A DNA stretch of 44,741 bases, taken from the NCBI GenBank assembly GCA_947089915.1, contig CAMUMB010000006.1, positions 1 to 44,741 on the forward strand, given 5' to 3'. This stretch comes from an uncultured Caryophanales bacterium (GTDB lineage Bacteria; Bacillota_I; Bacilli_A; RF39; UBA660). The position numbers and the translations under genes are program-made. Below, piece after piece: positions 1-44,741 of the stretch; the stretch's first letter is position 1, and each line of letters begins with the position of its first letter. The notes beneath the pieces are model-generated. The model was not told the origin of the DNA. It did not search any database and worked only from the letters and a program-made list of their open reading frames with translations.

Positions 1-41
1 TACCTAGTATACCATTACTAAAGTTTTTTGTGTCTATATAT

Positions 42-557
42 CTATACTAACACCACTGATAATAAATCGTCATATAATGTATATCCTAAATTTTTTAAAT
101 CTTCCTTAAATAAATCTAATGTATCTTTAAATTTTTTACCTGCTATTATAGCAACATTTTCAAATATAACATATTTTGGTTTTATAATCACTTCTCTTAA
201 AAGCCTTATCATCTCCCAGCCAAGGCTAGATCTAGTTGAACTTTCATAATCAAACCCCTTCATTTTTCCAGCAACGAAAATATCTTGGCATGGAAAACCA
301 CCAATCCAAATATCACAGTATGGCAAATCACTTCCTTTAATACTTGTTATATTTCCTAAATTAAATTTTTCATCAATATTATGAATCGCACAATAGCTCT
401 TTATTGCATTCTTATCTATTTCTGAAAAAAACTCTATTTTGTAGTCTACTATATACCCTTCTTCTTCTAAACGATTAAATGCTTTTTCTGGGTTGCCTAT
501 TCCACTAAAAAACGTACCCACTTTTATAATCTTATTTTTAAATTCTTCATTTGTCAT
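42..557 (-). CDS. DNA (cytosine-5) methyltransferase, 3'-incomplete
   Basis: The 171-residue product has C5-MTase motif I (FFSGIGNPEKAF, SAM binding), motif IV with the catalytic Cys (GGFPCQD) and motif VI (FENV). These occur in the right order and spacing for a Dcm/HhaI-type enzyme that methylates cytosine. It stops about 20 residues after the region following motif VI. Motif VIII (QNRER type), the target-recognition domain and motifs IX-X are absent. Complete enzymes are usually over 300 residues. The start is supported by AGGGGG a few bases upstream of ATG. Only 41 bases remain before the window edge, so it may be a truncated or frameshifted gene, or the first half of a split one. It would not be active alone. 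Confidence 0.8.
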   Translation of the reverse strand: MTNEEFKNKIIKVGTFFSGIGNPEKAFNRLEEEGYIVDYKIEFFSEIDKNAIKSYCAIHNIDEKFNLGNITSIKGSDLPYCDIWIGGFPCQDIFVAGKMKGFDYESSTRSSLGWEMIRLLREVIIKPKYVIFENVAIIAGKKFKDTLDLFKEDLKNLGYTLYDDLLSVVLV

Positions 558-590
558 TTTATCAATCCCCCTTTTAGATTTTTACATTGA

Positions 591-617
591 AAAAGACCTT
601 CATATTGAAGATCTTTT
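591..617. terminator. imperfect hairpin between methyltransferase and murC
   Basis: The arms AAAGACCTTCA and TGAAGATCTTT pair with one mismatch around a 3-nt loop. There is no strong T-run on either strand, so terminator function is uncertain. The rest of the 558-849 spacer is AT-rich and shows no gene. Confidence 0.3.
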
Positions 618-849
618 GATGTTTTATACAAGTATTTATATTAATTTTATCAAACATAGTTATTTTATATCAAATACAAACTTTTAATAAATCATTGTAT
701 TATAAGGCATTAACACATATTACTTAATTCTTGTTATATGTGCCATTCCCCCTGTTTACAAATAGCTAACGCATACATTTTCTACTCGCAAACTATTTTA
801 TGATTTATTTTATTACTTTTAACTTACTTAATTCAAAATAATTTTATGT

Positions 850-2151
850 TTAGTTCTGTAAAAGTTCAACTAATTCATCTTCTAATTTAGATAAATCATT
901 TGGACTCATAAATAAAATGACTGATCCTTTATGCTTTAATAACATTTTTGCATCTTCCATTGAAATTGGTTCACCATGATTCAATCTTCCTATAATGAGT
1001 TTTGAAGTTACTTCTGGAAAATCTTCTTGTTTTTCTCTAGCGGGATGAATTTCCATTACATAGGAGTAATCCGCATGATTCATAGCATTCGCTAAATCAT
1101 CAGCAAATTCTTGTGTACGAGAAAATGTATGCGGTTGAAAAACCGTTACAATTTTTTTATTTGGATATTTTTGTTTTACCGCCTTAATTGTCGCTTTCAC
1201 CTCATTTGGATGATGCGCATAGTCATCAATCACAATCGTATCTTCGACAACTGTTTCTGAGAATCTTCTCTTTGCACCTTCAAACGTTTTAAATACTTTC
1301 GCAACCTCTTTTGCTTCTAAACGTTCATAATAACAAGTAGCAATTACAGCTAAAGCATCCATCAACATATGTTTCCCATAAATTGGTAAATCAAAGAACC
1401 CATAGTAGTTATCTTCCACTGTTACTTCAAAACTCGTTCCTGTTTCTTTGTATTCTACATTACTTGCAATGATATCATTATCATCATCTAATCCATAAAA
1501 GAAAATAGGCGAATTCACTTCTAATAAATGGGTATAAGGATCATCTCCACAAGCAATAATCATTTTTTCTGCTTTGTTGGCATATGCTTGGTAGGCATCA
1601 ATGACATCATTGATATCTTTGAAGTAATCCACATGATCCATATCAATATTCGTTATAATTGCATATTCTGGGGTATAAGCAAGGAAATGCCTGCGATATT
1701 CACAAGATTCTAATACAAAGTAGTCATTGTCAATTCCTGCATATCCAGTACCATCCCCAATTAAATAATTGGCACCCTTAAGTTCATTGAATACATGTGC
1801 AAGCATAGATGAAGTCGTTGTTTTCCCGTGACAACCAGCTACACAAATCGTTTTGAACTTTTGTGTCAAATGACCTACCATTTCGGAATAGGTATAAATG
1901 GGTAATTCCAATGAAAGTGCTTTAGCCACTTCTGGATGTTCATCATCAAAAGAAGCACCACGGATAATCTTCATGCCTTCCTTGATATTGTTTTCATCAA
2001 ATGGTAACACAGGAATGCCAAGATCATGTAATCCTTGTTCGGTAAAAAAAGTTTCTTCCACATCACTTCCCTGTACTTCATATCCAAGTTCGTTCATAAT
2101 TTGTGCGAGTGCACTCATTCCTGATCCTTTTATTCCAATAAAATGATACAT
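850..2151 (-). CDS. murC: UDP-N-acetylmuramate--L-alanine ligase (MurC)
   Basis: MurC is the cytoplasmic ATP-dependent ligase that adds L-Ala to UDP-MurNAc, the first amino acid of the peptidoglycan stem. The 433-residue product starts with the nucleotide-binding loop GIKGSGMSALA. It has the Mur ligase P-loop GCHGKTTT at about residues 106-113, then the central ATPase and C-terminal ligase domains (DDYAHHPNE, FQPHTFSR). Length is normal. An AAGGAGGA site sits just before the ATG. It lies 11 nt downstream of tadC on the same strand, so it may be read through from the pilus operon. murD lies at 31.6 kb, not in a classical dcw cluster. Confidence 0.97.
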   Translation of the reverse strand: MYHFIGIKGSGMSALAQIMNELGYEVQGSDVEETFFTEQGLHDLGIPVLPFDENNIKEGMKIIRGASFDDEHPEVAKALSLELPIYTYSEMVGHLTQKFKTICVAGCHGKTTTSSMLAHVFNELKGANYLIGDGTGYAGIDNDYFVLESCEYRRHFLAYTPEYAIITNIDMDHVDYFKDINDVIDAYQAYANKAEKMIIACGDDPYTHLLEVNSPIFFYGLDDDNDIIASNVEYKETGTSFEVTVEDNYYGFFDLPIYGKHMLMDALAVIATCYYERLEAKEVAKVFKTFEGAKRRFSETVVEDTIVIDDYAHHPNEVKATIKAVKQKYPNKKIVTVFQPHTFSRTQEFADDLANAMNHADYSYVMEIHPAREKQEDFPEVTSKLIIGRLNHGEPISMEDAKMLLKHKGSVILFMSPNDLSKLEDELVELLQN

Positions 2152-2162
2152 AATATTCCTCC

Positions 2163-2861
2163 TTATACTAAAATCTGAATCACAAATGGTCCCAATATTA
2201 ATAATAAAATTAATGGTACAATAAATAATACGGAAATAATACTAATTTTATTAGGGATTTTTGCCATTTCCCCTTTTATCGCTAAAATTTGCTTGTCCCG
2301 CAAAAAGTCAATTTGATGATACATCGTATCAATAATACTATTTCCAAATACACTCGTTTGTGTAATATTTAAAATAATATTATTGATTGTCTCCGATGGA
2401 ATTCTTTTCTTCATATGTTCTAAAGCTTCCATAAGCGATTTTCCAAATTTAATTTCAAACAATGTCTTTTTAAACTCACTGGATATTTCAGAATCTACAT
2501 TAAACACAGTAATCTCTAACGCATTTTCTAGATTTCTGCCCGATTCCAATGTCAATGTCAAAATCTCAAAAAAGTATAGTGCCTCTTTATCCAATTTACG
2601 TGTTCTTGCTTTAATTGGCCTTGTTAATGTCACATATCCAAATAAATAATAATAAAGAATGGTAAATAAAGGTGCAAATAAATAACCAGATTTCATTATA
2701 TATAAGATGAGGCAAAAGACAAGAATAGAAGTAAGAAGACGGATATTCATATAAGTAACTGCATCATATTTTACTTCATCCCCAAGTAATAACAACTGGG
2801 AATCGACTTTTGCAATATCTTTTTCCGAATAAATTTTACGAGTTAAATTTCGATGATTCAT
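2163..2861 (-). CDS. tadC: Tad pilus inner-membrane protein TadC-like (T2SSF domain)
   Basis: This 232-residue membrane protein fits the platform component of a Tad/type II secretion-like machine. Two N-terminal membrane segments (about residues 42-75) are followed by a cytoplasmic helical T2SSF-type region and a C-terminal hydrophobic segment (SIISVLFIVPLILLLILGPF). The region reading ALYFFEILTLTLESGRNLENAL is typical of TadB/TadC. It starts 4 nt after the TadB-like gene, which implies translational coupling. Assignment to TadC rather than a second TadB rests on gene order. Confidence 0.85.
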   Translation of the reverse strand: MNHRNLTRKIYSEKDIAKVDSQLLLLGDEVKYDAVTYMNIRLLTSILVFCLILYIMKSGYLFAPLFTILYYYLFGYVTLTRPIKARTRKLDKEALYFFEILTLTLESGRNLENALEITVFNVDSEISSEFKKTLFEIKFGKSLMEALEHMKKRIPSETINNIILNITQTSVFGNSIIDTMYHQIDFLRDKQILAIKGEMAKIPNKISIISVLFIVPLILLLILGPFVIQILV

Positions 2862-2865
2862 CTTC

Positions 2866-4392
2866 TCACATCCTTACCTTCATGATCTTTCTTACTACAA
2901 AAATATAACAAATGTAAATGATTAATATAATGCCACATAAGATGAGTCCAAGTGGTGTTGAATACATTGGAACAAAATAAGATGGATTAATGAGACTGAT
3001 AAATAAAATAAATAATGGTGGAACGATAAATAGTACATACACGATAATTTTAGAACTTCCTGTTAAAGAAGCAAGTTCTAATTTCAATTTTTTCTTATTG
3101 AATAAGGATTTTTCAATAGAAGAAAATACTTGAATAATATTTCCACCTGTTCTGTTTAAAATAGAAAGAGATGCTGTTAAATAAGTAACTTCTTCTAGTT
3201 GAATACGCTCTGAAAATCTTCTAAATGTTTCTTCGATAGACAGTCCATATGATAATTCCAAACTCATTTTTTTAAATTCCTCTGCCATAGAACCTTCTAA
3301 CTCCTTGGTTACCAAATCTACTGCTTGAATAATACTTCTTCCTGATTTGAATGCATTATTCATAATCATAATTGCTTGTAATAGGTCATTTTCTAATGTA
3401 TTTCTGTAAATTTTATATTTAGAAAAATATAGGATATCTGGGAAGAAAAATCCAAAGAGAAAGGGAATCAATAATTCATAAGAGGCAAATACATGATACT
3501 GAATTGCCATTGAAAAAATAGCAATCAATATAAATCCTATTCCACATATTAATTTAGTTGCAACTGCATCCATGCCTGACTGATAGAAAGGACGATATAA
3601 TGGGATGTACTTTTCATAATGTTTACTATATTTTCTTAAAAAAGTAGATCTTCCTAATATTTTTGCAAGTCTCTGATTCCATTTTTGACAAGCTTTTGTA
3701 AATTTTTCAAACACTGAAACAGAATGATTGCGAACCCCCTGAACACTATATTTGGCAATACGATGTTCTAATCGTACACTTTTTTGATAACGATAAATAC
3801 GATACACAACCACGATAGCAAGCGCTAATAGTAACAATTGTAGTCCCAATAAAGAAGTTTGATGATTCGCAACAATCTGTAATTGGACCGTTTTCGTTGC
3901 CACATTACCTGCTTGATCAGTTACTGTAAAAATTAGTTCCTGTGTTCCCAACTTAGAAAGATCTAATTCTGAAGCATTTGAAACCACTTGACTCGTCAAA
4001 TCCCCATCCAATGCATCATATGCAGTAATATAATCATTGAAATCAATTGTTGTATTTTTAGTCGGTTTTTCTATTTTGAGTAAACTTCCTGTACTGGTAT
4101 CTTTCATCTGAATCATAGGAGCTTCCATATCAATATGATAGATTCCACTTTCTATTACTTCAGTTTTTCTACCCTGATAAAGTGTTAGAACAATTTTGTA
4201 TTCTCCTGTTTCTTGTAAAAGAAAATCGGTTGTTTTGGCACCTGCAACGGTACCAGTTTCAAATACCTCTTGATCCTTCATTACCTCATAAGTGTAACGA
4301 GTAATAGAAGAAATCGGCGTATAAGAAATTTCTAATATTTGATTGGTATAATCAACTTGTTCATATAAAGAAAAGCCATTTGTTTCTCCCAT
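2866..4392 (-). CDS. tadB: TadB-like pilus assembly protein with N-terminal Ig-like extension
   Basis: The 508-residue product has two parts. Residues about 1-170 form a beta-rich region with a DUF5011/HYR-like stretch (TAYDALDGDL ... FTVTDQAGNVA). A membrane segment follows at about 178-197. From about 260 onward is a typical TadB: membrane pair, T2SSF cytoplasmic domain (NNAFKSGRSIIQAVDLV), C-terminal membrane helices. Family members are usually near 300 residues. No signal peptide precedes the Ig-like part, so an N-out topology would be needed to expose it. The start has GAGGTGAT six bases upstream, and no in-frame longer start was seen. It lies 24 nt after tadA. The extension may contact wall or substrate; that is inference. 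Confidence 0.85.
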   Translation of the reverse strand: MGETNGFSLYEQVDYTNQILEISYTPISSITRYTYEVMKDQEVFETGTVAGAKTTDFLLQETGEYKIVLTLYQGRKTEVIESGIYHIDMEAPMIQMKDTSTGSLLKIEKPTKNTTIDFNDYITAYDALDGDLTSQVVSNASELDLSKLGTQELIFTVTDQAGNVATKTVQLQIVANHQTSLLGLQLLLLALAIVVVYRIYRYQKSVRLEHRIAKYSVQGVRNHSVSVFEKFTKACQKWNQRLAKILGRSTFLRKYSKHYEKYIPLYRPFYQSGMDAVATKLICGIGFILIAIFSMAIQYHVFASYELLIPFLFGFFFPDILYFSKYKIYRNTLENDLLQAIMIMNNAFKSGRSIIQAVDLVTKELEGSMAEEFKKMSLELSYGLSIEETFRRFSERIQLEEVTYLTASLSILNRTGGNIIQVFSSIEKSLFNKKKLKLELASLTGSSKIIVYVLFIVPPLFILFISLINPSYFVPMYSTPLGLILCGIILIIYICYIFVVRKIMKVRM

Positions 4393-4416
4393 TCCAACAT
4401 CACCTCTTATTTCTAC

Positions 4417-5736
4417 TTATTCAAATATATCTTTTAATGTATCAATGCCACGACTTGTAATTTTTTCATATACCTGTGGCACATAGTCATGTAATAAAAA
4501 TTCTCCAATTACCTCACCATTATCCAAAAGTCCTGTTTGTGTAAACGAAAATATTTCTTTGACAGAAATAACATCTTGATTAAAACCAGTTACTTCACAA
4601 ATACTTGTAATTTTACGTTTTCCATCAGAAAGTCTTTGGATATGTACAACAATATCAATCGCATTTTCTATATATTCACGGATGGCTTTGACAGGGATTT
4701 CCATTCCTGCCATTAAAATCATCGTTTCCAGTCGGTTTAATGCATCGGCAGGTGAATTGGCATGCATCGTCGTTAAACTTCCATTGTGCCCTGTATTCAT
4801 TGCCTGTAGCATATCAAATGCTTCTTTTCCACGGACTTCTCCTACAATAATACGGTCAGGTCGCATACGAAGGGAGTTTAAAACCAAATCACGAATCGTA
4901 ACTTCTCCTTCCCCTTCATAGTTGGTAAGACGTGTTTCTAGAGAAATGACATGCTCCTGCTCAAGCTTTAATTCGGCTGCATCTTCAATCGTAATAATAC
5001 GTTCTTGTTTACCAATAAAGGAAGATAACACATTGAGTAAGGTCGTTTTTCCTCCACCTGTTCCGCCACAGATAATAATATTTAATTTTGCTTGAACACA
5101 AGCCTCTAGAAAACGCGCCATATATGGGGTGAGCGCTCCACTTCTTAAGAAGTCATCGATATTAGCAAGTTCTTCTTTGAATTTACGAATAGTCAAAACA
5201 GGTCCCTTTAAAGAAAGTGGTGGAATGACTGCATTCAAACGTGATCCATCTTCGAGTCTCGCATCCACCATAGGGCTAGAAGTATCAATGGTTCTACCTA
5301 AAGGTTGAATCATTCTTTGAATCGTACGAATAATATGATCATCATTGATAAAAGACACACTATCATCCTTTACCACTTGACCATCTAATTCAATATAAAT
5401 CTCATTGGTCCCATTCACCATAATTTCTGTAATTTGTTTATCATCAAGTAATTCTGTTAGAGGTCCATAACCACTAATTTCATTGTCAATCAAATTGTAG
5501 ATATAACTGCGCTCTACATTACTGAGATCATAACCTTCAATCGTTTTATCGATTTCTGCTTTGACAAATTCATCCATTGTTCCATTGGAAGTAATATTAT
5601 GGTCAATCAAATTTTGAATGATTTTATTTCGTAACTCTTCTAGTAAGCCTTTATTTGGAAATGCATCATAGTCTTTTACTTCTTGAATATTCGGATTTTC
5701 TACTTTAATATCAAATTCTTCTGTAAATTTTCGCAA
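4417..5736 (-). CDS. tadA: Tad pilus assembly ATPase TadA/CpaF
   Basis: This hexameric secretion ATPase powers Flp pilus assembly at the cytoplasmic face. Walker A is [13 protein letters not shown]. An Asp box/Walker B region follows ([20 protein letters not shown]), then the His box ([16 protein letters not shown]), all characteristic of the CpaF/VirB11 family. The N-terminal helical domain (about residues 1-100) is also typical. A GTG at 5745 is in frame but overlaps the AGGTGAG ribosome site, so TTG at 5736, 5 nt downstream of that site, is preferred. The gene directly abuts the tadZ stop, which is typical of a coupled operon. Confidence 0.95.
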
Positions 5737-5745
5737 TTCTCTCAC

Positions 5746-6510
5746 CTACTTTTTCTGTTCTTTTAAAATTGATTGTACCATTTTTTCAAAATTGGTAATT
5801 CCTTTTTTATGCTTTTTTCGAATATGGGGATCTAATGTAAGAATCTTTCCATCCAATACATATTTATCGATATTTTTGATGTAAAAAGAATTCGGAATTG
5901 TATAGTCGATATTATCTTTAATGATATTTTTAATATCGTAAAAGGAAAAGTAATCTTTTTGGCGATCACTCGCTTCATTTAAAACAATCTTATAGTTTTT
6001 CTTATCCATATCTTGGTAAATGGACACCATTGTTCGCATATTTTTTAAATCAACAGGATCATTGGTGATAATATATAAAATCTGATCACTATAATCTAAA
6101 TTTACTAAATTGATATCACTTAGATTATGGTTGGTATCCACTAAAATCACATCATATTTTAATTTGGCTTTGGCATAAATTACCTGCAAATATTTACTAT
6201 TTATTTTTCCTGCAGTTTTTGGATCTTTTGGAGCTGGTATGACATCAATATATTCATCATAAGTAGTAATATAGTCCTCTAAATTGTGAAAGCGATTATT
6301 GTTTAAATCATCCATCAGTTGAAATAAATCATGTTCTATCTGTATATTAAGGGAAGCCGCAATGCCACCAGAATATAAATCTAAATCGATAATCAAAATT
6401 TTCATTTTGCGCATTTTTATAATGCCTGCCAAATTGAGTACTGTGGTCGTTTTTCCAGTCCCACCTTTGACAGAGGTAACTGTAATTACTTTTGCTTGTC
6501 TTACGGACAT
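5746..6510 (-). CDS. tadZ: ParA/MinD-like ATPase TadZ/CpaE of the Tad locus
   Basis: The 254-residue P-loop ATPase has the deviant Walker A KGGTGKTT at the N-terminus and a switch Asp (ILIIDLDLYSGG). A later VDTNHN motif is typical of MinD/ParA proteins. In Tad loci this protein localises the secretion machine to a cell site. It lacks the N-terminal receiver-like domain found in many CpaE/TadZ proteins. AAGGAGTGAT precedes the ATG. It sits between the pseudopilin genes and tadA, which supports TadZ over a chromosome-partition ParA. Confidence 0.9.
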   Translation of the reverse strand: MSVRQAKVITVTSVKGGTGKTTTVLNLAGIIKMRKMKILIIDLDLYSGGIAASLNIQIEHDLFQLMDDLNNNRFHNLEDYITTYDEYIDVIPAPKDPKTAGKINSKYLQVIYAKAKLKYDVILVDTNHNLSDINLVNLDYSDQILYIITNDPVDLKNMRTMVSIYQDMDKKNYKIVLNEASDRQKDYFSFYDIKNIIKDNIDYTIPNSFYIKNIDKYVLDGKILTLDPHIRKKHKKGITNFEKMVQSILKEQKK

Positions 6511-6514
6511 ATTA

Positions 6515-6892
6515 TCACTCCTTTATGATTCTTTTATTTTCAAGTATACTTTTTTTCATTGTAATGACAGTATCTTTTTCTTGATATAAAAATGGAAAAA
6601 TAGAGTTGACTGTTTTCGTAACGGAAATGGTAATTTGATCTTCTGTAATATGAATTTCTGCATTTTCTATTGTCTTTAAATTGAGTACCAATAATTTATA
6701 AATATCAGTTTCCAATGTAGAAGACTCTCTATGTTCCATTACATATTCTAATGCATTGGTAATCGCATGGTCCACTTTACGTTTTTCAATATGTAAATGA
6801 CCAATATCGATTAAAAATCCCAGTACAAGTAGTAAAACTGGTAGTAATAAAACAAACAAAACTAATGTTTGTCCTCTATGATTCAGTTGCAT
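6515..6892 (-). CDS. TadE/TadG-like minor pilin (pseudopilin)
   Basis: The 125-residue product has a type IVb-like N-terminus, NHRG/QTLVLFVLLLPVLLL, followed by a soluble beta-rich tail. The hydrophobic helix and leader match its neighbour, but the position normally holding Glu5 of mature pilins is Leu, as seen in TadG-type subunits. The start overlaps the preceding pseudopilin gene by 17 nt. Minor pilins of this sort are thought to sit in the pilus initiation complex. Confidence 0.75.
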   Translation of the reverse strand: MQLNHRGQTLVLFVLLLPVLLLVLGFLIDIGHLHIEKRKVDHAITNALEYVMEHRESSTLETDIYKLLVLNLKTIENAEIHITEDQITISVTKTVNSIFPFLYQEKDTVITMKKSILENKRIIKE

Positions 6893-7223
6893 TTAATATG
6901 GTTAAACTTTCCTTTACAGTATAAGGACTTTTCAGTATTTGACTGAGCCCTGGCGTTATGATGTCTACTTTTTTTGTTAGAACAATCGTCGTATAGGTTT
7001 CTTTTAAATCGTAAGAAACCGATAACTTTTTACCACTCAAATAGAGACTTAATTCCTGTTCTTGTTTCTGTACATATAAATCTTTTACCACATCTAAGTC
7101 GTTTTGTAAGCGGTATTTTTCATAGATAATAGTTCCAAAATCAATAGAAGCAAATACCAACAATAAAAAGACAGGTAAAATCATTACAAACTCGACGAGT
7201 GCTTGACCACTTGTTTTTTTCAT
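6876..7223 (-). CDS. TadE-like minor pilin (pseudopilin)
   Basis: The 115-residue product begins MKKTSG/QALVEFVMILPVFLLL. This is a class III prepilin-type leader with the G/Q cleavage site and Glu at mature position 5, followed by a TadE-like helix and a soluble domain. GAGGCGTGAT precedes the ATG. It shares the GQ(A/T)LV processing motif with the Flp pilin and with the next gene, which implies one prepilin peptidase processes all three. No peptidase gene is in this window. Confidence 0.8.
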   Translation of the reverse strand: MKKTSGQALVEFVMILPVFLLLVFASIDFGTIIYEKYRLQNDLDVVKDLYVQKQEQELSLYLSGKKLSVSYDLKETYTTIVLTKKVDIITPGLSQILKSPYTVKESLTILNATES

Positions 7224-7280
7224 ATCATCACGCCTCTTTACCTTATACCAATTATAGCAAAAAAAAAAAGATTACTCAAT

Positions 7281-7305
7281 AAAAAATGATACGATGTATC
7301 ATTTT
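7281..7305 (-). terminator. hairpin terminator/attenuator after the Flp pilin gene
   Basis: Read on the minus strand, AAAATGATAC and GTATCATTTT form a perfect 10-bp stem with a 3-nt loop, followed by a U-run. It lies just after the pilin stop and before the pseudopilin genes. It would give excess pilin transcript relative to the assembly genes. Confidence 0.75.
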
Positions 7306-7504
7306 ATCTATCAACGCATTGTCCTTGTCCTGGTTTTGGTCCTTCTACATATACTTTATCTGTTAAATTACATGCGGATTTTGTCATAGAATCTTGTAAA
7401 TAACCACCTAGCAATTTTACAACAGTGACAACTACTACACTGATAACTGCAATGATTAATAAATATTCAACAAGTGCTTGTCCCCTACGATTCCATTTTG
7501 TCAT
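7304..7504 (-). CDS. Flp-type major pilin
   Basis: From the ATG at 7504 the product is 66 residues: a short basic leader (TKWNRRG) and the cleavage motif G/QALVEYLLIIAVISVVVV, with Glu5-Tyr6 as in Flp pilins. A C-terminal tail with two Cys (SACNL, QCVDR) could form a disulphide. A longer in-frame start at 7525 is less likely because AGGAGGG sits 5 nt before 7504. It is the first gene of the tad operon, with its own terminator. The two-Cys tail is longer than in minimal Flp proteins. Confidence 0.85.
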   Translation of the reverse strand: MTKWNRRGQALVEYLLIIAVISVVVVTVVKLLGGYLQDSMTKSACNLTDKVYVEGPKPGQGQCVDR

Positions 7505-7536
7505 AAAATCCCTCCTGCATAACAATCTCTATATCC

Positions 7537-7565
7537 ATATTATACTGTTTTAAAGAATTTGTCAA
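7537..7565 (-). promoter_or_regulatory. sigmaA-type promoter of the flp-tad operon
   Basis: On the minus strand TTGACA is at 7565-7560. TATAAT is at 7544-7539 (15-nt spacer), or TAATAT at 7542-7537 (17-nt spacer). It lies about 35 nt upstream of the pilin start. Confidence 0.75.
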
Positions 7566-7921
7566 ATATTTTTTGGTATGTTATAGTAGTTGTGGTGATT
7601 CTTATGACCATTCAAATTGGAAATCAGATTTTAAAGGTGAAAGCCTGTACCACTTTCTTTTCTAGATGCTTAGGTATGATGGGTCAGAAAAAGACACTTT
7701 CTTATGGCCTTTACTTTCCAAAATGTAAGAGTGTTCATACCTTCTTTATGCGTCAAAATATTGATATCATTATGGTCAACTCAAAAAACGAAATTGTTGC
7801 TTTTTATCAGAATGCGAAACCATGGCATATTTTCTATTCCAAGAAAGCCTATGCATGTTATGAATTCTCAGTTGGAGTTTTAAATGAAGTTACAATTGGA
7901 AACTTCATTATTTTAAAATAA
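7559..7921 (+). CDS. DUF192-family protein with N-terminal membrane anchor
   Basis: The 120-residue product has one N-terminal membrane helix (about residues 5-22) and then a DUF192 fold. Visible parts are KACTTFFSRCLGMMG, the core HTFFMRQNIDIIMVNS with the family's aromatic-M-x-x-x-ID(I/V) pattern, and a C-terminal FSVGVLNEVTIGN. DUF192 function is poorly defined. The gene is divergent from the tad operon, and similar proteins occur beside Tad loci. The TTG start at 7559 overlaps the opposing promoter and has a poor ribosome site, so translation may begin at a GTG or ATG inside the helix-coding part. Confidence 0.7.
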   Translation: MSNIFWYVIVVVVILMTIQIGNQILKVKACTTFFSRCLGMMGQKKTLSYGLYFPKCKSVHTFFMRQNIDIIMVNSKNEIVAFYQNAKPWHIFYSKKAYACYEFSVGVLNEVTIGNFIILK

Positions 7922-7925
7922 TAAT

Positions 7926-7945
7926 AGACATTAGGTCTTTTTTTC
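7926..7945 (+). terminator. terminator after the DUF192 gene
   Basis: AGAC and GTCT pair around a 5-nt loop and are followed by seven T residues. The stem is short but sits directly after the stop. Confidence 0.5.
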
Positions 7946-7946
7946 T

Positions 7947-7972
7947 ATCAAAAAAACGTTATCAAACGTTTT
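7947..7972 (-). terminator. terminator of the yugP-like gene
   Basis: AAAACGTT and AACGTTTT form an 8-bp stem with a 4-nt loop, followed on the minus strand by a U-run. It overlaps the last codons of the protease gene. Confidence 0.7.
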
Positions 7973-8672
7973 AATCATCACGATTTTGAAACATCAAAAT
8001 CAAACGAAGTAAATTTAAGATAGAAGAAATTAAACTTGCCACATAAGTCATTGCAGCAGCACCTAACATATTTTTGACATCCTCTTTTTCTTCTAAGTCT
8101 ACTAATCCTAATTGTTCTAACTGGATTCCTGCCCTTTTGGAAGCATCAAATTCAACTGGCAATGTAACAAGTTGGAATAAGATGGTCGCAAGTAAAATTA
8201 GAATACCAATCATTAAATATCCAGTAATTCCTGCTAATAAAGAAATAATAATAGAAAAATAGCCCAAATAACTCACTAGATTTACAAATGGGACTAAGGC
8301 ACTACGAATGCGCATAAAACTATAATTTTCTTTGTCTTGAATCGCATGCCCACATTCATGTGCTGCAACGGAAATAGATGCGATAGAAGTCCCATGGAAT
8401 ATTTCTGTAGATAATCGTACTACTTTTCTACTTGGGTCATAGTGATCGGTTAATGTTCCTTTGGTCTCTACGATATGGATATCTGTAAGCCCATTTTGAT
8501 CTAAAATCATACGTGCAACTTCTTGACCAGAAATTCCTTTTTTGCACGCGATTACTTTACTTTTTGCATAAGCAGAATTGATTTTAAGCTGAGCAGCCAA
8601 AACAATAATAAAGCCAATGACTGCAAGTGCTATTGTTATGATATTTTCATAACCGAATGTTAAATAGTTCAT
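7971..8672 (-). CDS. YugP-type neutral zinc membrane metallopeptidase
   Basis: The 233-residue membrane protein has the zinc motif AHECGHAIQ. The upstream conserved stretch DHYDPSRKVVRLSTEIFHG is characteristic of the YugP family (Zn_peptidase_2). Membrane segments lie near residues 8-28, 128-165 and 205-225. GAGGTAATTT precedes the ATG. It is presumed to act at the cytoplasmic membrane; substrates are unknown. It follows cysS by only 3 nt, so the two are probably cotranscribed. Confidence 0.92.
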   Translation of the reverse strand: MNYLTFGYENIITIALAVIGFIIVLAAQLKINSAYAKSKVIACKKGISGQEVARMILDQNGLTDIHIVETKGTLTDHYDPSRKVVRLSTEIFHGTSIASISVAAHECGHAIQDKENYSFMRIRSALVPFVNLVSYLGYFSIIISLLAGITGYLMIGILILLATILFQLVTLPVEFDASKRAGIQLEQLGLVDLEEKEDVKNMLGAAAMTYVASLISSILNLLRLILMFQNRDD

Positions 8673-8675
8673 AAA

Positions 8676-10085
8676 TTACCTCTTTTCTATTTCGTATAAA
8701 GTTCCTGCTCGAGTATCTTTTAAAACAATGCCTTGTTCCAATAACTCTTGCCTAATTTGATCTGCTAAAGCATAATCCTTATTTTGTTTTGCAAGTATTC
8801 TTTCTTTTATTTTTTCCTGAATATACGCTTCTAATTCCGTATCAATGACAGTTTCTTTGCTTTTAAATAATCCTAGTGATAAAACCGTTTCAAAATTTTC
8901 TATCAAAGCAATTTTGGTTACAGAATTCAATTTGTCTTCTTTTAAGACATCATATAAAACAGTAAGGGCATTGGCTGTATTCAAATCCTGTTCCAAAGCT
9001 TCCTGAAAACGACGTTGGTATATTTGATATAAATCCATCTGTAATTCACCTGTTGTATCTTGTTGCAACGCTTGCACTTTCCTTACTAATTTTTCATAAG
9101 TAGATGCTACTCGATCTAAATTTTCATAGGAGAAGACAAGTTGTTTTCGGTAATGAGATTCTAAACAAAACAAACGATAAGCAAGAGGGTTATATCCTTT
9201 TTCTTTTAAAAGAGATAATGTCAAAAACTCTCCTTTGGATTTACTCATCTTTCCAGTGCTATCATTTAAATGTTCTCCATGACACCAATAATTACACCAT
9301 TTATGTCCTAAATAAGCTTCACTTTGTGCAATTTCATTGGTATGATGTGGAAAAATATTATCCACACCACCACAATGGATATCCAAATATTCTCCTAAAT
9401 TAGCAATACTAATTCCAGAACATTCGATATGCCATCCTGGGTAACCAGTTCCATATTTGGAATCCCATTTTAATTCTTGATCTTCAAATTTAGACTTTGT
9501 AAACCATAAAGCAAAATCTGCTTGATTTCTTTTACAACTATCTTCTTCTACGCCTTCACGAACACCAACAACCATATCATCTGCTTTATGATTGGTTAAA
9601 GCATAGTAGTCATCTAATTTTGTGACATCAAAATAAACATTTCCACCTGACTGATATGCATACCCCTTTTCCATTAAAACATCTATGATTTTTAGATACA
9701 TATCAATATAGTCAGTGGCTTTACAAATTGTTTTAGGGCGTTTGATATGTAAATCATCCATATCCTGCAAAAAGGCTTGCGTATAAAATTCCGCAATTTC
9801 TAATACTGATTTATGTTCTCTTTGGGCTCCCTTTACCATTTTATCTTCACCAGAATCAGAATCACTACTTAAATGTCCTACATCTGTGATATTCATAACA
9901 CGATTTACAGGATAACCAATGTAGTTTAAGGTACGCTCTAAAATATCTTCAAAAATATAAGTACGTAGATTTCCAATATGTGCATAATGATAAACTGTTG
10001 GTCCACAGGTATACATTTTGACTTCATTCACATCATATGGAACAAATTCTTCTACTTGTCTGGTTAATGTATTATATAACTTCAT
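8676..10085 (-). CDS. cysS: cysteinyl-tRNA synthetase (CysRS)
   Basis: This class I aminoacyl-tRNA synthetase charges tRNA-Cys. It has the zinc Cys in YTCGPTVY, HIGN just after, the zinc motif GWHIECS, the GG(V)DNIFPHHTNEIAQSE active-site segment and KMSKSKG. Length (469 residues) matches the family. An in-frame GTG at 10094 overlaps the AGGAAGGTG site, so the ATG at 10085 is chosen. It lies downstream of cysK on the same strand, linking cysteine synthesis with its use. Confidence 0.97.
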   Translation of the reverse strand: MKLYNTLTRQVEEFVPYDVNEVKMYTCGPTVYHYAHIGNLRTYIFEDILERTLNYIGYPVNRVMNITDVGHLSSDSDSGEDKMVKGAQREHKSVLEIAEFYTQAFLQDMDDLHIKRPKTICKATDYIDMYLKIIDVLMEKGYAYQSGGNVYFDVTKLDDYYALTNHKADDMVVGVREGVEEDSCKRNQADFALWFTKSKFEDQELKWDSKYGTGYPGWHIECSGISIANLGEYLDIHCGGVDNIFPHHTNEIAQSEAYLGHKWCNYWCHGEHLNDSTGKMSKSKGEFLTLSLLKEKGYNPLAYRLFCLESHYRKQLVFSYENLDRVASTYEKLVRKVQALQQDTTGELQMDLYQIYQRRFQEALEQDLNTANALTVLYDVLKEDKLNSVTKIALIENFETVLSLGLFKSKETVIDTELEAYIQEKIKERILAKQNKDYALADQIRQELLEQGIVLKDTRAGTLYEIEKR

Positions 10086-10104
10086 AGACTTCACCTTCCT
10101 TGTT

Positions 10105-10113
10105 ATTATAGCA
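10105..10113 (-). promoter_or_regulatory. extended -10 promoter element upstream of cysS
   Basis: The minus strand carries TGCTATAAT, an extended -10 element, about 20 nt upstream of the cysS start. No good -35 is visible. Confidence 0.5.
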
Positions 10114-10142
10114 TATCTATTTTGGAAAGAAAAGAAACTTTG

Positions 10143-11099
10143 TTAGTTCACACAATCTAACACAACTTGATAATCTAATAATTCTACTTGATCAGAAATT
10201 GGTGCATCCATATTTTCAGAAGATGCCAAATCCGTTGTTAAATATTTTTTATTATCGTCTGGAAAAACAGTTACAATTGTTCCACCTATTTCTTCTTCTA
10301 ATAAGATGGCTCCAAGCATATTAGCACCCGAAGAAATGCCAACACCAAGTCCTAACGCTCTTCCTAATTTTCTTGCCATTTCAATCGCATCTGTATCATG
10401 AACCTGAATTACTTTATGAATCATATTTTGATCCACTATTTTTGGAATAAAATCATCTCCGATTCCTTCTATTTTATGAGAGGATACTGTACCTCCAGAT
10501 AAAAGCGCCATAGTATCTGGTTCCAAAGCACATATTGTTGTATGTGGATTTTCTTCTAAGACGCGTTTACCAATTCCCATTAGAGTTCCACCAGTTCCAA
10601 TACCAGATACAAATCCATCAATCGGATGAATAGAATTTACAATTTCTTTTCCTGTTGTTTCATAATGAGCAAGTACATTATCGGGATTGGAAAATTGATT
10701 GGCTAAAAATCCATTATGTTCCATTGCAAATCGGTTTGCTTCTTCTATACATCTAGAGAACCCGCCTTCTTCTTTGGAAAATAAAGTTACATCTGCTCCA
10801 AACAATTTCATAATACGCAAACGTTCTACACTCACCCAATCTGGCATATAGATATAGCATGGATGATGATAATAAGCAGCTAGTGCAGCCAAAGAGATTC
10901 CTGTATTCCCACTAGTTGCCTCTACAATTGGCATATTAGAGTGCAATTCTCCTCTTTCTTTTGCTTTATTTAGTATATAATAAGCAACACGGTCTTTAAT
11001 ACTTCCTGTTAGATTATACGATTCTAATTTTGCATATATACTTTTTTCTTTTCCTTTGTATCGATACTTTATTTTTACCATAGGGGTATTTCCTATCAT
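10143..11099 (-). CDS. cysK: cysteine synthase / PLP-dependent beta-replacing enzyme
   Basis: The 318-residue fold II PLP enzyme has the PLP-lysine motif TGSIKDRVA, the substrate loop EATSGNTGIS and the phosphate-binding GIGTGGTLMG. It makes L-Cys from O-acetylserine and sulphide (CysK), although some relatives prefer other acceptors. The preferred start is ATG 11099, which begins with the classic MIGNTPMV. AGGTGAT lies 5 nt upstream, whereas an in-frame GTG at 11108 overlaps that site. It heads the cysK-cysS-protease group. Confidence 0.93.
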   Translation of the reverse strand: MIGNTPMVKIKYRYKGKEKSIYAKLESYNLTGSIKDRVAYYILNKAKERGELHSNMPIVEATSGNTGISLAALAAYYHHPCYIYMPDWVSVERLRIMKLFGADVTLFSKEEGGFSRCIEEANRFAMEHNGFLANQFSNPDNVLAHYETTGKEIVNSIHPIDGFVSGIGTGGTLMGIGKRVLEENPHTTICALEPDTMALLSGGTVSSHKIEGIGDDFIPKIVDQNMIHKVIQVHDTDAIEMARKLGRALGLGVGISSGANMLGAILLEEEIGGTIVTVFPDDNKKYLTTDLASSENMDAPISDQVELLDYQVVLDCVN

Positions 11100-11172
11100 T
11101 TCAATCACCTATTATACTATAAGAAAGATTGACAAAAAATTGACTTTTTTTAGGGAATTTTCCTTAATTTTA

Positions 11173-11201
11173 TTGCATAAGATAAAGTAATATGTTATGA
11201 T
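11173..11201 (+). promoter_or_regulatory. sigmaA promoter of the tRNA pair
   Basis: TTGCAT at 11173-11178 and TATGAT at 11196-11201 have a 17-nt spacer. They lie about 20 nt before the first tRNA. Confidence 0.7.
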
Positions 11202-11221
11202 ATAAAGGCAGTGATGCGAAT

Positions 11222-11298
11222 GGACCCTTAGCTCAGTTGGTTAGAGCATCCGGCTCATAACCGGACGGTCGATGGTTCGAGTCCATCAGGGTCCACCA
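11222..11298 (+). tRNA. tRNA with CAT anticodon (Ile2 or elongator Met)
   Basis: The 77-nt gene has acceptor arms GGACCCT/AGGGTCC, a discriminator A and encoded CCA. The D-loop, the anticodon stem CCGG(CTCATAA)CCGG and the TTCGAGTC T-loop are all present. The G1-C72 pair excludes initiator tRNA. The GGACCCTTAGCTCAG start looks more like Ile2 (lysidine-modified CAU) than Met, but sequence alone does not settle this. Confidence 0.9.
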
Positions 11299-11305
11299 AC
11301 TATAT

Positions 11306-11390
11306 GCAGGTGTGGCGAAATTGGCAGACGCGCTAGACTTAGGATCTAGTGCCTTACGGCATGGGGGTTCAAGTCCCTTCACCTGCACCA
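11306..11390 (+). tRNA. tRNA-Leu (TAG anticodon)
   Basis: The 85-nt class II tRNA has a variable arm (TGCCTTACGGCA), acceptor GCAGGTG/CACCTGC, anticodon TAG in a GACTTAGGATC loop context, and encoded CCA. It lies 7 nt after the preceding tRNA, so they are cotranscribed. Its 3' end is the apparent left junction of the foreign block. Confidence 0.95.
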
Positions 11391-11393
11391 TAT
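11378..11393. repeat. left copy of tRNA-Leu 3'-end direct repeat (possible attL)
   Basis: TTCACCTGCACCATAT recurs with one change at 16190-16205 in the same orientation. Duplicated tRNA 3' ends are the usual scar of element integration, although typically by tyrosine integrases. Confidence 0.45.
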
Positions 11394-11431
11394 AGATAGG
11401 AAACTCGAACTTTTCGAGTAAGTAATAAATT

Positions 11432-11456
11432 ACTAGCTAGAAATAGTTAGTTTTTT
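11432..11456 (+). terminator. terminator after the tRNA pair
   Basis: ACTAGCTA and TAGTTAGT pair (one G-U) around a GAAA loop, followed by six T residues. A second hairpin, ACTCGAA/TTCGAGT, lies just upstream at about 11403-11419. Confidence 0.75.
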
Positions 11457-11484
11457 GTTGTTTAAGAAAGTGAGAGTGATATAT

Positions 11485-11760
11485 ATGACAATTGAAACTA
11501 AAGAACTTGTAATAAGTGAGGAATTAAAAAAGAAAATAGATATGATATGTAAGTTTACTTGTGTTAAGTATGAATTTATTAATGGATGTATCATTAATCT
11601 TAAAAACACTAATATTGCTTATACAAAGCCACATATATTAAAAGTTAATGGTAATGACTATTTATTATTTGATGAGTGTGATGACATTTTTATAAATGGT
11701 TATAACAAAAAAATAAAATTTAAAGATTTAGAAAAATATTTAAAATCAGGTTTATTGTAA
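11485..11760 (+). CDS. hypothetical 91-residue protein
   Basis: I do not recognise this protein. From the ATG at 11485 it is mostly charged and soluble, with no membrane segment and three Cys (DMICKFTC, FDECDD). It has a helical N-terminus and a strand-rich middle (HILKVNGNDYLLF). A longer in-frame TTG start at 11455 lies inside the terminator T-run and is rejected. The gene sits between the tRNAs and the recombinase in the same orientation, so it is part of the element. Confidence 0.6.
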   Translation: MTIETKELVISEELKKKIDMICKFTCVKYEFINGCIINLKNTNIAYTKPHILKVNGNDYLLFDECDDIFINGYNKKIKFKDLEKYLKSGLL

Positions 11761-11805
11761 TTTATAGAAAAAATGATAAAATAGTTTATCAAAAAGGAGG
11801 AATGA

Positions 11806-13668
<1,863 letters not shown>

Positions 13669-14033
13669 TCATCCTACTAAATTTATCAAAAATATAAAAA
13701 TAGGATGAAAATTAAAGATATAAAATGCTTTAATTATAAGAGTTAAACAATTATCCATCCTTAATATCAACCTACAAAGTAGGATGAATTTTGCAAGTGC
13801 AAAATCAGATTTGTGTATATGCAATTCCTTATGGAATAAGGGATAAATTGCATAAGATGCACAAACTTCTTATCCTGCTCTTTTAGATATTAGCAAAATC
13901 CACAGTATTTTCATCCTATTAAGTTATTTAGAAATTCATCTCAAAGTATAGTATTAATTAATAAGTTATGACATTCTAAGTTTTGTCAACAATAAATTTT
14001 TGTGATATTATAGTCATACTGAAAAGACACGAA
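13669..14033. other. structured non-coding stretch between recombinase and IS110
   Basis: There is no credible ORF in this gap. TCATCCT-type motifs alternate in orientation at 13669, 13701 (inverted), 13778 (inverted) and about 13909. TCATCCTACT at 13669-13678 is the exact reverse complement of the 10-mer at 13778-13787. A perfect hairpin ATTTTGCA/TGCAAAAT lies at 13788-13805. A compound hairpin spans 13813-13862 (TATGCAATT/AATTGCATA outer arm, CCTTAT/ATAAGG inner arm). This could be recombinase attachment DNA or a structured RNA. Confidence 0.5.
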
Positions 14034-14061
14034 ATTTCTAAATTTTTAAAAATTTAGAAAT
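14034..14061. repeat. perfect 28-nt palindrome
   Basis: The arm ATTTCTAAATTTTT is followed directly by its exact complement, giving 14-bp arms with no spacer. It lies 47 nt beyond the transposase stop and may mark one side of the IS or a terminator. Confidence 0.7.
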
Positions 14062-14108
14062 AATGTGTTGATTTAGTATATAATATAATTGTAGTTATGT
14101 GGTGATAA

Positions 14109-15290
14109 CTACTTATCTAATTGCTTACACAAAGCTAAAATTTTTCTTAGGAGTTTAGTTGTGCAAGCAGTAATCGCTTCGTAATGATGTTTACCTTCAT
14201 TACGTTTTTTTCTGTAATAAAATTCTATATCATTTTCTTGTTTTGTTCTACCAATAATAGTAATAATATTAGAACAAGCAATGAAAAGTATTTTTCTCAT
14301 ATATTTGTTACCAGCTTTAGAAATAGAACCGTGGACATTAATTGATTTACCAGATTGTTTTATAGATGGATCTAAACCACAATAAGCAGTTAACTCTTTA
14401 ATATTATTGAATCTATTAATATCACCAAGTTCAGCTATAATAATAGAAGCAGTAAATTCACCAATACCATAAATAGAATTAATAGGTTCAAAATATTTAC
14501 TTTTTTTAGCTAGAAAAGTTATTTTATATTTTACTACGTCAATAGCTTTTTGATATTCATTAACAAGTCTAGCTATTTGAGATAAATTAGAAACTAATTC
14601 ATCATTCATATTAACAGATGGATAAGAATTACAAGCAACTTCCTTAATTTTGATAGGTTTAGATTTCCATGATTTATAATTAAGTTTTTTAAAAAAATTT
14701 TGGAGCTTATCAATTCTAGTATTAGAAATGATATTCGCATGAGGATAATTTTCAATAAACTCTAAAGCAATACTAGAATAAATTGTATTTCCTTTAAATA
14801 AATCTTCATATTCAGGGAAACATAAATAGACTAAATTTCTATATCTGTTTTTAATATTTACACATACTTCATCTAGAGCAAAATATTGTCTAGATAAAGC
14901 ATTTAAATCTAGATATAATTGATCAGGTTTAGAATATTCTTTAAATGTATTGGTTAAAAACAAATTAACTAAATTAAAACAATCTTCTTTATCAGTCTTA
15001 GTTTTTCTAAGATTTCTTTTTTTCATTTTTCCATAAATAGGGTTAATAACAAATACTTTAAATTTGTTATCCAAAAAGAATCTTTCGATAGGTCTATGAT
15101 AAATACCAGTCGATTCCATTATTACAGAAACATTATCTAATTTAAACTTGGTAATTCTATTAAGTAAATTAGTAAAATCATTAATAGAATGATTAATTTC
15201 GTATGGATTAATTAGAACTTCACCACTAAATCTAACTAAAGTAACCATACTTTTTCCTTTAGCCACATCAATAGCTAAACAATTTTTCAT
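14109..15290 (-). CDS. IS110-family DEDD transposase (recombinase)
   Basis: The 393-residue protein has the N-terminal DEDD/RuvC-like domain (Asp8 in AIDVAKGKS, Glu59 in VIMESTG, Asp100 and Asp103 in KTDKEDC). The C-terminal Transposase_20 domain has IYGIGEFTAS, AYCGLDPSIKQSG, and GSISKAGNKYMRK with the serine typical of this family. IS110 enzymes are guided by a bridge RNA encoded beside the gene. The ORF is complete with a GGAAGG site upstream, so it may be active. It lies antisense to the recombinase inside the foreign block. Confidence 0.95.
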   Translation of the reverse strand: MKNCLAIDVAKGKSMVTLVRFSGEVLINPYEINHSINDFTNLLNRITKFKLDNVSVIMESTGIYHRPIERFFLDNKFKVFVINPIYGKMKKRNLRKTKTDKEDCFNLVNLFLTNTFKEYSKPDQLYLDLNALSRQYFALDEVCVNIKNRYRNLVYLCFPEYEDLFKGNTIYSSIALEFIENYPHANIISNTRIDKLQNFFKKLNYKSWKSKPIKIKEVACNSYPSVNMNDELVSNLSQIARLVNEYQKAIDVVKYKITFLAKKSKYFEPINSIYGIGEFTASIIIAELGDINRFNNIKELTAYCGLDPSIKQSGKSINVHGSISKAGNKYMRKILFIACSNIITIIGRTKQENDIEFYYRKKRNEGKHHYEAITACTTKLLRKILALCKQLDK

Positions 15291-15310
15291 AAGCTTTCTT
15301 CCTTTCCTTT

Positions 15311-15471
15311 ACGATTGAACTCTTTGTACCATCTACTCCTCATCACGCTTGTTATATAAGATTAATAAATAATCCTCACATTCTAAAACTAGGATAGTAA
15401 AAAGAAAAGAGCTAGGCCGTCATATTTATGGATACTAAGACCCTTGTTAAAATCTGCCTAAACTCAATCGT
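15311..15471 (-). ncRNA. candidate IS110 bridge RNA in the transposase leader
   Basis: The 310 nt between the transposase start and the next gene have no ORF. ACGATTGA at 15311-15318 and TCAATCGT at 15464-15471 form a perfect 8-bp closing helix around 145 nt. ATCCT/AGGAT (15372-15376, 15391-15395) forms an inner helix. Size and position upstream of the transposase match published IS110 bridge RNAs. The identity is inferred from context; target and donor loops were not mapped. Confidence 0.4.
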
Positions 15472-15507
15472 ATATTTTTACTTATTTTTAAAAATAAGTA
15501 AAAATAT
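15472..15507. repeat. perfect 36-nt palindrome beside the IS110 leader
   Basis: There are 18-bp arms with no spacer (arm ATATTTTTACTTATTTTT), directly abutting the candidate bridge RNA. It is the counterpart of the palindrome at 14034-14061, though with a different sequence. Confidence 0.75.
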
Positions 15508-15600
15508 TATACTAATAAATCAATGATTTGCAACTTCATCAATTTACTAAATACATTATACGTGATAAAATATTAATTACTTAAGGGAGGTTTGATTTTT

Positions 15601-15828
15601 ATGAAAACATTTTTTTTAGGAAAAGAATATGTGGCATTATCACTTATTAAAGCAAAAGATCAATTTTTTCGTGAACGCTTTATTACAATATCAGAACTTA
15701 ATCAATTTGATCACTTTTTACAACAAGAATTTAATAATCGTAATATAGATATTATAATTACTTCAAATACACTAAGTAGTGAAGATTTTAATCGGAACAA
15801 TAACAGTTCAGTGAACTGTTATTGTTAG
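15601..15828 (+). CDS. hypothetical 75-residue protein, 3' end replaced by a repeat
   Basis: I do not recognise this protein. GGGAGG lies about 10 nt upstream of the ATG at 15601. The first 65 residues look like a genuine soluble protein. The last 10 residues (NNNSSVNCYC) are encoded by the palindrome at 15796-15826, and the stop lies at its end. This suggests a repeat insertion truncated a longer gene. Confidence 0.5.
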   Translation: MKTFFLGKEYVALSLIKAKDQFFRERFITISELNQFDHFLQQEFNNRNIDIIITSNTLSSEDFNRNNNSSVNCYC

Positions 15829-15938
15829 GGGTTTAATTCCCCGCTGCTTGCAGCGAATTATGAATAACATACTTTGTGATACCCCGTCTGCTCTGCAGCG
15901 GGGTGGGTCATTATAATGGGCGAAGTCATTATGACTTC
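15796..15938. repeat. compound palindromic (REP/MITE-like) insert
   Basis: Four palindromes lie in 143 nt. They are AACAATAACAGTTCA with its complement (15-bp arms, 1-nt centre) at 15796-15826; CGCTGC/GCAGCG at 15842-15855; ACCCCG...CGGGGT with inner CTGC/GCAG at 15881-15904; and GAAGTCAT/ATGACTTC with 1-nt centre at 15922-15938. The middle part is clearly GC-richer than its surroundings, so it looks foreign. Confidence 0.65.
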
Positions 15939-16098
15939 TAATACTTGTTGTTTTAATTTGGATTTGCTTCCAATAAATGTATTAACAGTTTTATATGATT
16001 CTAATTTAATTGTAGATTTTTTGACACAATTAGAAAACGAAAAATTAAAAATACTAGAAAGAAAAATAGAAGTGGTTCCTAAATTATATAAAAAATAA
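15916..16098 (+). CDS. hypothetical 60-residue ORF after the repeat
   Basis: I do not recognise this protein. Its first codons lie in the repeat (MGEVIMTSNT), and no good ribosome site is visible. The rest (FNLDLLPINVLTVLYDSN ... ENEKLKILERKIEVV) resembles a helical protein tail. It may be the detached 3' part of the gene broken at 15796, or spurious. Confidence 0.3.
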   Translation: MGEVIMTSNTCCFNLDLLPINVLTVLYDSNLIVDFLTQLENEKLKILERKIEVVPKLYKK

Positions 16099-16162
16099 AA
16101 TTTAGTAGTTTAACCACTATAAATTTATATTAGTTAGTAATTATTGTTACCTATTAATTGCT

Positions 16163-16205
16163 TGTGAGAAAAGTTATTCAACTTCTTCTTCACCCGCACC
16201 ATATT
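16163..16205 (+). repeat. tRNA-Leu 3'-end remnant (possible attR)
   Basis: ATTCAACTTC followed by TTCTTCACCCGCACCATAT resembles a T-loop plus the 3' acceptor of a tRNA. Positions 16190-16205 match 15 of 16 bases of the tRNA-Leu end at 11378. The 5' two thirds of a tRNA are missing. It sits right before a terminator, as a tRNA end would. Confidence 0.5.
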
Positions 16206-16215
16206 TAAAATATCC

Positions 16216-16239
16216 GAACTATTATGGTTCGTTTTTTTC
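16216..16239 (+). terminator. terminator after the tRNA remnant
   Basis: CGAAC and GTTCG pair around a 7-nt loop and are followed by seven T residues. The style resembles the terminator after tRNA-Arg at 39614, supporting the view that a tRNA gene once ended here. Confidence 0.65.
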
Positions 16240-16379
16240 TTGTAAAATGGGCAATTTCTATATTAAATAAAATCATGGTCGAAAAGTGGTCGAAGTGATT
16301 GATAACTTATTAAATTATTTCAGAAATGTAGATTTTTAAGGTTTTAAATTATATAATTAAAATGTAAAGGAGTGATTTT

Positions 16380-17363
16380 GTGAGAGATTTTACAAATGAA
16401 AAAGTAAGTAAAGAATATCATAAGTTCAAAAAGATGTTTTTATTTAGTATTCTTTTTATAGTACTTGCTAATGTAGCAATTGCCTTTAGTGTAATGAAAG
16501 AAAGTCCATCTATGAATGACCTGATTATGGAAAATGCTAAAGAAGGAAAAAAAGCACAAGTTGATGTTACTAATGTAACGGATTATTTTGCTTATTATCC
16601 AGGTGAAGTAAATAAATTTTACTTTGCGATGGATGAGAATAAATACTTATATATTATAAGAATGAGTCCTTCTAGATATACAAAATTAACAAATACATTA
16701 GCAAAAGAAGAAGTTGCTAAAATAGATGGGGTTACTAAGAAGATACCATCTGATATCAAAAAACTAGCACTTGAAGTTTATAATGAAATGTTAGAAGAAA
16801 ATGAACAAATTACCTCTGATGAATTTGAAGATTATTTTGGTGCAATTTATTTAGATTTAGAAGGAAATCCATTTGGAGTTGCTGAAGTTGTAATTGTAAT
16901 TGCGTTTTTTGTAGCGATGTTTGGATTTGGATTCGGTCTTTACGGTGGTATTAGTTTATGGAGATTTAAAAGAAAAATAAACAAATTAACAGTAGAAGAA
17001 AGAGAACAAATTGATCAAGAAATGAATAATGCTAGTGCATTTTATTATGCCAATGCGCATACTTCCTTAACACAAAATTATATTGTAAACTTTGCTTCTA
17101 CTTTTGAAGCCATTCCCTATAGTGATATTATATGGGTATATCAATTTATTCAACGTAGAAATGGTATTAAGGCAAGTCAAAGTGTAATTGTTATGACCAA
17201 GGATGGAAAGAGACATACCATCGCAACCCTAAATGGCCTTACCAAAAAGGCAAAGGATGTATTTGACGAAATTTTAGAAACCATTGCTAAAAAGAGTATC
17301 AATGCATTAATCGGCTACACAAGCGAGAATAGAAAACAGGTAAAAGAGAAGATTGAAAAATAG
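16380..17363 (+). CDS. uncharacterised two-helix membrane protein
   Basis: The 327-residue product is not assigned to a named family. Membrane helices lie at about residues 20-40 and 170-197, with an extracytoplasmic loop of about 130 residues (VDVTNVTDYFAYYPGEVNKFYF) between them. The C-terminal cytoplasmic part (IPYSDIIWVYQFIQRRNGIKASQSV) looks like a PH-like beta domain. The start is GTG with AAAGGAGTGAT upstream. It is the first gene right of the foreign block, with chromosomal-type codon use. A GTCTTC/GAAGAC hairpin at 17363-17382 follows the stop. Confidence 0.75.
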   Translation: MRDFTNEKVSKEYHKFKKMFLFSILFIVLANVAIAFSVMKESPSMNDLIMENAKEGKKAQVDVTNVTDYFAYYPGEVNKFYFAMDENKYLYIIRMSPSRYTKLTNTLAKEEVAKIDGVTKKIPSDIKKLALEVYNEMLEENEQITSDEFEDYFGAIYLDLEGNPFGVAEVVIVIAFFVAMFGFGFGLYGGISLWRFKRKINKLTVEEREQIDQEMNNASAFYYANAHTSLTQNYIVNFASTFEAIPYSDIIWVYQFIQRRNGIKASQSVIVMTKDGKRHTIATLNGLTKKAKDVFDEILETIAKKSINALIGYTSENRKQVKEKIEK

Positions 17364-17458
17364 TCTTCTTTTTTGTGAAGACATTTATTTTGTAATAAAA
17401 GTAGGGTTTACATTTTCAAGAGGATATATTACAATAAACACATAAAAAGGTGAGACGT

Positions 17459-18754
17459 ATGCAAAAAGAATTTTGGAATTATACAAACTATTTCCTATCG
17501 GGTTTTGTACTGATTGTACTCGGAATTATTATCATGATTGGAAGCTTAAATTTATATACCAGTATTGTAAATTTGCTTGTATTTGCCTTTTTACTACTTG
17601 GAATTTTTGATCTTTGCAACCTTCTTAAAAATTCAAAAAAATTATCCAAAGAAAAAATAGTACGGGCGATTATTAATATCGTATTTGGTATCATCATGAA
17701 TGTTTTTAAAAATATTCCCTTATCTATCATTCCAATTTTATTTGCCTTTTATCTATTATTCAATAGTTTGGTAAAGGGAATTAGTGCCTATTTTTTATGG
17801 AAGAATAAAGAACATAAGTGGAAAGAAATCTCCTTTTTTATCTTTTTTCTTATAACAGGTATCTTATTTTTATTTTCTCCACTTGGACATTTACCTACTA
17901 TTTTATCTATTATTGGACTTTATTGTATTTTAATTGGATTAGGAGAATGGGAAAAATTCTTATTAGAAAAATTATCATTTAAAAGAAGAAATCGATCTAT
18001 TTATATCAGTCTTCCTGCTTTTGTGGATGCTTTTATTCCAAGAAGAATGTTAACCAAAATGAATCATTATTTCAATAATATTAAAGAAGATGTTATTTAT
18101 GAGATAAAAAAGGAAACAACGATACCAGATTTGGAGATATTTATCCATGTTGCGCCTCATGGATTCAATCAGTTAGGCCATATGGATATTTATTTTGATG
18201 GGAAAATTATTTCCTATGGAAACTATGATACTGCCTCTTACCGCATGTTTGATAGCATTGGAGATGGTGTCTTATTTGAAACAACTAAAGAAAAGTATAT
18301 TCCTTTTTGTATTAAACAAAGCAATAAAACACTTATTGGTTTTGGAATGAAATTAACAGAAAGACAGAAAGAAAAAGTAAGAAAAGAAATTGACCGAATT
18401 AAAAAAGATACTTATCTATGGGAAACGAATGCTGCTATAGAACAAAAAGATTCTAAAAAATCAAAATACGAATATATTGACCTATTGTACTTAGAAACAG
18501 GTGCAACCACTTATAAATTTAAAAAAGGAGAATTTAAAACTTATTTTGTATTAGGAAGAAACTGTACCTTATTTGCAGATCGAATTGTTGGAAAAAGTGG
18601 AACCGATATCTTAAAAATGGTGGGTATTATCACACCCGGAACCTACTTGGATTATTTGGAAACTGAGTTTTCTAAGAAAAATAGTATGGTCATTAGCAGA
18701 ACGATTTACAATGAACATACGAAGGAAAAAGTATTTCATAATAAAGAAAAATAA
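17459..18754 (+). CDS. HdeD/DUF308-like membrane protein fused to a permuted papain-like domain
   Basis: The 431-residue product starts at the ATG following AAAAGGTGAG. Residues about 1-175 hold six hydrophobic helices arranged like DUF308/HdeD proteins. Residues about 220-420 are soluble. They contain His241 in LGHMDIYFDGKIISYGNYD and Cys369 in RNCTLFADRI. His before Cys is the order seen in circularly permuted papain-fold amidases (YiiX/LRAT type), rather than Cys before His as in NlpC/P60. A peptidase or lipid-amide role at the membrane is inference. A strong standalone promoter is not obvious. Confidence 0.6.
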   Translation: MQKEFWNYTNYFLSGFVLIVLGIIIMIGSLNLYTSIVNLLVFAFLLLGIFDLCNLLKNSKKLSKEKIVRAIINIVFGIIMNVFKNIPLSIIPILFAFYLLFNSLVKGISAYFLWKNKEHKWKEISFFIFFLITGILFLFSPLGHLPTILSIIGLYCILIGLGEWEKFLLEKLSFKRRNRSIYISLPAFVDAFIPRRMLTKMNHYFNNIKEDVIYEIKKETTIPDLEIFIHVAPHGFNQLGHMDIYFDGKIISYGNYDTASYRMFDSIGDGVLFETTKEKYIPFCIKQSNKTLIGFGMKLTERQKEKVRKEIDRIKKDTYLWETNAAIEQKDSKKSKYEYIDLLYLETGATTYKFKKGEFKTYFVLGRNCTLFADRIVGKSGTDILKMVGIITPGTYLDYLETEFSKKNSMVISRTIYNEHTKEKVFHNKEK

Positions 18755-18846
18755 GCTTATGTTAAGTCTAGTTGCGTAAGTTCAAACTAAAGTTGGTAGT
18801 ATGCAACTGCAAATAAACGTATAGTGAAATGGAAAGGAGATGTCAT

Positions 18847-19473
18847 ATGGACATAGGAAATAAATTATATGAATTAAGAAAAAATCAGAATCTATCACAA
18901 GAAGAAGTTGCCGAGAAATTGAATGTAACGAGACAAACTATATCGAAATGGGAGACCAACCAAAGTACACCAGATTTAGATAAGATTGTACCACTTTGTG
19001 AGCTATATGGAATTACAGCCGATTTTCTTTTACAAGGAACAGTCGATAGTAGGGCAAAAGAGACTAATTCGATTGAAAATACATTACGCAAGGAAAAAGC
19101 AAAAGTAATTAGTATCAGCGTTTTTTTATATTTTTTATCCATTATTTGGATAATCATATCTGAGGCGTTAGAGGAAACCAACGAAAATGTCCAAGCAGGA
19201 GTGTTCTTACTCATATGTGCAGTTGCGACAGTATATTTAATCTATAAATTAATGGGTATGCCAAAAGAAATAAAAGAGAAAGATGAAAAGAAAGTAAGCG
19301 CATATAAGGCCATTGATAATATTGTTTCTCTTTTATTCACATTACTATATCTTGTAGTTAGTTTTTCGACATATGCATGGGGAATCACTTGGATTATTTG
19401 GATTATTTATGCGCTTGTAATTGAAATCATCCATTCTATCTTAAAAATGAAGGAGAATTCGCATGAAGAATAA
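18847..19473 (+). CDS. XRE-family regulator with C-terminal membrane helices
   Basis: The 208-residue product has an N-terminal Cro/C1 helix-turn-helix (LSQEEVAEKLNVTRQTISKWE) and dimer-type tail (PLCELYGITADFLLQG). From about residue 90 there are four hydrophobic helices. AAAGGAG lies 7 nt before the ATG at 18847. The inverted repeat AGTTGC/GCAACT at 18770-18808 lies upstream and could be its operator. The next gene overlaps by 11 nt, so the two form a coupled pair. Membrane-bound XRE regulators of this sort often sense envelope state through a partner. Confidence 0.9.
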   Translation: MDIGNKLYELRKNQNLSQEEVAEKLNVTRQTISKWETNQSTPDLDKIVPLCELYGITADFLLQGTVDSRAKETNSIENTLRKEKAKVISISVFLYFLSIIWIIISEALEETNENVQAGVFLLICAVATVYLIYKLMGMPKEIKEKDEKKVSAYKAIDNIVSLLFTLLYLVVSFSTYAWGITWIIWIIYALVIEIIHSILKMKENSHEE

Positions 19474-20302
19474 AAATTATATGATAGCCAAAATTTCAAT
19501 TTTAGCTGTTATTGCTGTAGTATTGATAGGAATTCTCGTTTTTCTATTAATTGATGGAACAAGATATCATTGGAAGTGGAATTTTAAGAAAGATCAAATT
19601 ATGATTTATGAAAAAACATATGCCCCTTTAGAATTAGATCAAATCAATATTGATGTAACATCAACGGATATTACAGTAAAGCCATCACAGGATGATCAAA
19701 TTCATATCACTATTTATGGAGAAAAAGAGGAAGAGGCTACTAGTAAACTTGAAAACAATCAATTGACAATTATCAAAAATAGTAAAAATCATCTTTGTTT
19801 TGGATTTTGTTTTGCAAATAATAATGAAATTATTCTTTCTTTACCAAGTGAGATTGTTACTACTTTAAATTTCAAAACAGCAAGTGGTGATATTTGGATA
19901 GGGAATTTCGATCATGTAAGTCTAGATGCTGAAACGAGTAGTGGTGATATAGAATTTGATACAGTAAAACAGGCAAATTTGAAAACACAAAGTGGAGATA
20001 TGGAAGGTAAGAATATAGAAAATGTAAATGGGGATACTAGTTCTGGAAGTATTCATTTTAGTCGTATCGTAGGTTATACCAATTTAAAAACGAGTTCTGG
20101 CGATATTCAATTGAATGACTTTCAAATTTTAAAAAATTCTAATATTGTAACAAGTTCGGGAGATGTTACCGTTTTTCATATTACAGATTGCTACATCAAT
20201 ACCAAAACAAGAAGTGGCGATGTACATATCAAAGAAAACAATCGTTTTTTGGAAATCGAGTTACAAATTGAAACCAGTAGTGGAGATATTGATGTAAGAT
20301 AA
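19463..20302 (+). CDS. DUF4097 beta-repeat membrane-anchored protein
   Basis: The 279-residue product has one N-terminal membrane helix (about residues 8-30), then a long extracytoplasmic beta domain. Eight short repeats follow the TSSGD(I/V) pattern (KTASGDIW, TSSGDIEF, TSSGDIQL, TSSGDVTV, TRSGDVHI and others). This is the DUF4097/LiaG-like putative adhesin fold. The start overlaps the XRE gene, with AAGGAG upstream. Its function is unknown; coupling to a membrane-bound regulator suggests envelope sensing. A strong terminator follows. Confidence 0.85.
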   Translation: MKNKNYMIAKISILAVIAVVLIGILVFLLIDGTRYHWKWNFKKDQIMIYEKTYAPLELDQINIDVTSTDITVKPSQDDQIHITIYGEKEEEATSKLENNQLTIIKNSKNHLCFGFCFANNNEIILSLPSEIVTTLNFKTASGDIWIGNFDHVSLDAETSSGDIEFDTVKQANLKTQSGDMEGKNIENVNGDTSSGSIHFSRIVGYTNLKTSSGDIQLNDFQILKNSNIVTSSGDVTVFHITDCYINTKTRSGDVHIKENNRFLEIELQIETSSGDIDVR

Positions 20303-20314
20303 GATATGATCAGA

Positions 20315-20352
20315 AAAAATATGTAGGATATAGTGGAACTACATATTTTTTT
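20315..20352 (+). terminator. terminator of the XRE-DUF4097 operon
   Basis: AAAAATATGTAG and CTACATATTTTT form a perfect 12-bp stem with a 12-nt loop and a T-run. TATAAT at 20355-20360 just after could serve the next gene. Confidence 0.85.
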
Positions 20353-20382
20353 GATATAATGGGTGTGTAAGGGGATATGTTT

Positions 20383-20784
20383 ATGAAAGTACTAAGCTTA
20401 ACGGAACCATTCGCAACCTTGATAAAAGAAAAAAAGAAATTGGTCGAAACAAGAAGTTGGAAAACCAATTATCGAGGTGAACTTTATATTCATGCCAGTA
20501 AAACAAAAATTGCAAAACAAAACGTTGAAAATAGGGAATTAATGTCACTCATTCCAAATACAACATTTTCTTATGGACATATTATTTGTAAATGTAATTT
20601 AGTGGACTGCATTTATATGACAAAAGAATATGTAGATGATATGAAAACAAATCATCATCAAGAATATATCTGTGGAGAATATCAGGAGGGAAGGTATGCT
20701 TGGATATTAGAAAATGTTGAATTATTAGAACAACCTATTCCAGCAAAGGGTCAACTAAATATTTGGACATTTCCCAATAATTGA
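20383..20784 (+). CDS. ASCH-domain protein
   Basis: The 133-residue product has a PUA-like ASCH fold: an N-terminal SLTEPFATLIKEKKKLVETRSW, then YRGELYIHASK, and GRYAWILENV near the end. These are the conserved blocks of the family, which is linked to RNA binding or modified-nucleoside hydrolysis. AAGGGGAT upstream fits the ATG at 20383 better than the one at 20377. It is followed by tcdA, whose product modifies tRNA, so an RNA-related role is plausible but unproven. Confidence 0.85.
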   Translation: MKVLSLTEPFATLIKEKKKLVETRSWKTNYRGELYIHASKTKIAKQNVENRELMSLIPNTTFSYGHIICKCNLVDCIYMTKEYVDDMKTNHHQEYICGEYQEGRYAWILENVELLEQPIPAKGQLNIWTFPNN

Positions 20785-20838
20785 CTTATGTGCTTTTTTA
20801 AATCCTATTTTTAGTGTATAATTGGTTTGGTGAGAAGT

Positions 20839-21525
20839 ATGGATGCTTGGAATCGTTTGGAGTTATTAGTTGGAAAAGATGCATGCAAGAAATTACAATC
20901 CAAAACAGTTTTGATTGTTGGACTTGGTGGCGTAGGTGGATATGCAGTGGAAGCTTTGGCGCGTAGCGGAATTGGTACCCTTATTTTAGTAGATTATGAT
21001 ATCATAGAAGAAACCAATATCAACAGACAGCTGATTGCTTTACAGTCTACGATTGGTCATAAAAAAACAGAAATGTGGCAAGCAAGGGTCAAGGAAATTA
21101 ACCCAAACTGTAAAGTACTACTTAAGGATGTGTTTTTGACAAAAGACAATTTATTAGAGGTAATGCAGGAAAAGATAGACTATATTGTAGATGCTTGTGA
21201 TACAATTTCAACTAAAATGGAGTTAATTCGTTATTGTGAGAAAAATGATATCAAGATGATTGCCAGTATGGGAATGGGAAACAAATTAGATCCTTCTAAA
21301 CTATCTATTATAGAAATTACAAAGACCAGTTATGATCCGATTGCTAAAGTGTTGCGGAAAATGATACGAGAAGAAAATATTACAAGAAAAATTATGACTG
21401 TTTGTAGTGTAGAACAACCAGTAACATATTCTGAACAGATAGTTGCTTCCAATGCCTTTGTTCCAGCAGTTGCAGGCTTACTATGTGCGAGTTATGTCGT
21501 TCAAGATATCGTAGGTGGAAAATGA
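20839..21525 (+). CDS. tcdA: tRNA threonylcarbamoyladenosine dehydratase (TcdA/CsdL, E1-like)
   Basis: The 228-residue ThiF/MoeB-type enzyme has the ATP-binding GLGGVGGYAVEALARSGIG, the adenylation residues in EETNINRQ, and DACDTISTK. These features favour TcdA, which cyclises t6A37 in tRNAs reading ANN codons, over ThiF or MoeB. The family's zinc-type Cys pairs are not evident here. The start at 20839 follows GGTGAG; an upstream TTG at 20827 is in frame but lacks a ribosome site. The next gene starts within its stop codon. Confidence 0.9.
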   Translation: MDAWNRLELLVGKDACKKLQSKTVLIVGLGGVGGYAVEALARSGIGTLILVDYDIIEETNINRQLIALQSTIGHKKTEMWQARVKEINPNCKVLLKDVFLTKDNLLEVMQEKIDYIVDACDTISTKMELIRYCEKNDIKMIASMGMGNKLDPSKLSIIEITKTSYDPIAKVLRKMIREENITRKIMTVCSVEQPVTYSEQIVASNAFVPAVAGLLCASYVVQDIVGGK

Positions 21526-22061
21526 AAACAATAGATACATATATGAAGCAGGTTATCCAAAAAGGAAAGGGAAATGCGCTTGCGATTGGACCAACAGAAG
21601 TAATGATAACTGCTTTTCATGAAAATGATGCAATTTCTATTTGTGATGTATTATCAAAAGAAAATCATAGAGGAGAGAAAAAATCAATATTTCGAAAAAG
21701 ATCAAAAACTTTCAATTTTAAAAAAATGCGTAAAACATTTCAAAAAAAGAAAAAAGATATCGTGATAGGGGATATCTTAGAACTAGAGCGATATATGAAG
21801 ACATTTATTCGAGATAGTATTTATATTACCAAGGGAACCATCTATTTATTTATAGAGAATCCTAATTATGATTATGATTTACTGATCAAGCGTTACAAAC
21901 GATTTGGTGTTGACTGTACATTGGTGTCTGTTCAAGATGGAATGATTTTAGTCATCCAAGTAGGTAATGTGAAAAATCATTATTGGAAAGAAAAGTTTTA
22001 TTACATTATAGATACGCTAATCGATATTATAGATATCATCGGGGATGCTTTAGTAAGTTAG
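21522..22061 (+). CDS. hypothetical 179-residue protein coupled to tcdA
   Basis: I do not recognise this protein. The ATG overlaps the tcdA stop as ATGA, so translation is coupled. The product has an alpha/beta start (GKGNALAIGPTEVMITAF). A strongly basic middle follows (FRKRSKTFNFKKMRKTFQKKKK, about residues 56-80), which could bind nucleic acid, and then strand-rich segments. There is no membrane helix. A helper in tRNA modification would fit the context but is inference. Confidence 0.7.
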   Translation: MKTIDTYMKQVIQKGKGNALAIGPTEVMITAFHENDAISICDVLSKENHRGEKKSIFRKRSKTFNFKKMRKTFQKKKKDIVIGDILELERYMKTFIRDSIYITKGTIYLFIENPNYDYDLLIKRYKRFGVDCTLVSVQDGMILVIQVGNVKNHYWKEKFYYIIDTLIDIIDIIGDALVS

Positions 22062-22064
22062 ATT

Positions 22065-22092
22065 AAATGTGTAACTCAAATTGCACATTTTC
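22065..22092. terminator. weak shared terminator between convergent genes
   Basis: AAATGTG and CACATTT pair across a 12-nt loop, between the tcdA-linked gene and the opposing nuclease gene. Confidence 0.4.
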
Positions 22093-22111
22093 TGTTTGTT
22101 TAAAGACAGTT

Positions 22112-22948
22112 TCATGATATTAAATTTGTTATCTGTTCTTTGGCTAAATTCGTAATTTCAATAATGGTTTCTATTGGTATCTTTTTTTCCAACATTTTCT
22201 TTGCAGTTTCTAATTTTCCCTGTTTCATGCCAATATCAATACCTTCATTCTTCCCTTCATCATAAGAAATGTGTTTTTCGGTATTCAAAATCATTTCTGC
22301 ATCTTCTTCTGGGGTAATCCAACTGGTAAAGGCATCCCTATCATTCAATTCTTCTACTTTTTTTGTATATTCTTCCATATATTTGTCTCCTTTCGCTATT
22401 TGATTGAGTGAATTTCTATCAAGTCCTAACATGATGAGATATTTATATTCTTCTATCTTCTCTTTGTTTTTAGAATACCAAAAATCAGTTATCCTGTCCA
22501 TATTGTACTCTATGATTTTCATATTTTCTATATACAAATAGCCATCTTCATCCATCACATAATAGGTTCTTTTTTCTAATTCGTCTTTTTTCCCATAGGA
22601 TAAATCAATATGTACAAATTCACTTGTCAAATCAAATTCTTTCCCTTTTCTTGTATTTTTGGAATATAGATTGGTAAAGAAACAGAAATTCCGAATATGC
22701 AGATAAGCTTTATGACTTTGATTTAACTCAATATGATTGTATTTATTTTTTGTCTTTACTAATAAGTCTATTGTTTTCTTTCGTTCCCCCACATCACTTA
22801 CAGAGAGTTCATTCTGTAGAAACTGGATTTCATCTATTTCTATTTTTAAAATATGTTCTAAGAATGTTTTTAACATATGGGGGTTATTCTCATCACATAG
22901 AACTGTTTTAAATACGATGTCATAACATCCATTATAAAACTTTTTCAA
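22112..22948 (-). CDS. Rpn-family PD-(D/E)XK nuclease / putative transposase
   Basis: The 278-residue product starts with DIVFKTVLCDENNPHMLKTFLEHIL. It has the PD-(D/E)XK core (D in TIDLLVKTKNKYNHIELNQ), followed by the conserved aromatic YLHIRNFCFFTNLYS. A charged C-terminal segment ends in a helix-rich tail (MKQGKLETAKKMLEKKIPIETI). Rpn proteins are DNA endonucleases linked to RecA-independent recombination and, in some cases, to phage defence. The start is TTG with GAGGTGAT just upstream. It appears as a single gene convergent with its left neighbour. Confidence 0.88.
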   Translation of the reverse strand: MKKFYNGCYDIVFKTVLCDENNPHMLKTFLEHILKIEIDEIQFLQNELSVSDVGERKKTIDLLVKTKNKYNHIELNQSHKAYLHIRNFCFFTNLYSKNTRKGKEFDLTSEFVHIDLSYGKKDELEKRTYYVMDEDGYLYIENMKIIEYNMDRITDFWYSKNKEKIEEYKYLIMLGLDRNSLNQIAKGDKYMEEYTKKVEELNDRDAFTSWITPEEDAEMILNTEKHISYDEGKNEGIDIGMKQGKLETAKKMLEKKIPIETIIEITNLAKEQITNLIS

Positions 22949-23192
22949 ATGATCACCTCACTATTAACATAGTAAGTCTTTTCTTCATTTCCTTTTTTTC
23001 TTTCCATAATTTCCCATAAAATTATCAAATTATAAACACAATTTTTTTTTAAAATGAAATCATCGGAGGTGATAAGAGAAAGAAAATAAAAAGATAATAA
23101 AAACAATATAATACACTCCTAAAACGATAAACCAAGAAGGAAGGTGAGAAATGGTATTCAATTCATGATATACTATGGATGAGGTGATATAT

Positions 23193-23852
23193 ATGTATAA
23201 AATTTGTTTGGTGGAAGATGAAGAAGATTTAAATCATTTGATTACAACTTATCTCAAGAAAGAAGGATATGAAGTTGTATCATTCACAAAAGGAGTAGAT
23301 GCACTAGAGTATTTAAAAACAGGAGAAGTACATTTATGGATTTTAGATATTATGCTCAAAGATTCTGTAAGTGGGTATGATATCATCAAAGAAATTCGCA
23401 CAACGAATCAAAGTGTTCCAGTTATATTTACTTCCGCAAGAGATCAAGATTTGGATAAAATTATCGGCTTAGAATTAGGCAGTGATGACTATATCACCAA
23501 ACCTTATTCACCAAAAGAACTCATATTACGCGTTAACAATATGATGAAGCGCGTATATGCTACTTATTCCAAGAAGATTAAGTATGAAAATTATGAAATT
23601 GATTTGGATAAGAGATTGGTGTATGAACAAGATAAGGAAATTGTGTTAACCAGTTTAGAGTATGATTTGTTATTGCTGTTTTTAGAAAATAGAAATCAAT
23701 CTTTTAGTAGAGACACAATATTGAAAAAAGTATGGGGAGAAGATTATTTTGGTAGTGATCGAGTGGTCGATGATTTGGTAAGAAGATTGCGAAAAAAAAT
23801 GAAAACATTACACATCAATACCATTTATGGATTTGGATATCGTTTGATATGA
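23193..23852 (+). CDS. OmpR-type response regulator
   Basis: The 219-residue product has a receiver domain with the acidic pair in VEDEED, phospho-acceptor Asp52 (WILDIML), the switch Thr/Ser (FTSARD) and Lys (YITKPYSP). A C-terminal winged helix follows (VLTSLEYDLLLLFLENRNQ ... VDDLVRRLRKK). GAGGTGAT supports the ATG at 23193 rather than 23175. The kinase gene overlaps by 4 nt, a standard two-component pair. The long leader holds a bare GGAGGTGAT near 23065 and a five-codon ORF near 23150. Confidence 0.95.
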   Translation: MYKICLVEDEEDLNHLITTYLKKEGYEVVSFTKGVDALEYLKTGEVHLWILDIMLKDSVSGYDIIKEIRTTNQSVPVIFTSARDQDLDKIIGLELGSDDYITKPYSPKELILRVNNMMKRVYATYSKKIKYENYEIDLDKRLVYEQDKEIVLTSLEYDLLLLFLENRNQSFSRDTILKKVWGEDYFGSDRVVDDLVRRLRKKMKTLHINTIYGFGYRLI

Positions 23853-25114
23853 AACCATTAAAAGAAACTGTATATAGACAACTATTAACCATTGCGTTTC
23901 TCATTATTCTTATCATTGCAATCTTCCTAGGCATTTTATTACCTAAGATGTTACTTCCTGCATATGAAAAAAGTATCTACGAATATTTAAGACAACCCCT
24001 AGATTTGATTGATTATGAAATCAATGAGAGTGAATTAGAGACCGAAGTTGCATATCTCTATATGAAAGAAAACTCAAAAATTGTTTCGTCTGAAAACTTA
24101 AGCCAAATTATTCCATTAGAAACCAAACAAATTTTAGAAAAAATTACAGATTCATATGGCAAATTTAAATATCGAGGAATTACTTACTATTACAACACAG
24201 TTGATACCACCTATGTTACTAAAATTGCTTTAACCAATGATTCTTATATCAAAAATATGAGAAAAGATATTTTGTATAATATATTTCCTATTATATTTAT
24301 TGTATTAATTTTAATTGTGGGACTACTTGTCGGTTGGGCAAGAAGACTGGTTCTAAAAATTGAACATTTGAAGGAAAAAATTGATAATCTAGATAATGAA
24401 AATTATGTAGATCACTACCATTACTATATGGATGATGAACTGAAAGTATTATCGGATGCGATTGATCAAATGAAGCAAAATTTAAAAGAACAAGAGGAAT
24501 ATAAAAATACAATGTATCAAAATATATCACACGACTTTAAGACACCTATTACAGTCATAAAGTCTTATTTAGAAGCTTTAGAGGATCATATGGTGGAGGT
24601 AGAAGAGGCATACCCAATTATCAAAGAACAAGTTGGTAAATTGGAAACAAAAGTACACTCCTTACTATACTTAAATAAATTGAATTATATCAAAGATTTA
24701 AAAGTGCAACCGGAAAAAAAGGTTGACTTAAAACCAATTTTAAATACTTCTTTCGAAAAATTCAAATATCATAGACCAGATATTACTTGGAAAATTCAGA
24801 TTTATGATAAAACGACCATTTACCGTGGTTCAGAAGATATGTGGGAAGCAATTATCGATAATTTGCTTAATAATTTTATCCGTTATGCGAAATCAGTGAT
24901 TCGAATTACAATTAAGAATCACAAAATCACATTCTACAATGATGGACCAAATTTTGATCCAAATGTATTAAATGATATTTTCACTCCTTATAAGAAGGGT
25001 ATCAATGGACAATTTGGATTAGGATTATCGATTGTAAAACAAACAATCTCCTTATTCGGTTATGAAATAACCGTTAAAAATGAAAGAAAAGGTGTCAGCT
25101 TTATGATAAAATAA
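23849..25114 (+). CDS. sensor histidine kinase
   Basis: The 421-residue product has membrane helices at about residues 12-33 and 142-163, with a 108-residue extracellular sensor. A HAMP-like linker follows, then the phospho-acceptor His228 in NISHDFKTPITVIKSYLEAL. The HATPase domain has DNLLNNFIRYA, a degraded-looking FYNDGPNF G1 box, and FGLGLSIVKQ. It partners the upstream regulator, with which it is coupled by ATGA. The input signal is not evident. The next genes are a surface protein and the Rnf operon, which could be targets. Confidence 0.95.
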   Translation: MKPLKETVYRQLLTIAFLIILIIAIFLGILLPKMLLPAYEKSIYEYLRQPLDLIDYEINESELETEVAYLYMKENSKIVSSENLSQIIPLETKQILEKITDSYGKFKYRGITYYYNTVDTTYVTKIALTNDSYIKNMRKDILYNIFPIIFIVLILIVGLLVGWARRLVLKIEHLKEKIDNLDNENYVDHYHYYMDDELKVLSDAIDQMKQNLKEQEEYKNTMYQNISHDFKTPITVIKSYLEALEDHMVEVEEAYPIIKEQVGKLETKVHSLLYLNKLNYIKDLKVQPEKKVDLKPILNTSFEKFKYHRPDITWKIQIYDKTTIYRGSEDMWEAIIDNLLNNFIRYAKSVIRITIKNHKITFYNDGPNFDPNVLNDIFTPYKKGINGQFGLGLSIVKQTISLFGYEITVKNERKGVSFMIK

Positions 25115-25148
25115 AAGGGTTTTGTACTACGGTATAAGGCTCTTTTTT
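25114..25148 (+). terminator. terminator of the two-component operon
   Basis: A 14-bp stem (AAAGGGTTTTGTAC with GTATAAGGCTCTTT, four G-U pairs) has a TACG loop and is followed by a T-run. Confidence 0.85.
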
Positions 25149-25168
25149 TTAAAATCAAATCAGTTTTC

Positions 25169-25197
25169 TTGAATAAAAGGAAAGGATATGATACTAT
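25169..25197 (+). promoter_or_regulatory. probable promoter of the glycine-rich surface gene
   Basis: TTGAAT at 25169-25174 and TACTAT at 25192-25197 have a 17-nt spacer, about 40 nt before the start codon. Confidence 0.45.
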
Positions 25198-25238
25198 AAA
25201 ATAGAATAAGATAATTATAATAATGAGGAGTTGATTCT

Positions 25239-26513
25239 ATGAAAAAAGGATTTGCAGTATCTGCTATTTTGTATACAATGTTATTATTATTCCTAGTATT
25301 GTTAGTAGGAATTTTAAATAACCTTCAAAATAAAAAAACAGTATTAGATCAATTAAAAACAGAAGTAATATCCTCACAAGTGAAAACCAGTGTACCGGTT
25401 ATAAGGGTCAAGGTAAGTAACAAAACTGCATTATTTGACATAAGCGATGATTTTGGAATTATTGGATACTTTGTTGGTACAACGAAAAAAATCCCAGAAG
25501 AGGAAGAGTGGATTAATTTAAATGAAGATTTGGAAACAACAATAGAATGGAAAGCACCTGGAATAGGAAGCTATTATATCTATGCGAGAAATATACTAGG
25601 TCGAGTTTCCATGAAAGAATATACTATAAAGACTTTTTGTCCTTATGATGTTGGAGATGTATGGAGTTATTCTTATAAGAATGATGCCGAAGAATTTGTG
25701 GTTCCATGTGCTGCAACGTATAAATTAGAGGCTTGGGGAGCTGGGAACGGTATTAAAGGTGGTGGATATACGACAGGAGAAGCTAGTTTAGATAAAGATA
25801 GTAGCTTGTATATTTATGTTGGGGGAAGTTTAAAACCATTTAATGGAGGTGGAACAGGAAGTTATCCTGGCTCTGGGGCAACTGATATTCGAGTAATACC
25901 TGCAACAGATGGTTCTTGGTATGACACAAATCATACATCTTGGGAACAGGACGCAAGTCTTTTATCAAGATTAATTACTTCTGGAGGAGCAGGTGGAAAA
26001 TCCTATTTTAATGATCCTAGAGGAAGAACTTCAAATAATAGATATACAGGGGGATATTCTTGGTCGAATGGACAAAAAACTGTTACAAATGATTCTGCTG
26101 CTGCATTAGGTGATACATCTGTTAATTCCACCTTTGGATTGGGAGTATCGGGAAGTTCATACGAAATTAATTATAGTTTAACTTCATATGAACAATGGGT
26201 AACTCCTGCAGGTGGAGGCGGATGGAATGGCGGATATGGAACTAATTTTCTATCGAAATCTGGCTATTCAACCTATAATGAAGGAAATATGCAAGGAGAG
26301 GGAACATCAGTATCCAATTATACAAGTATCAAAGTTCCGCTTGGAGCAACAGGAGGCACAAATCATATACAAACAACGTATGGCAAATATACATTGACAA
26401 ATACCCAATCGTTATCTGGTAGTGAAAAAATGCCTACTCAAGATGGTGGTTCAACTATGACAGGAAACTTATCAGATGGATTTGTTAAAATTACATTGGT
26501 TTCATTTGAGTAA
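25239..26513 (+). CDS. glycine-rich surface protein with pilin-like N-terminus
   Basis: The 424-residue product begins MKKGFAVSAILYTMLLLFLV, a short basic leader and hydrophobic helix reminiscent of prepilins, though without Glu5. An Ig-like segment (about residues 50-130) follows. The rest is a Gly/Ser/Thr-rich domain (KLEAWGAGNGIKGGGYTTGE, YIYVGGSL, GSGATDIRV, SRLITSGGAGGKS). It resembles the Gly_rich domain of bacterial surface proteins and of ALK-type receptors. It should sit outside the membrane. GAGGAG precedes the ATG. It is monocistronic between terminators. Confidence 0.8.
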   Translation: MKKGFAVSAILYTMLLLFLVLLVGILNNLQNKKTVLDQLKTEVISSQVKTSVPVIRVKVSNKTALFDISDDFGIIGYFVGTTKKIPEEEEWINLNEDLETTIEWKAPGIGSYYIYARNILGRVSMKEYTIKTFCPYDVGDVWSYSYKNDAEEFVVPCAATYKLEAWGAGNGIKGGGYTTGEASLDKDSSLYIYVGGSLKPFNGGGTGSYPGSGATDIRVIPATDGSWYDTNHTSWEQDASLLSRLITSGGAGGKSYFNDPRGRTSNNRYTGGYSWSNGQKTVTNDSAAALGDTSVNSTFGLGVSGSSYEINYSLTSYEQWVTPAGGGGWNGGYGTNFLSKSGYSTYNEGNMQGEGTSVSNYTSIKVPLGATGGTNHIQTTYGKYTLTNTQSLSGSEKMPTQDGGSTMTGNLSDGFVKITLVSFE

Positions 26514-26551
26514 TAAAATAGATTTTTCTATCATTTGGAATCAGATTTTCG

Positions 26552-26579
26552 AAAAAGAATGATTATATTCTTTTTTTTT
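26552..26579 (+). terminator. terminator upstream of the Rnf operon
   Basis: AAAAAGAAT and ATTCTTTTT form a 9-bp stem with a 6-nt loop and a T-run. A TATAAT at 26594-26599 follows and may be the -10 of the rnf promoter; no clear -35 is visible. Confidence 0.75.
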
Positions 26580-26621
26580 GCTACGAATGCATGTATAATA
26601 TATTTAGAATAGGGTGATGAC

Positions 26622-27890
26622 ATGAAAGGCATAAAATTAGTACAAAACAAAGAAATGTCAAAAGATCGCTTTACAATTTACAATAAACCAAAAAATATAT
26701 ACATTCCTCTTATTGTGGGAAATGATATTGATATTACGATTTTGGTAAAAAAAGGGGATTATGTTTGTAAGGGTGAGGTCGTAGCAAGAAGGAAAGGATT
26801 TCTTACAATTCCATTACATTCTAGTATCAGTGGAACAGTTGTTGGATTTGAAGAACAGCTACATCATAGTGGAAAGTATGTAAAGTGCATTAAAATCGAA
26901 AATGATTTTAAAGAACGTACTATCGAAAAACAAGAAGAAAAACCAATTTCTAAATATTCTAAACAAGAATTTATAGAGATTATAAAAAATGCGGGAATCA
27001 TTGGAATGGGTGGGGCAGGCTTTCCCACCTATATTAAATATCAAACAGAACAAAATATCAAAACTCTGATTGTCAATGCAGTAGAGTGTGAGCCTTATAT
27101 TACAGCTGACTATACAATAGGTATACAAAAGGCAGAAGAAATTTTAGAAACAATTGATGCAATATTAGAAATTAATCGAATTCAAAATGCTGTAATTGCG
27201 ATCAAAAAAAATAATAGTAAATTGTTGCAGGCCTTTCAAACAAGGATTGGGACTTATGTTAATATTAAAATTGTAGAAGTACCGAATCTATACCCAATAG
27301 GTTGGGAAAAAGCATTGGTACAATTTATAACTAGAAACACTTATGATAAACTTCCAATTGAAATTGGAATTGTTGTAAATAATATATCTACTATATATGC
27401 AATTTATCAGGCATTAAAAAAAGGAGTTCCTTTAACCGAACGGATTGTAACAATTACAGGAGAGATGTTAAAACAACCAACCAATGTACTCGTTAAAATC
27501 GGAACGCCTATTCATGAAGTAATTGAAGCAATTGGCGGAATGAAACGTACCAAAGATATTTTATGTATCGCAGGAGGTCCCATGATGGGCATTACGTTAC
27601 CAAATGATAATGTGATTGTTACTGCAGATATGAATGCAATTGTTATTTTAAAAGAAAAAGAGGATTTTTTAGAACAAACCTGTATGCGTTGTGGAAAATG
27701 TGTAGAAGTTTGTCCATCTAGAATTGAACCAGTATTAATTAAAGATTCATACGAAAACAAAGAAGCATTATTAAAGTTACAAGTAAATAAATGTGTAGAA
27801 TGTGGTTTATGTTCTTATATTTGCCCCGCTAAAATAAAGGTAAGAGAGTACGTAAAAAAAGCCAAAGAAACATTGAGAAAGGATGAATAA
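26622..27890 (+). CDS. rnfC: Rnf electron-transport complex subunit C
   Basis: RnfC is the peripheral NADH/flavin and Fe-S subunit of the ferredoxin:NAD+ oxidoreductase, which couples electron flow to ion export. The 422-residue product has the FMN/NADH loop GMGGAGFPTYIK and NAVECEPYITAD. Two [4Fe-4S] motifs are present: CMRCGKCVEVC (Cys 354, 357, 360, 364) and CVECGLCSYIC (391, 394, 397, 401). All expected ligands are present. GGTGAT precedes the ATG. It heads an eight-gene tightly packed operon, and the next start lies immediately after its stop. Confidence 0.95.
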   Translation: MKGIKLVQNKEMSKDRFTIYNKPKNIYIPLIVGNDIDITILVKKGDYVCKGEVVARRKGFLTIPLHSSISGTVVGFEEQLHHSGKYVKCIKIENDFKERTIEKQEEKPISKYSKQEFIEIIKNAGIIGMGGAGFPTYIKYQTEQNIKTLIVNAVECEPYITADYTIGIQKAEEILETIDAILEINRIQNAVIAIKKNNSKLLQAFQTRIGTYVNIKIVEVPNLYPIGWEKALVQFITRNTYDKLPIEIGIVVNNISTIYAIYQALKKGVPLTERIVTITGEMLKQPTNVLVKIGTPIHEVIEAIGGMKRTKDILCIAGGPMMGITLPNDNVIVTADMNAIVILKEKEDFLEQTCMRCGKCVEVCPSRIEPVLIKDSYENKEALLKLQVNKCVECGLCSYICPAKIKVREYVKKAKETLRKDE

Positions 27891-27891
27891 A

Positions 27892-29337
27892 ATGAAAGCG
27901 TATCATAGTCAAATTGGGCCATTTCAAAGAAGTAAAAATAAAACATCCTCTATGATGTTTCATGTGGTACTTGCACTCTTACCTATTATAATATTTAGTT
28001 TTTATAAAAATGGAATTGTTCCATATATACATCATAATGTAGGAATATTTGGTATGTTTTATCCATTATTATTTATTGCAATCCCACCTGTCATTACATT
28101 TACAACAGAATGGGTTGGAGCATATTTTTTTCTTCGTAAAAAAAGTGATAATTTAAAAGAATATATGAAAAACTCCTATGCGATTTTACCAGGATTATTT
28201 TTGGCTCTTATACTTCCAATTCATACACCGATTTCCATTCTAATACTAGGTTCAATCATTGCAACTGTAATTGGTAAACTTGTTTATGGAGGTTTTGGTA
28301 ATAATATTTTTAATCCTGCTTTAGTAGGACGTTTATTTGTTATCACTGCTTATGCAGGTGTGATTGCAAGTCATGGTGGTTATTTGAATCCCTATGAAGT
28401 AGATACTATTAGTAAGGCAACACCACTTTCAAATGCGTTAAGCATAGAAGGAATCGGCACTTACGAAATCTTAGTAAAACCATATGGAAGTTTATGGAAT
28501 TTCTTTATAGGAATGATTCCTGGAACAGTTGGAGAAACGAGTGCATTATTATGTATCGTTGGCTTTCTTTATCTTACATGGAAACGGGTCATTAAATGGA
28601 GAATTCCTGTCTTCTATATTGGAACAGTCTTTTTCTTAACCACAGTAATTGGGCTTAGTAATGGACTTTCCATCTGGTATCCAATTTTTCAAATTTTAAG
28701 TGGTGGTCTTTTCTTTGGTGCTATTTTTATGGCAACAGATCCTGTTACTTCACCAGTGACCAAAAATGGACAAATTATTTATGGAACTGGGTTAGGTATT
28801 TTGACAGTTATTTTCCGTTATTTGACATCTTATCCAGAAGGTGTGTTAACGAGTATTTTAACAATGAATATGCTTGTATTCATTGTAGATAGACTTGGTA
28901 TGCAATGCAAAAAAAGAGAAAATGGGTTAATTACGATTGCTGTAATTCTTATTTTATTTGGAATAGTAGTATATACGATAAATACTCGTTATACCAACAG
29001 TGGGGAAACAGTAGACCCAAACTTTGTATTATTGGAAGAAAGACAAATAGGAAATCAAGTTATTTATACAGTTTCTGAAAAAGGAAACGGAGGACCTATT
29101 GCTTGCGAGGTTACAATTAGAGATGGTAACATTATAAAACTACAAGTATTAGAACATAATGAAACACCAAATTATTATGCGTTAGTAGAAAAAGAAGATT
29201 ATATTAATATACTGATGAAAGAACAGAAAAAATTACCAGAGTTAGATACTGTTAGTGGAGCAACCATTTCATCCAATGCACTAAAAAAATTAGTGATTAA
29301 TACATTACAAGAATATGAGGAACATTATGAAAAATAA
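27892..29337 (+). CDS. RnfD-RnfG fusion protein
   Basis: The 481-residue product has two parts. Residues 1 to about 340 are an RnfD-like multi-helix membrane protein, with FGNNIFNPALVGR and the TDPVTSPVT motif near 282-290. After a further helix (LITIAVILILFGIVVYTI) comes a short FMN_bind domain. It ends with DTVSGATISSNALK, whose Thr458 is the residue that carries covalent FMN in RnfG/NqrC. RnfD and RnfG are normally separate, about 300 and 200 residues. ATG 27892 is preferred over 27883, which overlaps the ribosome site. The fusion fixes a 1:1 ratio of the two flavin subunits. Confidence 0.88.
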   Translation: MKAYHSQIGPFQRSKNKTSSMMFHVVLALLPIIIFSFYKNGIVPYIHHNVGIFGMFYPLLFIAIPPVITFTTEWVGAYFFLRKKSDNLKEYMKNSYAILPGLFLALILPIHTPISILILGSIIATVIGKLVYGGFGNNIFNPALVGRLFVITAYAGVIASHGGYLNPYEVDTISKATPLSNALSIEGIGTYEILVKPYGSLWNFFIGMIPGTVGETSALLCIVGFLYLTWKRVIKWRIPVFYIGTVFFLTTVIGLSNGLSIWYPIFQILSGGLFFGAIFMATDPVTSPVTKNGQIIYGTGLGILTVIFRYLTSYPEGVLTSILTMNMLVFIVDRLGMQCKKRENGLITIAVILILFGIVVYTINTRYTNSGETVDPNFVLLEERQIGNQVIYTVSEKGNGGPIACEVTIRDGNIIKLQVLEHNETPNYYALVEKEDYINILMKEQKKLPELDTVSGATISSNALKKLVINTLQEYEEHYEK

Positions 29338-29425
29338 AAAATTACAAGGAATACTAGCACTTACCATTACAACATTTATCTGTACATCAATTTTATATTT
29401 AGTAATGACTTTTATTGGGGGTTAA
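29327..29425 (+). CDS. 32-residue membrane microprotein resembling the RnfG N-terminus
   Basis: GAGGAA lies 5 nt before ATG 29327, which is inside the 3' end of the rnfD-G gene (11-nt overlap). The product starts MKNKKLQGILALTITTFICT and is one basic-capped hydrophobic helix ending FIGG. The K-x-x-GILALT opening is what free-standing RnfG proteins have before their FMN domain. It may be the relic or detached membrane anchor of RnfG, now acting as a small subunit. Translation is inferred from the ribosome site and tight packing. Confidence 0.6.
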   Translation: MKNKKLQGILALTITTFICTSILYLVMTFIGG

Positions 29426-29427
29426 AG

Positions 29428-29967
29428 ATGGCAATCGAGAAATTTTATTATGATATATTGCATATTTATCCAAATCAATTATCAGAAAAAGAAATTATAA
29501 AAATAATAGAACAAACAATTGAAATGCAAATGAAGCCAATTAAAGCTGTTTCTGATACTATGGAGGGATTATGCAAAGTAGCTAGTTATAATATTGGAGA
29601 ACAATTAAAACAATGTGGTATTAATATTCAATATTTGAATACAAAAGTTATATTGGGTTGTTTTGAACATGTTGCTATCATCGTAGATTATAAAATAAAT
29701 GATGTAATAAATTATATTTTGGTAGATACAACGTTTGAACAATTTATCCCAAAGAAATTTAGTGAAAGAAATTCTGCATTATATGAGTGGCCTAGTGAAA
29801 TTTTAGAAAATAGAAATCCAAAACTTTATAGAAATCTAATTACCAAAGGATATTCTAAAGTAAAACCTAAAGATTATGAGGATTATTTAAAAAGTTTTTC
29901 TACTGATTATCAAGTAGGGGAGAATATATTATTAGGCATGGTATTAAAGGAACAAAAGAGAAAGTAG
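29428..29967 (+). CDS. papain/transglutaminase-fold-like protein within the rnf operon
   Basis: The 179-residue soluble product is not a known Rnf part. It has Cys49 (EGLCKVASYNIGEQL), His81 (FEHVAIIVDYK) and Asp100 (YILVDTTFEQF). The order and spacing are those of a Cys-His-Asp triad in transglutaminase-like or NAT-like papain folds, with the DxTxxQF block typical of that group. GGGGGT precedes the ATG, 2 nt after the microprotein stop and 11 nt before rnfE, so it is cotranscribed. It could act on a complex subunit or be an unrelated passenger. Confidence 0.6.
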   Translation: MAIEKFYYDILHIYPNQLSEKEIIKIIEQTIEMQMKPIKAVSDTMEGLCKVASYNIGEQLKQCGINIQYLNTKVILGCFEHVAIIVDYKINDVINYILVDTTFEQFIPKKFSERNSALYEWPSEILENRNPKLYRNLITKGYSKVKPKDYEDYLKSFSTDYQVGENILLGMVLKEQKRK

Positions 29968-29978
29968 GAATTAATAGT

Positions 29979-30617
29979 ATGAAAACAATTCAAAATGGAA
30001 TTATAAAAGAAAACCCAGTCTTTGTTTTGTTATTAGGCTTGTGTTCTACACTTGCAATTACAACAAAGTTTGAAAATGCCTATTTAATGGGAATCTGTGT
30101 AACCATTGTATTAATCGTTTCCAATCTGATTGTATCTTGCATTCGAAAATGGATTCCAGAGAGTGTAAAAACACCTGTTTATATTTTAATTATCGCAACA
30201 CTAGTTACCATAATGGAATTGTTATTGCATTCTTATGCAAGGGATGTTTATCAAGTCTTTGGAATTTATCTTCCTTTGATTGTAGTGAATTGTATTATCT
30301 TAGGAAGAGCATTAGCAGTAGCCTCAAAAACATCTGTATGTAAAAGCATATTGGATGGCTTTGGAATTGGTCTAGGTTATACAATTGCTTTAATGATTAT
30401 CGCGTGCATTCGGGAAGTACTAGGAAGTAATACGATTACATTTATGGATTCTATTAGTACCATAACAGGATATCGGGCAATTTATCGTGTTTTTCCAGAA
30501 AATGAGCTGATTCCAATATCTTTTCTAATTTCACCTGCTGGCGCTTTTCTCACTTTAGGATTATTAATGGCAATATTTAACGCTATACGTAAAGGAGGAA
30601 AACATGAATCTCATTAA
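29979..30617 (+). CDS. rnfE: Rnf electron-transport complex subunit E
   Basis: The 212-residue integral membrane protein has six helices. It carries the two conserved Cys motifs, LGLCSTLAIT in helix 1 and VNCIILGRA in the second half, which with those of RnfA hold an intramembrane iron-sulphur centre in Rnf/Nqr complexes. Spacing is normal. The C-terminus (AIRKGGKHESH) overlaps the start of rnfA by 14 nt. Confidence 0.95.
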   Translation: MKTIQNGIIKENPVFVLLLGLCSTLAITTKFENAYLMGICVTIVLIVSNLIVSCIRKWIPESVKTPVYILIIATLVTIMELLLHSYARDVYQVFGIYLPLIVVNCIILGRALAVASKTSVCKSILDGFGIGLGYTIALMIIACIREVLGSNTITFMDSISTITGYRAIYRVFPENELIPISFLISPAGAFLTLGLLMAIFNAIRKGGKHESH

Positions 30618-31173
30618 TCTATTTATCATGAGTATTTTAACAGAAAATATCGTACTGATGAAATTTTTAGGTATTTGTCCTTTTATTGGAACTTCTAGCA
30701 AAGAAAAAAGTGCACTTGGAATGGGTGTTTCTGTAACCATTGTTATTACATTGTCCTCCATCATTACTTATCTTTTATATTATTACATATTAGTACCAAC
30801 AGATACTACATATTTAAAAACCTTATCATTTGTATTAGTTGTTGCTTGCATGGTACAGCTAATAGAAATGTTAATCAAAAGAAGAAATCCCAAGCTATAT
30901 CATAGTCTAGGAATCTATTTACCACTAATTACGACTAATTGTGCAGTATTAGGTGTTTTATTACTTAATATTACGAACCAATATTCTTTTTTAGAAATGT
31001 TAACCTTTAGTATAGGATCTAGTTTAGGCTTTACACTTGTTATTTATATTTTTTCTACCATTCGTGAGGCATTGGAAAGAAGAAATGTTCCCAACAGCTT
31101 TAAAGGATATCCAATTGCGCTCATTACTGCATCTATTATGGCACTTTTATTCTCAAGGTATTTGATTGTATGA
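30604..31173 (+). CDS. rnfA: Rnf electron-transport complex subunit A
   Basis: The 189-residue six-helix membrane protein pairs with RnfE. Conserved Cys motifs are FLGICPFIGTS and TTNCAVLGV. It has the inverted-topology relation to RnfE expected of this pair. GGAGG lies 6 nt before the ATG, inside the rnfE end. Its stop overlaps the next start as ATGA, which is a sign of strict coupling to the Cys-rich peptide that follows. Confidence 0.95.
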   Translation: MNLINLFIMSILTENIVLMKFLGICPFIGTSSKEKSALGMGVSVTIVITLSSIITYLLYYYILVPTDTTYLKTLSFVLVVACMVQLIEMLIKRRNPKLYHSLGIYLPLITTNCAVLGVLLLNITNQYSFLEMLTFSIGSSLGFTLVIYIFSTIREALERRNVPNSFKGYPIALITASIMALLFSRYLIV

Positions 31174-31283
31174 TCGCATATATGATAATAGGGACTCTTA
31201 TTTTCTTGTATTTATTTCTTGCCAGAAAGAATAAATGTCATGGATGTATGTTATGTGAAAAATGTAAGGAGAAAAAAGAATGA
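31170..31283 (+). CDS. 37-residue membrane peptide with CxxCxxCxxC motif
   Basis: ATG 31170 overlaps the rnfA stop (ATGA), and its own TGA overlaps the rnfB ATG (ATGA again), so three genes are chained. The product is one N-terminal hydrophobic helix (residues 1-18, IAYMIIGTLIFLYLFLA), a basic junction RKNK, then CHGCMLCEKC (Cys 23, 26, 29, 32) and a charged end. Four Cys at regular two-residue spacing could bind a [4Fe-4S] centre or another metal at the cytoplasmic face. It loosely resembles FeoB-associated Cys-rich membrane peptides. I know of no Rnf subunit like it. Confidence 0.65.
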   Translation: MIAYMIIGTLIFLYLFLARKNKCHGCMLCEKCKEKKE

Positions 31284-31531
31284 TAGGAATTTTAATTATG
31301 ACTATACTCGCTTTTGTTTTAGGAATTTTATTGGTAATCATTGCTGATAAAACAGAAAAGCAAGATTATTTAAAATACTTACCAAGCTACAATTGTGGCG
31401 TTTGTGGCTTTGGTAGTTGTAAAGGTATGAGTGATGCAATGGAGAAGGATATAGAAAGTTATAAAAAGTGTAAATTGTTAAAAGGTGAAGCATTAAAGAA
31501 AATAGAAGAACTGGTAGAATCACAAAAATAA
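31280..31531 (+). CDS. rnfB: minimal RnfB (N-terminal domain only)
   Basis: The 83-residue product has an N-terminal helix (about residues 2-21). It then has the RnfB-type Fe-S domain LPSYNCGVCGFGSCKGM, with Cys39, Cys42, Cys47 and Cys64. This Cx2Cx4Cx16C pattern matches the first RnfB cluster. The two or more ferredoxin-like [4Fe-4S] domains that make typical RnfB over 250 residues are absent, and no Cys-rich reading frame follows the stop, so this is not a simple frameshift. AAGGAG precedes the ATG. It is the last gene of the operon, followed by the murD promoter. Confidence 0.85.
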   Translation: MIGILIMTILAFVLGILLVIIADKTEKQDYLKYLPSYNCGVCGFGSCKGMSDAMEKDIESYKKCKLLKGEALKKIEELVESQK

Positions 31532-31552
31532 ATAGTTCTCTTTTGAAAATTC

Positions 31553-31581
31553 TTAACATAAAGTTAGAATGATGTTATACT
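31553..31581 (+). promoter_or_regulatory. sigmaA promoter of murD
   Basis: TTAACA at 31553-31558 and TATACT at 31576-31581 have a 17-nt spacer, about 30 nt before the murD start. Confidence 0.7.
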
Positions 31582-31612
31582 AAAATTTGTATTGAAGTGA
31601 GGAGAAAAAATA

Positions 31613-32956
31613 ATGTATAAAAATCAAAAAATACTAATATTAGGCATGGCTCGAAGTGGCTATGAAGTTGCAAAACTATTATCCAATTACCAAAATGATA
31701 TTATTGTGACAGATGGAAAACCACAAGACGAAATTCAAGTACAAGAATTAAAAGAATTACATATTCCTGTTATTATAACTGACAAACAAGAAGAATTATT
31801 AAACGATAGTTTTGATGTGGTAATAAAGAATCCTGGAATTAAATATACGCATCCATGTATTTTAAAAGCAAAAGAATTAGGGATTCCAGTTGTAAATGAA
31901 TTAGAGGTATCATATTCTTTTTTGCCTAGTGATATTCAAATAATAGGAGTAACTGGTTCTAATGGAAAAACAACAACAGTTACACTAATTTATGAAATAT
32001 TGAAAAATGCAATAGGGCATGTTCATTTATGTGGAAATATTGGAAAACCTTTTGCTAGCATTATTCCAGAAATTCAAAAGAAAGATATCCTTGTAGTTGA
32101 GATATCAGATCATCAATTATGTGATATGTATGATTTTAAGACCAATATAAGTGTTCTCACAAATATAAGTGATGCACATACAGATTTTCATGATTCTCAT
32201 TCTCGATATGTAGAAATGAAAAAAAGAATCTTTAACCATCATACAAAAGAGGATTTTGGAATTATTAATTTTGATAATAAGGAATCAATAGATGCGACAA
32301 AGGATATCATGACAAATAAACTATATTTTTCTAGTACAAAAGAACAATTATGTTATTTGAAAGATGGTAAAATCTATTATGATGGGAAAGAATTCATTTC
32401 TATTCATGAAATTCGTCTGAAAGGGAATCACAATTATGAAAATATTATGGCATCTATTATAGTGGCAAAAATATTGAATGTAAGTGCTGAAAAAATAAGG
32501 GAAGTATTAAAAACTTTTAAAGGAGTAGAACATCGAATTGAATATGTTACAACGATTCACAAGCGTGAGATATATAATGATTCTAAATCAACCAACAATG
32601 TCGCAACAATGACAGCTTTGAAATCATTTCAAAAACCAATTAGATTATTGTTAGGTGGATTAGATCGAAATCAGAATTTTGAAGAATTATATCCTTATAT
32701 GCAATATGTAAAAAAGGTATATTGTTTTGGTGAAACTAAGGAAAAAATAAATCAGTTTTGTATTCAAAAAAATATAAATTGTGCAGTGTTTGAAACATTA
32801 AAAGAAGCAACTATTAAGTCATATCAAGAATCAGAAAAGGAAGAAGTTATTTTGTTATCTCCTGCCTGTGCTTCTTGGGACCAGTATCAATGTTTTGAAG
32901 ATAGAGGAAACGAATTTAAGTCAATTATATTAGATATGGAAAAGGAATATCAATAG
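31613..32956 (+). CDS. murD: UDP-N-acetylmuramoylalanine--D-glutamate ligase (MurD)
   Basis: MurD is the second Mur ligase of peptidoglycan stem synthesis, adding D-Glu. The 447-residue product has the N-terminal Rossmann-like loop LGMARSGYEVAK, P-loop GVTGSNGKTTTVT (residues about 113-125), NDSKSTN (substrate Lys region) and LLLGGLDRNQNF. The C-terminal LLSPACASWDQYQCFEDRGNEF block identifies MurD among Mur ligases. GAGGAG precedes the ATG. It has its own promoter and stands alone, away from murC. Confidence 0.96.
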   Translation: MYKNQKILILGMARSGYEVAKLLSNYQNDIIVTDGKPQDEIQVQELKELHIPVIITDKQEELLNDSFDVVIKNPGIKYTHPCILKAKELGIPVVNELEVSYSFLPSDIQIIGVTGSNGKTTTVTLIYEILKNAIGHVHLCGNIGKPFASIIPEIQKKDILVVEISDHQLCDMYDFKTNISVLTNISDAHTDFHDSHSRYVEMKKRIFNHHTKEDFGIINFDNKESIDATKDIMTNKLYFSSTKEQLCYLKDGKIYYDGKEFISIHEIRLKGNHNYENIMASIIVAKILNVSAEKIREVLKTFKGVEHRIEYVTTIHKREIYNDSKSTNNVATMTALKSFQKPIRLLLGGLDRNQNFEELYPYMQYVKKVYCFGETKEKINQFCIQKNINCAVFETLKEATIKSYQESEKEEVILLSPACASWDQYQCFEDRGNEFKSIILDMEKEYQ

Positions 32957-32972
32957 CACTACCTAATTTCAT

Positions 32973-33000
32973 TTGACAAATTAAGATGATAGACTATGAT
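32973..33000 (+). promoter_or_regulatory. promoter of the 134-residue hypothetical gene
   Basis: TTGACA at 32973-32978 and TATGAT at 32995-33000 have a 16-nt spacer. The predicted start of RNA lies beyond the ATG at 32986, which argues for a later start codon. Confidence 0.65.
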
Positions 33001-33027
33001 ATTCTATCAAGAATGGGGATTTTGCTT

Positions 33028-33432
33028 ATGAATATAATAGATAGAAAATTAGATCTTTATCAATATTTATACCAAAAGAGGATAAAACATAATCAGCAAG
33101 TTCGAGCCTATATTTTAGCACATAAAAATGATACAGAAAATTCAAAAATAGAGATGTTACAAAGGTTGTATGTTCACTACTCTAATTCTAAAAGTAAAAG
33201 TGAATATTTATCTAGGATGATATTATTTTATCAGGAAGAGAGAAGACAACTATTAGACTATATTTGGAAAAAGGAACCTTGGCTTTTAGATCTTCCCGTA
33301 TGTTATTTGGGTAATTTATTAAATCGCATGGAGGAACAATATAATTTTTCGCAGGAAGAATTAGAGAATCTGATACAAGGGGAAAATATTATAAAAGCAG
33401 TTTACAAAAAAAATATAGGAACTTCAAAATAA
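33028..33432 (+). CDS. hypothetical 134-residue helical protein
   Basis: I do not recognise this protein. It is wholly soluble, rich in Lys, Tyr and Leu, and predicted helical (NIIDRKLDLYQYLYQKRIKH, LLDYIWKKEPWLLDL). The start at 33028 is chosen because the promoter would place the RNA start downstream of the in-frame ATG at 32986, and GGGA lies before it. It is monocistronic with its own terminator. Confidence 0.7.
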   Translation: MNIIDRKLDLYQYLYQKRIKHNQQVRAYILAHKNDTENSKIEMLQRLYVHYSNSKSKSEYLSRMILFYQEERRQLLDYIWKKEPWLLDLPVCYLGNLLNRMEEQYNFSQEELENLIQGENIIKAVYKKNIGTSK

Positions 33433-33450
33433 TAAAATAAATTTTAAGTG

Positions 33451-33479
33451 AATTGAACAGAATAAGTTCAATTTTTTTT
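33451..33479 (+). terminator. terminator after the 134-residue hypothetical gene
   Basis: AATTGAAC and GTTCAATT form an 8-bp stem with a 7-nt loop and an eight-T run. Confidence 0.85.
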
Positions 33480-33547
33480 ACTTTTTAAAGTAGATGAATT
33501 CGTAGTAAAAATTGAAAATTTCTAAATTATTAATTTTAGAATAAAAA

Positions 33548-33652
33548 AATACTATGCATTGCCATAGTATTGAGAGTATATCTTTATAAGATAGACTAGT
33601 GGCTACGCCACTAAGTCTTCATCATAATAAGGTATAGTATTACTCTTATTAT
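33548..33652. other. three consecutive hairpins (structured intergenic region)
   Basis: Three stems lie in a row in the 33433-33693 gap: AATACTATG/CATAGTATT (33548-33571, 6-nt loop); AGACT-AGTGGC/GCCACT-AGTCT (33593-33618, 3-nt loop); ATAATAAG/CTTATTAT (33624-33652). No ORF or strong terminator T-run accompanies them. It may be a small RNA, or the 3' UTR of the opposing gene. Confidence 0.45.
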
Positions 33653-33693
33653 GTAGCATATTAATTTATTAAGGATTCAATAATTATATTAAA

Positions 33694-34713
33694 TTATTTC
33701 TTTAATAGTCCTTTTTGAGATTCTAGTGGAAAGAAACAATTATTAATACCAATTTCATAATAAGAATGAACTAGACTAGTAGCTCCATTTTGATAATTCA
33801 TTCTTTGTCTACTTACACCTAATAAAGTACTTAATTCTTCGTCAGTATAACTATCATAACATACACTAACTAAATTATCCAATAAAGACACATCTCCAAT
33901 TGATAACACTTCTCTTAATTTTTTTATTTTCTCAAACATATCAGGATCTAAATCTTGCATTAGTCTTCCTTTTTGTAATAAGATTTCTTTAGAATTATCA
34001 TCTCCAGCCTTTGGTGGAAATTCGTTTCTAAAGGCTAAATGATTATGATACTCTTCCTCATTTAAAAATACATGTAATTTTCCTTTTTCGGAACCATTAA
34101 AAATTCCAGCATATCTTCTATAAGGATAAGCCTGTTTTTCTTCATTATATTTTCCTTTTCTTATATCATGCCGAAGAAAACCATTTAACCAATCCCAAGG
34201 TCTTACATCTATTACCTCATAGTTTTCTCTAGATACAATTTCAAGAGAAAACATACTTCCATCTCTTAATATTTTCAAAATTACATTTCCTTTTTCAGGA
34301 ACTTCACAATTTATTAAAGGACAACAAGGACAAGATACTCCAAACTCAGAATTTGCTGAACTTCCTATTAAAAATTCTCCTGATAATTTTACATTATCTT
34401 GTTTTTGCACCTGAAAAGAAATTTTACTAGACCATTGACCAAATAAAGCGTTATCACCTTCTATATCTACAAAGCCTGATATTTTGGCAATGTTAAAATT
34501 TGCATCTAATACACTATTATTATAATTTGCGGACATTATAACTTTACCATTACCAAAGTGTAATTCTCCAACTTCATTCATAGACTTATCAAATATTTTC
34601 ATTTTTGAAAATTGATTGATATCACTTCCATTTTCTAAAGTAAGACCAAAAGTATTTAAAAATATTCTAGCAGCACATGTGTTTTGTTCAAGAGTCAAAT
34701 ATTTTTCACCCAT
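33694..34713 (-). CDS. hypothetical 339-residue protein with CPCC motif and C-terminal HTH-like segment
   Basis: I do not recognise this protein. Residues about 1-150 are beta-rich and contain SCPCCPLINC, a likely metal-binding or disulphide knot. The middle has an aromatic block (VIDVRPWDWLNGFLRHDI). Near the C-terminus YTDEELSTLLGVSRQRMNY looks like a helix-turn-helix. There is no signal peptide or membrane helix, and AGGGAGG lies just upstream of the ATG. It is divergent from the LtaS-like gene and alone in its orientation here, so it may be a DNA-binding accessory gene. Confidence 0.65.
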   Translation of the reverse strand: MGEKYLTLEQNTCAARIFLNTFGLTLENGSDINQFSKMKIFDKSMNEVGELHFGNGKVIMSANYNNSVLDANFNIAKISGFVDIEGDNALFGQWSSKISFQVQKQDNVKLSGEFLIGSSANSEFGVSCPCCPLINCEVPEKGNVILKILRDGSMFSLEIVSRENYEVIDVRPWDWLNGFLRHDIRKGKYNEEKQAYPYRRYAGIFNGSEKGKLHVFLNEEEYHNHLAFRNEFPPKAGDDNSKEILLQKGRLMQDLDPDMFEKIKKLREVLSIGDVSLLDNLVSVCYDSYTDEELSTLLGVSRQRMNYQNGATSLVHSYYEIGINNCFFPLESQKGLLKK

Positions 34714-34824
34714 TTTACGAAACCTCCCTCATAATACCGAATATTATAGCACATAAATTTAACATTTTTATACAAAAAATTACGTAAAGAGAATGATTAC
34801 TCATAATTATTCCTTTTGATTCAA

Positions 34825-34853
34825 TTGAAAAGAAAAATAAAATATGATATACT
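34825..34853 (+). promoter_or_regulatory. sigmaA promoter of the LtaS-like gene
   Basis: TTGAAA at 34825-34830 and TATACT at 34848-34853 have a 17-nt spacer. It overlaps the upstream in-frame start at 34816, favouring the ATG at 34876. Confidence 0.75.
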
Positions 34854-34875
34854 TTATAGCGATGAAGGTGATAAG

Positions 34876-36906
34876 ATGAAACTAGATATGATAATAGATT
34901 CCATTAAAAAAATAATTGCATTTATAAAGCAATATTTTAAGACAAATATTCTTTTTATGGCATTTGTAATTTCTTCTGTGATAAATGCTTGTATTTTACG
35001 CTTTGTGACAGTAAAAAACTATTTTGATATCAGACCAGTAATCGCTGATTTGGCAATTGTCTTGATTGTTGGTGCATTTGGTTATTTTATCAAACCAAAG
35101 CATCAATTTCGTTACTATTTAACATGGTCTATTATATTTACACTCATTTGTTTAATTAATTCTATTTATTATACCAACTTTTTATCTTATGCATCATTCT
35201 CATTATTAGAAACTTTAACACAGGTATTTAGTGGAATCACTGGGGCTGTAACAGAAAATATAATGGAGCTTAAAGATTTTTGTTACATATGGCAAATAAT
35301 TGTAATCATTTTTGTACATAGAAAGCTAAAAAAACGTGAATACTATGAATATGTTGCAACGATTGAAATTGGTAAAGTACGTGCCTTAAATACGATGGTT
35401 GCAGGCCTCATTTTTATTGGTATGTTTATTTCTACTTTAACCTCTACAGATATTAGTAGATTAGATAAACAATGGAATCGTGAATATATCGTGATGCGAT
35501 TTGGTATCTATACATATCAAGTAAATGATTTGGTTGCAACTCTAAAAGCACAAATCAATCCATTATTTGGTTATGATGAGCATGCAAAAGCCTTCCGTGA
35601 ATTTTATGAGACAAAAGATAACACACATAAAACAAACGAGTATACCGATGTATTAAAAGGTATGAATGTAATTGCCATTCATGCAGAAAGTATGCAACAA
35701 TTTGTATTAGATACAGAGTTTAATGGAGAACCAGTCGCACCTAATTTAAAACGACTTGCCAGTGAGGGATTATATTTTTCTAACTTCTATGCACAAGAAA
35801 GTGTAGGAACGAGTAGTGATAGTGAATTTACTTTTAATACTTCTTTAATGCCTGCAAGTAGTGGGACGGTCTTTGTAAGTTATTTTGATAGAGAGTATGT
35901 AACAATTCCAAAACTTTTAAAAGAACAAGGTTATTATACATTTAGTATGCATGGAAACAATGGATCTTTCTGGAATCGTTTAAGTGCACATCAAAGTTTA
36001 GGATACGATAAATTCTATAATTATAAAAATGATTTTGAAATAGATGAAACGATAGGTCTAGGATTAACTGATAAATCTTTCTTTAGACAAGCAGTTCCAT
36101 ATATTAAAGAGATTAGCGAACAAAATAAAAATTTTTATGGCGTATTAATTATGCTTACAAATCATACACCATTTTCTGATATTACAGGACATACTGATTA
36201 TGAGGTCAATTATAAATATCAAATGTTAGATGAAGAAACAGGTGAAATGAAAGAGATGGTTGCTCCTTATATGGAAGGAACCAAACTAGGAAATTATTTT
36301 AAATCCTATCATTATGCTGATGAGGCTTTAGGACAATTATTAGATGATTTAGATGCGGAAGGACTGTTAGAAAATACAGCAATTGTCATTTATGGGGATC
36401 ATGATGCAAAATTAAAGACATCAGAGTATAAACGTTTTTATAATTATGTTCCAGAAACAAATAGTTTACTTCCTTCTGATGATCCTGCTTATGTAAATGT
36501 AGACTACTATACTTATGAATTAAATCGTAAAGTACCATTCATTATTTGGACAAAAAATAAAAACTTACAAGGAGAAATTACAAAAGTAATGGGAATGTAT
36601 GATGTCTTACCAACTCTAGGAAATATGATGGGATTTTCAAGCAATTATGCCTTAGGTCATGATATATTTAGTGTAGATGAAAATGTCGTTGTTTTTCCAG
36701 ATGGCAATTGGTTGACGGATAAAATGTACTATAATCAAAGCAATGATACTGGAAAGTTACTCAATCCAGATGATACTGTAAGTGTAGAATATATAGAAAA
36801 ATATACGGAAATTGCAGATCAAACTATTTCAATTTCTGATTCTATTATTGTATACGATTTAATCAGAAAAACGAAAGAAGCGCAAGAATTACTAGGACAG
36901 GAGTAG
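34876..36906 (+). CDS. LtaS-like sulfatase-family membrane phosphotransferase
   Basis: The 676-residue product has about five N-terminal membrane helices (to about residue 190), then an extracellular sulfatase-fold domain. Visible motifs are AIHAESMQQFV (metal Glu), catalytic Thr312 in ESVGTSSDSEF, TFSMHGNNGSFWNR and YGDHDA near the C-terminus. These match lipoteichoic acid synthase, which polymerises glycerol-phosphate from phosphatidylglycerol. Other family members modify different glycans. GAAGGTGAT lies just before ATG 34876. It is followed after 4 nt by a small membrane protein, probably cotranscribed. Confidence 0.88.
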   Translation: MKLDMIIDSIKKIIAFIKQYFKTNILFMAFVISSVINACILRFVTVKNYFDIRPVIADLAIVLIVGAFGYFIKPKHQFRYYLTWSIIFTLICLINSIYYTNFLSYASFSLLETLTQVFSGITGAVTENIMELKDFCYIWQIIVIIFVHRKLKKREYYEYVATIEIGKVRALNTMVAGLIFIGMFISTLTSTDISRLDKQWNREYIVMRFGIYTYQVNDLVATLKAQINPLFGYDEHAKAFREFYETKDNTHKTNEYTDVLKGMNVIAIHAESMQQFVLDTEFNGEPVAPNLKRLASEGLYFSNFYAQESVGTSSDSEFTFNTSLMPASSGTVFVSYFDREYVTIPKLLKEQGYYTFSMHGNNGSFWNRLSAHQSLGYDKFYNYKNDFEIDETIGLGLTDKSFFRQAVPYIKEISEQNKNFYGVLIMLTNHTPFSDITGHTDYEVNYKYQMLDEETGEMKEMVAPYMEGTKLGNYFKSYHYADEALGQLLDDLDAEGLLENTAIVIYGDHDAKLKTSEYKRFYNYVPETNSLLPSDDPAYVNVDYYTYELNRKVPFIIWTKNKNLQGEITKVMGMYDVLPTLGNMMGFSSNYALGHDIFSVDENVVVFPDGNWLTDKMYYNQSNDTGKLLNPDDTVSVEYIEKYTEIADQTISISDSIIVYDLIRKTKEAQELLGQE

Positions 36907-36910
36907 ACAT

Positions 36911-37552
36911 ATGAAAAAAGAAAAGGTAAAAAAAAGAAGATTCAAAACATGGCCTATTATTATTGTATTAGTATTAATTTGTTTTATCATTTTGTTACTG
37001 TGTTTAAAAGATATATATCAGAGTTTAAAATCAGGATCAGCATCACAGGTAGAAATTCTATACACAATTGAAAATTATGGTTACACATTAAATGAAAATG
37101 ATTCTGAATATGTGGAAAAAAAATTCAAGGAATTAAAAAAGGAACTAGAGCATGAAACACCAGATGAAGAAATCTATGCTTCTTTGATGAGTCAGATCTT
37201 TGTAGCGGATTTTTATTCTTTAAAACAGGCAATTAATAAAAATGATATTGGCGGAACACAATTTGTATATGATGCTTATCAGCAGGATTTTGTACAATCT
37301 GCTAAAACGAGTGTATATGCTTATATTGAAAACAATATCTATGGAACACGTAAACAAGAGTTACCAATGGTAAGTGAAGTTGAAGTAACTAGTATAGAGC
37401 ATACGGAATATGATGGAAATACAATTTCAGATGATGAAGCTTATGAAGTAGACTTATTTCTTACATACGAAGAAGATCTGAATTATCCAACCCATGTTAC
37501 TTTAATTTTAGCACATATAAATAACAAACTACAGATTGTAAAAATGCAATAA
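36911..37552 (+). CDS. hypothetical single-pass membrane protein after the LtaS-like gene
   Basis: The 213-residue product has a Lys/Arg-rich N-terminus (KKEKVKKRRFKTW), one membrane helix (about residues 15-36), and an acidic extracytoplasmic domain with no motif I know. It starts 4 nt after the LtaS-like stop with AGGAG overlapping, so it is coupled. It may be an accessory factor of the polymerase; this rests on context only. Confidence 0.75.
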   Translation: MKKEKVKKRRFKTWPIIIVLVLICFIILLLCLKDIYQSLKSGSASQVEILYTIENYGYTLNENDSEYVEKKFKELKKELEHETPDEEIYASLMSQIFVADFYSLKQAINKNDIGGTQFVYDAYQQDFVQSAKTSVYAYIENNIYGTRKQELPMVSEVEVTSIEHTEYDGNTISDDEAYEVDLFLTYEEDLNYPTHVTLILAHINNKLQIVKMQ

Positions 37553-37572
37553 GAGATTGATTTCTCTTTTTT
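37551..37572 (+). terminator. terminator of the LtaS-like operon
   Basis: AAGAGA and TCTCTT pair around a 6-nt loop, followed by a T-rich tract. Confidence 0.7.
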
Positions 37573-37576
37573 CTTG

Positions 37577-37604
37577 TAATATTTTTAAAATCCCTTCATA
37601 TAGT
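37577..37604 (+). promoter_or_regulatory. sigmaE-like promoter of the spoIIIAH-like gene
   Basis: TAATATT at 37577-37583 fits the sigmaE -35 (KMATATT) fully. CATATAGT at 37597-37604 matches six of eight positions of the -10 (CATACAMT), with a 13-nt spacer. In Bacillus the spoIIIA operon is sigmaE-driven. No sigmaA promoter of similar quality is visible. Confidence 0.6.
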
Positions 37605-37632
37605 GAAATAGATAGTACTAGGAGGGAAATAA

Positions 37633-38142
37633 ATGATTAATAAAAAAAATTTGTGGTTTTTAACTTTGTTCAGTTTGATATTAGTGCTTAGTGTATATTA
37701 TATTACAATGCCATCTGAATTACTGCTAACCAGTAATGGCAATTATATTGATACTAATAATAAAGAAGAGACAGAACCAACTGTTGTGATAGAAGAAAGC
37801 GAACTTATAACCGCACTTCGTGTTTCATCCGATGAAGAATTAATGCAAGAATTGGATGCATTAAAAGAAGTATTAACTAACACAGAATCCTCTGTAGACG
37901 AAAAAAATACAGCCTTTGAAAAGATGAAAATTTTAAATATCAACAAAGGAGAAGAAACAAAATTAGAAACAAAATTATTAGATGAAATGCAATTAAAAAC
38001 ATTTGTTAAAATAGATGGCGATCAAATCAAAGTCGTTGTTGATAGTAAAGAGCATGATACGACTGTTGCCAATAATATTATGCGAAGTGTTCAAAGTAAT
38101 TTCGATAAAAAAATGTATATTACAGTACAATTTAAAGGATAG
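37633..38142 (+). CDS. SpoIIIAH-like sporulation protein
   Basis: The 169-residue product has an N-terminal membrane helix (about residues 7-25). An extracytoplasmic domain follows the SpoIIIAH plan: ALRVSSDEELMQELDALKEVLTN (helical lead), EKNTAFEKMKIL, then the YscJ/ring-building motif region LKTFVKIDGDQIKVVVDSKEH ... ANNIMRSVQ. SpoIIIAH forms the mother-cell side of the feeding channel with SpoIIQ. The remaining spoIIIA genes are not adjacent, which is unusual. AGGAGG precedes the ATG, and a sigmaE-like promoter lies upstream. Confidence 0.8.
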   Translation: MINKKNLWFLTLFSLILVLSVYYITMPSELLLTSNGNYIDTNNKEETEPTVVIEESELITALRVSSDEELMQELDALKEVLTNTESSVDEKNTAFEKMKILNINKGEETKLETKLLDEMQLKTFVKIDGDQIKVVVDSKEHDTTVANNIMRSVQSNFDKKMYITVQFKG

Positions 38143-38170
38143 AAATGCTATTCTTTTTTCTTTTTGGGCG

Positions 38171-38192
38171 AATAACTTCACGTGAAGTTATT
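38171..38192. promoter_or_regulatory. perfect 22-nt palindrome upstream of gerE
   Basis: AATAACTTCAC is followed directly by its complement (11-bp arms, no spacer). It ends 5 nt before the sigmaK-like -10 box and could be an operator. It could also act as a terminator for spoIIIAH, but no T-run follows. Confidence 0.55.
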
Positions 38193-38197
38193 AGTTA

Positions 38198-38206
38198 CAT
38201 AGAATA
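38198..38206 (+). promoter_or_regulatory. sigmaK-like -10 box of gerE
   Basis: CATAGAATA matches the CATAnnnTA pattern of sigmaK. An AC, the minimal -35, occurs 16 nt upstream at 38180-38181 inside the palindrome. gerE is sigmaK-dependent in Bacillus. Confidence 0.5.
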
Positions 38207-38252
38207 ATATGAGTAAACATAAAACCACCCAGCTTAGGAAGTGAGGGAAAGT

Positions 38253-38459
38253 ATGAGTAAAAGTATTTTAACCAAAAGAGAAAAAGAAGTATTTGAATTA
38301 TTAATCGTAAATCAAACAACTGCTGAAATCGCAGAGAAGTTAGGTATTAGTGAGAAGACTGTAAGAAATCATATATCCAATGCAATGCAGAAATTAGGCG
38401 TAAAAGGTAGAGCAAGTGCTGTTGTAGAACTTTTAAAACTTGGAGAATTAACATTTTAA
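38253..38459 (+). CDS. gerE: GerE-type sporulation transcription regulator
   Basis: The 68-residue LuxR-type HTH stands alone with no other domain. Its sequence (LTKREKEVFELL, EKLGISEKTVRNHISNAMQK, LGVKGRASAVVELLKLGEL) is strikingly close to Bacillus GerE along the whole length. GerE is the late mother-cell regulator of spore-coat genes. GTGAGG six bases upstream supports ATG 38253; an earlier in-frame GTG at 38241 overlaps that site. It sits between the spoIIIAH-like and gerM genes. Confidence 0.9.
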   Translation: MSKSILTKREKEVFELLIVNQTTAEIAEKLGISEKTVRNHISNAMQKLGVKGRASAVVELLKLGELTF

Positions 38460-38486
38460 AAAATCGCATGAAAGTGCGTTTTTTTT
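38458..38486 (+). terminator. terminator of gerE
   Basis: An A-run plus CGCA pairs with TGCG plus an eight-T run around a 6-nt loop, directly after the stop. Confidence 0.75.
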
Positions 38487-38494
38487 CATACATT
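38487..38494 (+). promoter_or_regulatory. sigmaE-like -10 box of gerM
   Basis: CATACATT matches seven of eight positions of the sigmaE -10 (CATACAMT). The -35 region falls in the gerE terminator and is poor. gerM is sigmaE-dependent in Bacillus. Confidence 0.4.
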
Positions 38495-38511
38495 TAAATA
38501 GAGGTGAATTC

Positions 38512-39477
38512 ATGGTAAAACGTATTTGTCAAAAAAAGATTATTTTATCATCAGCAGTATTATTTGCTTTACTTCTTTTGTATCTCATTCCCAAACAACA
38601 ATTGAACCAATTAGAGCATATTCCAACAAAAATAGAATATGTAGATCAAATGGCAGAAAAATCAACCATATATTTATTGGATCCAAATGATATGGTTGCA
38701 CGTACAAAAGTTGTAATGGATGCAGATGCTGATATTGAAACGAAGGCGAGAAATTTACTCAATATTTTAATTCAAAATGGGGAAGGTGAGAGTAAAGTTC
38801 CAAGTGGGTTTCGTGCGGTTATTCCAAGTGATACAAAGGTACTTAGCATTCACTATGAAAATAATTTAATCAAAGTTGATTTTTCCAAAGATATTTTAGA
38901 AATGAAAAAAGAAAATGAAGAAAAGGTAATTGAAGCAATAGTGTATACATTAACCAGTATAGAGGATGTAAAGCAGGTAATTATTTATGTAGAAGGTGAT
39001 ATCTTAACGAAATTACCACATACAGGGATTAATTTACCAAGCACTTTGGATCGTAGTTATGGAATTAACAAAGAATATGATTTACAATCTTATAAAGATG
39101 TGAACCAAGTAACCGTTTACTATATTGGAAAATATAACGACGAAACATATTATGTACCTGTTACAAAATATTTAAATGATGATCGTGAAAAAATCAAAAT
39201 TATTGTAGATGAACTTGCAAGCTCTAAATTATATACGACCAATTTAATGAGTTACCTAAATAGTAATACCAAACTACTTGCAACGGAACAAGAAGTAGAT
39301 TCCTTATTCTTAACATTCAATTCTTATATTTTTAATGATATGAATGAGCGAAATATATTAGAGGAAGTCATTTATACGATCAGTTTATCAGTAGGGGATA
39401 ACTATGATGTAAGAGAGGTTGTTTTTAATGTAGAAGACCAAGAAATTTATAAAAGTGTAATTAAAACTATTGAATAA
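38512..39477 (+). CDS. gerM: GerM-like protein with two GerM domains
   Basis: The 321-residue product has an N-terminal membrane helix (about residues 10-28) and then two tandem GerM domains. The first (about 45-165) has TIYLLDPNDMVARTKVVM, LIQNGEGESKVPSGFRAVIP and IKVDFSKDILEM. The second (about 195-320) starts VTVYYIGKYNDETYYVPVTKYL. GerM acts in septal peptidoglycan remodelling and the SpoIIQ-SpoIIIAH channel in Bacillus. There it is a lipoprotein; no lipobox is seen here. GAGGTGAATTC precedes the ATG. Confidence 0.9.
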   Translation: MVKRICQKKIILSSAVLFALLLLYLIPKQQLNQLEHIPTKIEYVDQMAEKSTIYLLDPNDMVARTKVVMDADADIETKARNLLNILIQNGEGESKVPSGFRAVIPSDTKVLSIHYENNLIKVDFSKDILEMKKENEEKVIEAIVYTLTSIEDVKQVIIYVEGDILTKLPHTGINLPSTLDRSYGINKEYDLQSYKDVNQVTVYYIGKYNDETYYVPVTKYLNDDREKIKIIVDELASSKLYTTNLMSYLNSNTKLLATEQEVDSLFLTFNSYIFNDMNERNILEEVIYTISLSVGDNYDVREVVFNVEDQEIYKSVIKTIE

Positions 39478-39498
39478 AAAAATATTTTATTATATAAT
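39470..39498 (+). promoter_or_regulatory. sigmaA promoter of tRNA-Arg
   Basis: TTGAAT at 39470-39475 and TATAAT at 39493-39498 have a 17-nt spacer. A perfect hairpin (ATGTTCTT/AAGAACAT, 39503-39520) lies in the short leader before the tRNA. Confidence 0.75.
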
Positions 39499-39524
39499 GA
39501 GTATGTTCTTGAAAGAACATATTT

Positions 39525-39601
<77 letters not shown>

Positions 39602-39613
39602 TGAAGATATAAT

Positions 39614-39637
39614 ACGAACCTATTAAAGGTTCGTTTT
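39614..39637 (+). terminator. terminator of tRNA-Arg
   Basis: ACGAACCT and AGGTTCGT form a perfect 8-bp stem with a 5-nt loop and a short T-run. Confidence 0.8.
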
Positions 39638-39663
39638 AATATATTTTGAAAGTGAGATATAAA

Positions 39664-40053
39664 ATGATAAAAATTAATAATTTAGAATACAATAAATTTG
39701 AAATAAAGATTTCATGGGGAAATTTTTCAGTTAGCTCATATGGACATAAAAGGAATGGAATTGCTCCATTTATTACATTTCATATCAATAATATATTTAT
39801 TGGATTAGAATTTAATTTTTCAAAGGAAATGTTTGAAAATACCAAAATAGGAACTAAAGCGGATATGAAAAAATATATAAGTGATATTACATTTGAAGAT
39901 GAAAAGGGATGGATATCAATTAACGATGGACAATATGATTGTAATATAACAAGAATAAATGATAAAAAATTCCATATTACCTTTCATATTATTGCTTATG
40001 ATCTTGATGATAAATATGACATATTTATAGATGATAACATTGATATATTATAA
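39664..40053 (+). CDS. hypothetical 129-residue protein
   Basis: I do not recognise this protein. It is a soluble, all-beta-looking protein with alternating hydrophobic strands (FEIKISWGNFSVSSYG, APFITFHINNIFIGLEFNF) and an acidic C-terminus (DLDDKYDIFIDDNIDIL). AGTGAG lies upstream of ATG 39664; an in-frame TTG at 39646 is less likely. Its position right behind a tRNA gene and its more AT-rich codons hint at recent acquisition. Confidence 0.6.
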   Translation: MIKINNLEYNKFEIKISWGNFSVSSYGHKRNGIAPFITFHINNIFIGLEFNFSKEMFENTKIGTKADMKKYISDITFEDEKGWISINDGQYDCNITRINDKKFHITFHIIAYDLDDKYDIFIDDNIDIL

Positions 40054-40370
40054 AAATTCATTTGGTTTTAAGCATTACTTATAGGTTAAATGTATTCAAA
40101 AAATATAAAATTCGGTATTTACTTAAAATAATTGAGGATATTTCATTCAAGTTAATTAAGTGTCCTTTTTTTAATTATTGTCATAACAATAAGAAAGAAT
40201 AAAATATTAGAGTAAGTTCTAAATGCTTTTTATGATGTATAATTTGTTATCTCATATTTGCGACAAATCGAAATAAATCATTCACGTAAATGATAGCTAT
40301 TATAACTCTGAAATTCCGTTTTCCATATAATATAGTAAAGAAATGTTAATTTCTTTAAAGGAGGAGAAGC
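40054..40370. other. 317-nt intergenic region without a gene
   Basis: It is AT-rich with no credible ORF. The hairpin ATCATT/AATGAT (about 40277-40294, 6-nt loop) is visible. CATATAAT near 40325 could be a -10 element for the next gene; it contains the sigmaA TATAAT and also resembles a sigmaE -10. No clear -35 was found. Confidence 0.4.
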
Positions 40371-41105
40371 ATGGAGGTTTTAGAACAGGCGAAAGTAACG
40401 AGTCCATATGGAAATCGCGAAGGTGGCTTTCATAGAGGAATTGACCTAATTTCCAATGTAGGTAACCGCGAAGTGCGAGCAAATTCAAAAGGAAAAATAA
40501 TTAAAGTAATCAACCAATATCCCGATGACGAAATTATCAATCCAACGACAGATCCATCAATGCAAAAATGGGGTGGAAATCGTATATGGATAGAACATAA
40601 TGATGGATATCAATCTAGGTACAATCACTTAAAATATAATTCCATTACTGTAAAAGAGGGAGATATAGTAGAAGAAGGACAAGTATTTGCAATAGAAGGC
40701 GAAAGTGGATATGCAACTGGTGTTCATTTGGATTTTGAAGTACAAAAGGATGGCAAATTCATTGATCCAACTTTGTATGCATTAGGTAAGGCAAAATTGC
40801 CAGAGTATAATGCACCATCAGAAACACAATATGTAAATCTACCATCTACCAATAATGGGGAAAATATCACAAGTTGGAGGGTCTATCCATTAGACAAACC
40901 AGCACGATATGGAACCAACTTTGATAATTCCATTGGGAGATTAAATTCATCTAAATTTAACGGTATTACCTATGAACTAAAGGGTTATACTAAATGGAAT
41001 ACACCTATTATTGAGACAAGAGATTTTGGAACTGTTCATTTAGCACTAGTGGGAATCGGAACAATTACAGATACACCACAATTTGAAGTATACAAAAAAT
41101 CATAA
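40371..41105 (+). CDS. M23-like (LytM) domain protein with altered zinc motif
   Basis: The 244-residue product starts directly with an M23 fold: SPYGNREGGFHRGIDL (His21, Asp25 zinc ligands), IWIEHNDGYQSRYNHL and GVHLDFEVQKDGKFIDPTLY. The usual HxH is His119-Leu-Asp121 here, so one zinc ligand is replaced by Asp and activity is uncertain. The last 90 residues are an unknown beta domain (WRVYPLDKPARYGTNFDNS). There is no signal peptide, unlike most secreted M23 enzymes, so it may act as an endolysin or inside the cell. GGAGGAG precedes the ATG, and a good terminator follows. Confidence 0.82.
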   Translation: MEVLEQAKVTSPYGNREGGFHRGIDLISNVGNREVRANSKGKIIKVINQYPDDEIINPTTDPSMQKWGGNRIWIEHNDGYQSRYNHLKYNSITVKEGDIVEEGQVFAIEGESGYATGVHLDFEVQKDGKFIDPTLYALGKAKLPEYNAPSETQYVNLPSTNNGENITSWRVYPLDKPARYGTNFDNSIGRLNSSKFNGITYELKGYTKWNTPIIETRDFGTVHLALVGIGTITDTPQFEVYKKS

Positions 41106-41109
41106 AATG

Positions 41110-41139
41110 AAACTGTTAGTAGGAATACTAGCAGTTTTT
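41110..41139 (+). terminator. terminator of the M23-like gene
   Basis: AAACTGTTAGT and ACTAGCAGTTT form an 11-bp stem (one G-U) with a 6-nt loop and a T-run. Confidence 0.8.
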
Positions 41140-41200
41140 AAATTATTGATTTGTGTTTTTTTCAATAAATGTTGTATAATATGGAAGAGGTAGGTGTCAT

Positions 41201-43828
41201 ATGTTGAATTTTGAAGAAACTATAAATGATATAGAAAAAAAGAAAGTTAGGGATATTACAACAAAAGAATTAAAAGCGTATGGGTTTAGTAGTTATTATA
41301 TACAAAAGGCAATAGATATGGGGAAATTATTAAGAAGTGAAAGAGGAAAATATACTGTTATAAAAACACGAGATAGAAATTTAATATTTGATAGGTTTGT
41401 ATCTGCAGTATTCAAAAGTGACTTTGAAGAAGCTTATCATAAATTAATCATGAATGTGAGTCTTCAAGTAGATCATGCATATGATAATCATCTTTATATC
41501 TATGCATTATTGTTAAAAGAAATTTTGAAAGATAAGGATTATGATTTTTCATTTATGGATGACCTATGGCAATATAGTGGAGTTTCTTCTTTTGATTTAG
41601 GAAATCATATATATTTAAAGAAATTTGAAGAAGCTGTTATGGCATCTAAATTTAATGATGCATTATCGTATATTAGTACCTATAAAAAGCTAGGGATAAG
41701 TAATTCTGGAAAAAACTATATCAGTACAAATGTATTTCAACATTTGGTTTCTGCAGCTATTTATCAAAAAAGAAATGAACAGAAAAAATTGCAAGAACAG
41801 CTTATAAAATCTAAAAATAGTCAAATGTATTGGAGAAAATACAGGTTTCATTTAAAAAATAATGATTATAAAGAAACAATTGAGGATTTAAAAAATATAA
41901 AATTATATGAAGATAACTCAAATATACCAAAATGGATTGATTTATTAAATATATGCATCCATATGGAAGAAGAGCTAACTATTATCTTAGACCAAAATGA
42001 AGATTATGGTAATTTAGATGATTTACAAAAATTGTCCAAATCAATTGAAAATAAGGATTATATAATGGCTTGGAAATTTGTTCTTATATGTATTCAAAAA
42101 AATCCAAATTCTAATGATTTAAAAAAATATAGAGATTTATTGCAAAAAATAATGCAATTAAATACAAAAAATATAAAACAAAAAGAGCAGGAAGAACCAA
42201 TGGAAGAATTAAACATTTCACAAGAAATTACAGTTGATAGTCTTGCAGATTTTATTTACAATAAAGAATATGGAAAAGTACGGGAATTTCTAGAAAATTA
42301 TCCTCAAAATATGGTCGACAATAGGACTTATGCATATATTTTGAAATTAATAAAAGGTTTGAGTCAAATACACCAGTTAAAATTGCCCTCTGAAATGAGT
42401 GAAATTCAGTATACAACTTCTGAATCTGATATTTTTAAACATTTTTTTGAAGCATTAAGATTTCAGGATTATAACGAGGCCTATCAATATGCAGTTCTTT
42501 GCGAAGAAAGAAATCTCATAGCTAGACCAAATGATGTAGAGTTTACATTGTACCGTTTTATATTGGAAGATATTATAGAAGCAATAGAAATTGCAGAAAA
42601 ACAATTAGAAGCCAAAAAGCAATTACAAATATTAAATGAAAAATTAAATTACATTGTTTATGAAACCAATATTACAGAACAATTAGAAAATTTAAAAGAA
42701 CTTTTGCAAGAAAAAGCAGAATGGAATACTAGTGAGCAAGTTATCATGTATGAAACTTATGCATTAGATATTTTAGATACGATTGAAATAGCCAAAGAAA
42801 ATAGACTAGATGAATCTTATTTTGAAACGTATGATAGTCAAAGTAACCAACTTTCTACAAAATTCCTAAAAGCAATTCAAAATGGAGATTATGTAACAGC
42901 TTATCAAATCATTACAAATAAGAATTGGATTGATCAAACAAAAACAATAGAAAATAAGAAATATTTTGTTTTATATAAGAAGTTATTATCTTTACTAAAT
43001 AATGAACTCAATAGGAAAGAAAAGGTAATATTTGAAGAAAAACATGAAGAATCGAATCATATAGTGGATGTTTTAGAAGAAATATGGCAACTTACTAAAA
43101 AATATCAGTATAAAGAAGCTTATGTTGTCAGTCAAGAAAATGCATTAGAAATGAGTGATTCTTTAAGGATTGTACTAGATACTTATTTACCTTTATTACA
43201 GACTATTTTGAGCAAAGAAATACATTTATATCTGAATCAATATGAAGAAAATATGCGTAGGGGTAATTTTGATATTGCTACTAAATCATTAATGGAATAT
43301 CAAGAATTTGTAAAAAGATTAGGACTCAACTATGAATTAGATTATTACTTTGCTCGATTGGAGTCTATGCAAAAAGAAGCAAATAGTGATTGTTTTGTTC
43401 AAAAAGAACGATTATATGATTATGGATTCTATTGTTTTGAACAATGTGAATATGAAAAATGTATAGAAATTATGAATCAATATATAGAATTAGATCATGA
43501 TTTCAGTGCGAAAGGCTATATGTTAAGAGCAGAAGCTTATAGAGTATTAGATTCACTAGAAGCTTCTAAAAAAGATTACGAAAAAGCAATTTCCATCATT
43601 CCAGAACCAACTGCATTTCAAAAATTAGGCATGATAAATATTCAAACTGGAGATTATGAATTGGCTTTATCCAACTTTTTAGAATATGAAAAGAGATGTC
43701 CAAATCAATCTCTTGATAATTTAACGTTTATCAGTAATAGTTATCAACACTTAAAGGATACTGAAAATCAAAAGAAGTATGAATTACGTATCCAATGTTT
43801 CAATCAACAAGAATGGATGAAATGGTAA
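41201..43828 (+). CDS. large TPR-like repeat protein with AbiEi-like N-terminus
   Basis: The 875-residue soluble protein begins with about 60 residues resembling the AbiEi-type winged helix (RDITTKELKAYGFSSYYIQ ... GKLLRSERGKYTVI). The rest is helical repeat. One loosely repeated unit reads FxKAIQNGDYVTAYQIITNK or FFEALRFQDYNEAYQYAV. The last 130 residues look like true TPRs (YDYGFYCFEQCEYEKCIEIM, AYRVLDSLEASKKDYEKAIS). There is no signal or membrane helix. GAGGTAGGTG lies upstream. It could be a scaffold or regulator; the N-terminus hints at DNA binding. Function is unknown. Confidence 0.75.
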   Translation: MLNFEETINDIEKKKVRDITTKELKAYGFSSYYIQKAIDMGKLLRSERGKYTVIKTRDRNLIFDRFVSAVFKSDFEEAYHKLIMNVSLQVDHAYDNHLYIYALLLKEILKDKDYDFSFMDDLWQYSGVSSFDLGNHIYLKKFEEAVMASKFNDALSYISTYKKLGISNSGKNYISTNVFQHLVSAAIYQKRNEQKKLQEQLIKSKNSQMYWRKYRFHLKNNDYKETIEDLKNIKLYEDNSNIPKWIDLLNICIHMEEELTIILDQNEDYGNLDDLQKLSKSIENKDYIMAWKFVLICIQKNPNSNDLKKYRDLLQKIMQLNTKNIKQKEQEEPMEELNISQEITVDSLADFIYNKEYGKVREFLENYPQNMVDNRTYAYILKLIKGLSQIHQLKLPSEMSEIQYTTSESDIFKHFFEALRFQDYNEAYQYAVLCEERNLIARPNDVEFTLYRFILEDIIEAIEIAEKQLEAKKQLQILNEKLNYIVYETNITEQLENLKELLQEKAEWNTSEQVIMYETYALDILDTIEIAKENRLDESYFETYDSQSNQLSTKFLKAIQNGDYVTAYQIITNKNWIDQTKTIENKKYFVLYKKLLSLLNNELNRKEKVIFEEKHEESNHIVDVLEEIWQLTKKYQYKEAYVVSQENALEMSDSLRIVLDTYLPLLQTILSKEIHLYLNQYEENMRRGNFDIATKSLMEYQEFVKRLGLNYELDYYFARLESMQKEANSDCFVQKERLYDYGFYCFEQCEYEKCIEIMNQYIELDHDFSAKGYMLRAEAYRVLDSLEASKKDYEKAISIIPEPTAFQKLGMINIQTGDYELALSNFLEYEKRCPNQSLDNLTFISNSYQHLKDTENQKKYELRIQCFNQQEWMKW

Positions 43829-43848
43829 GTTAGTACTTATCTTTTTTT
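43824..43848 (+). terminator. terminator of the repeat-protein gene
   Basis: GGTAAGT and ACTTATC pair with one G-U around a 4-nt loop, followed by seven T residues. It overlaps the stop codon. Confidence 0.6.
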
Positions 43849-43881
43849 CTACTTTATTATATAATGTTTTTGGTGAAGTAT

Positions 43882-44688
43882 ATGGAATTCTATAGAGAAG
43901 TTGAAAAAAGTATTATAAAAAAGTATCGCAAAGAAATATGGAGTAAATTTGTGCGTGCAGTAAAAGAGTATCAGCTGATTCAAGAAGGAGATAAAATTGC
44001 TATTTGTATCAGTGGTGGGAAAGATTCTATGTTGATGGCAAAATGTATGCAGGAATTAAAAAGACATGGACAAATTCCTTTTGAAGTAGAATATTTGGTA
44101 ATGGATCCTGGATATCATACTAAAAATCGTAAATTGATTGAAGAAAATGCCCAAAAATTAAATATTCCAATTCATATCTTTGAAAGTAATATCTTTGAAG
44201 TAACAGATCATATAGAAGGGAACCCATGTTACTTATGTGCACGTATGCGAAGAGGATGCCTTTATAGTAAAGCGAAGGAACTTGGTTGTAATAAAATTGC
44301 TTTAGGACATCACTTTGATGATGTCGTTGAAACGATTGTCATGAGCTTATTTTATGGAGCAGAATTTAAAACAATGATGCCTAAATTACACAGTACCAAC
44401 TTTGAAGGAATGGAGTTAATCAGACCTTTATATCTTATCAAAGAACAAGATATTATTAGTTGGAAAAATTATCATAATTTAACATTCTTAAATTGCGCTT
44501 GTCGTTTAACAGAAAATAAAGAAGATTTATCTTCTAAGCGAAAAGAAATCAAAGAATTTATCAAATCATATAAAAAAATAAATCCTAATATTGATATCAA
44601 TATATTTAGAAGTGTTGAAAATGTCAACCTAAATACATTAATCGGATATCATGACGGGACTGATAGACATCACTTTTTAGATGATTAG
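43882..44688 (+). CDS. TtcA-family tRNA thiolation protein
   Basis: The 268-residue N-type ATP pyrophosphatase has the PP-loop SGGKDSMLMAK. A central Cys pair (NPCYLCARMRRGCLY), HHFDDVVETIVMSLFYGAEF and a later CACRL follow. This is the TtcA layout: activation of tRNA cytidine 32 and 2-thiolation using an Fe-S cluster bound by the Cys residues. Gram-positive relatives may have other substrates. GGTGAAG just before ATG 43882 makes it the likelier start than the in-frame ATG at 43864. The last 53 bases of the window hold no gene. Confidence 0.88.
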   Translation: MEFYREVEKSIIKKYRKEIWSKFVRAVKEYQLIQEGDKIAICISGGKDSMLMAKCMQELKRHGQIPFEVEYLVMDPGYHTKNRKLIEENAQKLNIPIHIFESNIFEVTDHIEGNPCYLCARMRRGCLYSKAKELGCNKIALGHHFDDVVETIVMSLFYGAEFKTMMPKLHSTNFEGMELIRPLYLIKEQDIISWKNYHNLTFLNCACRLTENKEDLSSKRKEIKEFIKSYKKINPNIDINIFRSVENVNLNTLIGYHDGTDRHHFLDD

Positions 44689-44741
44689 TTAGTGTAGAAT
44701 AAGTGTGGAGATTTAACACCTAAAAAATAGAATTATAACTA

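Follow-up and report, generated by a model that had tools for sequence, protein, structure and literature searches.

In Rnf, electrons pass from the RnfA/E iron–sulfur cluster to RnfD by way of an FMN shuttle borne on the outer domain of RnfG, and the rnf operon described here raises the question of what has become of RnfG. Within the window, by which we mean the whole analysed stretch of 44,741 nt (part of contig C6 in the 1.27-Mb genome G000), the operon runs, with all its features on the plus strand, in the order rnfC (26622–27890; TIGR01945, 383.6 bits), rnfD fused to an FMN_bind domain (rnfD-FMN, 27883–29337), a 32-codon gene (29327–29425), a 179-codon ORF (29428–29967), rnfE (29979–30617; TIGR01948, 217.1 bits), rnfA (30604–31173; TIGR01943, 230.0 bits), a 37-codon gene (31170–31283) and a short rnfB (31280–31531). 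RnfA, a short RnfB, RnfC, RnfD and RnfE are encoded, and RnfG is represented by what we read as its helix only, so that the six-subunit set is not complete. All four cluster cysteines of RnfA and RnfE are kept, in the GLC and VNC motifs of RnfE and the GIC and TNC motifs of RnfA, as read off the translations. Just 5′ of the operon (25239–26513) lies a gene for a 424-aa protein whose N-terminus is hydrophobic and which contains a glycine-rich ALK/LTK-like domain (PF12810, 53.8 bits). We propose that the 32-codon gene is, very probably, a remnant of rnfG, encoding the N-terminal helix as a separate subunit that would hold the A/E/B bundle, with the FMN shuttle now placed on RnfD.

The 32-codon gene and its neighbours

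The original prediction described a tiny gene with its own ribosome site, overlapping the end of rnfD, and this description holds. The ORF at 29327–29425, whose 32-aa product is MKNKKLQGILALTITTFICTSILYLVMTFIGG, starts with an ATG at 29327 and overlaps the last 11 bases of rnfD-FMN, and it is preceded by the ribosome-site-like motif GAGGAA at 29317–29322, within the rnfD-FMN end. An alternative start, the ATG at 29315 (12 bases upstream), was rejected, as it has no ribosome site and the four extra codons are unconserved. Relatives possess an ORF of 28–45 codons and of similar character at the same position, amounting to 55 distinct orthologous sequences, 53 of which have a ribosome-site-like motif 5′ of the ORF. 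Matches to the microprotein profile were identified in 57 of the 386 family genomes (nearly all of them draft, incomplete assemblies) and in 33 of the 150 genera, with E-values down to 1e-15. The gene is spaced −13 to +10 bases from rnfD and often ends approximately 10–50 bases from rnfE, and in several genera a gene of approximately 540–840 bases is inserted between it and rnfE.

Substitutions were counted in those microprotein codons that lie outside the rnfD overlap. Across 11 separate pairs of relatives, 116 substitutions were synonymous and 92 non-synonymous, with about 24% synonymous expected (p = 4e-23); pS is 0.54, pN 0.135 and dN/dS approximately 0.15. Purifying selection, which the original prediction had proposed to look for in the 32 codons, is evident from these counts, and at the level of the substitution pattern the ORF is confirmed as a real gene. 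New among the features of its product is a cysteine, Cys19, which is assigned a mid-membrane position and does not vary among the 55 distinct sequences; Thr13 is conserved in 49 and Tyr24 in 46 of them. The net charge is +2.2 at the N-terminus and approximately +0.3 at the C-terminus, a pattern that fits an N-in/C-out orientation, as in RnfG.

The accessory 179-aa ORF that follows the microprotein gene is present in some genera only. Its invariant Cys49, His81 and Asp100 may point to a papain- or transglutaminase-like enzyme, a reading that is only a hint, since a fold search with this ORF gave no match. In the same place, another genus carries a different protein of 273–276 aa with a similar Cys/His/Asp pattern (L039, L070, L073). 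Between rnfA and rnfB, nearly all family loci encode another small membrane protein (approximately 33–45 aa), composed of one helix and a tail with mostly three or four cysteines (CxxCxxC); the 37-aa window copy has a CxxCxxCxxC tail, and a similar ORF occurs in the more distant L054. The adjacent RnfB of the window (83 aa) consists of an anchor helix and one Fe–S domain, without ferredoxin domains, and short RnfB is also found in other families of the class (L052–L056). The cysteine-rich microprotein might serve as an extra metal or Fe–S carrier for an Rnf with ferredoxin-less RnfB.

Likeness to the RnfG anchor helix

The claim that the product corresponds to the RnfG N-terminal helix was borne out by a profile of free RnfG N-termini, by synteny and by transitional stubs. 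The profile was built from residues 1–40 of 58 free RnfG proteins belonging to other lineages; microproteins score a median of 12.5 bits against it, versus a 99th percentile of 5.1 bits in 2259 control ORFs from the same loci, and the best matches are those of L082 (E = 1.5e-11) and L088 (E = 1.3e-10). The window microprotein itself reaches only 1.4 bits, and because of this low score its homology to RnfG is transitive, via its orthologues. The control nearest to the profile is the RnfB anchor helix, at 12.9 bits, and there is little signal in a hydrophobic helix of 30 residues, which limits any homology claim. In L082, L088 and L101, the microprotein extends further, into a tail containing T-D-P-L-I, T-E-P-L-I and T-K-P-L-I, respectively, and this T-x-P-L-I tail is the signature that follows the helix in RnfG (T-x-P-x-I in free RnfG). 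The microprotein gene also occupies the rnfG slot, between rnfD and rnfE. In the sister family f16, a complete rnfG (helix and FMN domain) lies 0–7 bases from the D-FMN stop (L207, L210, L211, L214, L222), that is, at the same overlap position as the microprotein gene, which supports the identity of the slot.

Compared with RnfG/NqrC (TIGR01947), the microprotein shares the N-terminal anchor helix, the gene place between rnfD and rnfE, and the N-in/C-out charge pattern, whereas it has neither the linker helix nor the extracytoplasmic FMN_bind domain with its SGAT site, the gene ending after the helix. A position held by Ala, Ser, Met or Cys in RnfG is always Cys in the microprotein, and where the RnfG helix has a small residue close to its end, the microprotein has Tyr or Phe. 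Searches of the microprotein against Pfam and NCBIfam gave no match, and its profile retrieved nothing up to E = 10 from the sequences of solved structures. A weak match to the microprotein profile in G290 (2.7e-6), a genome without rnfD, was set aside as chance.

Other origins of the gene deserve consideration. It could be a decaying remnant, the tail of an rnfG pseudogene kept by chance or by the overlap with rnfD, as the shortness of the gene and the reduced genomes would allow; however, the substitution pattern outside the overlap (dN/dS 0.15, p = 4e-23) refutes this, and the ribosome sites, the invariant cysteine and the spread over 33 genera argue in the same direction, leaving it next to no probability. 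Just as implausible is a pure translation relay, in which the overlapping ORF would do nothing except keep ribosomes moving from rnfD to rnfE: the tight spacing to rnfD and the often short distance to rnfE agree with it, yet what is conserved is the amino-acid sequence, including one invariant residue, and not mere openness of the frame, and in several genera the inserted gene separates the microprotein gene from rnfE. The product might, alternatively, be a small membrane peptide with a part in Rnf regulation or assembly and no origin in RnfG, for instance a duplicate of the anchor helix of RnfB. That, of all controls, the RnfB anchor comes nearest to the RnfG-helix profile, and that the same operon encodes a second small membrane protein, speak for such a peptide, whereas the rnfG slot, the overlap shared with the full rnfG of f16, the T-x-P-L-I stub in three relatives and the E-values down to 1.5e-11 speak for RnfG, and we consider an unrelated peptide quite improbable.

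The FMN domain on RnfD and its origin

The continuation of rnfD into an FMN_bind domain bearing the SGATIS threonine was seen as predicted. In the 484-aa fusion product, the RnfD part scores above the curated TIGR01946 cut-off (221.5 bits; cut-off 207.05) and its fold matches 9eri_D and 7zc6_D, while Pfam FMN_bind (PF04205) is matched at residues 401–476 with 58.4 bits (cut-off 22). The Pfam match, the structure model and the fold comparison delimit the domain at residues 382–484 (29026–29334). Within DTVSGATISS (residues 455–464), Thr461 (codon at 29263–29265) is the predicted covalent-FMN site; it is invariant in A1 and, in the model, stands at the start of the last helix of the fused domain, as in RnfG. 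RnfD has a predicted covalent-FMN site of its own, ATPL, with Thr180 likewise invariant in A1. Attachment of FMN needs ApbE, which is encoded in the same genome (PF02424, E = 5.6e-66), and with a D-x-x-S-G-A-T site in the outer domain the fusion protein is, judging from its sequence, a candidate for ApbE flavinylation.

The helix ahead of the FMN domain, which the original prediction regarded as added, proved to be RnfD's own C-terminal extension. This eleventh helix (residues 345–369 in the model, 28915–28989) joins the membrane part to the FMN domain, and the same extra helix occurs, in several lineages, in RnfD proteins without an FMN domain (L048, L049, L054–L056). For the same reason we rejected the idea that it is the RnfG helix; the segment scores at control level against the RnfG-helix profile, with a median of −0.8 bits and a best score of 8.1 bits. 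Several relatives, including L037 (3053–4837, oriented) and L039 (3571–5343, oriented), carry a tandem pair of FMN_bind domains behind RnfD, in a protein of approximately 590 aa. In L143 and L147 (Traorella, Dielma), an RnfE with a C-terminal FMN_bind domain (366–369 aa) is found in addition to a D-FMN fusion and a complete RnfG.

The locus had originally been interpreted as a split RnfG; the orphan helix of that interpretation stood, while the fused domain fits poorly as the cut-off half. Its nearest solved structure is 8p2b, a minimal domain of the multi-flavin type (TM-score 0.86, rmsd 1.6; 36% identity over 84 columns), versus a TM-score of 0.41 for RnfG. It shares fold and size with this domain 1 of CbFMN4 (PDB 8p2b), which differs in being one of several domains in a multi-flavin protein, whereas here a single domain is fixed to RnfD. 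In an unconstrained tree, the fused domains are set apart from RnfG by a 100/97 branch and grouped with the D-fusion domains of f16. Moreover, the D-FMN fusion and complete RnfG coexist in f16, in Erysipelotrichaceae such as Dielma, in Traorella and in Proteiniclasticum; such fusions have the FMN domain or domains behind the extra RnfD helix, as in the window, but full-length RnfG has been kept beside them where only the helix is present here. A true split, with RnfG cut in two, its FMN domain moved to RnfD and the helix left behind, would account for an FMN_bind domain with an RnfG-like SGAT site directly before an orphan helix, and an AU test does not reject the grouping of the fused domains with RnfG (p = 0.37). 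Set against the structural comparison, the tree and the coexistence with complete RnfG, such a split keeps a modest chance of being correct. Replacement fits better, because the domain is nearer to the multi-flavin type and because sister families combine D-FMN with full RnfG; the FMN domain would then have been gained on RnfD first, and the RnfG domain lost later.

Co-occurrence with RnfA/E/B and a proposed role

Among the 386 genomes, rnfE was found in 58 and the microprotein in 57, the two occurring together in 56 by threshold and in 57 by eye; the additional genome is G185, whose microprotein falls below the threshold (L095). G173 has D-FMN, RnfE and RnfA and is without both the microprotein and rnfB; a search of this genome found no rnfB, and its rnfA is followed by unrelated genes, resembling those of a translation initiation factor and ribosomal proteins. 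Absence of the ORF from close relatives that retain the fusion had been named as evidence against the original prediction, and where the fusion has an adjacent rnfE the ORF is missing only in G173, the genome that is also rnfB-less. Genomes with a D-FMN fusion but without rnfE (e.g. G050, G222, G026, G182 and G314) contain no microprotein. The association between rnfE and the microprotein yields a Fisher's p of 4e-66 from genomes that are related and so not independent, and dependence on A/E/B is better argued from the repeated, separate losses. As judged from gene content, the presence of the microprotein follows RnfA/E/B and not the D-FMN fusion, a dependence that agrees with the independent structural role first suggested for the helix. 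In some genera (L041, L042, L093 and L103–L105), rnfC and rnfD-FMN are kept with no rnfE at the locus or elsewhere in the genome, and the two genes possibly form a flavin electron path from NADH to the outside. A fusion of microprotein and RnfE by readthrough was also considered and dropped, as the ends to be joined by a short linker should lie on different sides of the membrane.

In the Rnf complex of Clostridium tetanomorphum, RnfA, RnfE, RnfB and RnfG each contribute one helix to a four-helix bundle, this being the single helix of RnfB and of RnfG, and the soluble domain of RnfG hangs by a linker from its remote anchor helix (PMC9588780). In that of Acetobacterium woodii, RnfG contacts mainly RnfA/E, its contacts with RnfD are minor, and TM1B touches TM1G (PMC11889175). 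Given this published position of the RnfG helix in the A/E/B bundle, away from RnfD, we read the microprotein as a bundle-keeping subunit. If, as we infer, it is translated, its helix would, by analogy with RnfG, pack with RnfA, RnfE and RnfB. Electron shuttling most likely passed to the minimal FMN domain on the extra RnfD helix, and RnfG's own outer domain would have been lost, the anchor helix being retained, we propose, because the A/E/B bundle needs it. Relative to the A. woodii and C. tetanomorphum complexes, C, D, E, A and B remain recognisable, and the A/E cluster cysteines and the RnfD FMN site are kept; in contrast to them, the FMN shuttle domain is here on RnfD, not tethered to the A/E/B bundle, RnfG is a helix, RnfB has no ferredoxin domains and an extra cysteine-rich small protein is present. 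A bolder reading, which we think rather unlikely, would give the microprotein an active part in ion pumping, as a gate or a redox helper, through the mid-membrane Cys19, which possibly lies near the RnfA/E cluster; the flavin shuttle, tethered at RnfD, would then have no mechanical coupling to the pump half of the complex.

Multi-flavin RnfG proteins and NqrB/RnfD-like modules have already been described (PMC8238504), and in the literature searched we found no description of RnfG reduced to its helix. The energetics of RnfG/NqrC movement between RnfA/E and RnfD are not understood (PMC12174285). With a bundle-keeping helix and an RnfD-borne shuttle, anchor and flavin domain would have been separated in nature and both kept. 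If the complex works, no continuous stalk is needed from the A/E/B bundle to the flavin, and the part that the anchor helix plays in the pump is separable. A membrane subunit would thereby be down to one helix, of a kind easily overlooked by gene finders, and this arrangement suggests that the anchor helix has its own job in the Rnf complex of these small-genome, gut-type bacteria.
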